A DNA stretch of 64,000 bases from Methylotenera oryzisoli (GTDB lineage Bacteria; Pseudomonadota; Gammaproteobacteria; Burkholderiales; Methylophilaceae). Positions within the stretch are counted from its first letter, which is position 1. Every line of letters begins with the position of its first letter. Shown piece by piece: positions 1 to 64,000 of this stretch. Under the pieces are notes generated by a model, which ran no database searches, was not told the origin of the DNA, and saw nothing but the letters and a program-made list of their open reading frames with translations. The position numbers were made by a program, and so were the translations under genes. The DNA lies in NCBI RefSeq assembly GCF_004661485.1, contig NZ_PQVH01000014.1, positions 1-64,000 on the forward strand, given 5' to 3'.

Positions 1-38
1 TTAATGCGCCCGTTGTGATGACTAGAAGCAAATATAGA

Positions 39-1376
39 TTAATGTAGCTTCACGTGTGCTTCAGTACGTTTTGCAATCATTCTAGCTAATGTTTGTAGTG
101 CCATGCTCCAGAACCCATGTAGTGCCATCAAATGCAGCTTGTAGAGTGACTGGTACATCGTACGCGCAATCAAACCTTCAATAAATAAACTGCCGCCAGA
201 TAATGCGCCCATCAAATTACCTACGGTTGTGTAGCTACCTAGATTCACAAGAGAACCATAATCTCTGTATTTAAACTCAGGCAGGTCTGCCTTGCCAGCA
301 ACACGGTATTTTAATGTTTTAACTAACATACTCGCTTGCTGATGTGCGGACTGGGCACGTGGTGGCACGGTCACACCTTGACTGTGCCCTACCCACTGGC
401 ATGCCGCACAATCACCAAATGCAAAGATATTGTCATCCAGTGTTGTTTGTAACGTAGGTTTAACTACCAATTGGTTAATGCGGTTAGTTTCCAGCCCATC
501 AATCTCACGAAGAAAGTCAGGCGCCTTAATACCTGCAGCCCAAACCACAAGTGCGGATGGAATAAAGCGGCCACTATGCGTCTGCACACCTTTACTTGTC
601 ACCTCAGTCACACGCTCACCCATATACAAGTGCACGCGTAGCTTTCTCAGCTCCAAGTCTACAGAATTAGAAAGTTTTTCCGGGAGCGCAGGCAACACAC
701 GCTCGCTCGCCTCAATTAATGAAATATGTACATCACGGTCTGGATCAATTTTATCCAGCCCATAAGCCGCTAATTCACGTGTTGTATTATGCAGTTCAGC
801 TGAGAGCTCAACCCCGGTTGCACCAGCACCCACAATGACCACCTCTAACTGACCGGCTTGCACAGGCTCAGCCTGAGTTTGCGCACGCAATAACGCATTG
901 TGTAAACGTCTGTGGAATTTTTCAGCCTGATCTTGCGTATCCAGTGCAATAGAGTGCTCACGCGCACCTTTAATACCAAAATCATTGGTAGTGCTGCCCA
1001 CCGCTATCACCAAGGTGTCATATTTAATGGTGCGGCGTGGGATAACCTCTACACCGTCTTCATCATAGTTTGGCGCAATAGAGATTTCTTTTTTAGCGCG
1101 GTCCAGACTATCCATACTACCCAGGCGGAACTTAAAATGATGCCAATGTGCTTGCGCTAAATAAACTAGCTCATGCTTCTCTGGGTTCATACTGCCGGCA
1201 GCAATTTCATGCAGCAATGGCTTCCAGACATGCGTCTTTGATTTATCAATCAAAGTAATCACAGCCTTACCTTTACGCCCTAAACTATCGCCCAGCTTAG
1301 TTGCCAACTCCAAACCACCAGCTCCACCACCTACGATGACGATTTGATGCAGTTGCTCTGCTTCCGCTTTACCCAT
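39..1376 (-). CDS. ndh: Type II NADH dehydrogenase (NDH-2)
   Basis: A 445-aa FAD-dependent pyridine nucleotide-disulfide oxidoreductase that would pass electrons from NADH to quinone at the inner membrane face without pumping protons. The first dinucleotide-binding motif, IVIVGGGAGG, lies near residue 13 and should bind FAD. A second, VVIVGAGATGVEL, near residue 180 should bind NADH, and IFAFGDCAAC near residue 315 is the conserved FAD-contacting segment. The C-terminal tail is hydrophobic and amphipathic, as in membrane-attached NDH-2 enzymes. It lies downstream of the xox genes but behind a strong terminator, so it probably has its own promoter. Sulfide:quinone reductase is a related alternative, but its paired redox cysteines are not evident. 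Confidence 0.88.
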   Translation of the reverse strand: MGKAEAEQLHQIVIVGGGAGGLELATKLGDSLGRKGKAVITLIDKSKTHVWKPLLHEIAAGSMNPEKHELVYLAQAHWHHFKFRLGSMDSLDRAKKEISIAPNYDEDGVEVIPRRTIKYDTLVIAVGSTTNDFGIKGAREHSIALDTQDQAEKFHRRLHNALLRAQTQAEPVQAGQLEVVIVGAGATGVELSAELHNTTRELAAYGLDKIDPDRDVHISLIEASERVLPALPEKLSNSVDLELRKLRVHLYMGERVTEVTSKGVQTHSGRFIPSALVVWAAGIKAPDFLREIDGLETNRINQLVVKPTLQTTLDDNIFAFGDCAACQWVGHSQGVTVPPRAQSAHQQASMLVKTLKYRVAGKADLPEFKYRDYGSLVNLGSYTTVGNLMGALSGGSLFIEGLIARTMYQSLYKLHLMALHGFWSMALQTLARMIAKRTEAHVKLH

Positions 1377-1419
1377 TTTGCACTCCCTGCATACACTATT
1401 ATTAAACTCTTAAAATAAA

Positions 1420-1450
1420 AAAACGCTTACTGAATCTCAGTAAGCGTTTT
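1420..1450 (-). terminator. Rho-independent terminator after the lipoprotein cytochrome c gene
   Basis: A perfect 14-bp stem (1420-1433 with 1437-1450) and a 3-nt loop. Read on the minus strand it is followed by a T-run. It sits just after the cytochrome gene ending at 1466 and separates it from ndh. Confidence 0.9.
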
Positions 1451-1465
1451 CTATTTTTAAATCAC

Positions 1466-1993
1466 TTACTCGTTCCCAGTGATTGCTGAATTGCTACGAA
1501 TCCATGCAATAACTTTTAATACTTCATCTGGTTTCAGACCATCAGGTGGGTCAGCTTGCATTAAACCAAAGCCTTTAGCCCCCATACCACCGTTGGTACC
1601 ATGCCAAATCGTTTCAAACATACCTTTGTTTGTCGCATTCTTAGCATATTTGAAATTCGGGCCTTGCAAGCTTGGGCCTACTGCACCTTCTGCGCGGCCG
1701 CCATGACAGGCTACACATGAATATAAGCTAAATTTCTTTTTGCCTGCCAGAATCTCAGCCTCAACACCAATGTATGGGTTTTTACCTGTTGCAATAAACT
1801 CTTTTGCAGCTGGCGTATCAAACAGTTTTGCGTCAATTTTTAACGCTGAACCATCTTGAGTTGTTACCAAATCAATCATCTTTATTTCTGAATCAGAACC
1901 TGCGCCAGCATCTGCACTTTTAGAGCTTGAACCTTGACCACATGCAGCAAGCATTGAAATGAGCGCCACTAAAAATAAATGTTTATTCATCAT
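1466..1993 (-). CDS. XoxG-like c-type cytochrome, predicted lipoprotein
   Basis: A 175-aa mono-haem cytochrome c. It begins with a lipoprotein signal peptide whose lipobox LAAC puts the lipidated Cys at residue 18. A Ser/Ala/Gly-rich linker follows, then one haem motif, CVACH (C93, C96, H97). The conserved GGMGAKG segment could supply the distal Met. It is clearly paralogous to the soluble cytochrome just upstream, with most of the C-terminal 130 residues alike. Proximity to xoxF and xoxJ suggests it carries electrons from XoxF methanol dehydrogenase, here as a membrane-tethered form. That role is inferred; only the haem site and anchor are seen. Hairpin terminators flank it on both sides, so it may form its own transcription unit. 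Confidence 0.82.
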   Translation of the reverse strand: MMNKHLFLVALISMLAACGQGSSSKSADAGAGSDSEIKMIDLVTTQDGSALKIDAKLFDTPAAKEFIATGKNPYIGVEAEILAGKKKFSLYSCVACHGGRAEGAVGPSLQGPNFKYAKNATNKGMFETIWHGTNGGMGAKGFGLMQADPPDGLKPDEVLKVIAWIRSNSAITGNE

Positions 1994-2042
1994 TCACTCG
2001 ATTAATTATGAAAAGTTTAATAATAACGCATTTGGTCATAAT

Positions 2043-2072
2043 AAAAAACGGTCGCAATCGCGACCGTTTTTT
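2043..2072 (-). terminator. Rho-independent terminator between the two cytochrome genes
   Basis: A 13-bp perfect stem (2043-2055 with 2060-2072), a 4-nt loop and flanking A/T runs. It lies just after the soluble xoxG-like gene and would end its transcript on the minus strand. Confidence 0.9.
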
Positions 2073-2091
2073 TACGACACAAAGCAATTAA

Positions 2092-2595
2092 TTATTCGTT
2101 GCCAGTAATTTTGCTGTTGCTACGAATCCAAGCGATTACTTTCAACAAATCATCAGGTTTCAAGCCTTCTGAAGGATCTTCCGGCACCATCAAACCCAAA
2201 CCTTTAGCACCCATACCACCATTAGTACCATGCCAAATCGTTTCAAACATACCTTTGTTTGTAAGGTTTTTAGCATACTTCATGATGTTACCGGTCAAGC
2301 CTGGTGCAATTGCACCTTCACCGTGACCACCATGACAGGCGTTACATGAGTACAGGTTGAATTTCTTCTTACCTGCTTTAATAGCATCTTCATTACCAAT
2401 GTATGGGTTTTTACCTGTTGCTAAGAACTCTTTTGCAGCTGGCGTATCGAACAACTCTTTTTTAATATTTAAAGGTGCACCATCTTGCGTTGCTACTAGG
2501 TTAATGTCTGCTGCCTGCACATTTACAGATACTAAACCTGTTAATGCCAACATAGAAACTAATAATGTTGACGCTAAAGTTTTATTGCCTAACAT
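2092..2595 (-). CDS. xoxG: XoxG-like periplasmic cytochrome c (electron acceptor of XoxF)
   Basis: A 167-aa protein with a cleavable signal peptide ending near VQA-AD (residue 29). It has one c-type haem site, CNACH (C84, C87, H88), and a Met-containing GGMGAKG segment for the distal ligand. XoxG (cytochrome cL type) takes electrons from the PQQ of XoxF in the periplasm. It lies downstream of xoxJ in the same direction, the usual xoxF-xoxJ-xoxG neighbourhood of methylotrophs. The near duplicate downstream is a lipoprotein, so which of the two is the main partner cannot be told from sequence. Confidence 0.85.
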   Translation of the reverse strand: MLGNKTLASTLLVSMLALTGLVSVNVQAADINLVATQDGAPLNIKKELFDTPAAKEFLATGKNPYIGNEDAIKAGKKKFNLYSCNACHGGHGEGAIAPGLTGNIMKYAKNLTNKGMFETIWHGTNGGMGAKGLGLMVPEDPSEGLKPDDLLKVIAWIRSNSKITGNE

Positions 2596-2727
2596 GTTAT
2601 CTCCTAATTTTAATTCACATAAAATGAGTTACGTCCTAATCATGCTAAGCGCATTCTTCAACGTATGGTCATTCAACGTAGGTATTTATATATCGGTTGA
2701 CTTAACAACGCAAAATAAGCGCACATT

Positions 2728-3645
2728 TTACTCTGTTTTTGGGATTGCGTCACCGCGAGTTTCTTTATTAACTTCTTTTCCCTTACGATAAACTTTCATA
2801 ATGCTGTCACCTTCAACAACAGGCATATGCGGGATACCGTAATCATCTAGAATTTTGTTAATTTTGTCTTTATTTCTTTCCAGCGCAGCATCAATCATTG
2901 CCATACGCTCTTTATCAGCTTTACGCACACCGACTGAGATGTTCCAGTTAGTTTTACCTTTAGCATTCACCATTTCATAATCTGGCACCATCACAACCTC
3001 TAGCGGCTCTTTTGATTGTTTAGCGAAGTAACCACCGATTGGGCCCCACATAATCGCTACATCAATATCACCAGCAAGCAAGTCATCAATTAAATAGCTA
3101 GGCGGTAAGTTGAGGTCGCGCTGCATACGATATGGTCTAGCATTCGGCATAAGGCCATAATCATTTAAAGCAATCGTTGCTGGGCTTTGACCCACAATAC
3201 CAATAGTTGCTTTTTTAAGATCTGGGCTATCCCAACCAGTAATTTTCATACCGCTGCTTTTTTTGTAGACAAATACATGGCCTGCGCGATAGTACGGTTT
3301 TGATGTTCTTAATGCATCGTAATCTGATGTTGTACCCATAATGACATCACATTTTTTTGCACTCAGGGTATTTCTGATGAAACCCATTCTGTCGTACCAG
3401 AACGTAAAGGCAAGTTTCTTATTTAAATCATTTGCCAACACTTCAGCAATTTTATTTTCGAACCCTTCTAAATTCTTATTTGAATAGGGTAGGTTATCTT
3501 GGTCTGCACAGACTCTAAACTCTGTACCATCATCCACACGCTGCACTTCGCCAGCCCGGCCTGAAGAGTAAACATCTTCTGCCTGCACACTGCCTATTGC
3601 AAGAAAACCCATAATAAGACCAAGCAATTGCATTCTTTTAAACAT
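2728..3645 (-). CDS. xoxJ: XoxJ/MoxJ-like periplasmic solute-binding protein
   Basis: A 305-aa protein with a signal peptide (hydrophobic residues 6-21, cleavage after VQA). The mature part has the fold signature of extracellular solute-binding protein family 3: FRVCADQDNLPYSN early on, VIMGTTSDYDALRTSKPYYR in the middle, and DVAIMWGPIGGYFAK late. In methylotrophs, members beside xoxF or mxaF are XoxJ/MoxJ, thought to help activate or mature the dehydrogenase rather than import a nutrient. No ABC permease or ATPase gene adjoins, which supports that reading. It lies 355 bp after xoxF, behind a terminator, and before xoxG. Confidence 0.85.
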   Translation of the reverse strand: MFKRMQLLGLIMGFLAIGSVQAEDVYSSGRAGEVQRVDDGTEFRVCADQDNLPYSNKNLEGFENKIAEVLANDLNKKLAFTFWYDRMGFIRNTLSAKKCDVIMGTTSDYDALRTSKPYYRAGHVFVYKKSSGMKITGWDSPDLKKATIGIVGQSPATIALNDYGLMPNARPYRMQRDLNLPPSYLIDDLLAGDIDVAIMWGPIGGYFAKQSKEPLEVVMVPDYEMVNAKGKTNWNISVGVRKADKERMAMIDAALERNKDKINKILDDYGIPHMPVVEGDSIMKVYRKGKEVNKETRGDAIPKTE

Positions 3646-4000
3646 TTTTATTCCTTATCATAAAAATGCGGCTCTTACTCCACCGCGCTATGTAATAGAG
3701 TAGTAACTTAATCAAAAGTTCTCCCTATTAAATCCCTCAAAACCGACATTCGACTATACAGGATAGCCTATGCATGAAACAGCAGATTTTCATGAATCTG
3801 GCTTAAATATTAGCTATTTCTTAATGGCTCTTTATTGAATCAACATGAGTACAAACTCAGCATGCCCAACCGCAAAGAATGCGCTATTCCTATCACGTCC
3901 TCAATAAAAAAACACCCCGACGAATCGGGGTGTTTTTAGTTACTACTTTGATACTAGCTTACGATATTAGCTAATAATTTTATTGTTTTTCAACAATCAA
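3646..4000. other. Intergenic region between xoxJ and xoxF
   Basis: This 355-bp stretch has no convincing gene. It holds the xoxF terminator at its right end. The part before xoxJ (about 3646-3890) presumably carries a promoter or a processing site for xoxJ-xoxG, but I could not pick a clear -35/-10 pair. Confidence 0.5.
3906..3938 (-). terminator. Rho-independent terminator after xoxF
   Basis: A GC-rich stem (ACACCCCGA with TCGGGGTGT) extended by A/T pairs, with a CGAA loop, at 3906-3938. A T-run follows on the minus strand. It is placed about 65 bp after the xoxF stop. Because A/T runs flank both sides it could work in both directions. Confidence 0.92.
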
Positions 4001-5872
4001 TTATAGGCTGAATACGTTCAATGCACCGCCGCCAGGAGCAGCGTTGTATTTAACTAGTTCAGCATAACCACCAGCAGCACCTAAAGCGTCTGTTGGAGTA
4101 GTCATACCAAGGTTCATCGCAACACCAGCCCAGCCACCGATACCTGATAGCACGCCAACGTATTGTTTACCTTTGTTACCGTATGTGAATGCGTTACCAA
4201 TCACGCCAGAACCAACTTGGAATTTCCAAAGTTCTTTACCTGATTTAGCATCAACAGCTTTGAACCAACGATCTAAAGTACCGTAGAACACTAGGTCAGT
4301 TGCAGTAGTTAAAGCACCACCCCAAGCTGAGAATTTCTCTTTGTTGTACCATACTTTTTTGTTTGTCATTGGATCATAAGCGCCGAAGCCACCCATAACA
4401 CCGTCAGGACCTGGGAACATTGTTAATGTAGCACCAACCCATGGTTGACCAGCAACGTATTTAGACTCAACTGGCTCGTATGTCATACATACGTGGTTCA
4501 ATGGAGAATATACTAGGCCAGTTTTTGGTGAGTATGCAGCTGGTTGTTGGTCTTTTGTACCCAATGCAGCTGGACATACGCCTTTAGCGTTGTAGTCTTG
4601 GTGAGTAGAAGCTGATGCCAATTTGTTTGGTACACCAGTTTTCATGTCAACGTCAGTTGCCCAGTTCACGAATGGGTGAACTTTTTGAGCAGCTTGTAAT
4701 TTACCGTTGTGTGCATTCCATGTGTAAGCGAAGCCGTTACGGTCATGGTGCCAAGCGTATGTTTTACCACCTTTGTCGAACAAGATTACTTCGTTGATGC
4801 CGTCGTAGTCCCACTCGTCATGTGGAGTCATTTGCATACCCCATTTTGCAACGCCAGTGTCTAAGTCACGTGCGAATACAGTCATTGACCATTTGTTGTC
4901 GCCTGGACGTACGTCTGGGTTCCAAACTGATGGGTTACCTGTACCGTAGTAAACTAAGTTTGTACGTGCATCATATGGCCACCAGCCCCATACAGAGCCA
5001 CCACCATGTTGCCAACCATCTTTAACTGCTTGTGGTTTCAACCATGTACGTGTACCTAGATCTTTTTCGCCAAACTTGATTTGGTCGTTAGGTAATTTTT
5101 TGAAAGAACCGCCTTCTTTGTTGCCGCCGTTTACGTCTTGGTAAACTGACAATGCACTGTATTCAGGAGTTTCTTTGTTGAAATCTGCACCGATCAACAC
5201 TTCAGAATCTGGACCTGTTGAGTATGCTTTCCATGCTAAAGAACCATCTTTAGCGTTGTATGCTGCGATAAAGCAACGTACGCCGAACTCAGCACCTGAA
5301 CAACCTGTCAATACTTTGTCTTTGATTACGTGTGGAGCGTTAGTGTTAGTCGCGCCAACTTTTGGATCGTTGATCAATGTTGACCATACTTTAGCACCAG
5401 TTTTAGCGTCTAAAGCTACTAAGTTACCATCGTTTTGTTGTAGGTAGATTTTACCGTCGCCGAAGCCAAGACCACGTGAAACGTTGTCACAGCACAATAC
5501 AGCTTGTACTGATGGATCTTGTTTAGGGAAATATGACCATACGATTTTTTGGTTGTTGTCTAAATCTAAAGCGTATACGTTGTTTGGGAATGCTGTATGT
5601 ACATACATCATGTTACCAACAACGATTGGTGAACCTTCGTGACCACGGTTTACACCAGTAGCGAATGTCCAAGCTGCTTTAAGATTTTTAACGTTGCCTT
5701 TGTTCACTTGTGACAAAGCGCTGTAACCGTTGTTGTTGTGCTGACCACGTGGGTGAGCCCAGTTGTTCGCGTCTTTCATTGCTGCTTCTTGATCTGCAGC
5801 GGCTGATGCTACTAAAGGCATCGCCATACCTGCTACCAAGCCAAGTGCTAACTTGATTTTGTTGATTTGCAT
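4001..5872 (-). CDS. xoxF: Lanthanide-dependent PQQ methanol dehydrogenase XoxF
   Basis: A 623-aa periplasmic quinoprotein that oxidises methanol and possibly formaldehyde. The start chosen is 5872: GGAG lies 8 nt before this ATG and the protein then begins with a clean signal peptide (MQINKIKLALGLVAGMAMPL..., cleavage near ASA-AAD). The open frame runs on upstream to 6037, but that part overlaps the promoter. The catalytic segment WDYDG puts the catalytic Asp at 355 and a second Asp at 357; the extra Asp is the hallmark of lanthanide-binding XoxF, where calcium-type MxaF has Ala. C127-C128 is the vicinal disulfide that stacks on PQQ. Tryptophan-docking beta-propeller repeats cover the chain. 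No mxaF, mxaI or PQQ-synthesis genes occur in the window. Confidence 0.96.
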   Translation of the reverse strand: MQINKIKLALGLVAGMAMPLVASAAADQEAAMKDANNWAHPRGQHNNNGYSALSQVNKGNVKNLKAAWTFATGVNRGHEGSPIVVGNMMYVHTAFPNNVYALDLDNNQKIVWSYFPKQDPSVQAVLCCDNVSRGLGFGDGKIYLQQNDGNLVALDAKTGAKVWSTLINDPKVGATNTNAPHVIKDKVLTGCSGAEFGVRCFIAAYNAKDGSLAWKAYSTGPDSEVLIGADFNKETPEYSALSVYQDVNGGNKEGGSFKKLPNDQIKFGEKDLGTRTWLKPQAVKDGWQHGGGSVWGWWPYDARTNLVYYGTGNPSVWNPDVRPGDNKWSMTVFARDLDTGVAKWGMQMTPHDEWDYDGINEVILFDKGGKTYAWHHDRNGFAYTWNAHNGKLQAAQKVHPFVNWATDVDMKTGVPNKLASASTHQDYNAKGVCPAALGTKDQQPAAYSPKTGLVYSPLNHVCMTYEPVESKYVAGQPWVGATLTMFPGPDGVMGGFGAYDPMTNKKVWYNKEKFSAWGGALTTATDLVFYGTLDRWFKAVDAKSGKELWKFQVGSGVIGNAFTYGNKGKQYVGVLSGIGGWAGVAMNLGMTTPTDALGAAGGYAELVKYNAAPGGGALNVFSL

Positions 5873-5907
5873 ATTAATCTCCAAAGTTAAACTACTAAGG
5901 TTTAAAT

Positions 5908-5981
5908 AAATAGATTCATATCTAAAGCCAATAAATTTTTGATGTTCCTCAAAATTTTTACTAGCTTTTATGAATCTATTT
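5908..5981. repeat. Inverted repeat in the xoxF leader
   Basis: A perfect 13-bp inverted repeat, AAATAGATTCATA (5908-5920) and its complement (5969-5981), separated by 48 nt and lying inside the predicted 5' leader of xoxF. It could pair as the base of an RNA stem upstream of the ribosome binding site, or serve as a protein site. Neither is proven. Confidence 0.6.
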
Positions 5982-5983
5982 GT

Positions 5984-6037
5984 AGCACACTTAATGTGCT
6001 TGAACAGAACTATAAACCAGTGAATCATGAATTGCAA
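5984..6037 (-). promoter_or_regulatory. Predicted sigma70-like promoter and +1 palindrome of xoxF
   Basis: On the minus strand, TTGCAA (6032-6037) is followed after exactly 17 nt by TATAGT (6009-6014). This predicts a start near 6002 and a leader of about 130 nt. Just inside the predicted transcript is an inverted repeat, AGCACA-N5-TGTGCT (5984-6000), a candidate operator. The match to consensus is 4/6 and 5/6; no experimental start is known here. Confidence 0.55.
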
Positions 6038-6173
6038 TACATTGTTTACAATTTATTTACATTTAACTTAACATATTGACGATTAGCACTCACAACTGCC
6101 GCAAAGCATTAGGCCAAAGAATACCAAAGTTTAAAAAAGTCATTTAAAATCAAACAGAAAGAGAAACTCCCGC

Positions 6174-7130
6174 ATGCAAACCGATATTTACAAGTTGTAT
6201 CCAGAACTTGATACATTTAAAGAATCTACGATTAAAGTGGATGATTTGCATGAAATTTACTATGAAGTTTGCGGCAACCCTGCGGGTGTGCCGGTAGTGT
6301 TCTTGCATGGCGGCCCCGGTAGCGGTTGCAACCCGACACAAAGACGCTTTTTTGACCCCAAGCATTACCGCATTATCCTACTTGACCAACGTGGTTGCGG
6401 GCGCAGCAAGCCTTTAGGTGAGACAAGCAACAATACCATTGATGACTTAGTGCATGATATTGATTTGATTCGCACACACTTAGGTATTGATAGATGGCTA
6501 GTATTTGGTGGCTCATGGGGCAGCACGCTTGGCATTGCTTACGCCTTAAAACATACACAACATGTAACTGGACTGATTCTACGCGGCATCTTTTTAAGTC
6601 GCGACAGTGAGCTTAATTGGTTTTTAAACGATGTAAAATCTTTTTACCCAGAACCTTGGGAGGCTTTATGTGACTACTTACCTGCGCACTCAAGAGCGAA
6701 CCCGATTAACGCATACGAGAAACTCATTTTTTCGGACGATACAGCTATTAGCATCCCAGCTGCAATTCAATGGAACCAGTTTGAGAGTAGCATCATGACG
6801 TTATTGCCTAGACCCTCCAATGAACAGGAGGTGAATGGGGCTGTAGAATTGGCACGTGCCAGAGTGCAAATTCACTATATACAACAGCAATGTTTTGTTG
6901 GAGCGCGCGATTTACTAGCCGAAGCCAAGGAAAAACTATCCCATTTGCCTACCATTATCGTGCAAGGACGTTATGACATGGTTTGCCCGCCAATCACGGC
7001 TTGGGAGCTAAAGCGCGCAATGCCGCATGCTGAGTTACAATTTGTTGATGATGCAGGGCATTCTGCCATGGAGTCAGGCACCACATCAGCGCTGATTGCC
7101 GCGACTGAGAAATTTAAGAATTTAGATTAA
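6174..7130 (+). CDS. pip: Proline iminopeptidase (alpha/beta hydrolase)
   Basis: A 318-aa cytosolic serine peptidase of family S33 that removes N-terminal proline from peptides. The oxyanion segment HGGPGSGC is near residue 45, DQRGCGRS near residue 71, and the nucleophile elbow GGSWGS has Ser114. The acid QGRYDMVCP and the catalytic His in AGHSAME lie near the C-terminus. Length and motif order match prolyl aminopeptidases closely. It is divergent from xoxF and seems to be a single-gene unit. Confidence 0.92.
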   Translation: MQTDIYKLYPELDTFKESTIKVDDLHEIYYEVCGNPAGVPVVFLHGGPGSGCNPTQRRFFDPKHYRIILLDQRGCGRSKPLGETSNNTIDDLVHDIDLIRTHLGIDRWLVFGGSWGSTLGIAYALKHTQHVTGLILRGIFLSRDSELNWFLNDVKSFYPEPWEALCDYLPAHSRANPINAYEKLIFSDDTAISIPAAIQWNQFESSIMTLLPRPSNEQEVNGAVELARARVQIHYIQQQCFVGARDLLAEAKEKLSHLPTIIVQGRYDMVCPPITAWELKRAMPHAELQFVDDAGHSAMESGTTSALIAATEKFKNLD

Positions 7131-7144
7131 ACATACATTAATAT

Positions 7145-7197
7145 TGAGAAAGTATAGTGCTAAGATTCTTAATAGATATTTGTCTTATACTTTCTCA
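7145..7197. repeat. 12-bp inverted repeat after the pip gene
   Basis: TGAGAAAGTATA (7145-7156) and TATACTTTCTCA (7186-7197) are perfect inverted copies 29 nt apart, just after the pip stop. It is AT-rich and lacks a GC stem with a T-run, so a terminator is only possible. A regulatory role for the next gene is equally open. Confidence 0.45.
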
Positions 7198-7292
7198 TTA
7201 ATCGTATGCCAAGGTGACTTCACCGCAATATCTATACATGGAAATTTAAGCGTCATGCCTATCCATCAAGATTCAACTAAACACATCGCCGC

Positions 7293-8600
7293 ATGAAGAA
7301 GATCACTTTCACTCCAAAACCAAATTTAGCGATACGTGACAACTTACGCAAAGCGATTAATATGCCTAGTGAGGTTTACGCTAACCAACGATATAACACG
7401 CCACTATTTGTATTTCATGAAATGTTTAAGGCGTTTCAACGGCACAACGCATTGGGCTTATCTGCATCCTTATCTTTTTATGCAATGTTTGCATTGATTC
7501 CTTTAGTACTGCTCATGTTTTTTCTATTGAGCCAGATTATTTTCAGCTCAGATTATGCAATTGTTAAACTGGCTATCATTACCAGCAACTTGGTTCCGCA
7601 ATTTAGCAACGCCATCATGACCGAGGTTTACAGCACGGCGAAACACCAAGTCGCATGGGGCGCTTTGGGTCTATTCGTACTGCTTTGGACAGTAACACCG
7701 CTGGCTGGAGCGATGCGCGCGGCTTTTTACAGTATTGCAAGCCTGGTAGAGGCGCCATCATTTGTTAAAAGAAAGATAAAAGACATTTTTGCCATTATCG
7801 GCATGTTGCTACTCTTCTTTTTATTTACATTTGCCGGACTGATGCTCGAGAAGGTCATCATCTTTTTAGGGGCTAGCAGCCGCTTTATACATTACGAAAC
7901 ATTCACAACGTTAACCTCACTAGTGTTAACCACGCTGCTAATCAGCGCTTTCTATTTTGTATTCTTTCCTGCACGCTTATATATTAAGCATATCTTAATC
8001 GGCTCTTTATTCACCGCCATACTCTGGCTGCTGATGCGCCCTGCATTTACTTTATTTTTATCGATGAACGAATCATACGGGTCAATTTTTGGCAGCATGA
8101 AGAATCTGTTCATTTCTATCACTTGGCTCTATGTAAACTTTGCAGTGTTCTTACTCGGCACAGAACTGATTGCCACTTTAAGAAAAAAGGATGTCCTGCT
8201 CCTCAAGGGACTGTTTGATGAGTCATTAGAGCATCATGTGGCTACACAGTCTCACTATGTAAAGAAGCTGATGCAGCGCTATGGCAAGGTATATGCGCAA
8301 AATGACACTGTTTTCCAACATGGGGAAGCAACCGACCGCTTGTACTATTTGGTGTCAGGCGAGGTGCATATCATTAAACATGGCAAAGTGTTACGCACGG
8401 TGCATGCCGGCGAGTATTTTGGTGAAATAGCCATGCTATCCAACACACCAACGGTTGCAGAAGCAAAAGCCGCCTCAACTCAAGCAGAAATCATTACAAT
8501 GAGCACTGATAATATTGAAACATTACTGCTAGACGAGCCTAAAGTCGCCATGAAGTTTTTACGCAAATTGGCAATCCGTCTGCAACAACAAGACGAATAG
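7293..8600 (+). CDS. YihY/BrkB-family membrane protein fused to a cyclic-nucleotide-binding domain
   Basis: A 435-aa two-part protein. Residues about 40-300 form a YihY/virulence factor BrkB-type membrane domain with six or so hydrophobic segments and the typical N-terminal LGLSASLSFYAMFALIP stretch. Residues about 325-430 are a CRP-like cyclic-nucleotide-binding fold: FQHGEATDRLYYLVSGEVHI, then EYFGEIAML for the phosphate-binding cassette region. YihY is not RNase BN despite old annotations, and its transport role is unsettled. The cNMP domain at the C-terminus suggests ligand control of the membrane part. The canonical Arg that would hold the cyclic phosphate is not obvious: after GEIAML comes SNTPTVAEAKA, so the ligand may differ or be absent. 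Confidence 0.85.
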   Translation: MKKITFTPKPNLAIRDNLRKAINMPSEVYANQRYNTPLFVFHEMFKAFQRHNALGLSASLSFYAMFALIPLVLLMFFLLSQIIFSSDYAIVKLAIITSNLVPQFSNAIMTEVYSTAKHQVAWGALGLFVLLWTVTPLAGAMRAAFYSIASLVEAPSFVKRKIKDIFAIIGMLLLFFLFTFAGLMLEKVIIFLGASSRFIHYETFTTLTSLVLTTLLISAFYFVFFPARLYIKHILIGSLFTAILWLLMRPAFTLFLSMNESYGSIFGSMKNLFISITWLYVNFAVFLLGTELIATLRKKDVLLLKGLFDESLEHHVATQSHYVKKLMQRYGKVYAQNDTVFQHGEATDRLYYLVSGEVHIIKHGKVLRTVHAGEYFGEIAMLSNTPTVAEAKAASTQAEIITMSTDNIETLLLDEPKVAMKFLRKLAIRLQQQDE

Positions 8601-8644
8601 ACGTCACTCTCATGCAATACAGAATTTGATATAGTTTAGGACAA

Positions 8645-10177
8645 ATGATGGCAAAGCAAGCACCTTTCCCCCCTCAACCCAGCCAAGCTGAAATGCAACC
8701 TGTCCTGCATTTATTCAACTCTGGAAAAATGGCCGAAGCGGAACAAGCCGCAAAAAAACTGGCAAACCGCTACCCTAATACATTTATTCTGTATCAGATT
8801 CTAGGAATTGCTCAAGATAGCTTATCCAAACCGCAAGCGGCTATTGAAAGCTACAAAAAAGCATTATCGATTCAGCCCAATACGCCGGACCTGCATTTCA
8901 ACTTAGGCATAGCACTTACCAACATTGGAGATTTACAAGGCGCTAGTGGCCATTATCAGCAGGCAATTGCATTACAGCCAAACTTCTTTGAAGCCTACGG
9001 CAACTTAGGCGCGCTATTACAAAAGCAGGGCTTATTGGAAGATGCGATCAAGAATTACCAGATAGCACTCAACATTCATGAAGATGCGCGTGGCCATTTT
9101 AATATGGGCACTGCATTACGCGATCAAGGTAAACTGGATGAAGCGATTAAACACTTTAAAGATGCAATTCGCTTGTTTCCTAACTATGCTGACGCGCACA
9201 ACTATCTGGGTGAATGCTTGCGCGACCAAGGTAATATGGAAGATGCTGTTAAGAGCTACCTAGATACGCTCAAGCTCAACCCAGAACATGCCGGTGCAAA
9301 TTACAATATGGGCGAGTTTTTATATCTGGCGAATCGCTTTGATGAAGCGGTTGAGCACTTTGAACGCTCACGCTTGGATGATTGGCAAGAACGAGCCTTG
9401 TATTGCACCTATAAAGCTGAGCACTTTGATGCATTTAAAACAAAGTTAGATGAAATTGTACGCACACACAAAAAGCATGATGCGCCATTTCTCGCTACGT
9501 TATCCTCACACTACGCCCGCAATTTTGGGGTAGAAGACCAGTATAACTTTTGTAAGAACGGTTTTGATTTTGTTTACCAAAACAGCATTGCAGAACTCGC
9601 AGAGCCTAATAGCCAATTTCTCAAAGACCTGCTTAATGACATAGACAACACTGCGATTGAAGTACGTGCACAGGGCATGATTATTAACGGCAAACAATCA
9701 GCCGGCAATTTATTTAAACGCCCGGAGGCATCCTTCAGAAAGCTGGGGGAGTTAGTTAAACAAGAGTTTATTAACTACAAAAACCGCTTTGCCGGCGCTG
9801 ACTGTGAGCTGATTAAATCATTTCCGGAGGAACTGGAATTTACCAGTTCATGGTATGTACGATTACGCCGTGCGGGTTATGTAGATCGCCATATCCATGA
9901 AGTGGGTTGGATTAGTGGCGCTGTGTATCTGGTGTTACCTAAAGACCGCAAAGACCCGCTAGAGGGCTGCTTTGAATATGGGCTGCATGGTGACAATTAC
10001 CCACAAAAGCACAATGACTTCCCTGTGGGTGTCGCATCACCTAATGTTGGCGACATTGTGCTGTTCCCGTCCTCGCTGTTTCATCGCACCATTCCGTTTA
10101 ACTCAAATGAAGAACGAATTTGCATTGCGTTTGATTTAAAGCCACAAGGTGAGATTTTCAGGCGATCTAACTATTAA
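8645..10177 (+). CDS. TPR protein with a C-terminal 2OG-Fe(II) oxygenase-like domain
   Basis: A 510-aa cytosolic protein. Residues about 20-250 hold six or more tetratricopeptide repeats, recognisable by the spaced G-Y-A and P pattern (for example AIESYKKALSIQPNTPDLHF). From about 370 on it resembles the putative 2OG-Fe(II) oxygenase group next to TPRs: HIHEVGWISGAVYLVLP, then GDIVLFPSSLFHRTIPF, with a downstream ERICIAFDL strand. Candidate metal ligands are the His of HIHE and the His of LFHRT; the paired Asp/Glu may be the Glu of HIHE. A role in protein or peptide hydroxylation is inferred only. An AGGA ribosome site precedes the first of two ATGs at 8645/8648. Confidence 0.75.
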   Translation: MMAKQAPFPPQPSQAEMQPVLHLFNSGKMAEAEQAAKKLANRYPNTFILYQILGIAQDSLSKPQAAIESYKKALSIQPNTPDLHFNLGIALTNIGDLQGASGHYQQAIALQPNFFEAYGNLGALLQKQGLLEDAIKNYQIALNIHEDARGHFNMGTALRDQGKLDEAIKHFKDAIRLFPNYADAHNYLGECLRDQGNMEDAVKSYLDTLKLNPEHAGANYNMGEFLYLANRFDEAVEHFERSRLDDWQERALYCTYKAEHFDAFKTKLDEIVRTHKKHDAPFLATLSSHYARNFGVEDQYNFCKNGFDFVYQNSIAELAEPNSQFLKDLLNDIDNTAIEVRAQGMIINGKQSAGNLFKRPEASFRKLGELVKQEFINYKNRFAGADCELIKSFPEELEFTSSWYVRLRRAGYVDRHIHEVGWISGAVYLVLPKDRKDPLEGCFEYGLHGDNYPQKHNDFPVGVASPNVGDIVLFPSSLFHRTIPFNSNEERICIAFDLKPQGEIFRRSNY

Positions 10178-10190
10178 ATAGTTAAACACA

Positions 10191-10233
10191 TCTACCCACT
10201 AGGTGCTGATTTGATCTGCACCTAGTGGGTAGA
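10191..10233. terminator. Convergent hairpin, likely bidirectional terminator
   Basis: A perfect 16-bp stem (10191-10206 with 10218-10233) and an 11-nt loop, lying between two converging genes. There is no long T-run, so its efficiency is uncertain, but the position and length favour transcript ends from both sides. Confidence 0.6.
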
Positions 10234-10259
10234 AAGTTTGCACTCACTTACCGTCAAAG

Positions 10260-11384
10260 CTAATCTGCGTCAGGCTCTATAAGTTTACGCGCATCTTCAA
10301 TCATAAATTCCAAACGCGCTTCGGCAATATCTACCTGTGTATCCATAATCGGGTCGATACACTTACTGCCGAAGATAATCTTACCTTCCAAGTTAGCTTG
10401 GCTAGTCAGGCGCGTATAGTCTTCCACGATACAGTTCTTGATTACTGCACCGCTCTCAACCACACAACTTGCGCCCAATACTGCAGGGCCGACAATCGTG
10501 GCGCCTGGCTCAATTTTAGTACTGCCGCCGATATAAACCGGTGGCGTAATGTTGACCCGATCAAAATCGACATTTAGATTAATCCCCACGTGCACGCCGG
10601 GTTTCACCTCGCGCCCCGGCATTTTAAAACCAGCGACTTCACCGTTTAATATTTGGCTGGTCACTGTCCATACATCCTGCACATTGCCAATATCTAGCCA
10701 TTGAAACGGCAAGTTAATGCCGATAAAAGGCAGGTGTGCTTGCGCCAGTTTAGGGAACAATTCACCACCAATATCATAGGCAACACCAGAGGGAATGTAG
10801 TCAAAAATCTCCGGTTCAAAGATATAAATACCGGTATTGGCCAGATTAGAAATTGCGTCTTCTGGATCCGGTTTCTCTTGGAACTGTAAGATGCGATCAT
10901 CTTCATCCAGCGCCACGATGCCGTATTTAAACACCTCATCATTCGGCACTTCACGAATAATAATGCTGGCAATCGCTTTTTTCTGGCGATGAATCTCTAG
11001 CGCTTTACTGATATCCAAATCGATCCAGGCATCGCCACACAGCACGATAAACGTTTCATCAAAAAAACCTGAAAAATCCTGAATCTTTTTCATGCCACCA
11101 GCTGAACCAACCGGTGAGCTGATAGCAATGCCAGACTCGACATACCCCTCGTATGAGTAAGCCATACTCACACCAAACTGCTCGCCATCTCTAAAATAGT
11201 TCTCGATAATTGGTGCCAAATGGCTGGTATTGACCATAATCTGATCAACACCATGCTTTTTAAGCAATTCAATCAGATACTCCATCACTGGCTTGCGTAC
11301 CAATGGAATCATTGGCTTAGGAATTTCATGGGTGATGGGCTGTACTCTAGTACCTTTACCAGCCCCAAGTATCATTGCTTTCAT
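10260..11384 (-). CDS. NDP-sugar pyrophosphorylase (mannose-1-phosphate guanylyltransferase-like)
   Basis: A 374-aa nucleotidyltransferase. The N-terminal signature MKAMILGAGKGTRVQPIT holds the nucleotide-binding loop, followed by KPMIPLVRKPVMEY. CGDAWIDLDI near residue 118 provides the metal-binding Asp. After about residue 250, hexapeptide-like repeats (GGSTKIEPGATIVGPAVLG) form a left-handed beta-helix. Such enzymes make GDP-mannose, dTDP-glucose or UDP-sugars for surface polysaccharides. Which sugar cannot be told here, and no glycan genes adjoin. The best family match by eye is mannose-1-phosphate guanylyltransferase. Confidence 0.82.
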   Translation of the reverse strand: MKAMILGAGKGTRVQPITHEIPKPMIPLVRKPVMEYLIELLKKHGVDQIMVNTSHLAPIIENYFRDGEQFGVSMAYSYEGYVESGIAISSPVGSAGGMKKIQDFSGFFDETFIVLCGDAWIDLDISKALEIHRQKKAIASIIIREVPNDEVFKYGIVALDEDDRILQFQEKPDPEDAISNLANTGIYIFEPEIFDYIPSGVAYDIGGELFPKLAQAHLPFIGINLPFQWLDIGNVQDVWTVTSQILNGEVAGFKMPGREVKPGVHVGINLNVDFDRVNITPPVYIGGSTKIEPGATIVGPAVLGASCVVESGAVIKNCIVEDYTRLTSQANLEGKIIFGSKCIDPIMDTQVDIAEARLEFMIEDARKLIEPDAD

Positions 11385-11538
11385 GTTTTTCTTAACTTCA
11401 GATTTAATTATTTAATAGGCTCTATTATGCCTAATAAATAACAAGCTGACACGATTTGCTTAAGCAGAATGCGTCTGAAAGAAACAGAAGCGAGCATAGC
11501 TGGACCACGCAACCACCATTGAGTAGATTGCAGTGCAG

Positions 11539-13068
11539 CTAATGGTGTGTTGCCTTTTGTTGATACATGGCAGCATCCGCCGACTTGAGCAACTGATTGA
11601 TTGTTTTTTCATTCCCTTTGAATAGCGTAATACCCAAACTAACAGTCACTTGGTGCTCAAATAACTGCAACTTAAAAGGCTGTTCTACAACTGCACGAAT
11701 CTTGTCAGCTACCTGCATGGCTGCCGCATTAGCTTCTGTAAGCTCAGGACCCAACTCACTTAGAATAACAACGAACTCATCCCCTCCTAGGCGAGCAGCA
11801 GTATCTACATCCCGAACACAACTTTTGATTCTTTTCGCAACCTCAATCAAAAGCAAATCGCCAGCATCGTGGCCCTTTGTATCGTTAAGCGCCTTAAAGT
11901 TATCAATATCCAGGAAAATAACCGCACCATACTGTCCACTGCGCTCACTCACGGCCAAGGCTTGTTCAAGCCGGTCTAACATCAGCATCCGGTTAGGGAT
12001 TCCCGTTAGTCCATCCTGATTGGCAAGCTTCCACAACATATTTTGGTGGTTAATATGTTTTAATCGGCCACGCTGAATAGCGCGCAAATACCTGTAAAGA
12101 ATCGCCGAAGAGGCTAATGACAATACAGCCATTAACCCTATCAAGCCATAACTTAAGTCAGTCCAGCCGGCTTGTCTGGTCATTAATATTAAAAAAGGCT
12201 CACCCATAGTGGCCAACGATTTTTGATGTTTAAAAACTGGGAATATCGCCACCTCGATTGCGCTGCGGGTACGCCCAGCCACAGAAAACAGCTGACCTTT
12301 TGAGTCTTGCACGGTGAAGTCTTTATGATAAACCGTCGCGGTAAAGCCATCTCGCATCAGATTATCGCCCGGCCGCTGCAGCTTATCTGCATCGATAATC
12401 ATATCAACGATCATGTTTTCTTCTGACTTTATCGGGCAGAACACTACATAAGCAAGATTCCCCTGTATCAGTCTGAATGGATGACTCGCGACTGGACGCC
12501 GCAGTGTAATTGCCTGAGTCACTGCACTTTCAAGAAAAGGGACACTGGACACATCCAAGCCAATAATTTCATTTGAGCTTGATGACAGCGACTCCATATA
12601 AATGACTGGGTAATAAAATGGCTTATCTTGAGGATGCTCCCACCCGCGATGCCCACCAAAAGAAAATGCCTTAAGCGTAAAGTCAGGAGTGCCACTGAGC
12701 CGCCTGCTGATAATGAAATCTTGGAGTTGTTTCTTTGCTACTTTTTGTATAATTTCTAATGCAAAAATTTGATCATTAGTATCAATCACACTTCTGACAT
12801 ACACCGAGACTTTTTCAGGACTGGTATTACCAATGGCTGCAAACAGCGCAGAAAAACCCTTCAACACTGTTTCGCTACTCACCATACTTCTGTTGAGCTT
12901 ATCTACGTAGTCCTCACCATGTTCAGTGAAGCTTTTTTCAGCATCGCGGAGATTAAGATTAACCACTGCCCACAGCGCCACCAAGCAAAGTGACACCCAA
13001 ACCACTAAAGCTATCAAGATAGCTAGGGTTGAAATTGGTTTAATATCATTTAACTTAGCGTTCATCAC
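11539..13068 (-). CDS. Membrane-bound diguanylate cyclase (CHASE-GGDEF)
   Basis: A 509-aa enzyme predicted to make cyclic di-GMP. A transmembrane helix at residues 16-37 and another near 300-320 bracket an extracytoplasmic CHASE-type sensor domain (YVRSVIDTNDQIFALEIIQKV near residue 88). The cytoplasmic GGDEF domain begins with QDGLTGIPNRMLMLDRLEQAL. The active motif RLGGDEFVVIL (about residue 428) is intact, so it should be catalytic. An inhibitory I-site R-x-x-D (RDVD) lies five residues before it, implying product feedback. It sits near a GAF-HD-GYP protein, the opposite activity. Confidence 0.9.
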   Translation of the reverse strand: MMNAKLNDIKPISTLAILIALVVWVSLCLVALWAVVNLNLRDAEKSFTEHGEDYVDKLNRSMVSSETVLKGFSALFAAIGNTSPEKVSVYVRSVIDTNDQIFALEIIQKVAKKQLQDFIISRRLSGTPDFTLKAFSFGGHRGWEHPQDKPFYYPVIYMESLSSSSNEIIGLDVSSVPFLESAVTQAITLRRPVASHPFRLIQGNLAYVVFCPIKSEENMIVDMIIDADKLQRPGDNLMRDGFTATVYHKDFTVQDSKGQLFSVAGRTRSAIEVAIFPVFKHQKSLATMGEPFLILMTRQAGWTDLSYGLIGLMAVLSLASSAILYRYLRAIQRGRLKHINHQNMLWKLANQDGLTGIPNRMLMLDRLEQALAVSERSGQYGAVIFLDIDNFKALNDTKGHDAGDLLLIEVAKRIKSCVRDVDTAARLGGDEFVVILSELGPELTEANAAAMQVADKIRAVVEQPFKLQLFEHQVTVSLGITLFKGNEKTINQLLKSADAAMYQQKATHH

Positions 13069-13337
13069 ACCCCGCTAACCAATCAGGACTAAAGCAAAGC
13101 TCACTCACTTGCCACCCACTTACCGCGGCCATTGATGATGAGCGATCAACTCACGGTGGCAACACTCTACAAACGAGAGATGCACACATCATGCTACACC
13201 TCGCTTACTACCTCTGCAAACAAGTATCCTCGTGGCGCTGCAGTTTTGCAACCACCCTAAAGCATGCATCGCTTCATTTTTATGCAAAACTATGCATCAG
13301 ACGAAAAGGTAAATGCACCCGCGCAAACCAATACTTT

Positions 13338-14462
13338 TTAGTAATGGATATCCTGATAGTTATTAACAATTGCCTGAATTTCTGCACGCTGCTCTAACAA
13401 TACATCAACGCAATCTGCGTCCAGTTTACCAAGTTCTACCATATGCTTTAGCTCAGCAAATGCATCGTCTAGTGGCCAGCCTGACTTATACGGCCTGCTA
13501 CTGACCAGTGCATCCAATACATCGGCTGTTGTAACAATACGCCCCTCAATAGGTATAGCGTCACCTTTAACTCCTTTAGGATACCCCGAGCCATCCATCA
13601 ACTCATGATGGAATGCCACAATATTACGCATCACCTTAGATTCGGCAAGCTGCTGTAAGTTAAAGTCGCCTAGTATCTTCTCAATAATCTCAATACCTTT
13701 TTCAACATGCGTTTGCATGATTTCTTTCTCGTCGGGGTCTAGCCTACCTTCTTTTAGTAATATTTTGTCTGGAATACCAATCTTGCCAATATCATGTAAG
13801 GGTGCAAACAGGTATACATGCTCAACAAACTCATCTGCCAGCCCCAGTTTGTTTGCTACGCCTTTTGCAATCACCCTAGAGTAGCGCGCCATTCTTTCAA
13901 TATGTGCCCCAGTCTCAAAATCTCTGAGGTTTGTCAGTTCCTTAGCCATTTCAACCGAGGCAATCACCGTACGCAACGCCGTCATCTCAGTAGATAGCGT
14001 CATATTAATCAAACTTGAAAACAGCAGCAGGTCACGCTGAGTTTGTGGGGTAAAAGCGGCAGACGCGGCAGAATCAAAAAACAAGAAACCAAGAAGCACA
14101 CCTTGGTCATACATTGGAATCGTAAATGACGATTGATAGCCCTGCTCCAGCAGCCAAGCAGAATGCTGATTAGTTGGTTGAATGGACTCTTGAATAGAGT
14201 CAATCACGCGTGGGCTACCGCTTAACGCAATATCTGATAGGGACATGCTGTCGCCCAGCTTAATTTCATAGCCTGAAATCGGCACGCCTTGCCTAGTGCT
14301 ATTGACAAAGGTTTTTAACCGATCCTCTTTAGCATCATAAATCGCGCATCCAATTCGATCTACTACAGGCACAGACTCTAGCATCCGATCATGCAAATGG
14401 CTCAAACGCTCATTTAAGGTATCGCCATGCTTTGTTACATCAAGTAATTGGGGATTTATCAT
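13338..14462 (-). CDS. GAF-HD-GYP protein, probable cyclic di-GMP phosphodiesterase
   Basis: A 374-aa cytosolic protein. Residues about 25-165 form a GAF-type sensor. The HD-GYP domain follows, with the metal-binding dyad in LHDIGKIGIPD (about residue 222), HHELMDGSGYPKG (about 287) carrying the GYP triad, and a later TTADVLDAL segment. These are the elements of active cyclic di-GMP phosphodiesterases, which cut c-di-GMP to GMP or pGpG. The adjacent diguanylate cyclase gene suggests a local c-di-GMP switch. No receiver or membrane segment is present, so the signal is probably an intracellular small molecule read by GAF. Confidence 0.88.
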   Translation of the reverse strand: MINPQLLDVTKHGDTLNERLSHLHDRMLESVPVVDRIGCAIYDAKEDRLKTFVNSTRQGVPISGYEIKLGDSMSLSDIALSGSPRVIDSIQESIQPTNQHSAWLLEQGYQSSFTIPMYDQGVLLGFLFFDSAASAAFTPQTQRDLLLFSSLINMTLSTEMTALRTVIASVEMAKELTNLRDFETGAHIERMARYSRVIAKGVANKLGLADEFVEHVYLFAPLHDIGKIGIPDKILLKEGRLDPDEKEIMQTHVEKGIEIIEKILGDFNLQQLAESKVMRNIVAFHHELMDGSGYPKGVKGDAIPIEGRIVTTADVLDALVSSRPYKSGWPLDDAFAELKHMVELGKLDADCVDVLLEQRAEIQAIVNNYQDIHY

Positions 14463-14495
14463 ATCTTCTTAGTATTATTGACCAATAGAACACTA

Positions 14496-14687
14496 TTATG
14501 GGACTGGCTTTTTCATAAACATTAGGCAATTTGTACCGGATGCCTCAAACACTTCGCTACATGGCATGCGCCTGCTTTGAAAATTTAACGCGCGGCACCC
14601 ATAAGGAAAGTTTGGCTTATATGTAATGAAATAATGAGCACAACGAGAGCATAACTTAGTATCAAGATGATTTGAATCATTAACCAT
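14496..14687 (-). CDS. Small cysteine-rich conserved protein
   Basis: A protein of 63 aa when started at the ATG at 14687; the open frame reaches a TTG at 14702. It carries CSRC, then PNFPYGCRALNFQSRRMPC, then SGTNCLMF: five Cys in a pattern I recall from a family of small proteins sometimes annotated loosely as uracil-DNA glycosylase fragments. The CxxC...C...C spacing suggests a metal-binding knuckle. It precedes the GAF-HD-GYP gene by 33 bp in the same direction and may be co-transcribed. Function unknown. Confidence 0.65.
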   Translation of the reverse strand: MVNDSNHLDTKLCSRCAHYFITYKPNFPYGCRALNFQSRRMPCSEVFEASGTNCLMFMKKPVP

Positions 14688-14889
14688 AGGTTTTATTTGC
14701 AAAAAAATAGCTACTTCTCAGTAGCCAAAACACGGCGCATCCATCACCCATGATGTTGCGTCCAACAAAAGCACCAACCACTGCCTTCAGCACTAAAGGC
14801 CGCTATCAATCAACTCTGCGCAAGCCAGAAACTCACCCGCGACAGCCTACAGTCAGCTCAACTCTCCGCATACAGAACCAACAGCCAGC

Positions 14890-15444
14890 TTAGGCGCGGC
14901 GTCTAAGTTCAAAAGCGGTTTTTTGGTAATCATGCGCAGCTAATGGATGGTGCACTACACCATCTTGCATTACGACTTCTTCAGGCAAAGGTAACTCGTT
15001 GATTGCACGTTTCAATGCAAGCTTAGTTGCCTCGTAATTCCAGTCTTGGATTTTATTGTCATCGGCTGCATCCCAATGAATAAAAACCCCAACACAAATG
15101 AACAAGTCATTTGCTTCACCAATAGGAATCAAACCTTCTTTCACGCTATCAGCGACGGCCTGCGCAACCCCACACTGAGCGGGACCAAACATCTGAACAG
15201 CCTGCTTAGCGTTCTTGATATCAACTTTATTAAACATCACCGTGGCTGGTTTAGCCATCATATTAGGCGCAAGCACTGCCAATAAACCATTCACACCACG
15301 TTTTTGATTAGTCAGTGTATTACAAAATGCTGTTTCAGCTGGGCTGCCGCGTGGGCCGATGATTAAGTCGACATGGGCAACCTCATTGCCCTCACCATAC
15401 AAGGCTTCGCCGACAAACACCTTGTTGATTTTCATTGTGTTCAT
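14890..15444 (-). CDS. fae: Formaldehyde-activating enzyme (Fae) family protein
   Basis: A protein of 184 aa from the ATG at 15444, chosen because GAGAGG lies just before it; the frame continues 20 codons upstream without an equally good site. Fae condenses formaldehyde with tetrahydromethanopterin. The N-terminal block [21 protein letters not shown] includes the conserved His of the active site. Later blocks, [16 protein letters not shown] and IFVCIGVFIHW-like ([13 protein letters not shown]), are typical. It differs from classical Fae in the loop [11 protein letters not shown] and in the Arg-rich tail, so it may be a paralogue (Fae2/Fae3 type). No other H4MPT-pathway gene is nearby. Confidence 0.87.
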
Positions 15445-15651
15445 GATAAACCTCTCACTTAATCTGCTATTGGTAAGCACATTGAAAGATTTATCACTCT
15501 TCATCGTTAGCTACAATCGGTATTACGGTAAGGAGCATTCAAGTAGCTATCGACCAAATTCAATCACTTACCTCAAGCTATCTCCTCAATAACTAAGACT
15601 GCTGTTAAGCAAGAGAGTTCTGGTTAAACTAGCAAGCTGGGCACAAAATCG

Positions 15652-16050
15652 TTAATTGATATTACGCAGAAATACATCGTGAATGGCTTTAACCCGGGTA
15701 GGCTTTAACAGGATATCCGTCACATTAAGAGACTTAAGTTCGTACAACAATTCTTCAGTAATTGCGCTCGTCATTACAACTATCGGCACACTTTTATCTG
15801 TTAATGTCATGCCATTTCTTATCAGCTCAATAAAGTGCTTTTCTTCATGCTCTTGACCCATGCCAATAATAATTAATTCAAAAGCATTGGTCTGACATAA
15901 ATTGTTGGCTGTAGCCAAATTTGCTGTTTCCATCACACTCGCTTTAGCGGTTTGATTCGCTAACAATGCAAAGACACTTCTGATCATATATTCAGAATCG
16001 TATAACAACACTAACGGTAATTTAGAGTCTTTGTAGGCATGTAGTGACAT
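15652..16050 (-). CDS. Degenerate receiver-domain protein (pseudo-receiver)
   Basis: About 132 aa from the ATG at 16050; a TTG lies four codons upstream. It has the CheY-like order of strands: LPLVLLYDSEYM, FELIIIGMG, VPIVVMTSA, TDILLKPTR. The conserved Lys (LLKP) and Thr/Ser are kept, but the position of the phospho-accepting Asp at the end of strand 3 is Gly (LIIIG), and the acidic pair of strand 1 is reduced to Asp-Ser-Glu. It is thus unlikely to be phosphorylated in the normal way. It follows a GAF protein by 19 bp and may work with it. Confidence 0.7.
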   Translation of the reverse strand: MSLHAYKDSKLPLVLLYDSEYMIRSVFALLANQTAKASVMETANLATANNLCQTNAFELIIIGMGQEHEEKHFIELIRNGMTLTDKSVPIVVMTSAITEELLYELKSLNVTDILLKPTRVKAIHDVFLRNIN

Positions 16051-16069
16051 AGGCTTTACCAATTAATGA

Positions 16070-16576
16070 TTACTGACCGATAGACTTGTCCCTATTTGCC
16101 ACAAGCTCAGTAACTACCATCTGCCTTAGCGTAGACAAAATACTAAGATCATTTTCATCCAGCGTTCTGGGCTTTCTGTCTATCAGGCAAAAAGAGCCTA
16201 CAGCCTCGCCTGTGGGAAGCACCAACTGTGCCCCGGCATAAAAACGAATATGCGGCTCTCCTATCACTAATGGATTGTCATGAAAGCGCACATCTTGGGC
16301 TGCATCCTCAATCACCATAATCTGATCTTGCAAAATGGCATGACCACAAAAAGAAATGTCTCTGGATGAACTGCAAAAATCAGTGCCGAACGTAGATTTA
16401 CACCATTGTCTATCGTCATCAATCAACGAAAGTAGCACAATAGGCACATCAAACTCAAAGGCGGCAAATGCCGTGATTCGGTTAAACCGCTCTTCAGGTG
16501 GCGTATCCAGAATAAGCAACGCCCTCAACGCTTGCAATCGTTTGTCTTCATCATGAGGTATGGGCGCTGCGATCAT
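16070..16576 (-). CDS. GAF-domain protein
   Basis: A 168-aa protein made almost entirely of one GAF domain. It begins DEDKRLQALRALLILDTPPEERFNRIT, the usual opening of the sensor GAF found before histidine kinases and GGDEF domains, and goes on with RQWCKSTFG, SFCGHAIL and RFYAGAQLVLPTGEAVGSFCLID. No catalytic domain is attached, so it would act by binding a partner. The pseudo-receiver gene downstream is the natural candidate. Ligand unknown. Confidence 0.82.
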   Translation of the reverse strand: MIAAPIPHDEDKRLQALRALLILDTPPEERFNRITAFAAFEFDVPIVLLSLIDDDRQWCKSTFGTDFCSSSRDISFCGHAILQDQIMVIEDAAQDVRFHDNPLVIGEPHIRFYAGAQLVLPTGEAVGSFCLIDRKPRTLDENDLSILSTLRQMVVTELVANRDKSIGQ

Positions 16577-16746
16577 AAAATTAGTCTACCATAAGCATTA
16601 TTGAGGGGTTATTCCATCACGACTAAACGATACTATAACCATTTAAATAACTATACAAAAAATAAGCGTTATTTCATGGTCAGCTTGTGAACCACAACGG
16701 CACACCAATACACTCTACTTGTTTTTAAGCTTACCAATGCTAATGG

Positions 16747-16988
16747 CTAGTTCACTTCTATTCTCTGCACCAAGCCCACCAAACCATTGCGGCCAGACTT
16801 AACAGCATCTTCATAAGCAGTGCGCCTGCCGTTCAGACAATTTCAATCACCCGCACCGCTTTACCCATGCTTAGTAGCTGTTTTTCATGACACCAGGCCA
16901 ACACTACTCGAAAATAAGGCGTCTCTTCGTCATTGGAATGATGCCGCATGAGCGTGAATCGGAATAAATAAGAATCTGCTTCATGCAC
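16747..16988 (-). pseudogene. Possible frameshifted remnant of a small gene
   Basis: One frame runs from a GTG at 16988 to a stop at 16833 (ends KAVRVIEIV). A second frame takes over at the same place and ends at 16747 with ...TAYEDAVKSGRNGLVGLVQ..., which looks coding in composition. A single-base shift would join them to about 75-80 residues. I do not recognise the product. It could be chance, since no ribosome site is evident. Confidence 0.25.
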
Positions 16989-17129
16989 TGTATTTTAAAT
17001 ATTTTGCATACTTTCTTTACTCTGCCACCAATGACCTGCTCCCCGTTTGCCCATCCCATCAACTATACCTCTTCAACCTTATCACTCATCAGGTTTGTAC
17101 ATAGGATTTAAGTATAACTTCCTTCAAAA

Positions 17130-17186
17130 AAATATATATTACAAACATAATATATATTTGACACCATAATTTTTAAGTCGCATAAT
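17130..17186 (+). promoter_or_regulatory. Sigma70-like promoter with an overlapping inverted repeat (candidate TetR operator)
   Basis: TTGACA (17158-17163) and CATAAT (17181-17186) are 17 nt apart, a near-consensus promoter pointing to the gene at 17249. A perfect 11-bp inverted repeat (AAATATATATT at 17130-17140 and its complement at 17149-17159, 8-nt spacer) ends on the first bases of the -35 box. A repressor bound there would block polymerase. The TetR gene third in this unit is the obvious candidate. Confidence 0.6.
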
Positions 17187-17248
17187 TAAATTATATTCAT
17201 AATATATAACACAATTAACTACACACACAAAAACTAAAGGATACTAAA

Positions 17249-17749
17249 ATGAAACCAAATCACTTAATAATGAGCTTAGCTATCACCCTATCGGTAATGA
17301 GCACACAAGCGAGAGCGTTAGACACAACAGCAGTGCTAAACTTAGAAACAGCAAAAAAAATGGCGGCCGGCTGTCAAGCTAAAGCCATGGAAAAGGGGTG
17401 GAGAATGAGCATCACGATTGTGGACGCAGGTGCCAACCCTGTATATTTCCAACGTATGGATGGCGCATATATTGCATCTGCAGAGCTCTCACAACTTAAA
17501 GCCGAAAACTCTGCAAAGATGCAAATGCCTACTTCTTTATTTGAAGAGTTTGCCTATGGTAAAGACAAAAAAGGTGGCCTTGCCCCAGGTTTAGCAGAGT
17601 TGCCAGGATTTGTTACATTAGCTGGTGGCATTCCTTTTAAAACGAGTAAAGATTTTCTTGGCGCAATTGGCGTGAGCGGAGGCTATCCAAACGAAGATGC
17701 CGAATGCGCACAAGCAGGTATCGACGCTGTTAAATCACTTTTGAAATAA
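17249..17749 (+). CDS. HbpS/GlcG-family (DUF336) exported protein
   Basis: A 166-aa protein with a signal peptide (cleavage near ARA-LD, residue 23) followed by a whole GlcG/HbpS domain: TAKKMAAGCQAKAMEKGW, then ITIVDAGANPVYFQRMD, then LGAIGVSGGYPNEDAECAQ. Members bind haem or small organic ligands, and some accompany alcohol or sugar oxidation genes. It is the first gene of a four-gene unit with a sorbosone dehydrogenase-like lipoprotein, a TetR regulator and an aldo/keto reductase. A periplasmic accessory role in that oxidation is plausible but inferred. AAAGGA precedes the start. Confidence 0.82.
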   Translation: MKPNHLIMSLAITLSVMSTQARALDTTAVLNLETAKKMAAGCQAKAMEKGWRMSITIVDAGANPVYFQRMDGAYIASAELSQLKAENSAKMQMPTSLFEEFAYGKDKKGGLAPGLAELPGFVTLAGGIPFKTSKDFLGAIGVSGGYPNEDAECAQAGIDAVKSLLK

Positions 17750-17770
17750 CCAATCATAAGAGCCACTAAA

Positions 17771-19078
17771 ATGAACATGAAACCACTCCTACTATCAATC
17801 TTATCCGCATTAGTTATGAGTGCTTGTGGAGAATCAGCAAAGCATGATATTTCAACCGGCATGGGTGCTCAGCCTACACTCCCAGAGCCAGTAAAAACCC
17901 TAATACCAACTGTGCATGTAGCAGCTGTAGTGGGGTGGAATAACGCAAACAAACCAAACGCAGCACCAGGTCTTAAGGTGAGTGCGTTTGCCGCTGGGTT
18001 AGAGCATCCGCGTTGGTTATATGAGTTGCCTAACGGTGATATTTTAGTGGCTGAAACCAACTTTGAGATGCAAGGGTTAGAGGGCAGCATTAAAGGTTGG
18101 TTTGCCAAATACTTTCTGACTAAAGCTGGTGCAACAGGTGTCAGCCCTGACCGTATTAGCTTACTTAGAGATGCCGATGGCAATGGCGAAGCAGAGACCA
18201 AAACAACCTTCATAGAGGGCTTGCACTCCCCCTTTGGGATGGCGCTTATTGGCAATACCTTTTATGTGGCAAATGCAGACAGTATTGTGAGTTTTCCATA
18301 TAAAAATGGCGAATCCAACATCAAAACAGCGCCCACCAAGTTGATTGATTTGCCAGGCTTACCGCTTAATCATCACTGGACGAAAAATATTTTAGCCAAT
18401 GCCGATGGCACTAAACTGTATGTCACTGTAGGTTCTAATAGTAATATTGGCGAAAACGGCATGGACATCGAGAAGGATAGAGCAGCCATTCTTGAGGTGG
18501 ATATTCAAGCTAAAAATTATCGCACTTACGCATCGGGTTTACGTAACCCTAATGGCCTTGCTTTGGAATCAGAAACTAAGCAGCTATGGACCGTAGTGAA
18601 TGAGCGTGATGAAATCGGCAGCGATTTAGTGCCTGATTATTTAACTTCCGTTCAAGAAAATGGATTCTATGGTTGGCCGTATAGTTATTATGGTCAGCAT
18701 GTCGATCAACGTGTGCAACCACAAAACCCTGAGCTTGTTGCTAAAGCCATCAAACCGGATTATGCGCTTGGTGCACATACAGCCTCATTAGGTTTAGCGG
18801 ATGCAAAAGGCAATAATCTTGGGGCACAATATGCGCAAGGCATGTTTATTGGTCAACATGGCTCATGGAACAGAAGACCTTACAGCGGATATAGAGTGAT
18901 TTTTATTCCCTTTGCTGGCGGTAAGCCATCAGGTAAACCTATCGATGTACTCACCGACTTTATTGATGCTAATGGCGATGCGCAAGGCCGCCCAGTAGGT
19001 GTGTTAGTTCAAAAAACAGGTAGTTTACTAGTGGCAGACGATGCAGGGAATAGGGTATGGCGAGTTTCGGCACAGTAG
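17771..19078 (+). CDS. L-sorbosone dehydrogenase-like lipoprotein (glucose/sorbosone dehydrogenase family)
   Basis: A 435-aa six-bladed beta-propeller protein with a lipoprotein signal (LVMSAC, Cys18). Features include AAGLEHPRWLYELPNGDILVAE near residue 75, HHWTKNILANADGTKLYVTVGSNSN near 205, YASGLRNPNGLALE near 255 and QHGSWNRRPYSGYRV near 360. These are the blades of the PQQ-type soluble glucose/sorbosone dehydrogenase family. Substrates are probably aldoses or aldehydes in the periplasm, with PQQ as likely cofactor, which fits a methylotroph that makes PQQ. The exact substrate is unknown. It starts 21 bp after the HbpS-like gene. Confidence 0.82.
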   Translation: MNMKPLLLSILSALVMSACGESAKHDISTGMGAQPTLPEPVKTLIPTVHVAAVVGWNNANKPNAAPGLKVSAFAAGLEHPRWLYELPNGDILVAETNFEMQGLEGSIKGWFAKYFLTKAGATGVSPDRISLLRDADGNGEAETKTTFIEGLHSPFGMALIGNTFYVANADSIVSFPYKNGESNIKTAPTKLIDLPGLPLNHHWTKNILANADGTKLYVTVGSNSNIGENGMDIEKDRAAILEVDIQAKNYRTYASGLRNPNGLALESETKQLWTVVNERDEIGSDLVPDYLTSVQENGFYGWPYSYYGQHVDQRVQPQNPELVAKAIKPDYALGAHTASLGLADAKGNNLGAQYAQGMFIGQHGSWNRRPYSGYRVIFIPFAGGKPSGKPIDVLTDFIDANGDAQGRPVGVLVQKTGSLLVADDAGNRVWRVSAQ

Positions 19079-19103
19079 TTAGTAAGTCATTTGAGGAAAA
19101 GCA

Positions 19104-19676
19104 ATGAAAGTGAGCAAAGAAAAGGCTGTTGAGAACCGGGAGTTAGTGCTGGATACGGCGGCAACTTTATTCAGACAAGTAGGCTTTGATGGTGTCGGTG
19201 TTGCTGACATCATGAAAAAAGCTGGGCTCACGGTGGGTGGTTTTTACAACAACTTTGAATCAAAAGAAGACCTCATTGCAAAAGCGTGCGACAAGGTTGG
19301 TGTAAAGTCATTACAACGTTGGCAGGCACATATCGATAATCCGGATATCGCCGACCCACTCAAACGTATTGGCTCCTCTTATCTTTCCGCAAAGAACCGT
19401 GACGACCTAAGCTCCACCTGTATATTCTCAACATTAGGTGCAGAAGTACCTAGACGCGACCTTATCGTACAACAAGTGTTCGCGCAAGGCGTTGAATCCA
19501 CAATCGAGCTACTCAGCACACTGGTTGAAGGTAAATCGGAAGCTGAGAAGCGAAATAATGCGATAGCAATGTTCTCGCAATGGTTGGGTGCACTCATCTT
19601 ATCAAGAGCGGCATCCGCCAGCCCATTATCAGACGAAATTCTAGAAGTCGCAAGAAAATCATCTCACCTAGAGTAA
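19104..19676 (+). CDS. TetR-family transcriptional regulator
   Basis: A 190-aa repressor. The N-terminal helix-turn-helix reads DTAATLFRQVGFDGVGVADI, then KKAGLTVGGFYNNFESKEDLI. The C-terminal half (FSTLGAEVPRRD and following) is a helical ligand-binding domain similar to TetR_C groups that sense organic compounds. It lies inside the unit 17249-20744, 25 bp after the dehydrogenase gene, so it likely controls its own operon through the inverted repeat at 17130-17159. The ligand is unknown. Confidence 0.9.
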   Translation: MKVSKEKAVENRELVLDTAATLFRQVGFDGVGVADIMKKAGLTVGGFYNNFESKEDLIAKACDKVGVKSLQRWQAHIDNPDIADPLKRIGSSYLSAKNRDDLSSTCIFSTLGAEVPRRDLIVQQVFAQGVESTIELLSTLVEGKSEAEKRNNAIAMFSQWLGALILSRAASASPLSDEILEVARKSSHLE

Positions 19677-19691
19677 TACAAAGGAACTCAT

Positions 19692-20744
19692 ATGAAATAC
19701 ACAACACTAGGCAGAAAATCAGGATTGCGCGTATCCGAATTAGCCTTAGGTACTGGCAATTTTGGTACCGGATGGGGGCATGGCGCAGAACCAGCAGAAG
19801 CTAAAAAAATCTTCGACATGTATGCCAATGCTGGTGGCAATTTTATTGATACCGCTAACGTGTATCAATTCGGGCAGTCTGAAACCCTGTTAGGGGATTT
19901 CATTGCCTCAGACCGAGATCACTTTGTCATTGCTACCAAATACACCAACGGTACGGACTCAAGCGCCAGAATTTCAGAAAAGGGAAACAACCGCAAAAAT
20001 ATGATGCGCGCGGTAGAAGAAAGTCTAAAACGATTAAAAACGGACCATATTGATCTGTTCTGGGTGCACATCAGCGATGGCATGACGCCCATGGAGGAAA
20101 TCATGCGTGGGTTTGATGATCTGGTCAGTGCGGGGAAAATTCTTTATGCGGGGCTCTCAAACTTTCCAGCTTGGCGCATTGCGCGCGCAGATATCATGGC
20201 AGATTTACGCGGTTGGGCGCCAATTGTAGCCATTCAAACAGAATATAGTCTGGCAGAACGTACAGCCGAGCGTGAACTGATTCCAATGGCTGAAGCACTA
20301 GGTTTAGCGATCACCACTTGGTCACCTCTAGGTGGCGGATTCTTAACGGGTAAATACAGAGAAGCATCTACGGATAATCGATTAAGCAAATTAGGCATGC
20401 TCGTCCATACCGAAAAAACTCAAAAAGACACCTTATTAATCAATACGATTTTCGATATCGCAAAAGAGGAAAACGCGACGGCGACGCACATTGCTATCGC
20501 TTGGTTGCTTTATAAAGCATCGCACTCAAACACAGCGTTAATTCCAATATTAGGGTCAAGAACGGCTGAACAATTAAATGCCACCCTCAGAAGTCTCGAT
20601 GTAGTGTTGAATGAAAACCAAATAAACAGGCTAGATACAGCCAGCGCCATTACTCTCGGCGTTCCGCATGAACAGATAGGGGCATCTGCAAACAATCTAG
20701 CTGCGGGCAATCAAGTAAACTTTTATTTAGGTCGCGCTGATTAA
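19692..20744 (+). CDS. Aldo/keto reductase
   Basis: A 350-aa NADP(H)-dependent oxidoreductase with a TIM barrel. It opens MKYTTLGRKSGLRVSELALG. The catalytic tetrad is visible: Asp and Tyr in FIDTANVYQFG, Lys in VIATKYT and His in FWVHISDG. The cofactor end, IPILGSRTAEQLNATL, is typical. The DLFWVHISDGMTPMEE pattern fits the YajO/Tas-type group, which reduces aldehydes and ketones. It is the last gene of the TetR-controlled unit, where it could remove an aldehyde made by the sorbosone dehydrogenase-like protein. An AAGGA ribosome site precedes it. Confidence 0.9.
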   Translation: MKYTTLGRKSGLRVSELALGTGNFGTGWGHGAEPAEAKKIFDMYANAGGNFIDTANVYQFGQSETLLGDFIASDRDHFVIATKYTNGTDSSARISEKGNNRKNMMRAVEESLKRLKTDHIDLFWVHISDGMTPMEEIMRGFDDLVSAGKILYAGLSNFPAWRIARADIMADLRGWAPIVAIQTEYSLAERTAERELIPMAEALGLAITTWSPLGGGFLTGKYREASTDNRLSKLGMLVHTEKTQKDTLLINTIFDIAKEENATATHIAIAWLLYKASHSNTALIPILGSRTAEQLNATLRSLDVVLNENQINRLDTASAITLGVPHEQIGASANNLAAGNQVNFYLGRAD

Positions 20745-20891
20745 CGGTCGATTCAAAGCCCAATCTAGGCAACTTCCCGATTGAGGGAGCCGTTAGATCG
20801 ACATAAGTCACATCCATAAATCATCATGCGAAAATCGTGTAATGAGCTTAATCCACTACGATAAGCACATCGTAATGTTAGAAATCAGATA

Positions 20892-20930
20892 GTAAAAAAA
20901 AAGACTCAAGAGATTAGCCTTGAGTCTTTC
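20892..20930 (-). terminator. Terminator, probably the original tRNA-Met terminator
   Basis: An 11-bp perfect stem (20900-20910 with 20919-20929), an 8-nt loop and, on the minus strand, a run of nine T. It lies just past the 3' end of the partial tRNA copy, as expected if this piece was once the end of the chromosomal tRNA gene before the island inserted. Confidence 0.85.
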
Positions 20931-20936
20931 TATAAA

Positions 20937-20981
20937 TGGTGGCCCCCTGTGAGTCGAACACAGCACCAACGGATTATGAGT
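20937..20981 (-). other. Partial tRNA-Met 3' half: attachment-site copy
   Basis: 45 nt matching 32935-32980 of the intact tRNA-Met, from the CCA end through the T arm into the anticodon loop, with a single missing C. The D arm and 5' acceptor strand are absent, so it cannot fold as a tRNA. Such 3'-half repeats mark the distal end of tRNA-integrated islands. The match stops sharply at 20981. Confidence 0.88.
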
Positions 20982-21197
20982 GCAAGTGAGTGGTCACTAT
21001 CACCTCAGAAAGCCACAGAATTGTAAGTAATTTTTTGACCGACCCTGCATTGTATTCTGCCAACCGAACCTATACCGAACATTTTTGTAAAGAATCACGC
21101 TTAGTTATGAAATAAAATCCATTAAAAACAATCAGTTGAGACTGTCTTTCTCCGAACCTAACCCGATCCTGTGTTGAAATGCAAAACCCACAAGAAG

Positions 21198-21560
21198 TCA
21201 CATATGAAGTGATATGTGATGCTTTGGAATCAACACTGAATTCCAGCCACCTTTGCCTACCCGATTGCCTACGTAATGCTTATATGAAATTGGATCTTTA
21301 GGATTCTTACATTTATGGCGATGCTGATTACAAAAGTGACATGCAGCAACAATATTACTTTCACCGTCTTTACCGCCATCTTGTCTAGCTAATAAATGTT
21401 CGGCAGTGCATTTAAATAAAGCTGCACCTTTGGCAGTAATTTTGTATTTCTTTGCAAACGCTTCAGGATCATCCGTCCACATCGGTAATTCACAATAGAT
21501 GCAGCGACCTTGTTGAAGATTAAAAGCTTTAGTACGGGATTTGATTAAGGTTGTCGGCAT
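21198..21560 (-). CDS. HNH endonuclease
   Basis: 120 aa from the ATG at 21560, which has GGAG 7 nt upstream; the TTG four codons before is less likely. It has a zinc-binding pair CIYC near the start, CTAEHLLARQDGGKDGESN in the middle as the His-centred motif (EHLLARQDGG, then N) and CHFCNQHRHK as the second zinc pair. This is the standard HNH arrangement. Free-standing HNH enzymes cut DNA and are common in phages, islands and restriction systems. It is the last gene of the minus-strand island and is separated from the helicase by 400 bp. Its target is unknown. Confidence 0.85.
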   Translation of the reverse strand: MPTTLIKSRTKAFNLQQGRCIYCELPMWTDDPEAFAKKYKITAKGAALFKCTAEHLLARQDGGKDGESNIVAACHFCNQHRHKCKNPKDPISYKHYVGNRVGKGGWNSVLIPKHHISLHM

Positions 21561-21572
21561 AGCGAGCTCCAA

Positions 21573-21959
21573 TAATTAAGGGAACCCCATACGCCTGAGT
21601 CAGGACTGACTGGGAACCAGTCGACAGTATCGAATCTGGCCAAAACAGTACGCAAAAATAATAAGACGCACCACTAGTAATAATATTTACTTTCTAGCAG
21701 CAATGCAACAATTGATTCAAACTAAATATAAAATGATCCCTCTTTGCACTAAAGCTAAAGTCTCACAATAATGAGGCAACATAATGGCGCGTTGAAGCTT
21801 CGGGGATAGGCTGAGTATCGCCTCGTTCCAAAAATCACGTACGCCTCAAAGTAACTAGCGAGGTGAGTCGAAACTGCACCCGCCCCATCGAAACTACCTT
21901 TCGACATCCACTTCCAATTGCTGAGTTAAGTGAGAGCCAAAAGGTTAGTTCGTAAAGAA
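21573..21959. other. Unassigned intergenic stretch in the island
   Basis: 387 bp between the helicase and HNH genes. There is no coding frame of note. A short inverted repeat GACTGG-N3-CCAGTC lies at 21608-21622. The part 21770-21940 is GC-richer than its surroundings and has a repeated ATCGAAACT/GTCGAAACT word, which might suggest a structured RNA, but I cannot name one. Confidence 0.35.
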
Positions 21960-24900
21960 TTAGGAGTAATCAGCGATAATCCGTAAGACAGGTTCCAACA
22001 ACTTAGCTTCGTCCACTGACGTACCGGTTCTGAGATATGTAGGGATATTTTCCAAGAACTCTGCTTTTGAACACGGTAAATGCTCTAACAATGCATCTAA
22101 CATATCTTGTCTTAGCAAGCGGCTGCTTTCTAATGTATCTGGATAAATTGCACGAATGTGACTATTATCAAATGCGATAAGTCGATCACGCAGGCTAATT
22201 ACCTCAGTCTCAAAAGATTCATCCTGAACTCTCTCATAGCCATTCTCGATTTTCCTGAACTTGACCCCACCAGTTTCAACAATGTCTCCAACATTAGTTT
22301 TTGAAAAATTCATTGTTGACTGATTGTGAGACACTTCGAGGTGATCGTTATCAATGCTCTCATAACCCGATTCGGCAAGAATCTCAACTGATGCTTCCTC
22401 AACCTCCTGGGTTGGTTCAGAGGTTACAGGTGTTCTCAAAGACTCAAGATCAAGAAGAATAGGTTGAATTTGAGCCTGTGGGTTTTTAAACCAATCAGTG
22501 GACCAAATACGACGGATCTTCCATCCAAGTCCCTCGAGAATATCCTGTCTCAATCGATCTCTGTCACGAGCCGACTTTGCAGAATGATAAGTAGCACCAT
22601 CACATTCAATACCCAATAAGAATCGACCTGGTTTACCGGGATCTTTCACAGCAATATCTAAGAAAAACCCTGCAACACCCAACTGAGGCTCACACTCATA
22701 GCCATGCTCCTCCAAAGCTTTAAGCACAGCAACTTCAAAATCACTGTCTGGTGACTTACCAGTATGGATGGAGTTATGAAGATGGCCGCTCTCAGCAAAC
22801 TCCAAAAAGGCTTTCAATGCTTTAACACCTCTACTACTCCCGGAGCCGATAAGAACATCACCAGAAGTCATAGAAGAGTAAATATGCATGCGCTTTTTCG
22901 AGCGAGTGAATAGAACATTTAATCTCCGCCAACCAACATCTGAATTAATTGGGCCAAATCGTTGCATGGTCCTACCGCCGACTTGTTCAGGCCCATAGGT
23001 CATAGAGATATAGATAACATCTCTTTCATCGCCTTGAACATTCTCAAGATTCTTGATGAACAAGGGCTCTTCACTCAGCTTATTATCTTCATATGCTTTA
23101 TACAAAGCTGGATTTTCTTTGGTTAGCTGATCTAATTGACGTTCAATTTCATCCCTTTGCTCAGAGTTCATAGCAACCAACCCTACCGATTCTTTGGGCT
23201 TACGCATCAGATGCTCAGCAACAGACCTGACGAGCTCAGTCGCCTCTTCAACATTTCGACGGTTAAAAAATCGACCGTTACCTACGAGTGAAAGCTTTAT
23301 GCCGAAATCAGGAGAGACTTTAAATGGTGATGGAAACAAGACAAGATCAGAGTCATAAAAATGTTTGTTTGAGAATGCTATTAAAGACTCGTGTTTTGAG
23401 CGGTAATGCCATCTCAGTCTACGGGTATTAAACATAGGCATGACAGACTCTAAAATACTTTCTGAATCTTGAAGGCCAACGATTTCCTCTTCAGCATCCT
23501 CCGTGACCATTTTATTAAAGAAGTTAGTAGGAGGGAGTTGCTTAGGATCCCCCACAACAACAAGTCTCGAACCACGAGCTATAGCACCCAGCGCATCTTC
23601 TGGACGAATTTGTGAAGCCTCGTCCATCACCACAAGATCAAAGTTAAACCTACCTGGCTCTAGATATTGCGCTACAGACATAGGGCTCATCATGAAACAT
23701 GGCTTTAAATCTTGAATAGCCCTACCAGCACGCTTAATAAGTGATCTAACAGCAATATGCTTGGACTTTTTAGTTGCTTCATGCTTAATAAGCGAGATTT
23801 CTGTGTATTCACCAACTTTACCTGAAGAGACACCAACAGGAGGTTTAACTCGCGATGCTTTATATGCAACCCTCTTGCGCTGTAGCGTTAAAAGCTTGTG
23901 ATCATACTCTCTGAATCGTTCTTGTATTGCCGTCTGCTCTAGACCAGTGAAGTTGGCAAGATCAGGATGTTCATCGAAGATCTCCCTAGCTAACTGATGA
24001 CTAGTAACCAAGCCGACAATATCTTGAAGATTCTGCGACCCCATGTCTGAAGATTCGATTACATTTATAAAGTTTTTGAAACCCTCACCATATAGTTTAT
24101 TTTTTAAGCGAATATAGTCGAGCCAAGTGTTAAGCCAATTAGGGTTATCAAGCGCCAACTTATTACGAGCTACTATTGAAGTAATTCTAGTGCCTGCAGA
24201 AGCGAGCCAATGGTTTAAATTAACATTACCCAAATTTTTGAATGATACACATAACTTATTTACGTCACTCAATTCCACAGAGAGTTGATTGGATTGTTTA
24301 CGAATATATTCATAACGACGTGCACTAGCATCTTTATCGATAGCCTGTTTAAGATGACTATTACTACATATTACTTTAGCAATGGCTAATATATTTCTAG
24401 CAACTGCTAGATTCAACTCGGAGAACTCACCTGCGGCAATGCTAAAAGTTCTATTGAACGGCTTAATAATCTTTAGTAATTCACTAGATTGCCATCCAAG
24501 AGATTTTTCTAATATATTTTCTATATCTTCGCCATGCTGCTTTAGGGCGTCAAGGAGCATATCTTTGGTCTTTACAACTTTTGAGAGTTTATCAAGTATC
24601 AGTGTTATCTCACGCGAAAGTTGGTTTAGCGAGCCAGCATCCCCAATAAGAGGCTTATCCTGACTTTTGCTTATAGAGTGGTAAGGGTAATGCTTATTTA
24701 ACTCAGATACTGTCGTTAATATGTCGAGAGCTTTTTGTCTAAGATTTTTGTTAGCCTCATCTATCAAAGATAGTCCAAATTGCCTATCGATTTTTAGGAG
24801 CTGACTACCAAGTTCAACCCTTTCCCCAAAACCAATCCCATACTCCTGCCTTACATCTCTGTACCATTTACGTAGCACATCAATACGATCGATAGGCGTA

Positions 24901-27560
24901 TCGAGACCATCAAACTGATTGCCAAGAACTGGATTCTCTTTATTAATACGAGCAATTTTCTCTTGCTCTTCAGTAAAAGTAATAATTTCAGGGAGCAAAC
25001 CCAAAAAGGCTTTTTTATTAGGATTTGTCTTCAATGAAAGACCAAGCACAGCTTTTCTAGCAGCCCTCCAGTCTGATGAAAACCACTTAAATAATCCACC
25101 ATTTTCCAACGTTGACTGATAGTCTTTTAGAACACCAGAGCTGCCGACCCTCTCAAAAGCAACCTCATCTTTTAATATGCTGAAGTAAGGTGCGATGAAG
25201 TCCAGCCTTTGCTTTAGCAATGGGATAAGGTTATCCAAATCTTGATTATCAAAGATATCGTCTCGGTACTTCCATAAGTCAGAAGGCAAACTCTCCAATA
25301 GTTTGACAAATATAATCAGCTCATCTAATCCTTTAGAGCTTAGATTAAATAGAAACTGTATTGGTAAAGGAGCGCTTGGTCGAATGCTTGAGAAAGTCGC
25401 CTCAAGCTCTAACGCATGCTGATTTGCCTTATCTAGTTTAGCGAGATCTTCAGCGAGCACGCTAATTGGCGCACTATTCTGGAGACCTGCCCTCTTTAAA
25501 AAGTCGACGACCTTATGTATTATTTCCGGAGTTGATTTTGAATAAATAGCGTCAATGTGGAAATTGGTTGAGAGCGCAATAATGTCTTTGTGCAAAATCT
25601 CATAAGTATTTAGCCAGCCATTTAAATAATCGTGCTTCTGATGAATAGATTCAAGAGTATCAAAAGTCTCGCCACCCAAAAGATCGGGTAATTTAGATGA
25701 TGCATAAACGAAAGACTCCACCTCAATAAGGCGGCACAAATCAGGTTCATCAAGCCCAAAGTCTTGGAGAGTTTTGTACCAACTGATTTCTAGCTGACTT
25801 AGACTATTAGACCAACCCTGCAAACCTTTAATGAGAGTATTAAGATCATCTGAGGTCAAGGAGTCATTCTCAACACCGTACCAAAAGTGATTCCTAATTT
25901 CCCCGTCTTTGGCTTGCTCAGAAATTTGGTTATAAATACTTCCAAGCATATGAGCATAATCACTAAGTTCATTTTGTCGAACAGGCGTCAAGTTATTACC
26001 ATTTAATCCATCAATTTTTAATGTGGATGGGTTAATACAGTACTGCTCCCTGAGTCTGGTTGTTTTCTGTAGAATTTCATGTATTGAAAGCCCTGTATTT
26101 TTCCAAATCCCATTAATCTTATTAACATAGTTGTTCAACTTGGATTTCAAGCTTTCATAACGATCAATATCTGCTTCTATCCCTTGTGGAGAGACAAACA
26201 GAGATTGTTTTGAAAGTCGTGAATTAAGATCACTTAGAATTTTTTGCTTATTGGTTTTATGGCTATGTAACTCTAGGCAAAAATCTCCAAGCCCGGCTTT
26301 ATCTAGGCGGCTTTTAACAACATTCAAAGCAGCCATTTTCTCAGCAACAAAAAGTACTTTGTGTCCATTAGCTATAGATGCTGCTATTAGGTTTGTAATT
26401 GTCTGAGACTTACCTGAACCTGGTGGCCCTTCAATAACTAGGTTTTTGCCATTAACGATGTCAATTACTGCGCTGTGTTGAGAGCTGTCGGCATCATATA
26501 TCAATGGATACTGATCATGAACGTTAGCTATATCATCAAGCTTATGTTCAGATTCATAGGTAAAACTGACGGCATCCCCGTTATCTACATTTGAAGCAAA
26601 AAACATTTGAATTAAAGGATGCTGCTCAATATTTGCATTTGCTGGCCAATTAGCGGGATCAAGATCCTCATACATGGCCTGTTTCGTAAAATTCAATAGC
26701 ACCAATGAGGCCTGCCTACGTAGCTTCCATCGCGGCTGATGCTTTAGAATAGTGCGCTGAACCTGCTGAAAGTAAGATTCAGGTGATGTTTCCTCGTCTA
26801 TAGGGGGGAGAATAAGATCGAAATCATTAGCCAGCTTCTCCCGAAGAGTGACGTTCGTGATTAAACCGTCATCCTTTAACTGCACAGTATAGCGATATGC
26901 GCCAGCCTTTTTATCTAAATCGGACCTTTCAAGCTGAACAGGTAAAGTAAACAAGGGAGACATCCTTGCCACATCGGAATCTCTAGACTCATACCACTCG
27001 AGAAAGCCTAAAGCCAAATAAAGAATATTCGCGCCACTCTCCTCTATGGCAACATCTGCTGCCCCCCGTATAGACCTAAGCCGAGCTTCGAGCTCAGGTG
27101 CATAAAAAAGGGTTTGAAGATTTGTGTCTAGGTGCTTAGCCTGCTTACTAGATGCTGTAATTTCAGGCAAATCATACGAGACAGTCAAACCTATATGCTT
27201 TGCCCATTGCTCTGCAGTCGGGTAGTCGCTGACAATACGCTGCCTAGTCTTTGTATCAATTTTTATGTAACTAGCATTAATTAATTCTTGCTCGGTTGGC
27301 TCGCTTACTGGAATTAATGTGAACTTGGCTCCACTTTCCAATACTGAATAAATTTGATCCGGCAACTCGTCAATAATTCTTATGCAACCGGACTTGGGGT
27401 GTTTAAAGTTAAGAAGGTTATTGCGGCCACTAAGGTCGAGTAGCCTTCTGCGGATAGCTGCTAGAGACGTAAAAGAGAAGTTTTCTGGAGTAGATAAATC
27501 TTGAGTTTGAGTTGAGCTTTCTTCAAACGACTCAAATGAGGATTCAAGTTTATCAGTCAT
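21960..27560 (-). CDS. DUF4011-type superfamily 1 helicase with a C-terminal Vsr/MTES_1575-like nuclease domain
   Basis: A 1866-aa protein. Residues about 30-280 match the DUF4011 N-terminal region (IRRRLLDLSGRNNLLNFK). The SF1 motor begins with Walker A EGPPGSGKSQT (residues 377-387); Walker B LVVMDEAS is near 1313, VVVGDPKQLPP near 1340, and a later helicase motif VQGDERDVIYIS near 1500. The two motor halves are split by about 900 residues of helical insert. Near residues 1590-1700 a restriction-fold domain appears: FEVAVLKALEEHGYECEPQLG, then FLDIAV, then LLGIECDGATYHSA and RDRDRLRQDILEGLGW. A DUF3320-like tail follows. Such proteins are found in defence islands. Anti-phage action is inferred. 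Confidence 0.85.
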   Translation of the reverse strand: MTDKLESSFESFEESSTQTQDLSTPENFSFTSLAAIRRRLLDLSGRNNLLNFKHPKSGCIRIIDELPDQIYSVLESGAKFTLIPVSEPTEQELINASYIKIDTKTRQRIVSDYPTAEQWAKHIGLTVSYDLPEITASSKQAKHLDTNLQTLFYAPELEARLRSIRGAADVAIEESGANILYLALGFLEWYESRDSDVARMSPLFTLPVQLERSDLDKKAGAYRYTVQLKDDGLITNVTLREKLANDFDLILPPIDEETSPESYFQQVQRTILKHQPRWKLRRQASLVLLNFTKQAMYEDLDPANWPANANIEQHPLIQMFFASNVDNGDAVSFTYESEHKLDDIANVHDQYPLIYDADSSQHSAVIDIVNGKNLVIEGPPGSGKSQTITNLIAASIANGHKVLFVAEKMAALNVVKSRLDKAGLGDFCLELHSHKTNKQKILSDLNSRLSKQSLFVSPQGIEADIDRYESLKSKLNNYVNKINGIWKNTGLSIHEILQKTTRLREQYCINPSTLKIDGLNGNNLTPVRQNELSDYAHMLGSIYNQISEQAKDGEIRNHFWYGVENDSLTSDDLNTLIKGLQGWSNSLSQLEISWYKTLQDFGLDEPDLCRLIEVESFVYASSKLPDLLGGETFDTLESIHQKHDYLNGWLNTYEILHKDIIALSTNFHIDAIYSKSTPEIIHKVVDFLKRAGLQNSAPISVLAEDLAKLDKANQHALELEATFSSIRPSAPLPIQFLFNLSSKGLDELIIFVKLLESLPSDLWKYRDDIFDNQDLDNLIPLLKQRLDFIAPYFSILKDEVAFERVGSSGVLKDYQSTLENGGLFKWFSSDWRAARKAVLGLSLKTNPNKKAFLGLLPEIITFTEEQEKIARINKENPVLGNQFDGLDTPIDRIDVLRKWYRDVRQEYGIGFGERVELGSQLLKIDRQFGLSLIDEANKNLRQKALDILTTVSELNKHYPYHSISKSQDKPLIGDAGSLNQLSREITLILDKLSKVVKTKDMLLDALKQHGEDIENILEKSLGWQSSELLKIIKPFNRTFSIAAGEFSELNLAVARNILAIAKVICSNSHLKQAIDKDASARRYEYIRKQSNQLSVELSDVNKLCVSFKNLGNVNLNHWLASAGTRITSIVARNKLALDNPNWLNTWLDYIRLKNKLYGEGFKNFINVIESSDMGSQNLQDIVGLVTSHQLAREIFDEHPDLANFTGLEQTAIQERFREYDHKLLTLQRKRVAYKASRVKPPVGVSSGKVGEYTEISLIKHEATKKSKHIAVRSLIKRAGRAIQDLKPCFMMSPMSVAQYLEPGRFNFDLVVMDEASQIRPEDALGAIARGSRLVVVGDPKQLPPTNFFNKMVTEDAEEEIVGLQDSESILESVMPMFNTRRLRWHYRSKHESLIAFSNKHFYDSDLVLFPSPFKVSPDFGIKLSLVGNGRFFNRRNVEEATELVRSVAEHLMRKPKESVGLVAMNSEQRDEIERQLDQLTKENPALYKAYEDNKLSEEPLFIKNLENVQGDERDVIYISMTYGPEQVGGRTMQRFGPINSDVGWRRLNVLFTRSKKRMHIYSSMTSGDVLIGSGSSRGVKALKAFLEFAESGHLHNSIHTGKSPDSDFEVAVLKALEEHGYECEPQLGVAGFFLDIAVKDPGKPGRFLLGIECDGATYHSAKSARDRDRLRQDILEGLGWKIRRIWSTDWFKNPQAQIQPILLDLESLRTPVTSEPTQEVEEASVEILAESGYESIDNDHLEVSHNQSTMNFSKTNVGDIVETGGVKFRKIENGYERVQDESFETEVISLRDRLIAFDNSHIRAIYPDTLESSRLLRQDMLDALLEHLPCSKAEFLENIPTYLRTGTSVDEAKLLEPVLRIIADYS

Positions 27561-27737
27561 CGTTAATGGTCCAAGTCTATATTATTTATGTATTGTTGTT
27601 ACTAGCTACGGTCAACCACTCGCGCTAATTTTATTCAGTTTACAAGTAGATCTATTTATCTCCAATAGAATTTAAATTAGCATAAAAAATATTGGTTGAA
27701 TCGCCACTAGTTTACTAGACGCCTTTGAGCCGTAATA

Positions 27738-28040
27738 ATGGCAACCAAAGAAAGGCGACAAATGAGTGGTAAACGATATCCAGAAGAATTCAAACTAGCA
27801 GCAGTCCGTCAAATCACAGAAGGCGGATATACAGTCTCCGATGTGGCAAAGCGACTCGATGTGACTGTAGACAGCCTATATGCTTGGGTCAAGAAGTATG
27901 GCCCCAATGCTTTAGTAAATCAAACCAAGCATGCAGAGCAATCGGAGTTAATCCAGTTACGTAAAGAGCTTAAGCGCGTCACTGAAGAACGAGATCTCCT
28001 AAAAAAAGCCGCGGCATACTTCGCAAAGCAGTCCGAGTAA
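27738..28040 (+). CDS. IS3-family transposase OrfA
   Basis: 100 aa; the alternative ATG at 27762 gives 92 aa starting MSGKRYPEEFK, the usual start of these proteins. It contains a helix-turn-helix of the HTH_Tnp_1 type (FKLAAVRQITEGGYTVSDVAKRL) and a C-terminal coiled coil (LRKELKRVTEERDLLKKAA) for partnering with OrfAB. It binds the IS ends. An A7-G slippery run at 28001-28008 near its end allows -1 frameshifting into orfB. Confidence 0.92.
   Translation: MATKERRQMSGKRYPEEFKLAAVRQITEGGYTVSDVAKRLDVTVDSLYAWVKKYGPNALVNQTKHAEQSELIQLRKELKRVTEERDLLKKAAAYFAKQSE
28001..28008 (+). promoter_or_regulatory. Programmed -1 frameshift site of the IS
   Basis: Seven A then G. In the -1 frame translation continues without a stop through SRGILRKAVRVRYAFIKDH into orfB, which has no ATG before 28097. 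This is the classical way IS3 elements make the OrfAB transposase. Confidence 0.85.
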
Positions 28041-28912
28041 GATATGCCTTCATTAAAGATCATCAGGACTGTTGGCCAACAAGATGGCTGTGCCAAATGC
28101 TAGAGGTCCACCCTAGTGGCTTTTATGCCTGGTTAAAGCAGCCACATTCAACACGCGCTAAGAATGATCAACGCCAAACTGGGTTGATTAAGCAATGTTG
28201 GCTGGAGTCTGGTGGTGTGTATGGCTACCGTAAAGTGCATAGCGACATGCGTGCCTTAGGTGAACGAATTGGTATTAACCGTGTGTACCGCCTGATGTAT
28301 AGGCATTGCTTGAAGGCACAGGTCGGCTACCGTAAACCAAGGCATTACGGTGGCAAGCCTTACCTGACCAGCCCCAACACGTTAAATAGGCAGTTCAATC
28401 CCGCTTACCCAGATCAGTCATGGGTGACGGATATTACTTATATCCGCACCCATGAAGGTTGGCTCTATCTGGCCGTTGTGATGGATTTGTTCTCCAGACG
28501 CATTGTGGGGTGGTCTATGCAATCACGTATCACCAAAGAGCTGGTGTTGGATGCGTTGCTGATGGCGGTGTGGCGCAGGAAACCTAAAAGCAAAGTATTG
28601 ATACATTCTGATCAGGGAAGCCAATACACCAGTGAGGATTGGGATGTGTTTTTAAAAGCTCACAACTTGGAATCCAGTATGAGCCGACGAGGCAACTGCC
28701 ATGATAATGCTGTGGCTGAAAGCTTCTTTCAACTACTAAAGCGGGAAAGGATTAAACGAAAAATATACAACCATCGTGATGATGCAAGGCAGGATATCTT
28801 TGACTACATTGAGTTGTTCTACAACTCAAAACGACGCCATAATTCCAATAACTTGTTATCTCCGATAGACTACGAAAATCAATACAAGAATACGGCTATA
28901 GAGTGTCTATAA
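28005..28912 (+). CDS. IS3-family transposase OrfB (DDE catalytic part)
   Basis: The first ATG is at 28097 (271 aa), but the frame is open from the slippery site and the residues before the ATG (YAFIKDHQDCWPTRWLCQ) match the family, so the real product is the OrfAB fusion. The rve integrase core has catalytic Asp in SWVTDITY, Asp in LIHSDQGSQY and Glu in NAVAESFFQLLK, the full DDE triad. It seems intact and could be active. Confidence 0.9.
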
Positions 28913-28927
28913 CACTAGTGGCGATTC

Positions 28928-28953
28928 AAAAAATCCGTTAATATTATTAACGG
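28928..28953 (-). terminator. Terminator after the DGQHR gene, abutting the IS
   Basis: An 8-bp stem with 3-nt loop (28935-28953) followed on the minus strand by a run of T. The T-run is at 28928-28933, exactly where the IS right end begins. It is AT-rich and moderate in strength. Confidence 0.6.
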
Positions 28954-28965
28954 GCGGTACTGAGT

Positions 28966-28983
28966 CTGTTCTAGCTAGAACAG
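28966..28983. repeat. Perfect 18-bp palindrome
   Basis: CTGTTCTAG followed by its exact complement CTAGAACAG, lying 14 bp after the stop codon of the DGQHR-domain gene. It could be part of that gene's terminator or a protein site. There are no further copies that I can see in the window. Confidence 0.5.
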
Positions 28984-28997
28984 CCTTTCAAACATAA

Positions 28998-31352
28998 TTA
29001 CATGATTTTGTTTCCCAATAATTGTTCATGTATTTTCTCTAAAGTTTTCACCTCTTCTTTAGTTAAGCCTTTTTCTTTAGAGCCATCATGAGCATAACTA
29101 TTTCTGTAAGTATTCAACAATGATAGCCATTTAGTCTTATCTGATTTACTGTTAAACCCATGACCAACATCGATTGAAAAAATATCTTCAAAATTTCTAA
29201 AGCTGTCACTTGATTCCTCAGGTAGTTTTGTCCAGAATTTTTCAATTATTGTTTTATAGTCAAGAATATGAAACATATCCGTCCATGGAATATCTCTTCT
29301 ACCAAATCCTTCTTTATATCGTTTCTCTATGTCTGCATTTGCCCTATTCACACATTCGTTTTTAATAGAACCTATCTCAAGATCCCAATCATCCTTGAAA
29401 AGAATTTTTAAATTATGTATTACGTTCTTTTTAATATACTTTTCAACCTCTGTACCATATCTACGACCATCCTCTAGAAGGGCCATATCTTGCCTTTCTA
29501 TCCAGTCCGCTAGGCCGTCTGGGAGAAAGTGGGGGTATTTCTGATGAACTAAAGATTGGAAGTATCTAAACCAATAAGTGTCAGCACCAGCGCCAAGCTT
29601 CCCTAATAACCTCTCTTCTTCTTCTTTTGGTAAATTCTGAATTTGAGACAGAAGAGCTTCAACATATTTGCTTATACACCTAAATCGTTCTTCAGGTTTT
29701 GTGAGTACGTTTACACTCTTATTATTTGATTCAAAAACATTTAAACTTCCTATTAATCTGATAAAAGCAAATGTTCCACGATTGGACATAATGAAATATC
29801 GGTCACGTGTAAAAATATCAGGGTATTTTTCTTCAACAAACTCGTAACACTTACTTAAAAACTTTACGATGCTATCTTGTGCATGCTGCATTGCACTATT
29901 ATTGTCATGATTGTTGATATTGTATAAAGAGGCTTCCGACCCATTTATTTCGTAGTTATTACCTTTTGCCTTGGGTAGTAACCCAGAACCCATCAAAGCG
30001 TCACCAAATGGACTTGCAGAAAGTTTTGCTTTATCCTCCCCCAAGGAAATTTTATTATAAAGTGGCCCAGACATTGAAGTGCTGAGTTCATCAATAATGG
30101 ATGACCTAAGTGCCTTTATTCTTGAATCGGCTCTGTCTGAATTCCAATATAAATCTTTTTCTAAAGTAATTCTTAATGTTGGACTAACAGCTTTTTGATT
30201 TTCATTAATATCCATAAAAATCTTAAGTTGTTCATTAGATTCCAAACCATAAAAAGCTACAACGGGAATGGTGTTACTTTCTTTAAAGTCTGACTGTGCA
30301 TAGCCATAAACTCTATGCTGGCCATCAATAATATAGGCTATGGCGTATGCATTAGGTATTTTTAAAATGCCTAGACGTGACCGAGAGTCCTCACCTCTTT
30401 GAGATGCCTCGAATTGAAGTTGCTCATTATTGCTAAAATTCAAAATGATAGAATTGGGAAAATAACCACCGTCATCTATAAATTTAGATATCCCTTGTAA
30501 CCTTTGTGGTACTAACAACCTTTGATAAGTGGGCATCTCTGCCTGATTGGCTCGGGTCCTATGCAAAATGAATCCAATTTTGAGCAACAGATGCGGCTCA
30601 ATTGAAAACATATAATACTTTTTGTTACCCATGAAGCCTTCAATTGCTGGCACTTCTATTCTGTCTTTGTTAATTGACTTACCTTTGAATAGCAATGACA
30701 TGAATTGATAATGAGCTGCTTTTTTATATGCTTTAATCAAGCTATTAACATACTCAAAAGTATTGTCATTATAAAAAAAAGAACCAGTTGATTTTAAACG
30801 CTGTATATCTACCCCATCCTCTTCTATTCTTAGATTTCGAGTAGCGAAAATGTATTTTACTTTTCTACTTCTGCCAAATAACTGCTCTAGGGTTTTTGAG
30901 AAACCCTGAAGTTTGACTTCTAGACTTTCAAATTCTGTTTTGAATGAGGAAGCTTTACTTAGTGTCTGGCTAGACTTACATTCAATAAGAAGTATTGAAT
31001 CATCATTTACTGCAAATACATCTATTTGTTTTTTCTCTAATACGTCTTTTCCAAAATTTAATCTGAAGTCATTACCTGTATTAAGACAACGATAGCCTAA
31101 GTCATATAACTGACACCAAATATCATCTTCAAATTTTGTGCTATGACTTTTACGTATTCGCAGTTTAGTTTTTGTCTTAAGTTGGCCAATTTCTTCCCAG
31201 CCATCCTTAATCATTGCATCTGCAAGGTTATGATCTACATTTCGAATGTAGTAATCGCTTTTCTTTGACTTATAAAGTTTTCCGAGGGTGGAAGGGTCTT
31301 CAGTAAATTTAGTTTTAAGCTGTTCTATCTCAGCAGACTCTATAAAAGCCAT
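28998..31352 (-). CDS. DGQHR-domain (DndB-related) protein with an N-terminal PD-(D/E)xK-like domain and a C-terminal HEPN-like motif
   Basis: A 784-aa protein. Residues about 70-170 show a restriction-fold pattern: Glu75, Asp111 in KKQIDVFAV, and Glu124-x-Lys126 in LLIECKSSQ. The middle holds the diagnostic AYIIDGQHRVYGY (DGQHR at 343-347) and the partner block FMDINENQKAVSP (about 380-391), as in DndB-type proteins of DNA modification systems. Near the C-terminus YRNSYAHDG gives R750 and H755, an RNxxAH pattern like HEPN ribonucleases. It lies 52 bp downstream of a Dam-type methyltransferase, forming an operon. A restriction or regulatory role tied to that methylation is inferred. Confidence 0.8.
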   Translation of the reverse strand: MAFIESAEIEQLKTKFTEDPSTLGKLYKSKKSDYYIRNVDHNLADAMIKDGWEEIGQLKTKTKLRIRKSHSTKFEDDIWCQLYDLGYRCLNTGNDFRLNFGKDVLEKKQIDVFAVNDDSILLIECKSSQTLSKASSFKTEFESLEVKLQGFSKTLEQLFGRSRKVKYIFATRNLRIEEDGVDIQRLKSTGSFFYNDNTFEYVNSLIKAYKKAAHYQFMSLLFKGKSINKDRIEVPAIEGFMGNKKYYMFSIEPHLLLKIGFILHRTRANQAEMPTYQRLLVPQRLQGISKFIDDGGYFPNSIILNFSNNEQLQFEASQRGEDSRSRLGILKIPNAYAIAYIIDGQHRVYGYAQSDFKESNTIPVVAFYGLESNEQLKIFMDINENQKAVSPTLRITLEKDLYWNSDRADSRIKALRSSIIDELSTSMSGPLYNKISLGEDKAKLSASPFGDALMGSGLLPKAKGNNYEINGSEASLYNINNHDNNSAMQHAQDSIVKFLSKCYEFVEEKYPDIFTRDRYFIMSNRGTFAFIRLIGSLNVFESNNKSVNVLTKPEERFRCISKYVEALLSQIQNLPKEEEERLLGKLGAGADTYWFRYFQSLVHQKYPHFLPDGLADWIERQDMALLEDGRRYGTEVEKYIKKNVIHNLKILFKDDWDLEIGSIKNECVNRANADIEKRYKEGFGRRDIPWTDMFHILDYKTIIEKFWTKLPEESSDSFRNFEDIFSIDVGHGFNSKSDKTKWLSLLNTYRNSYAHDGSKEKGLTKEEVKTLEKIHEQLLGNKIM

Positions 31353-31404
31353 ATTATTATTTTTCCCTTCTTTAGCATTTACATGTTGAGCAAATGTCTA
31401 GCCA

Positions 31405-32238
31405 CTATGATGCCCACCCAAATCTCATAATTACTTCGCTAGTAGTCTTTCTGTTACATGATTTCCCAGCAATCACGCTGCTTCGCTCGATCTTTTGGAT
31501 TTTACATAGTCCTGAATATAGATCATGAATCGACTCATGGTCTGCATTGCTCATTGTTAGCATTGCGCCCCTGCCTAATGCAGAAATGATGGAATTTTTT
31601 AAACGAATCTGATCATCCCAACTAAATATTTTTTCATTGTATTCGATGAATCCATTTAAATTGTGATTTACTGTGTAAGGTGGGTCAATGAAGACAAAGT
31701 CACCATGACCAGCCATAGATATAGTTTTTTCGAAATCTTGATTTAATATTTTGCCTTGACCTAGTCTTGCAGCTACAGCTTTGAATTTATCATCATCTAG
31801 AAATGCATTATTTCTTGTGCCAATTGGCACGTTGAATTTACCCTGTTTATTAACCCTGTATAGGCCATTAAAGCAAGTGCGATTTAGATAAAGAAACCGA
31901 GCAGCTCTAGTCACATTGCTTTCAGGCTCCTCTGCTCTGATCTGATAATAATATTCTTTAGTATGCTTAGCTTGATGGACCTCTAATAACCCCTGAACTT
32001 CTTTATAGTCCTCTTTGATAGCGATATAACAGTTAATCAAATCTTTATTGGTGTCAGATATTATGAAGGGCTTATATGGCATTGAGAAAAACACTGCTGC
32101 ACTACCCAAAAATGGCTCAATATAAGTGTTGTAATTGAGTGGTGCTATATGGTTTTCTTTTTTTATTAGCCATCTTTTACCTCCTGCCCACCTTAAAAAA
32201 GGTGCGAGTGATGTATTTTTTTCGTAATCTAATTGCAT
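31405..32238 (-). CDS. Dam-type DNA N6-adenine methyltransferase (D12 class)
   Basis: A 277-aa class alpha adenine methyltransferase. FLRWAGGKRWLI near residue 14 is the S-adenosylmethionine-binding motif, IEPFLGSAAVFFS near 41 is motif II, and FVFIDPPYTVNHN near 180 carries the catalytic DPPY. The central target-recognition region is normal in size. The family methylates adenine, often in GATC, but the target here cannot be read from sequence. It sits in one operon with the DGQHR protein, where it would protect or mark host DNA. A solitary housekeeping Dam is less likely, given the island context. Confidence 0.88.
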   Translation of the reverse strand: MQLDYEKNTSLAPFLRWAGGKRWLIKKENHIAPLNYNTYIEPFLGSAAVFFSMPYKPFIISDTNKDLINCYIAIKEDYKEVQGLLEVHQAKHTKEYYYQIRAEEPESNVTRAARFLYLNRTCFNGLYRVNKQGKFNVPIGTRNNAFLDDDKFKAVAARLGQGKILNQDFEKTISMAGHGDFVFIDPPYTVNHNLNGFIEYNEKIFSWDDQIRLKNSIISALGRGAMLTMSNADHESIHDLYSGLCKIQKIERSSVIAGKSCNRKTTSEVIMRFGWAS

Positions 32239-32292
32239 CTCAACTCAAGCTATTCATTATGATAAATACTACAAAAGAATCTAGATTAGAAA

Positions 32293-32628
32293 TTAATCTT
32301 TTAAATTTAATTGATTTAGTAGTGTCGTATAAAGCGTCAACTCACCGCTAGCACCAGGTCTAAAGTTATCTATAGTAAAGTCTTCGTCCTCTAAATCACT
32401 TTTGCGCAGAATCTGTAAAAACTGCATCTTTGTTGGCACTTCACCGGGTCTTGCAAGATGCAAATATACTGGTCTCAGTAACTTAATCAAGCCCTTATAT
32501 CCGTTAGTCTTATTGAGCATCAACCCCTCTCCTCTATGGTCCCAAGCAGTGGGCCATCTTTCTTTTACAGCTTCAAAGTAATGCCTAATAATATCTGCAA
32601 TCTCAATATCTTTTTCTTCAATAAACAT
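32293..32628 (-). CDS. Small protein resembling the C-terminal part of DGQHR-domain proteins
   Basis: 111 aa. The block YFEAVKERWPTAWDH, then LMLNKTNGYKGLIKLLRPVYLHL, resembles the tail I associate with DndB/DGQHR proteins, where a WP-AW segment precedes a KT-G-GALM-like helix. The DGQHR motif itself is missing. It is either a free-standing partner of the downstream methyltransferase and DGQHR protein, or the remnant of a truncated upstream homologue. The clean ATG and 54-bp spacing to the methyltransferase favour a translated gene; the low-GC non-coding stretch before it suits truncation. Confidence 0.6.
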   Translation of the reverse strand: MFIEEKDIEIADIIRHYFEAVKERWPTAWDHRGEGLMLNKTNGYKGLIKLLRPVYLHLARPGEVPTKMQFLQILRKSDLEDEDFTIDNFRPGASGELTLYTTLLNQLNLKD

Positions 32629-32893
32629 ATTTCGGAAAATTAGTTTCTTTGATTCTAATGCGTCCGCTTTTACTGTGTAGGTTTAATAGTTTCTTATCTT
32701 TAAATGCGCTGAAGCTTATTGATACTTTAAATTTTCTTATAATTAAATACTATAGAATATCATTTAAACTAAATTTTGCTAATTGCATAGTCTAAAATCA
32801 TTTTGAAAATATATAAACATGCTGATTTAATTGATTAGGCATGATGGTTCACTCTACTTTAGATTAAGACTAATAATCTTGCGGCTTACATAA

Positions 32894-32926
32894 GAAAAAC
32901 GACCTAGAGATTTCTCCCTAAGTCGT
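32894..32926 (-). terminator. Terminator of the intact tRNA-Met
   Basis: A stem of about 11 bp with two G-T pairs (32899-32909 with 32914-32926, one bulge) followed on the minus strand by five T. It lies 9 nt after the tRNA 3' end. It differs from the terminator at the partial copy, as expected if the island carried in its own downstream sequence. Confidence 0.7.
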
Positions 32927-32934
32927 CTTATTCT

Positions 32935-33013
<79 letters not shown>

Positions 33014-33039
33014 TAAACTTTTGAAGTCGTTATTTTAAA

Positions 33040-34980
33040 CTAATCTTGTCCAGTTTCTAAGAAGCTTCTTAATCTTTCTGAACGAGTTGGATGGCGCAAT
33101 TTGCGCAGCGCCTTCGCTTCAATTTGTCTAATACGCTCACGCGTTACATCAAATTGCTTACCTACTTCTTCCAAGGTATGGTCTGTGTTCATTTCGATAC
33201 CAAAACGCATACGCAATACTTTAGCTTCACGTGGTGTGAGTGACTCCAGCACTTCAGAAGTTGCATCACGCAAGCTTGCATAAACCGCAGCATCCACTGG
33301 GGCTAAGGTTGTGCTGTCTTCAATAAAGTCGCCTAAATGTGAATCTTCGTCATCACCGATTGGTGTTTCCATTGAAATTGGCTCTTTACTGATTTTCAAG
33401 ATTTTGCGAATCTTGTCTTCAGGCATTTCCATTTTCTCCGCAAGCAATGCTGGATCTGGCTCAACACCAGTTTCTTGCAGAATTTGACGGCTAATACGAT
33501 TCATCTTATTAATCGTTTCAATCATATGCACAGGGATACGGATGGTACGTGCCTGGTCAGCGATAGAACGTGTAATCGCTTGGCGAATCCACCATGTTGC
33601 ATAGGTTGAGAATTTGAAACCACGACGGTATTCAAATTTATCTACCGCTTTCATCAAGCCGATATTACCTTCTTGAATCAAGTCTAAGAACTGTAAACCA
33701 CGGTTTGTGTATTTTTTAGCAATAGAAATCACCAAACGCAAGTTAGCTTCAATCATTTCACGTTTAGCACGACGCGCACGCGCCTCGCCTGTGGTCATTT
33801 GCTTGTTAATTTCTTTCAGTTCTTTGGCTGAAATACCAACTTTGGCTTCTAAATCAATAATGCGTTGTTGCTGGTCCAAAATTGAGTGATTGAAACGCGC
33901 CAATTTTTCATTGTAAGGCTTGTCAGATTTAAGCTCTTCTTCCAACCAAGCTAAATTACTTTCATTGCCTGGGAATGATTTAATAAAGTATGGGCGTGGC
34001 ATACCTGCTTTTTCTACGCAGAAGTCCAACACTTTACGCTCATGGCCACGCACTGTTTCAACTAAACCGCGCACTTGATCACATAGCGTTTCTACCTGTT
34101 TTGGTGAGAAACGGAATGCCGTCAACTCAACCAAAATTTCAGACAACAATGCTAAGTACTCAGGATCTTGCGAGCCTTTAACCGGCAAGATGACCGTCAT
34201 TTTTTGGTGTGCTGCACGTACTACTTGGAAGCGTTTAAGCAGTTCTTCTTTCAGCTTAGCTAATGCTTCTGCAGAAATAGCTGCGGCTTTTGCGCCGTCT
34301 TCGTCGCCTTCGTCTTCATCTTCATCAACTTCTGGCTCTTCATCGTCTTGCGTATCCTCTGTCATTGCGTCATCCAGACCAATATCAGAATCAATCAAGC
34401 CGTCTACCAAGTCATCTACACTCAGTTCATCACGTTCAACTTTGTCCACCATTTCCAACAAAGCAGCAATCGTGGTTGGACAAGCGGCAATCGCCTGCAC
34501 CATGTGTTTTAGGCCGTCTTCAATGCGGCGTGCAATTTCAATTTCGCTTTCGCGTGTGAGCAAGTCTACAGTACCCATTTCACGCATATACATACGCACT
34601 GGGTCAGTAGTACGACCAAACTCTGAGTCTACCGTGGCAAGCGCTTGTTCAGCTTCTTCCACCGCATCGTCATCAGTTACCGCTGGAGGTGCATCAGACA
34701 TTAACAACGCTTCAGCATCAGGCGTTTCTTCGTACACCTGAATACCCATGTCGTTAATCATGCCGATGATGCCATCAATCTGCTCAGATCCTTGAACATC
34801 ATCTGGCAAGTGATCGTTAATCTCTGCATAAGTGAGGTAGCCGCGCTCCTTACCTAATACGATTAAGCTTTTTAGACGAATGCGGCGCTCTTCAGCACTG
34901 ACTTCTTGCAACTGTTCTGGACGAACGTAGTCTTCTGCATTTTTTTCAGCTTGTTGATCACTTTTCTTTGGTCTTGCCAT
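33040..34980 (-). CDS. rpoD: RNA polymerase sigma factor RpoD (sigma70)
   Basis: A 646-aa primary sigma factor. Region 1.1 lies at the N-terminus ([20 protein letters not shown]), region 1.2 begins at [17 protein letters not shown], and an acidic non-conserved insert ([17 protein letters not shown]) follows. Region 2 has [20 protein letters not shown] and [16 protein letters not shown] for -10 recognition. Region 4 ends with [20 protein letters not shown], the -35 helix-turn-helix. It is the last gene of the macromolecular synthesis cluster after rpsU, yqeY and dnaG, with the tRNA-Met just downstream. Confidence 0.98.
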
Positions 34981-35073
34981 GTCTTACCTCTAAAATTTTA
35001 GCTCAGCCATGATGCCTACATCACATATGGTGAATAAGATTACCGTAACCGTGCATTATAACAGAATATAGCC

Positions 35074-36813
35074 TTATTTTGGCTGGGGTTTATTGCCTAC
35101 AGATTTCAATAATGCGATTTCATCCGCCGTTAAAGCGCTTAAAGGTTTTTCGCTAATTCGCGCTAACAGCGAGGCACCTTGTCGCTGCGTATGTACTGCT
35201 TGCAACTGCTGACGAGCACCTGCAACCTCTTGCGCCTGATCCAGCGTATCATCCAGCAACGTTAGTTCACGCTGCAACTCTTGCAGGACACCAACATCAA
35301 CCCTTCTCTCCAACTCACGCAACAGCACCGCAGGTTTAGAATGGGGATGTAGCAGGCAGATTTCAATCACCTGCCGCAACAAAGCATCTACATCATCCCG
35401 CTCATCCAACAAAGCTAGATCATCCTGTTGCGCCAGCGCTGGATGCATCAGCAGCATCAAGCCAAAGCGCTTTTGCAATGACATCGTGGTGCGCGTCAAT
35501 TTTGGCTTAGCCTTTACCGGCGCCTTATTCAGGTTAGGCAATTTTAACAACGCCTGCATTTCATCTTGCGACAGCTGCGCCAGCTCAGCCACTTTTTTGC
35601 GCAAATACATCGCACTACGTGGCGCATTGATTTGCTGCATGATAGGCTCGGCCTCGTTCAAAAATCGCACGCGATCTTCCTGACTTTGCAGAGGATTATC
35701 TTCACTCAAGTGCTGCAGTATGTACTGAGACAACGGCATGGCCGAATTAATTTCAGCTTCAAATTTTTCTTTACCAAATTCACGCACATATGAGTCTGGG
35801 TCATGCTCTTTAGGTAAAAACAGAAATGAAAGCTTCAAGCCATCCGTCAATGCTGGCAAGGCATTCATTGCTGCACGCCACGCTGCGGTGCGGCCGGCAT
35901 TATCCCCATCAAAGCAAAATACAATTTCATCTGCTTGGCGCATTAATTTCGTAATATGGTAAGGCGTTGTCGCGGTACCAAGCGCTGCTACTGCATATTC
36001 AATGCCGTATTGCGCCAGTGCCACCACATCCATATAACCCTCAACCACTAGAGCACGGCCTGCATCGCGGATTGCCCTGCGCGCCAAAAACAAGCCATAC
36101 AATTCATGACCCTTTTGAAACAACGGCGTTTCTGGCGAGTTGTAATATTTAGGGGTGTCTTCCGGGTTAATCACCCGACCACCAAAGCCAATCACCTGCC
36201 CTTTTTGATCATGAATCGGAAACATGATGCGATCACGAAAGCGGTCATAGCGCTTGCCCTGATCATTCTCCACCACCAAGCCGGCAACATTCAGCGCCTC
36301 ATTCTCATAATGCGGGAAAACGCTCTGTAAATTTTGCCAGCCCGCAGGGGCGTAGCCTACCTGAAACTTGGCAGCCACTTGACCACTCAAGCCACGCGCC
36401 TTCAAATACTCAATGGCACGCGGGGATTTTTTTAGCTCAGCTTTATAAAAATTAGCCGCCTGCTGTAGCGCCTCCTGCAAACCCACCACCACCTTAGGCG
36501 CAGGCTTGTCGTTATCGCGCACCTCTTGCGGCACCGTCATACCGACCATTTTAGCTAGATCATGTATCGCATCAACAAAGCTAACCCCTTGATACTCCAT
36601 AATAAAACCAATGGAAGTGCCATGCGCGCCGCAGCCAAAGCAATGATAGAACTGCTTGGTAGGACTTACGGTAAAACTAGGGGATTTTTCATTATGAAAC
36701 GGGCAGCAGGCAGAATAATTGGCACCGGCTTTTTTGAGCGGTACGCTTTTATCAATCACATCGACAATATCAACGCGATTTAGCAACTCTTGAATAAAGC
36801 TCTCAGGTATCAA
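35074..36813 (-). CDS. dnaG: DNA primase DnaG
   Basis: A 579-aa primase that makes RNA primers at the replication fork. The N-terminal CHC2 zinc ribbon is clear (CPFHNEKSPSF, then FYHCFGCGAHG). The Toprim core includes RIMFPIHDQKGQVIGFGGR, VVEGYMDVVALAQ and FCFDGDNAGR. The C-terminal helicase-binding domain is shorter and less conserved. The only start that fits the family N-terminus (IPESFIQELLNRVDIVDVI) is a TTG at 36813 with a weak ribosome site. Low dnaG translation is a known feature of this operon, so the poor start may be deliberate. Confidence 0.97.
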   Translation of the reverse strand: MIPESFIQELLNRVDIVDVIDKSVPLKKAGANYSACCPFHNEKSPSFTVSPTKQFYHCFGCGAHGTSIGFIMEYQGVSFVDAIHDLAKMVGMTVPQEVRDNDKPAPKVVVGLQEALQQAANFYKAELKKSPRAIEYLKARGLSGQVAAKFQVGYAPAGWQNLQSVFPHYENEALNVAGLVVENDQGKRYDRFRDRIMFPIHDQKGQVIGFGGRVINPEDTPKYYNSPETPLFQKGHELYGLFLARRAIRDAGRALVVEGYMDVVALAQYGIEYAVAALGTATTPYHITKLMRQADEIVFCFDGDNAGRTAAWRAAMNALPALTDGLKLSFLFLPKEHDPDSYVREFGKEKFEAEINSAMPLSQYILQHLSEDNPLQSQEDRVRFLNEAEPIMQQINAPRSAMYLRKKVAELAQLSQDEMQALLKLPNLNKAPVKAKPKLTRTTMSLQKRFGLMLLMHPALAQQDDLALLDERDDVDALLRQVIEICLLHPHSKPAVLLRELERRVDVGVLQELQRELTLLDDTLDQAQEVAGARQQLQAVHTQRQGASLLARISEKPLSALTADEIALLKSVGNKPQPK

Positions 36814-36885
36814 AGTGTCTGCTTTAGCTAAAAATAACTACGTGAATAGAATTTGCTAGCAATTCTAGCGAATTTCAAAACAAAA

Positions 36886-36904
36886 AAGGAGCATATCGCT
36901 CCTT
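36886..36904 (-). terminator. Terminator between yqeY and dnaG
   Basis: A 7-bp stem (AAGGAGC/GCTCCTT) with a 5-nt loop and a run of six T on the minus strand. It lies between the yqeY stop and the dnaG start, so it probably attenuates rather than ends the rpsU-dnaG-rpoD transcript, as in other species. Confidence 0.75.
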
Positions 36905-36934
36905 ATAATGTCTACTTGCATTTATCGCTACAGG

Positions 36935-37378
36935 TTAACCTAGACGAGTTTTAATCAATCCGGATATTTTACCCATATCAGCACGGCCAGCGACTAACGG
37001 CTTAATCTCTGCCATTACCTTGCCCATGTCTTTAATACCAGAAGCGCCTGTATCAACCACAACTTTTTCCAAGATGGCTTTAATCTCATCTTCAGTCAGC
37101 TGCTGCGGCAAATACGTTTGCAACACAGTAACTTCAAACTTTTCTACATCAGCTAAATCATGACGATTTGCTGACTCATACGCAGCAATAGAATCGCGAC
37201 GCTGTTTGAGCATTTTTTCGATCACAGCAATCACATTGCTATCATCTAATTCAATACGCTCATCCACTTCACGCTGCTTAATAGCCGCTTGTAATAAACG
37301 TATTGCACCCAAACGCACGCTATCTTTAGCGCGCATCGCGGTTTTCATGTCCTCAGATATCTGAGCTTTTAACGACAT
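36935..37378 (-). CDS. yqeY: GatB/YqeY domain protein
   Basis: A 147-aa protein of the YqeY family, related to the tail of the GatB amidotransferase subunit. The opening LKAQISEDMKTAMRAKDSVRLGAIRLL and the close IKDMGKVMAEIKPLVAGRADM are strongly conserved. Its role is unsettled; it may bind tRNA. It lies 24 bp after rpsU and before dnaG, its usual position in betaproteobacteria and gammaproteobacteria. Confidence 0.93.
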   Translation of the reverse strand: MSLKAQISEDMKTAMRAKDSVRLGAIRLLQAAIKQREVDERIELDDSNVIAVIEKMLKQRRDSIAAYESANRHDLADVEKFEVTVLQTYLPQQLTEDEIKAILEKVVVDTGASGIKDMGKVMAEIKPLVAGRADMGKISGLIKTRLG

Positions 37379-37402
37379 GCTAATAACTCTACTTAGAGAC
37401 TA

Positions 37403-37615
37403 TTAGTACAATTTTGCTGGTAATGTTTGCTTCATCAAGCGACGATATTGACGCTTAACAGCAGCAGCAGCTTTACGCTTACGCTCCCATGTTGGCTTCT
37501 CGTAAAATTCGCGAGCGCGAAGATCATTCAACAAACCAGTTTTTTCAATTAGGCGCTTAAAGCGACGTAGAGCAACGTCAAACGGCTCATTTTCTTTTAC
37601 GCGTACACTAGACAT
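37403..37615 (-). CDS. rpsU: 30S ribosomal protein S21
   Basis: A 70-aa basic protein of the small ribosomal subunit, needed for initiation. The sequence [19 protein letters not shown], then [14 protein letters not shown], is characteristic, and the length is normal. It is the first gene of the rpsU-yqeY-dnaG-rpoD cluster and is divergent from tsaD, so the 172-bp gap 37616-37787 should hold both promoters. Confidence 0.98.
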
Positions 37616-37787
37616 TTATTCTCTCTTATCTGCAACAATTTAATTAGGTGATGCTCAAGCTCGCCAAACAAAGGCTCATAAACTTGAGAAAAGTCCACCA
37701 TTTTAATCGTATAATTACTTTTATTCAATTACTTTTATAGCTTTGTGTTATAAAAATGCACTTTATGACAAAAATGGAACAAAATAA

Positions 37788-38810
37788 ATGTTAGTTTTAG
37801 GCGTTGAATCATCGTGTGACGAAACCGGCATCGCCTTATATGACACAGACCACGGCTTATTATCACATGCCTTACACTCACAAGTGGAAATGCATGCAGA
37901 GTATGGTGGTGTAGTGCCGGAACTTGCATCGCGCGACCATATTCGCCGCGTATTACCACTTACCGAACTTGCTTTAAAAGATGCCAATAAAACATTACAA
38001 GACATCGATGCGATTGCCTATACGCAAGGCCCTGGTCTTTCTGGTGCACTACTTGTAGGCACCAGCTTTGCCGAGTCATTAGCATTTAGCCTGCAAATTC
38101 CCACTATTAATGTCCATCACCTTGAAGGTCATTTATTAGCACCATTGCTAGAAGACAACCCACCAGCGTTTCCATTTGTTGCTTTATTAGTTTCTGGCGG
38201 CCATAGCCAGCTCATGCGTGTTGATGGCATCGGCCAGTACGAATTACTTGGTGACACTTTGGATGATGCTGCTGGCGAGGCATTTGATAAAACTGCCAAA
38301 TTATTAGGGCTAGGCTACCCTGGCGGCCCTGCACTATCCAACTTAGCAAAAACAGGTAAACCGCGTTTTAAATTACCCCGTCCATTACTCAATAGCGGTG
38401 ACTTGAACTTCAGTTTCAGCGGACTTAAAACCTCGGTATTAACATTAGTAAACCAACATCAACCACTGGATGATGAAACCAAAGCCGATATTGCTTATGA
38501 GTTTCAGGAAGCCGTGACGGAGGTACTCACCATCAAGTGCATGAGTGCACTACGTGAGACCGGGTTAGATAATCTCATTGTGTCTGGCGGCGTTGGCGCA
38601 AATGCAAAACTGCGCGAGAAACTCAACGCCGCTACCAAACGCAAGCTATGTAAAGTCAGTTATCCACGTTTAGAATTTTGCACAGACAACGGTGCCATGA
38701 TCGCATTTGCAGGCGCAATGCGCCTGAAAGATATGCAAAGCAATACGGATAAAAATTACAGCTTTAGCGTGAAACCACGCTGGAACTTAAGCGAGCTACA
38801 AGCACCTTAA
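37788..38810 (+). CDS. tsaD: tRNA N6-threonylcarbamoyladenosine synthase subunit TsaD
   Basis: A 340-aa ASKHA-fold enzyme (former Gcp) that transfers the threonylcarbamoyl group to A37 of ANN-decoding tRNAs, working with TsaB, TsaC and TsaE. It opens [19 protein letters not shown]. The metal ligands are in [14 protein letters not shown] (HxxxH), the nucleotide site in [11 protein letters not shown], and a later [11 protein letters not shown] and [10 protein letters not shown]. Divergence from rpsU is the classical arrangement. Confidence 0.97.
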
Positions 38811-38811
38811 C

Positions 38812-38839
38812 CATCATGCCTTGCAAGCAAGGCATGATG
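38812..38839. terminator. Convergent hairpin between tsaD and plsY
   Basis: A perfect 12-bp stem (38812-38823 with 38828-38839) and a CAAG loop, directly after the tsaD stop and before the plsY stop. It lacks a long T-run, so it is a probable rather than certain bidirectional terminator. Confidence 0.65.
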
Positions 38840-38848
38840 AAAGCACGC

Positions 38849-39490
38849 TTATTTCTTTTTACCGAAGCCTGACTCCGTACCAGCCAATAGTTTTTTGATA
38901 TTGCTTCTATGGCGCCATATTAGGAATACGGACATCACCAATACCATCTGCACATAATCTGATACGCCAAGCGCATTATCTGCATTAGCCAGCAAGTACC
39001 ATGCATACACTGGCGCCAACGCGGCAGCCACTAGTGCCGCAAGCGACGAGTAACGCGACACCGCAAACACCACAATCCAAGTTAGTACCGCCGCCAAAGC
39101 GAGTATAGGATCAATCGCCAGCATCACGCCTAGTGCAGTCGCCACCCCTTTACCACCTTTAAAACCATAGTAAATTGGGTATAAGTGACCAAAGAATACC
39201 GCCAAGCCTACAGCGCTTACTACCCACATAGTCATACCAGACTGCAAAGCCAGCCAGACAGGAAACCAGCCTTTAAACACATCGCCTAGCAAAGTGAGAA
39301 TGGCGGCTGACTTTTTACCACTACGCGCAACGTTGGTGGCACCGATATTGCCACTCCCCACTGTGCGTGGGTCAGGCAAGCCAAACAACTTACTCACCAA
39401 AATACCAAAAGCAATAGATCCCAGCAGGTAAGCCGCAACTATCCACACAGCAGGCACCAAAGTAACAGGAATAAAACCTAACTCATTCAT
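38849..39490 (-). CDS. plsY: Glycerol-3-phosphate acyltransferase PlsY
   Basis: A 213-aa integral membrane protein with five or more hydrophobic spans that acylates glycerol-3-phosphate from acyl-phosphate, the first step of phospholipid synthesis. [19 protein letters not shown] and [13 protein letters not shown] are the first conserved motifs, [21 protein letters not shown] the next, and the C-terminal [16 protein letters not shown] the last. It lies between tsaD and folB on the opposite strand, a common arrangement. Confidence 0.96.
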
Positions 39491-39509
39491 TTAAACACTC
39501 TCTCCAATT

Positions 39510-39618
39510 GTCATCCCGATGTAACCGGGAATCCATTTTTTATTAGCGCAACACCACAATAAATTGTGGTTTAATATTCAAGATATTACTGGATTACCGC
39601 CTTGGCGGGAACGACGAC
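39510..39618. repeat. Palindromic MITE/REP-like element
   Basis: About 109 bp between plsY and folB. The outer arms are imperfect inverted copies (GTCATCCCGATGTAACCGGG at 39510 and the complement of 39590-39618), resembling the common dispersed GTCATTCCCGC...GGGAATCCA repeat of proteobacteria. At its centre is a perfect ACCACAAT-AA-ATTGTGGT hairpin (39553-39570). No ORF is inside. Confidence 0.7.
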
Positions 39619-39634
39619 ATACAAATAAGGCATT

Positions 39635-39988
39635 ATGGACACCATTTTTTTAAGTGAAGTTAAAGTACAAACCAAGCTCGGCGTGCCCGAATGGGAGCGC
39701 ATGACACAGCAAACCATTATCCTGGATATAGAAATCGGCTACGACCTCAGCAAGGCCTGCCAAAGCGACCATGTCAACGACACCATCGACTACGGCGCAG
39801 TGGTTAGCCGTGTACGTGAAACCCTGCAAGAAAATAGTTTCCAACTAGTAGAAAAACTTGCAGAACACCTATGCCAATTGATATTGAAAGAATTTAACGC
39901 ATTGAACGTGAAGATTAAAGTAGCTAAGCCTACGATATTGCCAGGGTTGAAGGCTTTGGGGGTGGTGATTGAAAGAAAATTGAGTTAA
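39635..39988 (+). CDS. folB: Dihydroneopterin aldolase FolB
   Basis: A 117-aa enzyme of folate synthesis that turns dihydroneopterin into 6-hydroxymethyl-dihydropterin and glycolaldehyde. It opens MDTIFLSEVKVQTKLGVPEWER, with NDTIDYGAVV and LVEKLAEHLCQLIL as family signatures and a C-terminal KPTILPGLKALGVVIER. The fold forms a homo-octamer in known members. It is divergent from plsY, with the palindromic element lying in the shared upstream region. Confidence 0.94.
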   Translation: MDTIFLSEVKVQTKLGVPEWERMTQQTIILDIEIGYDLSKACQSDHVNDTIDYGAVVSRVRETLQENSFQLVEKLAEHLCQLILKEFNALNVKIKVAKPTILPGLKALGVVIERKLS

Positions 39989-39994
39989 TTTAAA

Positions 39995-40669
39995 TTGACA
40001 AGTTTATTTAAATACATGCCTGAGAAATATTTAAATGGCTTTTTAAAAAATGGTGAGTTGCTATTTCGCTCCTTATCGTACTTTCAAGATTATGAAGATA
40101 CAGACCGAGGAGATATGTTTGAAGGTGCGAGGCTGTATAAGCCCACAACTGGTTTAGAGATTACTAAGTCTGAGACAGGTGAAAAAATTTTGTTACCAGA
40201 AGCTACTTTTAAATCACATATAAGTACCGATGATATTTTCATATTTTGTACCAGCAATAAACTCAGCAATGAATTGGCGACTAATTTCAAAAGCAATGTA
40301 TGTGTTGAGATAACCAACATTGCGAAATTTATATCAGGCATTCGAGGAGCTTTATCGATACGGCCAAGCATTAAAGACAAACAACTTATTTTTGGTGAGA
40401 TTAACTACTATTCAATCAATAATCCTCCAATTATTGATTGGGCACTGCCAGAAAAAATTGCTCTATCGAAACTTGATTGCTATCGAAATCAAAGTGAATA
40501 CAGATTTGCTTTTGCAATTAATAATGCTTGGCATATGAGCAATACAAAACAAGCTATTGATTTCGGTGGTAATCGAGTTAATAAAATCAGGGATAAATAC
40601 CCTGAAAAAAAGTTAAAAATTGGAAATATATCAAAATTCTGCAAAATTCATAGGTTCGACATTACGTAA
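39995..40669 (+). CDS. DUF2971-like hypothetical protein
   Basis: 224 aa, starting with TTG at 39995 (ATG only at 40016). The opening SLFKYMPEKYLNGFLKNGELLFRSLSYFQDYED is like the DUF2971 family, in which the LYKY... block is conserved, so the TTG is more likely. It follows the folB stop by 6 bp. Its AT-rich composition and biased codon use stand out from the folB and xerD neighbours, suggesting recent arrival. Function unknown; some DUF2971 proteins accompany mobile or defence genes. Confidence 0.6.
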   Translation: MTSLFKYMPEKYLNGFLKNGELLFRSLSYFQDYEDTDRGDMFEGARLYKPTTGLEITKSETGEKILLPEATFKSHISTDDIFIFCTSNKLSNELATNFKSNVCVEITNIAKFISGIRGALSIRPSIKDKQLIFGEINYYSINNPPIIDWALPEKIALSKLDCYRNQSEYRFAFAINNAWHMSNTKQAIDFGGNRVNKIRDKYPEKKLKIGNISKFCKIHRFDIT

Positions 40670-40699
40670 CCGACTCATCCCCTTGTGCCACGTCGAGCA

Positions 40700-40940
40700 A
40701 CACAGACATAAAGGGAGTTTTCAGTAATCGGCTGTTTGAGCGTAGCGAGTTTCCGATTGCTGCCCTTTATGTTGAGTAGCGCAGGGAAGGCGTAGCCCGT
40801 GGTGTGGGGTGCCGTTTTCTTTGGTTACTTTTTTTTCAGGCAGTTAAAAGAAAGTAACTAGCTGTCGGGCTACCCCCGACATATCTCAAACCCCACCTCT
40901 TTACCCTCACCCCAACCCTCTCCCTTAAATGGAGAGGGAG
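40700..40940. repeat. Cluster of palindromic dispersed-repeat-like sequences
   Basis: Several hairpins in one non-coding block: CATAAAGGG...CCCTTTATG with an inner CAGTAATCGG/CCGATTGCTG pair (about 40707-40780); GTTACTTT (40824-40831) with AAAGTAAC (40851-40858); GTCGGG/CCCGAC (40864-40880); CCCTCTCC/GGAGAGGG (40916-40938). The last resembles the widespread 'ctcaccccaaccctctccc' repeat. It fills the gap between the orphan gene and xerD; no gene is seen. Confidence 0.6.
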
Positions 40941-40964
40941 CATCCATCGGAAAGGGAGAAAACG

Positions 40965-41873
40965 TCAGCCCCGCGGATGATGCACACTATGCAACCGCTT
41001 CAATCGCTCCCGTGCCACATAGGTATAAATTTGCGTCGTTGAAATGTCAGAATGCCCAAGCAACATCTGCACCACCCTTAAATCCGCTCCATGATTGAGC
41101 AAATGCGTAGCAAACGCATGACGCAACACGTGCGGTGACATATGTTTAGTGATGCCAGCCAGCAAGGCATAACGCTTAATCATGTACCAAAACGTTTGAC
41201 GCGTCATGGCATCGCCACGGTTTGTTACAAACACCGCATCACACAAACGATTTTGCAAAATATGCGGTCGCGCTGCTTTTAAATAGCGAGAAATCCACTC
41301 TACCGCATTTTCACCCATCGGCACCAAACGCGTTTTACTACCTTTACCTGTCACACGAACTACGCTGTCGCTCATGCTAATTTCGCTTATTTTAATCGAA
41401 ACCAACTCTGAAACACGCAACCCACTGGCATACAACAACTCAAGCATCGCTTTATCGCGCAAGCCTAGTGCATCATCAACATTCGGCGCATTAAGTAGCG
41501 CCTCCACCTCTTCCTCATTTAGGCTCTTAGGCAAACTACGCGGTAGCTTTGGGGACTCAATCTGGAGGGTGGGATCTATCGCGATTTGGTTCTCACGCAA
41601 GCTATAACGATAAAATCGCCTAAGCGTAGCGATTAGGCGACCGATACTACGCGGCTTGCTGAGCGGAAACTTAACCGCCAAATATTGCTGAACATCCGCT
41701 TTGTCAACACTGAGCAACTGCCGACTTTGTGACGATGCCCAGATAGCAAAGGCGGTTAAATCTAACCGATAACTCTCTAATGTATTTTTAGATAAACCAT
41801 CTTCTAGCCATATGGCATCGATAAACGCATCAATACTTGCCGCATCTTCTGGTGCAACCGTACGCTCACTCAT
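40965..41873 (-). CDS. xerD: Tyrosine recombinase XerD
   Basis: 302 aa from the ATG at 41873, which has GGAGG just before it; the frame runs on 21 codons upstream without a good site. With XerC it resolves chromosome dimers at dif. The N-terminal SAM-like core-binding region (DAFIDAIWLEDGLSKNTLESY) is followed by the catalytic domain: Arg in YASGLRVSEL, Lys in TGKGSKTRLVP, HVLRHAFATHLLNHG (HxxR), LGHSDISTTQIYTYV (H and the nucleophile Tyr). The start overlaps the ogt stop by 8 nt, so the two are coupled. Confidence 0.94.
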   Translation of the reverse strand: MSERTVAPEDAASIDAFIDAIWLEDGLSKNTLESYRLDLTAFAIWASSQSRQLLSVDKADVQQYLAVKFPLSKPRSIGRLIATLRRFYRYSLRENQIAIDPTLQIESPKLPRSLPKSLNEEEVEALLNAPNVDDALGLRDKAMLELLYASGLRVSELVSIKISEISMSDSVVRVTGKGSKTRLVPMGENAVEWISRYLKAARPHILQNRLCDAVFVTNRGDAMTRQTFWYMIKRYALLAGITKHMSPHVLRHAFATHLLNHGADLRVVQMLLGHSDISTTQIYTYVARERLKRLHSVHHPRG

Positions 41874-42402
41874 GCCTACCTCCGCCAGACATGGATGACT
41901 CATGCTGCAACAACCATTGCTTAATAAGCAGCCCATTGTGTGTACCTTGCATAAAGCCGCCCAAGCCGCTTTTAGCCACCACGCGATGGCATGGTATCAA
42001 CAATGGCAAACGATTGGCTCCACAAGCATTGGCGACCGCACGTGGGCCAGAGCCAATTTGCTGCGCTAACTCACTATAAGTGCGAGTTTGCCCACATGGA
42101 ATAGCAGCAATTGCCTGCCACACCTTTTTTTGAAAAGCAGTGCCGTCTTGCTGTGTCGCTAAGTCAAAAGTCGAACTGGCGTGCTGTAAATATTGCAGAA
42201 CCTGCTGAGAGACGAGGATAAGTAGCGGATGAGTGGACGCAGCCTCTAGCGTTACCTCAGCATGCGATGGCAACACCTTAACATCGGCTGGCAGCGCTAA
42301 CAGTTCAATCATTAGCTGATGATCATGTATAGCAATACGTACCCGACCAAAAGGCGCTTTAATAAAGGTATCATTACATACGGTTTGGAGCTTAATATTC
42401 AT
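41866..42402 (-). CDS. ogt: Methylated-DNA-protein cysteine methyltransferase
   Basis: 178 aa from the ATG at 42402; the open frame begins six codons earlier at a TTG. It removes methyl groups from O6-methylguanine by transfer to its own Cys. The active motif IPCHRVVAKSGLGGF carries that Cys, and FQKKVWQAIAAIPCGQTRTYSELA is the DNA-binding helix. It overlaps xerD by 8 nt. No Ada-type regulatory domain is attached. Confidence 0.93.
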   Translation of the reverse strand: MNIKLQTVCNDTFIKAPFGRVRIAIHDHQLMIELLALPADVKVLPSHAEVTLEAASTHPLLILVSQQVLQYLQHASSTFDLATQQDGTAFQKKVWQAIAAIPCGQTRTYSELAQQIGSGPRAVANACGANRLPLLIPCHRVVAKSGLGGFMQGTHNGLLIKQWLLQHESSMSGGGRHE

Positions 42403-42564
42403 CTTGCCATAGTAAACCAAAGCAAAGTTAAACTAAAGCAAGCTAACCCTGCGCAACCACACCAACTTAATGTCAGGCAAGAAAAAATCTGCCCACCGCA
42501 AAATGCTTATATTGATAGTGCATACCTCAGCTAACAATAATTGACACCTGACGCACGCACATAA

Positions 42565-42600
42565 CAAAAAACCCCAATGATTTTCATCAATTGGGGTTTG
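42565..42600 (-). terminator. Terminator after rplS
   Basis: A 10-bp stem (42569-42578 with 42590-42599), an 11-nt loop and a T-run on the minus strand. It ends the rpsP-rimM-trmD-rplS transcript, 28 bp after the rplS stop. Confidence 0.88.
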
Positions 42601-42628
42601 CTGTGTCTTACAACACCAGAACTAGGTT

Positions 42629-43024
42629 TTACGCTTTTTCTACTGGCGCTAAAACGTCTCTGTCACGTGCTACTAATTTTTCTTTAATACGTGCTGATTT
42701 ACCTGAACGCTCACGTAGGTAGTACAGTTTCGCACGACGTACATCACCGCGACGCTTCAATTCGATTGAAGCGATCAATGGTGAGTAAGTTTGGAATGTA
42801 CGCTCAACACCTTCACCTGAAGAGATTTTACGCACGATGAATGATGAGTTCAAACCACGGTTACGCTTAGCAATAACAACGCCTTCGTATGACTGCACAC
42901 GTTTACGTGTACCTTCAACTACGTTTACGCCAACTACTACTGTGTCGCCTGGTGCAAAGTCAGGGATTGTTTTGTTTAGGCGGGCAATTTCTTCCTGCTC
43001 TAACATTTTAATAATATCTGCCAT
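42629..43024 (-). CDS. rplS: 50S ribosomal protein L19
   Basis: 131 aa from the ATG at 43024. The frame is open for another 57 codons upstream, but that part overlaps trmD, and the conserved N-terminus is [25 protein letters not shown]. Later conserved blocks are [20 protein letters not shown] and [25 protein letters not shown]19 sits at the subunit interface. It is the last gene of the rpsP-rimM-trmD-rplS operon. Confidence 0.97.
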
Positions 43025-43089
43025 CTTCTTTATCTCTTCAGGTTGCCCGTCGGAGTTCCTTTTAATTGTGAAGAAACTTGTTCCTGCTA

Positions 43090-43827
43090 CTAATCTTCTT
43101 GTAGCAGCCGTGTTTCCTCTTTCGTCAACGGCCTTGCGGCCAATAAATCGGGACGTTGATCCCGGGTTCTGTGCAATGACATTTTCAAACGCCACTGCTT
43201 AATCTTGGCATGATTACCAGACATCAACACCGCTGGTACTTTCACACCGTTATATTCTTCTGGTCTTGTGTAGTGCGGGCAATCTAACAAACCATCTACA
43301 AATGAGTCTTCAATCGCAGAATCACTATCACCCAATGCACCTGGCAGCTGGCGGATAATCGCATCCATCAACGCCATCGCAGGCAGCTCGCCGCCACTTA
43401 ACACATAATCACCAATTGATATTTCTTCATCCACCTCAGCATCAATCAGACGCTGATCGACACCTTCGTATCGACTGGCAAGCAATACCAAGCCTTGCTT
43501 CTTGCTTAACTCCATGACCTTTTGATGGGTCAGCGGTTTACCTGCAGGAGATAAATGCACCACCCAGCTATCGGCTTGCTCTACGGTTTGCGCGGCCTTA
43601 GCTGCGCCAATCGCTTGCTCAAGAGGCTGCACCAGCATCACCATGCCAGGACCACCACCATATGGCCTATCATCCACAGTCTTATGATTGTCACTAGTGA
43701 AATCACGCGGATTCCAGAAGCCAACCTCATAAATACCCTGCTGCATCGCCCTGCTGGTAATGCCATGCTTAGTGATGGCATCAAACATCTCAGGAAACAG
43801 GGTCACTATGTCAAATTTAAACGCCAT
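43090..43827 (-). CDS. trmD: tRNA (guanine37-N1)-methyltransferase TrmD
   Basis: A 245-aa SPOUT enzyme that methylates G37 of tRNAs with CNN anticodons to prevent frameshifting. It opens [21 protein letters not shown]; the knotted SAM site includes [29 protein letters not shown] (in pieces: [23 protein letters not shown]). The C-terminus holds [21 protein letters not shown]. Standard place between rimM and rplS. Confidence 0.98.
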
Positions 43828-43860
43828 GATTCAATTTGTATGGGTTGATTTTAACCAAGA

Positions 43861-44415
43861 CTAAAAGTCTTCGTCCCAATCAACTAACATGGTTTTAGCG
43901 TCCAAATCAACCGCCAATACAACGTCTGCAACAAACGGCAACAGGCGCTCTTGCGGCTTACCTTTCCCTGCATCTGCCGGCGCTACATCAGTCTTAACTA
44001 CATTATCCGGTTTAACCACTAGCACATCATTTGCACCGGTTTCAAACACTTCAGTAATTAAGCCAAAATCAACACCCTGACTGTTGGTAACACGCAAACC
44101 GACTAAGTCTGACCAGTAATATTCATTCTCGTCAGGCTCTGGCAACTGCGCTCTAGGCACAGCAATTTGTTTACCTTTGCAAGCAAACGCAGCGTCACGG
44201 TCATCAATCCCTTCTAACTTCACAACAATCACATCGTTATGAATTTTAGCGGTTTCTACCACCATTTCGCGCCAGTCGTCACCTTTACCTAGCCACCAAG
44301 TGTCATAATCAAACAGACCATCAATCGCTTCTGTGTCCGGCACTACTTTGAGCCAACCATAAACGCCGTAGGGCGCAACAATGCGCCCCATTACCACCAT
44401 GTTATTCACAGCCAT
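43861..44415 (-). CDS. rimM: Ribosome maturation factor RimM
   Basis: A 184-aa protein for late 30S assembly. The N-terminal barrel opens VVMGRIVAPYGVYGWLKV, with NDVIVVKLEGIDDRDAAF and KGKQIAVPRAQLPEPDENEYYWSDLVG next. The C-terminal PRC-barrel includes LITEVFETGANDVLVVK and LLPFVADVVLAVDLDAKTM. A short Asp/Ala/Gly-rich insert (APADAGKGKPQE) before the last block is unusual. Between rpsP and trmD as usual. Confidence 0.97.
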   Translation of the reverse strand: MAVNNMVVMGRIVAPYGVYGWLKVVPDTEAIDGLFDYDTWWLGKGDDWREMVVETAKIHNDVIVVKLEGIDDRDAAFACKGKQIAVPRAQLPEPDENEYYWSDLVGLRVTNSQGVDFGLITEVFETGANDVLVVKPDNVVKTDVAPADAGKGKPQERLLPFVADVVLAVDLDAKTMLVDWDEDF

Positions 44416-44451
44416 TTTAATTGCTTAGGTAAATTACCTAAGCTTTTTAAA

Positions 44452-44898
44452 TTAAGCGTCAGCAGCTGGTGTTTCAGCAGCCGCAGCTTCGGCAGCTTTA
44501 GCTGCAGCAGCAGCCTCTGCGGCTTGAGCGTCAGCTTCTGCCTTAGCAGCGTCAGCAGCTGCTTTTAATTTTGCAGCTTCTTCAGCAGCAGCTTTAGCTT
44601 TAGCAGCTTCAACTTTAGCAGCATCTTTTGCTTTAGCAGCGATAGCAGCTTCTGGGCCTTTAGCGTGGAATTTAACCAAACGTGCAACTGTCTCTGACAA
44701 TTGTGCGCCGTTATTTTGCCAGTGAGTAACACGAGCTAAATCAATACGTAAACCTTCAGCATTTGCGCTAGCTGATGGATTATAAAAACCAACACGCTCA
44801 ATAAAGCGGCCATCACGACGATTGCGTGAATCAGCTACAACCACGTTGTAGAAAGGAGTTTTTTTCGCGCCACCACGAGCTAAACGAATAATAACCAT
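44452..44898 (-). CDS. rpsP: 30S ribosomal protein S16 with a long Ala/Lys/Glu-rich tail
   Basis: 148 aa. Residues 1-80 are a normal S16: [33 protein letters not shown], and [21 protein letters not shown]-like segment. From about residue 83 on there is an extension rich in Ala, Lys and Glu (repeated [14 protein letters not shown]-type words), which would form a helix or a disordered tail. S16 is normally near 80-90 residues. It is the first gene of the rpsP-rimM-trmD-rplS operon. Confidence 0.97.
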
Positions 44899-45033
44899 AA
44901 TCTTTGTTCTCTTTTGAAAAATTTAAAGCAGAAAGGCGCGGATTTTACGTTATTTATGCACCACTTGGCAAGCTATTTATCGATATTTCTTATCTACCAA
45001 TCGATTTATATAAAAATCGCCTGCCTACCAAGT

Positions 45034-45714
45034 TTACAAATGCATTTTATAACGAGTAGGGTCCGCTAACCCTGCGGCTAAAAAGCCATCGCGCCGCAAG
45101 CGGCACGAGTCACACAAACCACAAGCCTCACCTTCACTATCAGCCTGATAGCATGAAACCGTCATGGCATAATCGACACCCAATTCAGTGCCTAGCGTTA
45201 CGATTTGCGCCTTGGTCATATCAATCAATGGCGCATGAATCGTAATAGTTTTTCCCTCCACTGCACTTTTAGTGGCGAGGTTGGCCATCGCCTGAAACGC
45301 CTTCACATACTCACCGCGGCAATCAGGATAGCCAGAATAATCTAAAGCATTCACGCCAATAAAAATATCCTGAGCCTGTAATACTTCAGCCCAGGCTAAC
45401 GCTAGCGACAACATGATCGTATTGCGTGCTGGTACATAGGTAATGGGAATGCCTTCGGTTGCACTTTCCGGCACGGCGATGGCATCGTCAGTGAGCGCAG
45501 AGCCGCCAAATAGCGACAAATCTAGCTGTGCCGTTTTATGTGCAGCTGCGCCCATCACCTTCGCTACATTTTTAGCGGCGTGCAACTCTGCAATATGTCG
45601 CTGGTGGTAATCCAAACTCAGGCAATAACACTCAAAACCCTGACTACGTGCATAGGCAAGTACAGTGGCGGAATCCAGCCCGCCAGAGAGGAGTACAACT
45701 GCGTTCTTCGTCAT
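45034..45714 (-). CDS. queC: 7-cyano-7-deazaguanine synthase QueC
   Basis: 226 aa from the ATG at 45714, which overlaps the queE stop (ATGA); seven upstream codons in frame lie inside queE. It makes preQ0 from 7-carboxy-7-deazaguanine with ATP and ammonia. The PP-loop [17 protein letters not shown] is near the start, and the zinc-binding Cys cluster [14 protein letters not shown] near the end, with an upstream Cys in MTVSCYQ. Queuosine pathway, coupled to queE. Confidence 0.96.
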
Positions 45715-46349
45715 TTTCCAGGCACCTCGCCCCATAAAATCTTGTGTAACTGCAATTGCATGCGCACCGGCAACTTATCTGCCAGCACCCAATCCGCCAA
45801 ATCTGCAGGCGCCAGCTGACTGTAGACCGGTGAAAACAGTACCGAGCACTTTGCTGTGAGATGTTCTTTCACCAGCAAATCCCTTGCCCATTCATAATCT
45901 GCACGGCTACACAGCACAAACTTTACTTCATCAGCTTTTTTAAGATGGGCTAAGTTACCCCATACATTGTTCTTTAGCTCGCCAGAGTCTGGTGTTTTGA
46001 TATCTAAAATGACCGATACACGGGCATCTACTGGGCTAATGTCAATGGCGCCACCCGTCTCCAACGAAACGCTATAACCCTGATCACACAAAGCTTTGAG
46101 CAACACATGGCAATCCTTTTGTGCAAGTGGCTCGCCGCCAGTCACAGTGACATATGGTGTGCCGAACTCCGCAACTTTAGCGAGGATGTCATCAATTTCC
46201 ATATTACTGCCACCGCTAAATGCATAGGCAGTATCGCAATATACGCAGCGCATTGGACAGCCAGTCAGACGCACAAATACCGTAGGCAGCCCTACACGTG
46301 AGGACTCGCCTTGCAGCGAATAAAAAATTTCATGGATTTTAAGTTTCAT
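45711..46349 (-). CDS. queE: 7-carboxy-7-deazaguanine synthase QueE
   Basis: A 212-aa radical SAM enzyme of queuosine synthesis, converting 6-carboxy-tetrahydropterin to 7-carboxy-7-deazaguanine. It opens [27 protein letters not shown]. The iron-sulfur motif [14 protein letters not shown] supplies the three Cys, and [10 protein letters not shown] the SAM-binding loop. It is translationally coupled to queC. The next gene upstream is cpoB of the tol-pal group, separated by a terminator. Confidence 0.96.
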
Positions 46350-46384
46350 CTAATACTTTGCACATCAACAATGAATCACGCAAA

Positions 46385-46417
46385 AAAATAGCGCCAATAA
46401 TGAATGGGCGCTATTTT
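46385..46417 (-). terminator. Terminator after cpoB
   Basis: An 11-bp perfect stem (46385-46395 with 46407-46417), an 11-nt loop and a T7 run on the minus strand. It separates the tol-pal-cpoB transcript from queE-queC. Confidence 0.88.
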
Positions 46418-46472
46418 AACTTAAAAGCTTTATTTACCTAAATATAGGCAAATAAACAACTTTCTGAATTGC

Positions 46473-47273
46473 TTATCTAATCGCCTCTAGTGCTTTTAGG
46501 CGCTTCTGCGCAGTTGGCGTCAGCTCACTATTTGGGAATTTGGCGATTAAATCACGCAATGTTTTTTTAGCACCCGGCACTAAACCTAGTTGAATCTGAC
46601 TATTGGCCATATTAAACATCGCATCAGGCACCTTAGGACTATCCGCATAAGTATCAATCAGCTTTTGCTGTGTAGCGACGGACGACTTATAGTTCTTTAA
46701 CGCAAATTGCGAGTAACCTAAACCGTACATCGCATCAGCTGCCTGCGCACTGTTAGGATAGTCTTTTAAAAACTTGTCATACTCTTTAAAAGCCTCTTTA
46801 TGCTTAGACTCTTTTGATAGGCCATTGGCTAATTCCAACAGCTGGTATTCTTGTGTATTTTTCTCAGCCACCGCTGGCACAGGTGCCACAGCTTCAGCAA
46901 CTGGAGCTGCCTCTAACTTACGTAAGCGCTCATCGATATCGGTATATAAATCTTTTTGGCGTTGAAGTGCGGTTTCAGCTTTATGATTAGCGACTTCCAG
47001 CTCGCCTTTCAATCTTGCATTCTCTTGCTTCAATGCATCTAGTTGCGATTGCATATCAGCCAAACCATTTCTTGTGACAGCATCTCGCTGCTCATTTGAT
47101 TGCTTTAAATCACGGATCGCAGATTGCGTAGCCTGATTCTGAGTTTGCAAGTTCTTCTCAACTTCCAGTATTTTCTTTCGTGCCTCATCGTCATCGAACA
47201 ATGCCGAATGGCCGCTAATAGAAAATAATTGCGTTGCTAAAAACACGCTAGACAGAATCAGGTTTTTCATCAT
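46473..47273 (-). CDS. cpoB: Cell division coordinator CpoB (YbgF)
   Basis: A 266-aa periplasmic protein with a signal peptide (hydrophobic residues 4-22, cleavage near GHSA). Residues about 30-120 form a coiled coil (LKQSNEQRDAV, LDALKQENARLKGELEVA), the trimerisation part of YbgF. The C-terminal half has three TPRs (YQLLELANGLSKESKHKEAF onward, ending TPTAQKRLKALEAI). CpoB links the Tol system to peptidoglycan synthesis at the septum. Last gene of the tol-pal cluster, 24 bp after pal. Confidence 0.94.
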   Translation of the reverse strand: MMKNLILSSVFLATQLFSISGHSALFDDDEARKKILEVEKNLQTQNQATQSAIRDLKQSNEQRDAVTRNGLADMQSQLDALKQENARLKGELEVANHKAETALQRQKDLYTDIDERLRKLEAAPVAEAVAPVPAVAEKNTQEYQLLELANGLSKESKHKEAFKEYDKFLKDYPNSAQAADAMYGLGYSQFALKNYKSSVATQQKLIDTYADSPKVPDAMFNMANSQIQLGLVPGAKKTLRDLIAKFPNSELTPTAQKRLKALEAIR

Positions 47274-47297
47274 TTTTTAAACGTAATACCTAAAAAA

Positions 47298-47873
47298 TTA
47301 ATCGTTTTCGTAAACTACATCTACGCGACGGTTTTGTTGGTTGCAAGCTTCATCTGCACAATTTGCTGTTGCTTTTTCTTCACCCAAGCTTACTGTTTCG
47401 ATTTGCTTATCTTGCACGCCTAACAAGTTCAATGATTTTTTAACTGCTACTGCACGGCGTTGACCCAATGAAACGTTGTACTCACGTGTACCGCGCTCAT
47501 CCGTATTACCTTGCAATACTACTTTAGCGTTGCTGTTAGCTAGCAAGTATTTAGCGTGCGCTTCCACTAGTGGACGGAACTCCGCTTTTACTGCGTCGCT
47601 ATCAAAGTCAAAGTAGATGTTTCTTTTTGACAAGATATTGTTTGGATCTTTCAATGGGTTGTTACCATTGTTAGCATTGCTATCAATCACTACTTCTTTA
47701 ACGCCAGAAGTGTCTGCTGAACCGTTAGCAGATGATTGTGTTGATGCACCTGCTGGACTTTTATCTTGTACGCCAGCTGGTTTATCTGTCATTGGTGTGC
47801 TTTTACAAGCTGACAATAATGCTGCTAACACTAATGCACCCAATACTTTTTTATTAAACATTCCCTTATTCAT
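47298..47873 (-). CDS. pal: Peptidoglycan-associated lipoprotein Pal
   Basis: 191 aa from the ATG at 47873 (AAAGGAGAG just before); the frame extends eight codons further but lacks a site. The lipobox LLSAC is near residue 21. The OmpA-like peptidoglycan-binding domain has IYFDFDSDAVKAEFRPLVEAH near residue 95 and LQGNTDERGTREYNVSLGQRRA near 130. It anchors the outer membrane to the wall and binds TolB. Upstream of it is tolB, downstream cpoB. Confidence 0.97.
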   Translation of the reverse strand: MNKGMFNKKVLGALVLAALLSACKSTPMTDKPAGVQDKSPAGASTQSSANGSADTSGVKEVVIDSNANNGNNPLKDPNNILSKRNIYFDFDSDAVKAEFRPLVEAHAKYLLANSNAKVVLQGNTDERGTREYNVSLGQRRAVAVKKSLNLLGVQDKQIETVSLGEEKATANCADEACNQQNRRVDVVYEND

Positions 47874-47916
47874 TACACTCTCCTTTAGTAAAAACAAATC
47901 TATCTATTACATACTA

Positions 47917-49218
47917 CTAATTCAGTAACGGGCCCCAAGCTGGCTCACGGATATCTCCGCCAGACTCGCTCAGACGCTGCTTCACGCGACCATCTGCAGA
48001 CACGGCAGCAAGTGCACCACGACCCGCAGTTCTGGTCGCATAAAGCAGCACACGGCCATTAGGCGCAAAGCTAGGTGACTCATCCTGATTACCTTCGCTT
48101 AGAATCTGCACTTGCCCAGTTGCTAAATTTTGTAATGCGACGCGATATCTTCCACCGTCATTACGAATCATCGCCAATGACTTACCATCCGGTGAAAAAC
48201 GCGGGCTTAAATTGTAAGGGCCATCAAACGTAACGCGCTGTGCGTCACCACCGATAGATGACACTTTGTAAATTTGCGGACTGCCGCCTCGATCAGAGCT
48301 GAAATAAACCCATTTAGCATCCGGTGACCACACTGGCTCAGTATCAATCGCATTGCTTTTGGTCAGTTGCCTCAAGCCACTGCCATCAGCGTTAATTAAA
48401 TAAAGCTGTGAATTTGCAGCATGCGTTAATACGATAGCAAGTTTACTACCATCTGGCGACCATGCAGGTGCACTATTATTGCCTTTGAAGCTGGCTAAGG
48501 TAATGCGTTGCCCAGTCATCAAAGACTGCACAAAGATAATAGGCTTTTTCTTCTCAAATGAAACGTAAGCGATTTTAGTGCCATCTGGTGACCATGCCGG
48601 AGAAATAATCGGCTCATTAGATGACACTACCGTTTGTGGGTTAACCCCGTCAGCATCAGCCACTTGCAGCGCATAGCGTCCTTTAGATTTATTAATGTAA
48701 GCAATACGGCTAGCAAATATCGCCGACTCACCAGTTAGCTTCTGGTAAATCACGTCCGCAATCTTATGCGCTGTCATCCGCAATTGACTAGGCGTGATGT
48801 TGTAGTCCATATCGGCCAACTGGGTTTGCTTGAGTACATCACCCAACTGGAAACTTACCTTAAGGCGGTTACCAGGCAATGCCTCAATTTTACCTACGGC
48901 AATGGCCTGCGCCTGCAAGCTAGCCCAATCACTATACTTCACTTGTGACATCGCACTAGGCTTGCTCGCGACACCAGCAGTTTCTAACACACGAAACATG
49001 CCGCTACGGCGCAAGTCAGCACTGATGATATTAGCGATATTTTCTTGGTTCTTAACTGCATCCTGATTAAACGGCACAATGGCGATAGGCAACTGCTGCG
49101 CATTACCACCACTGATTTCAATTTCCAAGGCGGCATGGCTTACTGAAGTCATCATTGCAGATACGGCGACTGTGCAAACAAACAACACAGTCTGAAATAA
49201 ACTAGGCATTTTTTTCAT
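47917..49218 (-). CDS. tolB: Tol-Pal system protein TolB
   Basis: 433 aa from the ATG at 49218, which begins a signal peptide (MKKMPSLFQTVLFVCTVAVS, cleavage near SHA). The frame is open for 24 codons upstream, without a good site. The N-terminal domain contains IEISGGNAQQLPIAIVPF, and the six-bladed beta-propeller follows with repeated SPDGTKIAYVS / SPAWSPDG / SPRFSPDGKSLAMI blades. It moves between TolA and Pal in the periplasm. Confidence 0.96.
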   Translation of the reverse strand: MKKMPSLFQTVLFVCTVAVSAMMTSVSHAALEIEISGGNAQQLPIAIVPFNQDAVKNQENIANIISADLRRSGMFRVLETAGVASKPSAMSQVKYSDWASLQAQAIAVGKIEALPGNRLKVSFQLGDVLKQTQLADMDYNITPSQLRMTAHKIADVIYQKLTGESAIFASRIAYINKSKGRYALQVADADGVNPQTVVSSNEPIISPAWSPDGTKIAYVSFEKKKPIIFVQSLMTGQRITLASFKGNNSAPAWSPDGSKLAIVLTHAANSQLYLINADGSGLRQLTKSNAIDTEPVWSPDAKWVYFSSDRGGSPQIYKVSSIGGDAQRVTFDGPYNLSPRFSPDGKSLAMIRNDGGRYRVALQNLATGQVQILSEGNQDESPSFAPNGRVLLYATRTAGRGALAAVSADGRVKQRLSESGGDIREPAWGPLLN

Positions 49219-49322
49219 ATAGCGTATGGTCAGTAAGGTCTTAAAAAGTTCATGAAATTTTACTGCAATCTGCAATAGATGCCAGCGCATTTACACTTGC
49301 TTACATTTCAGCCATACAGCAC

Positions 49323-50171
49323 TTAGTCTTTGCTGGGGTGGAACGTCAGCTTTAATGTCCTGAACTGTGGAAATAAAGTTTTATCTTCAGGTAGCGGCAA
49401 AGGCTCGGAGGCACGGATCGCGCGCTCGACAGCATCATCGCAACCAGCAATACCGCTAGACTTGGTAAGCTTAGGCGCTGCACCCAACTCACCAGTAGGC
49501 AAGAGAGCGATTTCAAACTTCACTTCTGGGTTGCCATCACCGCATAGGGATTTATTCACGTTATTGCGGATTTTAGTTTGTATCTTGGCCTTAAACTCAT
49601 CCACTACACCGGCTTTGGCCGCGCTGACTTTAGGCTCGGCTGATGTACCAGAATCACTCAGGCTTTCTTGTTGTAGCTTTTTCAGAGCATCATTGACTGG
49701 CGGCTTCTTAGGCTTTTCCACCGGCTCTTGCAATAGCTGCTTTTGTAGCTCCGCTAGCTGATCAGTTTTTTTGACCGGCTTCACTGGCTCTTTTGGCGGC
49801 TCTTTAATTGGTTCTTTCTTAATCGGCTTTTTAGGCGCCTCATGTTTAATCGCAATTTCCGGCTCTGGCTTAGGTTCTAGCTTGGGCTCAACCACTGGCT
49901 CAGGTTTTGGCTCCAGCTTCGCTTCTGGCTTAGGGGGTTCTTTGACCACAGGCACTGGCGGTGTCACTTCAGGCTTGGGCACGTTAACGGCGGGCAGACT
50001 ATCCCATAACTCAACCTCGGCAATACTGACAGGGTGAGTCGTTTTCCAGTTAAATGAGACCAACAAAGCACCCAGTAATATGGCATGCACAGTGATAGAG
50101 AGCACACCGGCTTTGAATGAGTCTGGATTTTCGCGCTGACGTAACATAGTGTAATTAAGAGCTAACCGCAC
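49323..50171 (-). CDS. tolA: Tol-Pal system protein TolA
   Basis: 282 aa from a GTG at 50171; an ATG at 50147 (MLRQRENPDSFKAG) is the more usual N-terminus, and neither has a strong ribosome site. One membrane helix (LSITVHAILLGALLVSF) is followed by a long Lys/Pro/Glu-rich stalk (residues about 70-150, KPEAKLEPKPEPV...) in place of the Ala-rich helix of E. coli. The C-terminal TonB-like domain has CGDGNPEVKFEIALLPTGEL and a final AVERAIRASEPLPLPED. It spans the periplasm and is energised by TolQ-TolR. Confidence 0.93.
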   Translation of the reverse strand: MRLALNYTMLRQRENPDSFKAGVLSITVHAILLGALLVSFNWKTTHPVSIAEVELWDSLPAVNVPKPEVTPPVPVVKEPPKPEAKLEPKPEPVVEPKLEPKPEPEIAIKHEAPKKPIKKEPIKEPPKEPVKPVKKTDQLAELQKQLLQEPVEKPKKPPVNDALKKLQQESLSDSGTSAEPKVSAAKAGVVDEFKAKIQTKIRNNVNKSLCGDGNPEVKFEIALLPTGELGAAPKLTKSSGIAGCDDAVERAIRASEPLPLPEDKTLFPQFRTLKLTFHPSKD

Positions 50172-50174
50172 ACC

Positions 50175-50570
50175 TTAAGCCGGTTTTAGCAGCAAACCAA
50201 CTTTATTGACATGGTTAGTTTTAAGCAGATCCATAATACCAATCACATCTTCGTATTTAACGTTTTTATCCGCAGCAATCACCACAGAACGTTCCGGAGA
50301 TTTTGTAAGCGTAGCCTGTACTGCCACCAACAACTCATCACGCTGCATGGCTTTACTATCTAGCTCTATACTGCCATTTTTTTTCACAGTCACTACCACT
50401 GGTGGCAATTTAGGCTGACTGAGCGCTTGCCCGGCTCCCGGCAATTCAACAATACCAGGATTGGTCATGGGTGCGGTAACCATAAAAATAACCAACAACA
50501 CCAAGGTCACATCGATGTACGGCACGACGTTGATTTGATTCATCATCCGGCGTTTACGTGTTCTGCTCAT
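50175..50570 (-). CDS. tolR: Tol-Pal system protein TolR
   Basis: 131 aa from the ATG at 50570, after AGGAG; a GTG codon directly precedes it in frame. One membrane helix carries the proton-path Asp in VVPYIDVTLVLLVIFMVTAP. The periplasmic ExbD-like domain ends LKTNHVNKVGLLLKPA. With TolQ it forms the proton-driven motor for TolA. It is 53 bp after tolQ and 3 bp before tolA. Confidence 0.97.
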   Translation of the reverse strand: MSRTRKRRMMNQINVVPYIDVTLVLLVIFMVTAPMTNPGIVELPGAGQALSQPKLPPVVVTVKKNGSIELDSKAMQRDELLVAVQATLTKSPERSVVIAADKNVKYEDVIGIMDLLKTNHVNKVGLLLKPA

Positions 50571-50623
50571 CACGCAACTCCTGTTGAAATTAGTTTAAAA
50601 GTAACCATCAAACGCGCCGCCAT

Positions 50624-51298
50624 TTAAGACTTGCGCTGCAAAATATTCGTAAACTCTTCCATAAAGCTTTCGTAGCGCACGGAGAGTCTATCCACAGAAC
50701 TGGCAAAACGATTATAAGCAATCACAGCTGGAATCGCTGCGAACAGGCCGATCGCTGTGGCTACTAATGCCTCAGCAATACCGGGCGCCACTTGGGTGAG
50801 AGTTGCCTGCCCAACACTGGATAAGCCTCTAAACGCATTCATAATGCCCCACACAGTACCAAACAAGCCAATATACGGGCTGACAGAACCTACTGACGCA
50901 AGGAAAGGTAAGTGTGCATCAAGCTCATCCATCTCACGGTTGTAAGCGGCACGCATCGCACGGCGTGCGCCTTCCATTACATCGGATACATCCATACGTG
51001 TCTGCTGCTTGTGGCGCGCGTACTCTTTAAAACCTGCTTCAAAAATACTTGCCATGCCTTGCGGTTTACGGCGATGAGAGGTGATGCTATCGTACAGTTT
51101 ATTAAGATCGCCACCGCTCCAGAACGTATCTTCAAAATCTTCAGCATCCCGCTCTGCGCGTTTGACGGTGGCTACTTTGATAAAAATATACCACCAAGAA
51201 AATAAAGAGGTGATAATCAAAATAAGCATCACCAACTGCACTGGTAAACTTGCACCTGCCACTAGGCTGAAAAAAGACATATCACTACTAGCGTTCAT
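50624..51298 (-). CDS. tolQ: Tol-Pal system protein TolQ
   Basis: A 224-aa inner-membrane motor subunit with three helices: residues about 17-38, then ASVGSVSPYIGLFGTVWGIM near 135, and the final pair around TLTQVAPGIAEALVATAIGLFAAIPAVIAY. The conserved Thr/Ala/Gly-rich lining is intact. It belongs to the MotA/TolQ/ExbB family. First of the tolQ-tolR-tolA group, 132 bp after ybgC. Confidence 0.97.
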   Translation of the reverse strand: MNASSDMSFFSLVAGASLPVQLVMLILIITSLFSWWYIFIKVATVKRAERDAEDFEDTFWSGGDLNKLYDSITSHRRKPQGMASIFEAGFKEYARHKQQTRMDVSDVMEGARRAMRAAYNREMDELDAHLPFLASVGSVSPYIGLFGTVWGIMNAFRGLSSVGQATLTQVAPGIAEALVATAIGLFAAIPAVIAYNRFASSVDRLSVRYESFMEEFTNILQRKS

Positions 51299-51430
51299 AA
51301 CTTCTCCACTTTTTATCTACCGCTCTTTTGATCTAATAGCTGTTAAGCAATGTGCTTATAGGCATTGCTGAGAGGCTGTTGCCATGATTTTAATCTATTA
51401 ACCACGCCAAACTGCACGCCGTTAACAACG

Positions 51431-51835
51431 TTAATTAAGCATCGCTTGTTTAATTTGTGCTGGAATCCCTAGAGGCTTGAAGGTTGCGGCATTCACAAAA
51501 GCCGCTTTCACATGCGCGTTAATCAACAACTCGCCATTACGCGTAATCGTTTGCGCCAATTCGATACTACCGTGTCCAATTTTAACGATATCACAATGGA
51601 TTTCAAGCACATCATTAAAATATGCAGGTTTCTTAAAGCTAATAGACAGACTATGTACCACGATAATCACCCCATGGCTGTCTTTCAGTTCGGTCTGCTC
51701 AAAACCTAAAGCGCGCAACCACTCAGTACGCGCACGCTCCATAAAGTTCAAATAATTAGAATGGTAAACCACGCCACCAGCATCGGTGTCTTCATAATAC
51801 ACCCGCACTGGCCAAGTAAATTTAGCTAGAGGCAT
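51431..51835 (-). CDS. ybgC: Acyl-CoA thioesterase YbgC
   Basis: 134 aa from the ATG at 51835, which overlaps the ruvB stop (TGATG) and has CAGGAG upstream. Hot-dog fold: PVRVYYEDTDAGGVVYHSNYLNFMERARTEWL holds the catalytic Asp near residue 16-18. It hydrolyses acyl-CoA thioesters and belongs to the tol-pal cluster in many proteobacteria. Translationally coupled to ruvB. Confidence 0.94.
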   Translation of the reverse strand: MPLAKFTWPVRVYYEDTDAGGVVYHSNYLNFMERARTEWLRALGFEQTELKDSHGVIIVVHSLSISFKKPAYFNDVLEIHCDIVKIGHGSIELAQTITRNGELLINAHVKAAFVNAATFKPLGIPAQIKQAMLN

Positions 51836-52875
51836 CACGGCTCCTGCCACGACTCGCCACTGGCAATCGCGCCCGGTACTGGCAAACCAAAGTGCTGGTA
51901 TGACTGGCTGGTGGCAACCCTGCCGCGTGGTGTGCGCATCAAGAAGCCTTGTTGAATTAAATACGGCTCGAGCACATCTTCAATCGTATCGCGCTCTTCG
52001 CCGATCGCAGCAGCTAAGTTATCTAAACCCACAGGCCCACCGCCGAACTTCTCCAACACCGCGAGCAGCAGCTTTCTATCCATCACATCAAAACCAAGCT
52101 TATCCACATCAAGCATTTTCAATGCAGCATCGGCAATATTGGCACTGACTTTGCCATCTGCTTTAACTTGGGCATAGTCACGCACACGGCGCAATAAGCG
52201 GTTAGCAATACGCGGGGTGCCGCGGGAGCGCTTGGCAATCTCCAGAGCGCCAGTATCGACCATTTCCACATCTAACAAACCAGCCGAGCGCTGCACAATA
52301 CGACCCAGTTCATCTGAGGTATAAAACTCTAGCCGGGAAACAATGCCGAAGCGATCTCGTAGCGGATTGGTCAGCATGCCAGCACGTGTAGTGGCGCCCA
52401 CCAAGGTAAATGGTGGCAAATCCAGACGTACACTACGGGCAGCCGGCCCTTCACCAATCATGATATCCAGGCGGTAATCCTCCATCGCGGGATATAGAAT
52501 TTCTTCCACCACTGGGGACAGTCTGTGTATTTCATCAATAAACAACACATCATTTGGCTCTAAATTAGTCAGCAACGCAGCCAAGTCACCCGCTCGCTCC
52601 AACACAGGCCCCGAGGTTTGGCGCATATTGACGCCCATTTCTTTAGCAATAATATGCGCCAACGTGGTTTTACCCAAGCCAGGCGGACCAAACAGCAACA
52701 CATGATCCAGCGCCTCACCACGACCACGCGCAGCATTGATAAATATCTCTAGTTGTGCCCGGGCTTTTTCTTGACCAATATACTCATCCAGCACTTTGGG
52801 GCGGAGTGCACGTTCTAGCGCATCCTCCTGCGGGCTCACGACATCCGGAGCGATTAAACGATCAGTTTCTATCAT
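51835..52875 (-). CDS. ruvB: Holliday junction branch migration helicase RuvB
   Basis: A 346-aa AAA+ ATPase. Walker [19 protein letters not shown] (about residue 60), Walker [14 protein letters not shown] (near 110), sensor [18 protein letters not shown]. The C-terminal winged helix ends near [17 protein letters not shown]. It drives branch migration with RuvA. Its start overlaps the stop of the AI-2E transporter gene (ATGA). Confidence 0.98.
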
Positions 52876-53927
52876 ACAACTTCATCTGCTCTCTTATTTT
52901 GCAAAACTACCCAATGTGAAACCAGTGTAAATCCAACCGCTAACAGGGTTGGCCCTAAAAAAATACCGATAAAACCAAACATCAGAATGCCACCTAATAC
53001 GCCCAGCACAACCAGTAACAAGGGCAAATGTGATGAGTGACTAATCAAAATGGGTTTAACAACATTATCTACCATGCTAATCACTAGCAACCCGTAAACC
53101 AACAGGAAGATTGCCCACCCTTGATCGCCATGATTAAACAGCCACAATGAGGCTCCGCCCCATACCAATGGCGGACCGACTGGAATCACCGATAAGAAAA
53201 ATGTAGCCAGCGCTAATAATAACGGCGCAGGCGCACCCGCCAGCCAAAAGCCAAACAGTCCGACACTGGCTTGTGCCAGCGCAGTACCAAACACGCCCAG
53301 CATCACACCCTTCACCGTATTACATGACAAGACCAGCATTTCCTGCCCCAGTTCGCCACCCAAGCGCTGTACTATGGCCGTTATCGCGGCTGCCAGCTTT
53401 GTGCCATCGCGATAAAAGAAAAATGCAACGAATACCACGAGCACTAACTGCACAAACCCACCCATGACGACCTGCACGACCTTCAACAAAAACTCACGAA
53501 TCGGATCTGCATACTGGTTAAGCAGATGCATTAATTCTTCATGGCTCACAACGACACGCTGCCAAGATTCAGCTAAGGGAGTGCCAACAATTGGTAGGTT
53601 CTTTAGCCATGATGGCGCAACTGGCTGCACACTTTGCAACACAGCCTGTGCCTCATCTAGCAACAACGTAGCAGAGTCTGCAAGATTCATTGCCAAATAG
53701 GCCATGGGCAGAATCATTGCAAACAGCAAGAGCAGCGTCATGGTGACGGCAGCGAGCATATCGCGTTTACCGAGCAGCTCCCATATGCGCTGGTATAGCG
53801 GCCAAGTAAACACACAAATGATGGCAGCAAACAGCATTGCGGCCATAAATGGATACAACACAAAAACACAGCCTACTATCAGTAGCGATATCGTGGTGAT
53901 ACGGGCGATTTGGTTAGTGTTAATCAT
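52872..53927 (-). CDS. AI-2E family transporter (YdiK/PerM-like)
   Basis: A 351-aa membrane protein with eight or so hydrophobic segments. [20 protein letters not shown] follows the first helix group, and the final block [35 protein letters not shown] is the family signature (PerM-like). Members are exporters of uncertain substrate; few have been shown to move autoinducer-2. It sits between ruvA and ruvB and overlaps ruvB by 4 nt. The C-terminus is ordinary in length. Confidence 0.9.
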
Positions 53928-53992
53928 GCAGAGCCCTCAAATTGTGGGTGGCCTACCTATTAAAGCCACACGCCACTACATCATACTGCATC

Positions 53993-54571
53993 CTACTTTG
54001 AAAGTAATTTTAATGCTTGCTTAATGCCGTCTGTCACACTGATTTCTTTATCTAGCAATTTCACAGCAGCAACCGCCTCGCGCTCGTTGTAGCCAAGCGC
54101 CAACAAGGCATTCAGCACATCGCTGGTGGCAGATTTAGGCTGGTGCTCGTTCATGGCAGCTACACCATCAATCGTGAACTTATCTTTTAACTCTAACAAT
54201 AAACGTTCTGCTGTTTTTTTACCGACACCAGGCACGCGCGTTAGCATGCTGGGCTCTTGCAAGGCCACCGCTTGCACCAAATCATCAATGGACAATCCGC
54301 TTAAAATAGATAACGCTGATTTAGCGCCAATGCCATTAACTTTTAGCAATTGTCGAAATGTGGCACGCTCTTGACTGGTACCAAAGCCATATAACAGTTG
54401 CGCATCCTCGCGCACCACAAAGTGGGTGAGCATGACGACCTTATCGCCGATAGCAGGCAGGTTATAAAATGTGCTCATTGGCACTTCGCACTCGTAACCC
54501 ACCCCATTACAATCAATCAACACCAATGGAGGCGTTTTTTCTAATAAGGTACCGCTTAATCGACCAATCAT
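53993..54571 (-). CDS. ruvA: Holliday junction helicase subunit RuvA
   Basis: 192 aa from the ATG at 54571, giving the family start [12 protein letters not shown]; an ATG four codons upstream is the alternative. OB-fold at the N-terminus ([19 protein letters not shown]), two helix-hairpin-helix motifs ([19 protein letters not shown] and [20 protein letters not shown]), and a C-terminal RuvB-binding domain ending [14 protein letters not shown]. It recognises the junction and loads RuvB. Confidence 0.96.
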
Positions 54572-54788
54572 CTGGCATTCCATTACAAAATAATAACGAA
54601 CAATAACGCATGGCTACGTATCCCAGCAAGCGTAGATTTAAGCATACTAGTCAGCATCTTAAAACCAAGCCCGCACACAGCCAATATCTACTGACTACAC
54701 AGCGTAAATAGGGAGAAATGAAACGAGAAAAATGAACCAGATAGTCGCGAGGGCGACAGCCCAACCAAGTGATTATCCAAACGAGTAA

Positions 54789-55355
54789 TCAGCCAACCAG
54801 GCGCCCGCCTCGCACACGGAAACCGGCAGTTGCCATCAACCCCAACCCTTGACCACCATGCGCATGGCAAATGGCACAGGCCAGCGCATCTGCAGAGTCT
54901 GGCTTGGGCGCAGCAGGTAGCTTGAGCAATCGCTTCACCATTTCCTGCACCTGCTCTTTTTGCGCATGCCCATTACCAACAACCGCCTGCTTCACCTGCA
55001 GCGCAGTATATTCGGCAACACTCAAATTGCGGATAACGGCAGCACTGATGGCAGCACCACGCGCCTGCCCAAGCAGCAAAGTCGACTGCGGGTTAACGTT
55101 CACAAATACTTTTTCAATCGCTACCTGATTAGGCTGGTAAGTATCGATCACCTCAAACAAGCCATCTAAGATGATTTTGAGGCGAGCAGGCAACTCTTCA
55201 CGTTCAGGGTCACCCTCGACCTTGCTTTTTTTGCCACTGGCGGTTTTGATAGTACCACTGGCAACGTAGGTGATTTTCTCACCTACTTTTTCAATCACGC
55301 CAAAGCCTGTTAACCGCAGACCCGGGTCAATGCCGAGAATTCGTGTAACACTCAC
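54789..55355 (-). CDS. ruvC: Crossover junction endodeoxyribonuclease RuvC
   Basis: A 188-aa resolvase. The first acidic residue is in [17 protein letters not shown], the next Glu in [17 protein letters not shown], and the last Asp pair in [16 protein letters not shown]. This gives the full set of metal-binding acids. Length and order match RuvC. It lies between yebC and ruvA, with a 205-bp gap before ruvA (54584-54788) that shows nothing clear. Confidence 0.97.
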
Positions 55356-55387
55356 AGCATGCCCTTAGTGGGTTTAGTCATGCAGAC

Positions 55388-56113
55388 TTATTCTTCAATC
55401 ACGGCAGATGTATAAACATCCTGCACGTCATCTAAGTCTTCCAACGCGTCCAGAATTTTTTGCATTTTTACGGCATCGTCACCGGTAAAGATCACCTCAG
55501 CATCAGGCTTCATGGTGACCTCACCCATCACAGCCTTGAGGCCTGCTGCTTCCAGCGCTTCTTTAACCGCCACAAAATCAGCTGGCGGTGTAATCACCTC
55601 AATACTGCCATCATCGTTAGTCAGCACATCCTCTGCGCCAGCTTCCAGTGCGACTTCCATTACTTTATCTTCTGAGGTACCTGGCTCATACACCAAGCTA
55701 CCACAGTGTTTAAACATAAAAGCCACAGATCCATCGGTACCCAGATTGCCACCGTGCTTGCTCAATGCATGACGTACATCCATCACCGCACGCTGCTTAT
55801 TGTCGGTTAAGCAATCAATAATGATAGCCGCACCGTTGATGCCATAGCCTTCGTAGCGGATTTCTTCGTAGCTGACGCCTTCTAACTCACCCGTACCTTT
55901 TTTAATCGCACGTGTAATGTTATCCGACGGCATGTTTTCTTCTTTTGCCAAAGCAACGGCCGCACGTAAACGTGGGTTCATATTAGGATCACCGCCACCC
56001 AAACGAGCTGACACTGTGATTTCTTTGATGATTTTAGTAAAAATCTTACCGCGCTTTGCGTCTTGGCGACCTTTGCGGTGTTGAATATTTGCCCATTTAC
56101 TATGACCTGCCAT
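55388..56113 (-). CDS. yebC: YebC/PmpR-family protein
   Basis: A 241-aa protein of the YebC family (TACO1-like), now thought to act on translation or transcription. It opens [20 protein letters not shown]. Domains 2 and 3 follow with [20 protein letters not shown] and [14 protein letters not shown]. It precedes ruvC by 32 bp, the usual order in betaproteobacteria and gammaproteobacteria. Confidence 0.96.
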
Positions 56114-56259
56114 GTTTAGATCCTAATTTCCAACTAAATAAGGCGAATTTTATCACATGCGTTTACCCAAATTACAGGCTTTTAAATGAGGGGGCTTAGG
56201 GAAATGTCTTAGGTCAATAGTATCTAAGCACTAAATGCTTAGATACTACTCACTCACGT

Positions 56260-57177
56260 TTACTCTTGTCCGATTGCCGGGTCAACAGGGGCGTGCTTTT
56301 TAATGCTGACGAAAGAGATAATCACTAAGGATAACGCGATCAATACCATGCCAATCAACTCCATACGATTAGGCACTTCATTTAACTGTATCCATGCCGC
56401 CAGCACGCCAATCACAGGTGCCAGCATAGATGCCATACTGGCTACACCCGCAGGCAAAATCTGCAAAGCATACAGCCATAACAACCAAGCCAGCGCACCG
56501 CTCAGAAACACATTGAACAATACGGATCCGATAAAATAACCAGTCCATTGAATCGGCTGTGCCGGTACGACAAAGGCAATCGCCAGCATAGGCACAGAGC
56601 CTAGCAACATCGGCCAAGCTGTCAGGTTTAATAAATCCAGATGCGGGCTGCGCTGATGTAGCTTTTTAGAAATAATGGCAGACAGCGCCCAAGACACCCC
56701 TGAAATAATAGCCAGAAACATACTGAAACCATCGGCTTTGATATGTAACGGATCAAAAATCAGCAACATGCCAAACACGGCAGAGATTACAGCCAACCAC
56801 TGCCAACCTTGCACTTTTTCGCCCAGCATCGGCCAAGCAAACAGCATCACCCAAAACGGCATAGTGTAAGTGAGCACCGCCGTTTTACCTGCGCCACCCT
56901 CCACCAACGCCCAAATCAATAAGCCAGTAAAACCTACCGTTTGCAGTAAACCCAATACCAACATGGTAGGGAACTCTTTAAGGCCCAACGGGCGCTTGGT
57001 GGCATAGATGACAACAAAAAGCACGACCGCACCAAAGAACACACGCAAGGCAGCAAACTGAAACGGGCCTGCATATTGCAGCGCGCTTTTCATCACCACC
57101 CAGTTGTAGCCCCAAATAATGGTGAGTACGATTAGCGCAACAAATGCGCTAATGATTTTTTTTGTACTATTTTCCAT
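56260..57177 (-). CDS. EamA/DMT-family transporter
   Basis: A 305-aa inner-membrane protein with ten hydrophobic spans in two EamA halves (IIWGYNWVVMKSALQYAGPF near 20 and GVSWALSAIISKKLHQRSPH near 160). RhaT/DMT-type exporters move amino acids or metabolites. It is the last gene of a unit with a SnoaL-like protein and MarR regulator, so export of the compound sensed by MarR is plausible. Confidence 0.88.
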   Translation of the reverse strand: MENSTKKIISAFVALIVLTIIWGYNWVVMKSALQYAGPFQFAALRVFFGAVVLFVVIYATKRPLGLKEFPTMLVLGLLQTVGFTGLLIWALVEGGAGKTAVLTYTMPFWVMLFAWPMLGEKVQGWQWLAVISAVFGMLLIFDPLHIKADGFSMFLAIISGVSWALSAIISKKLHQRSPHLDLLNLTAWPMLLGSVPMLAIAFVVPAQPIQWTGYFIGSVLFNVFLSGALAWLLWLYALQILPAGVASMASMLAPVIGVLAAWIQLNEVPNRMELIGMVLIALSLVIISFVSIKKHAPVDPAIGQE

Positions 57178-57217
57178 CTGTTTTCTATGCCTTAATCAAT
57201 TTGCTTGCACAAACTGC

Positions 57218-57595
57218 TTAGTTCCAAATATGCGTAACTGCTTTCCATGTGCCATCCGCTTGTTTACGATAAACCAAATGCACGTTGCCACCAAAAGTTT
57301 GTTTTTCGCCTTGTGCATTCAACATTGCACCGGCCCAGTTACCACGTTGATAAGCCAAATTGCCATCTTCTACGGCATCGGCCAAAGTGAGTTGATGCTC
57401 AATGACACCCGCATCAATCAGCCCAGCAAAAAACGTTTGGATTGCAGCAGCGCCTACCACAGGCTCGCCTGCTGGCGCTGGCATCACCACCGCACTGTCA
57501 GCATACAGTGCGCCAATCGCGGCAGCATTTTTGGTGTTGAACGCATGGTCAAAGCTTTGGTTGATTGCACTAATTTGTTGTTGGATATTACTCAT
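57218..57595 (-). CDS. SnoaL/DUF4440-like protein
   Basis: A 125-aa NTF2-like fold. It opens VQQQISAINQSFDHAFNTKNAAAIGALYADSAVVMPAPAG in the family order (SNIQQQISAINQSF...). The end HLVYRKQADGTWKAVTHIWN is typical of SgcJ/EcaC and DUF4440 proteins. The pocket could bind or isomerise a small ligand. Lies between marR and the EamA gene with AGGAGA upstream. Substrate unknown. Confidence 0.85.
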   Translation of the reverse strand: MSNIQQQISAINQSFDHAFNTKNAAAIGALYADSAVVMPAPAGEPVVGAAAIQTFFAGLIDAGVIEHQLTLADAVEDGNLAYQRGNWAGAMLNAQGEKQTFGGNVHLVYRKQADGTWKAVTHIWN

Positions 57596-57622
57596 GTGAT
57601 CTCCTAATTTCTTGAAAATAAT

Positions 57623-58135
57623 TTACTTCTGCTTGGTTAGTTCCGGAATGCCTAAATTGATTAAATCCAGCATCTGGTGCATCTGCTCACGCTGCGCTTC
57701 ACTAAGGCCTTTCATGCACAACCTCAAGCGCTGGTAGTAATCAGGCATGACTGCATCCAGCTTTGCTTGCCCCGCCTCGGTGAGGTGAATCGAGACACTA
57801 CGCCTATCACTTTTGGTAAACACCCGCTCGACTAAGCCACTCTGCTCCAAACCATCAATCAAACCAGTCATGGTTGCGCGTGTAACACCAGCTTTATCTG
57901 CCAGCACAGATGGTGTTGATGCTTGAGTCTCCTCACGCATCAACAAAATCAGCACCCACCAGCGTCCTTGCAATAAGCCATGTTTACTCAAGCAAGCGTC
58001 CAACGCGATAGATAAATCGGTTGCCACCCGCATTAAATGCAAAAAGCTCGACACTGCCGTGATATCCGCATCAGGATATCGTTCAGCAAACTTATGGAGC
58101 ACACCAGTTGTAGGTAAGTCTTTTAGTTCTAGCAT
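57623..58135 (-). CDS. MarR-family transcriptional regulator
   Basis: 170 aa from the ATG at 58135; an ATG four codons upstream (58147) is the other choice. The winged helix has LQGRWWVLILLMREETQAST, then VLADKAGVTRATMTGLIDGLEQSGLVERVFTKSDRRSV, with dimerising helices at both ends. A TATAAT box and a 20-bp palindrome end right before 58147, leaving almost no leader, so the message may be leaderless or the start may lie further in. It heads the marR-snoaL-eamA unit and probably represses itself. Confidence 0.87.
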   Translation of the reverse strand: MLELKDLPTTGVLHKFAERYPDADITAVSSFLHLMRVATDLSIALDACLSKHGLLQGRWWVLILLMREETQASTPSVLADKAGVTRATMTGLIDGLEQSGLVERVFTKSDRRSVSIHLTEAGQAKLDAVMPDYYQRLRLCMKGLSEAQREQMHQMLDLINLGIPELTKQK

Positions 58136-58145
58136 AATTAGGTAC

Positions 58146-58168
58146 ATTATAGTTAGCTAGCTAACTAT
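58146..58168 (-). promoter_or_regulatory. Operator-like perfect 20-bp palindrome with a -10 box before marR
   Basis: ATAGTTAGCTAGCTAACTAT (58149-58168) is an exact 20-bp palindrome. On the minus strand it overlaps a TATAAT box (58146-58151) directly before the marR start. This layout is that of a MarR autoregulatory site. The repeat is well within the size MarR dimers bind. Confidence 0.7.
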
Positions 58169-58484
58169 GTCAAGGGGATATTAATCCTAAATAAAGATAT
58201 GGACTGACAGCCGTAACTACTTCTAACAATAAACGAAGTATAAAAAATCTGGTGAACCCAAAAACCACTATGCAAGCACTCTCACAATAACGCCTATATA
58301 TAAGCCTTAGCAGACAACAGCAACCGATCATCAATGACTTGATAACAGTCAATCAGATTGATCTGTAAGTTTTTCATTTAAACTAGCGCTACTGAAAACT
58401 TAGCAATTACGCTGTAAAATGCAATGCGAGTAAGTTATTTTTAGAAATAGTTTTTCGACTTTTACCGGTTTAATAAGGAACATA
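58169..58484. other. Intergenic region before the Tim44-like gene
   Basis: 316 bp with no coding signal. It should carry the promoter of the Tim44-like gene, whose AAGGA ribosome site is at 58471-58476 or so. I see no clear pair of promoter boxes and no repeat other than the MarR palindrome at its left edge. Confidence 0.4.
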
Positions 58485-59300
58485 ATGAAACGCTTTTTGA
58501 TGTTATTAATGGTTGCTATCACTTGTGTCAGTTTTATGTCTTCAATAGCAGAAGCAAAACGTTTTGGCGGAGGCAGCAGCTTTGGCAAAAGCAGACCTGC
58601 ACCGACAAAACAATCACAAAGGGCACCAGAATCTACACCTAAACCTGCACAGTCTGGAGCGAGTAAATGGCTAGGTCCATTAGCCGGTTTGGCAGTTGGC
58701 GCCGCACTTGCGAGCATGTTTGCTGGCTCGGGGATGGGTGATGCCATGGGTTCTATATTAATGGCACTTGCAGCTGCTGCCGCCATCATGTTCTTAATCG
58801 CAAGATTCAAAAAATCGCAGCAGCCAACCATGCAATATGCAGGGAACAGTGGCGCATACAACGCGCCTAGCCCTAACATCGAGCAAGCACTTAGCAGTGG
58901 CGGCACACCAAGAAGCAGCCATCAAATTCCGCATGACTTTCCGGTAGATAGCTTTTTGAGAAGCGCCAAAGCGTCTTTTATACGCTTACAGGCAGCCAAC
59001 GATAGAAAAGACATTAACGACGTGCGCGAATATACAACCCCTGAAGTATTTGCAGAAATCTCTATGCAAATGCAAGAACGAGGCAGTGATGTGCAGACTA
59101 CTGAAATTGTTGCGATTAACGCAGAGTTATTAGAAGTAGCAAATGAAGATACATACGTAATCGCCAGCGTCCGCTTTACGGGCCAAATGCGTGAGAACAA
59201 TGGCCCACTGGAAAGCATAGATGAGGTGTGGCATATACAGAAAGACACGACCAATAGCCAAGAAAAATGGCTGCTAGCCGGGATTCAACAACTAAATTAG
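58485..59300 (+). CDS. Tim44-like domain protein
   Basis: A 271-aa protein with a signal peptide (MKRFLMLLMVAITCVSFMSS, cleavage near AEA-K). A Gly/Ser/Pro-rich stretch (KRFGGGSSFGKSRPAPTKQ) is followed by one or two hydrophobic segments (PLAGLAVGAALASMFAG, SILMALAAAAAIMFLIA). The Tim44-like domain covers about residues 140-270: FLRSAKASFIRLQAANDRKD, then VREYTTPEVFAEISMQMQER, ending DEVWHIQKDTTNSQEKWLLAGIQQL. Its role in bacteria is not established; in mitochondria Tim44 tethers a translocation motor. Confidence 0.87.
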   Translation: MKRFLMLLMVAITCVSFMSSIAEAKRFGGGSSFGKSRPAPTKQSQRAPESTPKPAQSGASKWLGPLAGLAVGAALASMFAGSGMGDAMGSILMALAAAAAIMFLIARFKKSQQPTMQYAGNSGAYNAPSPNIEQALSSGGTPRSSHQIPHDFPVDSFLRSAKASFIRLQAANDRKDINDVREYTTPEVFAEISMQMQERGSDVQTTEIVAINAELLEVANEDTYVIASVRFTGQMRENNGPLESIDEVWHIQKDTTNSQEKWLLAGIQQLN

Positions 59301-59524
59301 GCTTAACGCGAGCTTGATTGTCAATTGCAAGAATCAGCGGGCAGTGGCTATGGCAAAAGATATTTGCATAGTCACTACCTGCTGTTAGCTAGTAGAACCG
59401 CCTTGCGATTGCACTAGAAAAACATTAACATCAAAATATGGGGAATTAGCAGCCTCCCCGTTTCAAGACATTCACGTCCAAGGCCTGCTCAAATCTTATG
59501 GCATAATGCCTTAGAGGAGAAGCG

Positions 59525-60877
59525 ATGGACGCTCATCACAACAAAAACCTAAACCCAGCCCCCAACCCAGTACCGTTTGTAGAAGCTGTTTTCTACTGGC
59601 TCAAACTTGGCTTTATTAGTTTTGGCGGCCCCGCCGGACAAATCGCCATCATGCACCACGACCTAGTTGAAAATAAACGCTGGATTTCAGAAAAGCGCTT
59701 TCTACACGCATTGAATTACTGCATGCTACTGCCAGGCCCGGAAGCGCAGCAATTGGCTACCTACATCGGCTGGCTCATGCACCGCACTTGGGGTGGTATC
59801 GTTGCTGGCACCTTATTTTTCCTGCCCTCATTTTTCATTCTAGTAGGTCTCGCCTACATCTATATGGCCTACGGTTCAGTGCCTGCAGTTGCCGGGGCGC
59901 TATATGGCATTAAGCCTGCTGTGGTTACGATTGTGATGTTCGCCGCTTATAGAATCGGCCTGCGCACACTTAAAAACAAGCTGATGTGGGGTATTGCAGC
60001 TGCGGCTTTTTTAGCTATTTTTATACTTAAACTACCTTTTCCGCTCATTGTGTTAACTGCCGGCCTGATAGGTTACGTAGGCGGTAACCGTTACCCCAAT
60101 TACTTCAAGCTGGGCGGTGGTCACGGCGCTGCGCAAAAAAGCTACGGTACAGCCCTGATTGATGACGACACACCCACCCCATCACATGCATTATTTAGCT
60201 GGCATAGATTATGGCAAGTAGCCATCAGAGGCATAGCACTATGGCTCATTGCCATGGCGGCGCTAATGGCAAACTACGGCTGGCATGGAGCATTTACCCA
60301 GATGGGCTGGTTCTTTACCAAAGCGGCTTTACTGACTTTTGGTGGTGCTTATGCGGTCTTACCTTATGTGTATCAAGGCGCAGTTGAACACTACCACTGG
60401 CTAACACCTACGCAAATGATTGATGCACTAGCCCTTGGCGAAACTACGCCCGGCCCGCTGATTATGGTGGTGACATTTGTAGGGTTTGTTGGCGGCTGGG
60501 TGACGCAGGTGTTTGGTGCAGATGCCCTATTTTCCTCTGCTTTTATCGCCGCAACCATTGTCACCTTTTTTACATTTTTGCCCAGTTTTGTGTTGATTTT
60601 ATTGGGTGGCCCATTCATCGAGACTACGCATGGCAACCTTAAATTCACAGCACCATTAAGTGCCATTACCGCAGCAGTGGTCGGTGTCATCGTCAATTTA
60701 GCACTGTTCTTTGCGTACCATGTATTTTCGCCACAAGGGCTTACAGGCCAAATTGACTGGCTCTCAGTTGCGCTGACCGCTTTAGCGACACTTGCCATAT
60801 TCAAATACAAAGCCAATGTCATTTTGGTGATTGTAGCTGGCGGCATACTAGGCATGGCTTGGCAGCTACTGGCATAA
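59525..60877 (+). CDS. chrA: Chromate transporter ChrA (long-chain CHR family)
   Basis: A 450-aa membrane protein with about twelve hydrophobic segments in two homologous halves. The first half opens AVFYWLKLGFISFGGPAGQIAIMH with LLPGPEAQQLATYIGW; the second repeats FFTKAALLTFGGAYAVLPY and DALALGETTPGPLIMVVTFVGF. Such CHR proteins export chromate, and sulfate may be involved. AGGAG precedes the ATG. No chrB regulator is next to it. Confidence 0.93.
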   Translation: MDAHHNKNLNPAPNPVPFVEAVFYWLKLGFISFGGPAGQIAIMHHDLVENKRWISEKRFLHALNYCMLLPGPEAQQLATYIGWLMHRTWGGIVAGTLFFLPSFFILVGLAYIYMAYGSVPAVAGALYGIKPAVVTIVMFAAYRIGLRTLKNKLMWGIAAAAFLAIFILKLPFPLIVLTAGLIGYVGGNRYPNYFKLGGGHGAAQKSYGTALIDDDTPTPSHALFSWHRLWQVAIRGIALWLIAMAALMANYGWHGAFTQMGWFFTKAALLTFGGAYAVLPYVYQGAVEHYHWLTPTQMIDALALGETTPGPLIMVVTFVGFVGGWVTQVFGADALFSSAFIAATIVTFFTFLPSFVLILLGGPFIETTHGNLKFTAPLSAITAAVVGVIVNLALFFAYHVFSPQGLTGQIDWLSVALTALATLAIFKYKANVILVIVAGGILGMAWQLLA

Positions 60878-61165
60878 CCACACAAGAAAAACTAATGCAC
60901 TCCCATCTAAGCTCAAGGGCTAGTACAGCTTATTAAAAAGTGCAAACATCGATTAAAGCAGCCTAGAAATTAACTATAAACTAGAACATTTCAGTTAACA
61001 CACACCAATCATCAAATTTACAACTCAAGAATAAGTTAGCCAATTGACTTTAAGTCTTTAATATCATTGGTAAAACTAATTATTGGTGTATATTTACTAT
61101 TTATACAGTATTTTTTGCACAACACTTTTTTGGACGTATTTTTACGCATCACAAGGGAGAGCAGC

Positions 61166-61597
61166 ATGAAAACACTACAACAATTACTAGATGGTAAAAA
61201 GTATAAAGAAGTCATTTCAATCGCACCGCACCGCCCTGTATTCGACGCGTTAGTCATCTTAGCTGAATACAAAATTGGCGCTTTAATTGTGCTGGATGGG
61301 CAAAACTTAGTCGGTATTTTTTCTGAACGCGATTACGCGCGTGAAGTGATTCTTAAAGGCAGATCATCTAAAACCACCTCAATTAACGAAGTAATGACTA
61401 GCAAGGTGTTGACTGCCAACCCCAATGACTCGGTAGAGCACGCATTGTCACTCATGACAGAGCACCGTATCAGACACTTACCTGTAGTGGTGGACGAGAA
61501 AGTGGTAGGCGTACTCTCGATAGGCGATTTAGTGAAAGAAACTATTGCATATCAGCAAGAGCTGATTAAGCAGTTGCAAAGCTATATTAAGAGCTAG
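61166..61597 (+). CDS. CBS-domain pair protein
   Basis: 143 aa from the ATG at 61166 (GGGAG upstream); 33 codons before it in the same frame have no site. Two CBS domains: first APHRPVFDALVILAEYKIGALIVLDGQNLVGIFSERDYA, cut here as LVGIFSERDYAREVILKG, second TANPNDSVEHALSLMTEHR and LPVVVDEKVVGVLSIGDLV. CBS pairs bind AMP, ATP or related nucleotides. No attached enzyme or channel, so it is a stand-alone sensor. Target unknown. Confidence 0.9.
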   Translation: MKTLQQLLDGKKYKEVISIAPHRPVFDALVILAEYKIGALIVLDGQNLVGIFSERDYAREVILKGRSSKTTSINEVMTSKVLTANPNDSVEHALSLMTEHRIRHLPVVVDEKVVGVLSIGDLVKETIAYQQELIKQLQSYIKS

Positions 61598-61639
61598 CTT
61601 GCCAATAGTGAGGCAATGGCAACTAAAGTACCGTCGTCA

Positions 61640-62131
61640 TTATTTACCACGCACCATCGCGCCGACCAAGTTTTTGCCTAACCATTTAGATAACACTGTC
61701 ACTGCCAGCAAATGCAGAACAACCATGCCTTGCAATAAGTAAGATAAAGCTTCGTGCAAATCAACAGGCCAGTCCTCACCCCACAACTCATCCGTGCGAC
61801 TGAGCCAGCCTGTCAGTGCCAGCAATAAAATCAACGCCCACATTACGTAAACCGCATATTGCCCCAACGGGTTGTGCCCAACATAATCATGCTTCTCTCG
61901 CTTTAATAACGATTGAACATGTGACTTAATCGCTTTAACCTCAGGCAAATGCAGCTTTGAAGCCTCTACACGCGCAAAGAACAAACCATTAATTAAGCGT
62001 AACAGCACTAACCCAGTGCAGATGTATCCTATCAAGCGGTGCGTGTAACCAGATTCATTAAAGAAATTCACAATCACCCCAGCAGCGACTAGCCAATGGG
62101 TTAACCGTACTATCAATGTCCATTTCATCAT
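61640..62131 (-). CDS. Cytochrome b561-type membrane protein
   Basis: A 163-aa four-helix protein. The haem-binding His candidates are in VRLTHWLVAAGVI near residue 11, YTHRLIGYICTGLVLLRL near 29, and MVVLHLLAVTVLSKWLGKNL near the end, with a DLHEALSYLLQGM helix between. Such small b-type cytochromes shuttle electrons between quinol and periplasmic partners. It lies 36 bp after the alpha-hydroxyacid oxidase gene and may share its transcript. Confidence 0.9.
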   Translation of the reverse strand: MMKWTLIVRLTHWLVAAGVIVNFFNESGYTHRLIGYICTGLVLLRLINGLFFARVEASKLHLPEVKAIKSHVQSLLKREKHDYVGHNPLGQYAVYVMWALILLLALTGWLSRTDELWGEDWPVDLHEALSYLLQGMVVLHLLAVTVLSKWLGKNLVGAMVRGK

Positions 62132-62167
62132 TATTTTTCTATCGCATTCGCGCCAAACTAACTTAAC

Positions 62168-63238
62168 TCAAGATAGGTGACTTAACTTAATATCAGCTAA
62201 GGTAGCAGCACCAGAAAGCGCCATGGTCATCTCCAACTCATCGCGCATTAAACGTATGACGTGCGCAACACCCAAGGCACCCGCAACTGAGAGCCCCCAG
62301 ACATAAGGGCGGCCAATCATCACGGCATCGGCACCAAGCGCTAGCGCTTTAAATGCATCCTGCCCACGGCGAATGCCGCTATCAAAAAGCAGGCAAGCCT
62401 TCCCGGCAACCAAATTGGCAATTTCAGGCAACACGGCAAGGCTAGTCGGCACGCCATCTAACACGCGTCCACCATGATTAGAAACCACTAGCCCATCGCA
62501 GCCCAGACGCAAAACACTTGCAACATCTTCGGTATGCAGTAGGCCTTTTACTATTAGTGGCACGTTGATTTGGTCTCGCAGCCAAGCTACATCATCCCAG
62601 CTCGGCGCCTGCGTCATCCAGCCATCAAACACCAAGCTTTGATGGCCTTGCACAGGCGGCTGCGACAATGGGGACTCCAGATTCACGGCGCGCACGCCGT
62701 CAGGCAGTTCCATAACAGCCTGTTTAACCGGCGCATCCACAGTAAACATCACTGCATTGTAACCTGCTGACAATGCACGATTGAGCAAGCGCAAAGTGCG
62801 TGAGCGATCTCCTTGCCAGTACAACTGGAACCATAAAGGCTGACCAGCCGCCTCAATAATTTCTTCTAACGATTGGCTGGCAAGGCTACTAACGACCATT
62901 TGCCCGGCCTGCGCATTGGCGGCCATGGCAGTGAGCTTTTCACCATGATCATGAAACAAGCGCTGGTATGCGATTGGCGCCAGCAATAAGGGATGCTCAA
63001 AATCTTGCCCAAATAAATTGAAACGGGTGTGGCCACCTTTTACATCCACCAAAGGTCTGGACATCAATTGCACATGGTCAAACGCCTCTAAATTCGCTTT
63101 GAGGCTAAACCCTTTACCAGAGCCGCCTTCAAGGTAATGCAAAACATCAGGGCTTAATCTTGGCTGGGCGTGTGCAAGATAATCTTGTGCAGTTTGAATA
63201 CCGGGCGGAATCGCTGTCAACTTGTTCAGCAAAGCCAT
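62168..63238 (-). CDS. FMN-dependent alpha-hydroxyacid oxidase/dehydrogenase
   Basis: A 356-aa TIM-barrel flavoprotein of the LldD/glycolate oxidase family. Near residue 80 HPLLLAPIAYQRLFHDHGE supplies early FMN contacts; VPLIVKGLLHTEDV carries the FMN Lys; VVSNHGGRVLDGVPT has the catalytic His and Arg; LLFDSGIRRGQDAFKALALGADAVMIGRP binds the phosphate. Substrates may be L-lactate, glycolate or mandelate. It starts at the last base of the PiuC-like gene (1-nt overlap) and is followed by b561, which may take its electrons. Confidence 0.9.
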   Translation of the reverse strand: MALLNKLTAIPPGIQTAQDYLAHAQPRLSPDVLHYLEGGSGKGFSLKANLEAFDHVQLMSRPLVDVKGGHTRFNLFGQDFEHPLLLAPIAYQRLFHDHGEKLTAMAANAQAGQMVVSSLASQSLEEIIEAAGQPLWFQLYWQGDRSRTLRLLNRALSAGYNAVMFTVDAPVKQAVMELPDGVRAVNLESPLSQPPVQGHQSLVFDGWMTQAPSWDDVAWLRDQINVPLIVKGLLHTEDVASVLRLGCDGLVVSNHGGRVLDGVPTSLAVLPEIANLVAGKACLLFDSGIRRGQDAFKALALGADAVMIGRPYVWGLSVAGALGVAHVIRLMRDELEMTMALSGAATLADIKLSHLS

Positions 63239-63918
63239 TACTCAGCCCATAGCCGTAAAAGATTGTGGTACACACCCGTTAGATGCACGACTGCCTCAGA
63301 CTCACCTACCGTTTGACGCAGCTGCGCCAGCGAGATATCCATGTCGTACAACAGGCGGCGTTTTTCGGCGTCACGCACCATGCTCTGAATAAACATAAAA
63401 CAAGCCACTCGTGCACCTTTAGTCACAGGCGTCACCTGATGTACAGATGATGATGGATACACCACCATGCTGCCTGCTTTCAACTTGAATGCATGGCGAC
63501 CAAAGGTATCCTCTATCATCAGCTCACCGCCTTCATATTCATCCGGTTCTGATAAAAATAACGTCGCAGAGACATCGGCACGCACATAACCACTACCATC
63601 TGGCATCATGCGCATCGCGTTATCGACATGAAATCCATAATGATTGGTTTGCCCAATATAACGGTTGAAAAATGGCGGTAAGATTCTAGAAGGCAGTGCC
63701 GTGGAGAAAAATAGTGGGTTACGGCCAAGCGCCATATGTACTAACTGCCTGAGGGCGCGTATTTCGGGCGCATTTTCCGGCAGCTGTTGATTATTTTTCA
63801 CAATTGCAGCTTGCGTTCCCGCGGTGACCCTGCCATCGACCCAGTTCGCGCTGGCCAGTAAACGCCGCGCTTCCACCAACTCTTCCGCCGTTAATACATC
63901 AGGCACATGCTGCAACAT
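63238..63918 (-). CDS. PKHD-type Fe(II)/2-oxoglutarate hydroxylase (PiuC-like)
   Basis: A 226-aa oxygenase of the PiuC/YbiX group. It opens [21 protein letters not shown]. The iron ligands are in [12 protein letters not shown] (H-x-D type: His, then Asp) and in [15 protein letters not shown] (second His), with the nearby Arg for 2-oxoglutarate. PiuC genes often sit next to iron-uptake receptors; the sequence beyond this point is cut off. Here it is coupled to the hydroxyacid oxidase. Confidence 0.93.
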
Positions 63919-63965
63919 ACGATTCCCTTGGGTTACGCTAATTGTTAGATTGTACTAACTTTGGG

Positions 63966-64000
63966 TTAGTCTTTAATACCTTCTGCCTTGATAATTGCCA
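63966..64000 (-). CDS. Possible C-terminal end of a gene cut by the window edge
   Basis: The last 35 bases on the minus strand read in one frame as ...AIIKAEGIKD and a TAA stop at 63966. It is about 47 bp upstream of the PiuC-like gene in the same direction. Too short to identify; listed only because a gene end is likely here. Confidence 0.3.
   Translation of the reverse strand, partial: AIIKAEGIKD

What the first reader, a model, noticed from the sequence alone, without database searches (positions are those of the whole stretch)
28998..32628. Candidate undescribed defence operon: small protein, Dam-type methyltransferase, and a DGQHR protein with nuclease and HEPN-like motifs
Three same-strand genes with about 52-55 bp gaps inside a tRNA island. 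The 784-aa protein joins a PD-(D/E)xK pattern (E75, D111, E124-x-K126), a DndB-type DGQHR core (343-347) and an RNxxAH motif (R750...H755). Seen: the motifs. Known: DGQHR occurs in DndB and other DNA-modification systems. Inferred: an adenine-methylation-linked restriction or abortive-infection system in one polypeptide.
Basis: partly seen in the sequence, partly recalled or inferred. Interest (0 to 1): 0.85.

Follow-up and report, generated by a model that had tools for sequence, protein, structure and literature searches.

The report
Methylase-paired, probably two-nuclease defence protein
Two neighbouring genes, one for a DNA-marking enzyme and one for a large protein that looks like a DNA cutter, a molecular switch and an RNA cutter in one chain, probably form a bacterial defence system that many species share and that we did not find described.

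The parts
28998..31352 (-). 784-aa effector: PD-(D/E)xK - ParB/DGQHR NTPase - helical - HEPN-like protein
30732..31145 (-). PD-(D/E)xK nuclease domain, residues 70-207 (E75, D111, E124, K126)
30186..30638 (-). ParB/Srx-type NTPase domain with DGQHR, residues 239-389
29001..29489 (-). HEPN-like C-terminal helical domain, residues 622-784, R750-x4-H755
31405..32238 (-). D12-class (Dam/DpnM-like) adenine-N6 DNA methyltransferase, DPPY intact
   Evidence: Pfam 171 bits, TIGR00571 238 bits; DpnM 2dpm 188 bits
32293..32628 (-). 111-aa ORF: C-terminal remnant of a separate ~380-aa DGQHR gene (neighbour, not a component)
32935..32980 (.). right end repeat of the island = 3' end of tRNA-Met
20937..20981 (.). 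left end repeat of the island (98% copy, one base shorter)

Best explanation
It is a two-gene restriction-modification-like defence cassette. Step 1 (strong inference): the D12 methyltransferase puts N6-methyladenine on host DNA at a short Dam/DpnM-like site. Step 2 (strong inference from fold, motif and linkage): the 784-aa protein is the restriction effector, and its N-terminal PD-(D/E)xK domain cuts invading DNA that lacks the mark. Step 3 (inference by analogy with SspE and DndI): the central ParB-type domain with DGQHR binds and hydrolyses an NTP and acts as the switch that couples reading of methylated or unmethylated DNA to the nuclease. Step 4 (weakest): the C-terminal HEPN-like domain is a second, RNA-directed or regulatory effector. 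It is dispensable, since in most Bacteroidales relatives its catalytic motif is lost and an SF2 helicase gene usually follows. The 111-aa ORF plays no part.
Confidence: 0.62

Rival explanations
1. An ordinary Type II restriction-modification system: the 784-aa protein is a site-specific restriction enzyme for the same site as the methyltransferase, and the ParB-like and HEPN-like parts only bind DNA or hold the oligomer together.
For: Gene pair, PD-(D/E)xK fold and motif; best PADLOC match of the methylase is a Type II MTase model.
Against: The NTPase motifs are among the most conserved residues (DGQHR, QR pair and N383 all 86 of 86). The methylase changes clade under closely related effectors: L024 and L042 effectors are 72% identical, their methylases 33%, with K9/Y138 against R9/R138 in Dam numbering. 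DpnII co-occurs in three loci.
Confidence: 0.2
2. An activated (abortive) system in which the mark licenses the effector, as PT-DNA does for SspE: the HEPN RNase or DNase fires on infection or when the partner methylase is inhibited, and the cell dies or stops growing.
For: HEPN-like domain near AbiF and Swt1; Abi_2 matched 15 of 62 members at E <= 0.01; GTP hydrolysis licenses the SspE nuclease (passages).
Against: R-x4-H lost in 27 of 82 full-length rows while the DNase motif is kept in 73 of 77 rows with an adjacent methylase. No RNA partner found: upstream flanks of nine related loci and downstream flanks of ten gave one pairwise match, 64 bases next to the methylase gene; no Rfam match above threshold in 28900-32934.
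Confidence: 0.12
3. A DndB-like regulator: the big protein mainly controls the amount of methylation (represses or limits the methylase), not a nuclease.
For: DndB-family core; DndB is reported as an ATP-dependent repressor (passages of PMC10853773).
Against: Conserved PD-(D/E)xK residues and fold at the N-terminus.
Confidence: 0.05

Closest known systems
SspE (SspABCD-SspE) and DndI (IscS-DndBCDE-DndI)
   Same: A ParB-superfamily NTPase (D-G-Q-x-R motif) fused to a nuclease, paired with a DNA-modification module that supplies the self mark (passages seen).
   Different: Their NTPase is DUF262 and their nuclease an HNH domain, and the mark is phosphorothioate; here the core is DndB/DGQHR, the nuclease is PD-(D/E)xK at the N-terminus, HEPN-like at the C-terminus, and the mark is inferred to be N6-methyladenine. 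No DUF262 or DUF1524 match at E <= 1.
DndB / DpdB / DGQHR family (PF14072, TIGR03187)
   Same: DGQHR, QR pair and F-x3-N motifs; domain scores above the Pfam and TIGR03187 cut-offs.
   Different: Far below the DndB, DpdB and DGQHR_dnd_1 equivalog cut-offs (31.4 of 328, 65.9 of 300, 73.7 of 450); carries two further domains; no dnd or dpd system genes among the five island proteins scanned.
GmrSD Type IV restriction enzymes
   Same: ParB/Srx-fold NTPase plus nuclease; DGQQR likened to DGQHR in print (passages of PMC4619093).
   Different: GmrSD cuts modified DNA (abstract lines) with an HNH nuclease; that it has no partner methylase is recalled.
DpnII/Dam-type (GATC) restriction-modification
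   Same: D12 methylase closest to DpnM among solved structures; three relatives also encode DpnII.
   Different: No DpnII in the window's cassette; its methylase has R where Dam and DpnM have K9 and Y138, so the exact site is open.
AbiF / Swt1 HEPN proteins
   Different: Here fused to a DNase-NTPase; no ncRNA found.

Membership tests
PD-(D/E)xK nucleases | Core nuclease fold | tested here: met
PD-(D/E)xK nucleases | Catalytic E...D...E-x-K | tested here: met
   present in the window; intact in 73 of 77 rows with an adjacent methylase
Restriction-modification (Type II-like) | Modification and restriction genes adjacent | tested here: met
   75 of 77 informative loci with a D12 methylase within 1 kb, one more with an N6/N4 methylase
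Restriction-modification (Type II-like) | Cleavage blocked by the partner's methylation | not testable with these tools
   needs biochemistry
Restriction-modification (Type II-like) | Orthodox Type II enzymes need no NTP (recalled) | tested here: inconclusive
   ParB-type domain in the model; NTP use unknown
DGQHR/DndB domain family | Domain score above curated cut-off | tested here: met
   PF14072 64.8 (cut-off 29.1); TIGR03187 121.9 (cut-off 58.85)
DndB of the Dnd system | Equivalog score and dnd neighbours | tested here: not met
   TIGR03233 31.4 of 328; no dnd system gene among the five island proteins scanned
SspE/DndI/GmrSD | DUF262 and DUF1524 domains | tested here: not met
   neither listed by Pfam at E <= 1
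ParB/Srx NTPase fold | ParB N-domain fold | tested here: met
HEPN superfamily | HEPN helical fold | tested here: inconclusive
HEPN superfamily | R-x4-6-H motif | tested here: met
   RNSYAH in the window; R-x4-H in 57 of 86 rows
Dam/DpnM (GATC) methyltransferases | Dam-family score and recognition residues | tested here: inconclusive
   TIGR00571 238 bits, cut-off 114.85; N120, L122, R124, N126, P134 kept, K9 and Y138 both R; the roles of these residues are recalled
Known PADLOC defence systems | Effector matches a named system's model | tested here: not met
   only the DpdB model, 70.2 bits, over the DGQHR core; NCBIfam DpdB 65.9 of 300

The most novel reading that the evidence does not exclude
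The effector is a general reader of the N6-methyladenine self mark that relies on whichever adenine methylase sits beside it: a ParB-type NTP switch, told 'self' by methylated DNA, holds back (or releases) two nucleases in one chain, a DNase and an RNase. This would explain why the methylase has been exchanged wholesale between two clades (Dam position 138 is Y in 21 of 24 of one and K/R in 49 of 50 of the other) under effectors that remain up to 72% identical, and why DpnII can share the cassette. It would be a methyl-adenine counterpart of the phosphorothioate-gated Ssp/DndI systems.
Probability: 0.25. Interest if true: 0.85.

Novelty: new variant of a known kind. Interest (0 to 1): 0.68.

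Why it matters
It would give the DGQHR/DndB family, described in the passages I saw mostly as regulators or accessory proteins, a clear role as the switch of a restriction effector. It would also add an adenine-methylation version of mark-gated NTPase nucleases. The natural methylase swaps and the HEPN-versus-helicase exchange provide ready-made comparisons to test where sequence specificity and toxicity reside.

Tried and rejected
Small protein as a third component: rejected. Apart from the window's own copies, only L107 and L108 of the 109 sequences searched have a match, and there it is the C-terminus of a 380-aa DGQHR protein; the six plasmid matches all lie under annotated DGQHR proteins; no phage match; absent from 100 related genomes.

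Guide or regulatory RNA for an AbiF-like HEPN: no support. Upstream flanks of nine related loci (seven with 500 bp, two with 99-132 bp; the tenth had none) and downstream flanks of ten (400 bp) gave one pairwise match, 64 bases next to the methylase gene of L031 and L039. Rfam gave one chance-level hit in the cassette (E 0.73). Promoter-like sites numbered 16 against 16.0 in shuffles; terminator-like sites 5 against 2.1, one of them just past the effector gene at 28953-28935.

Viral copies by the single protein: none; the alignment gave nine loci. E. coli: no match in 5,426 genomes at blastn sensitivity. Phages and plasmids by protein: 5 and 33 records, none covering 80% of the query. Solved structures by sequence profile: only spurious histone matches at E 0.043 or worse.

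HEPN loss versus helicase gain: 0 of 41 loci with R-x4-H and 22 of 26 without have the helicase within 1.5 kb downstream (Fisher p 6e-14; 67 of the 72 loci with an effector ORF of at least 740 aa, those with over 600 bp downstream). Of the 23 full-length motif-less rows that are on the tree, 22 form one clade, so this is roughly one event and the p-value overstates it. Other spacings of the motif were not counted.

Rows dropped: alignment A2 used 65 of 80 genome loci, 6 of 9 viral loci and the window. A3 used 62 C-terminal pieces chosen mostly from motif-bearing rows (5 motif-less), so its conservation of R and H is by selection. One search kept 88 of 108 sequences (at least 600 aa and over 80 bits), less two duplicates, giving 86. 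The two trees used the 74 rows with a methylase ORF of at least 200 aa.

Literature: seven answered searches of open-licence PMC papers. Six papers hold 'DGQHR'; I saw passages of three of them and only the listing of the other three. I also saw passages of five further papers. None of these passages describes the pair. Not searched: REBASE, bioRxiv, subscription journals. The roles of Dam positions 9 and 138 and the ParB GERR box are recalled.

Full report
Three minus-strand ORFs lie at the given coordinates with gaps of 52 and 54 bp, and every motif named is at the stated residue. The 784-aa protein scores above cut-off for the DndB/DGQHR domain (Pfam 64.8 bits, cut-off 29.1; TIGR03187 121.9, cut-off 58.85). 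The 277-aa protein is a D12/Dam-family adenine methyltransferase (Pfam 171 bits, TIGR00571 238 bits).

The 111-aa protein is not a component. It matches the end of the TIGR04172 model (positions 279-379 of 381) and is 40% identical over 105 residues to the end of a 380-aa DGQHR protein in L107, with similarity continuing upstream of its ATG. All six plasmid matches lie under annotated DGQHR proteins. Of the three opened, L111 and L112 have an annotated Dam-type or adenine methylase nearby, L112 and L110 a BglII/BstYI-family enzyme. None of the 80 relatives' loci has a match. It is a leftover of another gene beside the tRNA.

The pair is conserved. One scan of 84,980 species genomes found 379 relatives and returned the 80 closest. 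A script counted a same-strand D12 methylase within 1 kb upstream in 72 of 80, one on the opposite strand downstream (L036) and 7 without. Of those 7, L042 is a script artefact (its methylase ends at the start of the effector gene) and L092 has another D12 methylase directly upstream (161.8 bits). L076 has an N6/N4-type methylase 1.7 kb upstream with DpnII between. L045, L046 and L090 begin within 191 bp of a contig end. Only L040 has room and none. So 75 of 77 informative loci have a D12 methylase beside the effector and one more an N6/N4 methylase, in Pseudomonadota, Bacteroidota, Campylobacterota, Cloacimonadota and clostridial Bacillota (record titles). In L063, L073 and L083 the methylase frame is short or in two ORFs. 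Four viral-type loci have the methylase downstream and overlapping instead. This was counted on the closest 80 only; more distant relatives such as L002 and L003 sit with a radical-SAM gene.

The methylases fall into two deep clades (24 and 50 of 74). All 74 keep Dam residues N120, R124, N126 and P134 and DPPY. Dam position 138 is Y in 21 of 24 of one clade and K/R in 49 of 50 of the other, which includes the window. Clades change under related effectors: L024 and L042 effectors are 72% identical and their methylases 33%, with K9/Y138 against R9/R138. In L093, L094 and L076 a DpnII enzyme lies directly upstream of the effector gene. Either specificity tracks quickly, both clades mark overlapping sites, or the effector reads methyl-adenine more generally; this is the most interesting open question here.

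Setting. The 3' end of tRNA-Met (32935-32980) is repeated at 20937-20981 with one base missing, giving a 12-kb island. Inside lie an HNH ORF, an Hhe anti-phage protein (2586 bits, cut-off 2000), an IS3-type transposase pair (by eye) and the cassette, at 34-36% GC against 40-48% over 33-38 kb. I recognised no integrase in the ORF list. The effector is absent from 100 related genomes; several genomes of the genus carry further copies of the tRNA end nearby, which suggests an integration hotspot. Of 398 phylum genomes 11 have any match, and two of them a near-full-length one: the window's own and G298, where a D12 methylase is again directly upstream.

Conclusion. The best reading is a restriction-modification-like system whose effector joins a DNase, a ParB-type switch and an HEPN-like domain. 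It would work like SspE or DndI but is not a member of that family (no DUF262 or DUF1524). PADLOC has no model for the effector beyond the DpdB core, and no passage seen after seven literature searches describes the pair. Function remains inferred.

Noticed in passing
21960-27560 (-): 1866-aa Hhe anti-phage protein (NF042953 2586 bits, cut-off 2000) in the same repeat-bounded island.
   Followed up: partly
21198-21572 (-): 124-aa HNH endonuclease-like ORF at the left end of the island; weak matches to PtuB1 and type IV enzymes.
   Followed up: no
L002:6869-13570, L003:6860-13358, L102:9989-13514: A second lineage of the effector beside a radical-SAM or radical-SAM-like gene (L002 and L003 also have a second DGQHR gene and an annotated ATP-binding protein, GHKL-type in L002), with the nuclease lysine replaced (T, R, R). 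Possibly a system using a different DNA modification.
   Followed up: partly
L107:1689-4160, L111:1774-4324, L112:309-4276: Another cassette: Dam-type methylase, a small protein (no Pfam match in L107 and L111) and a 380-aa DGQHR protein; in L112 next to a BglII/BstYI-family enzyme.
   Followed up: partly
L020 and L099, effector residues 75 and 126: The same double change (E75 to K with K126 to R) in two distant relatives, which hints at a shared altered active site rather than random decay.
   Followed up: no
L058, L059, L061, L067, L069, L070, L071, L077, L079: A 147-150-aa gene (DUF7226 in L067, the one scanned together with Pfam) between methylase and effector in nine Bacteroidales-type loci.
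   Followed up: partly
L025, L052, L084, L091; L004:6935-7588: Broken or interrupted copies of the effector gene, and a lone C-terminal fragment in L004, as often seen for costly defence genes.
   Followed up: no
59439-59488 (+): chrB-b cis-regulatory RNA (Rfam RF03086, 44.5 bits).
   Followed up: no
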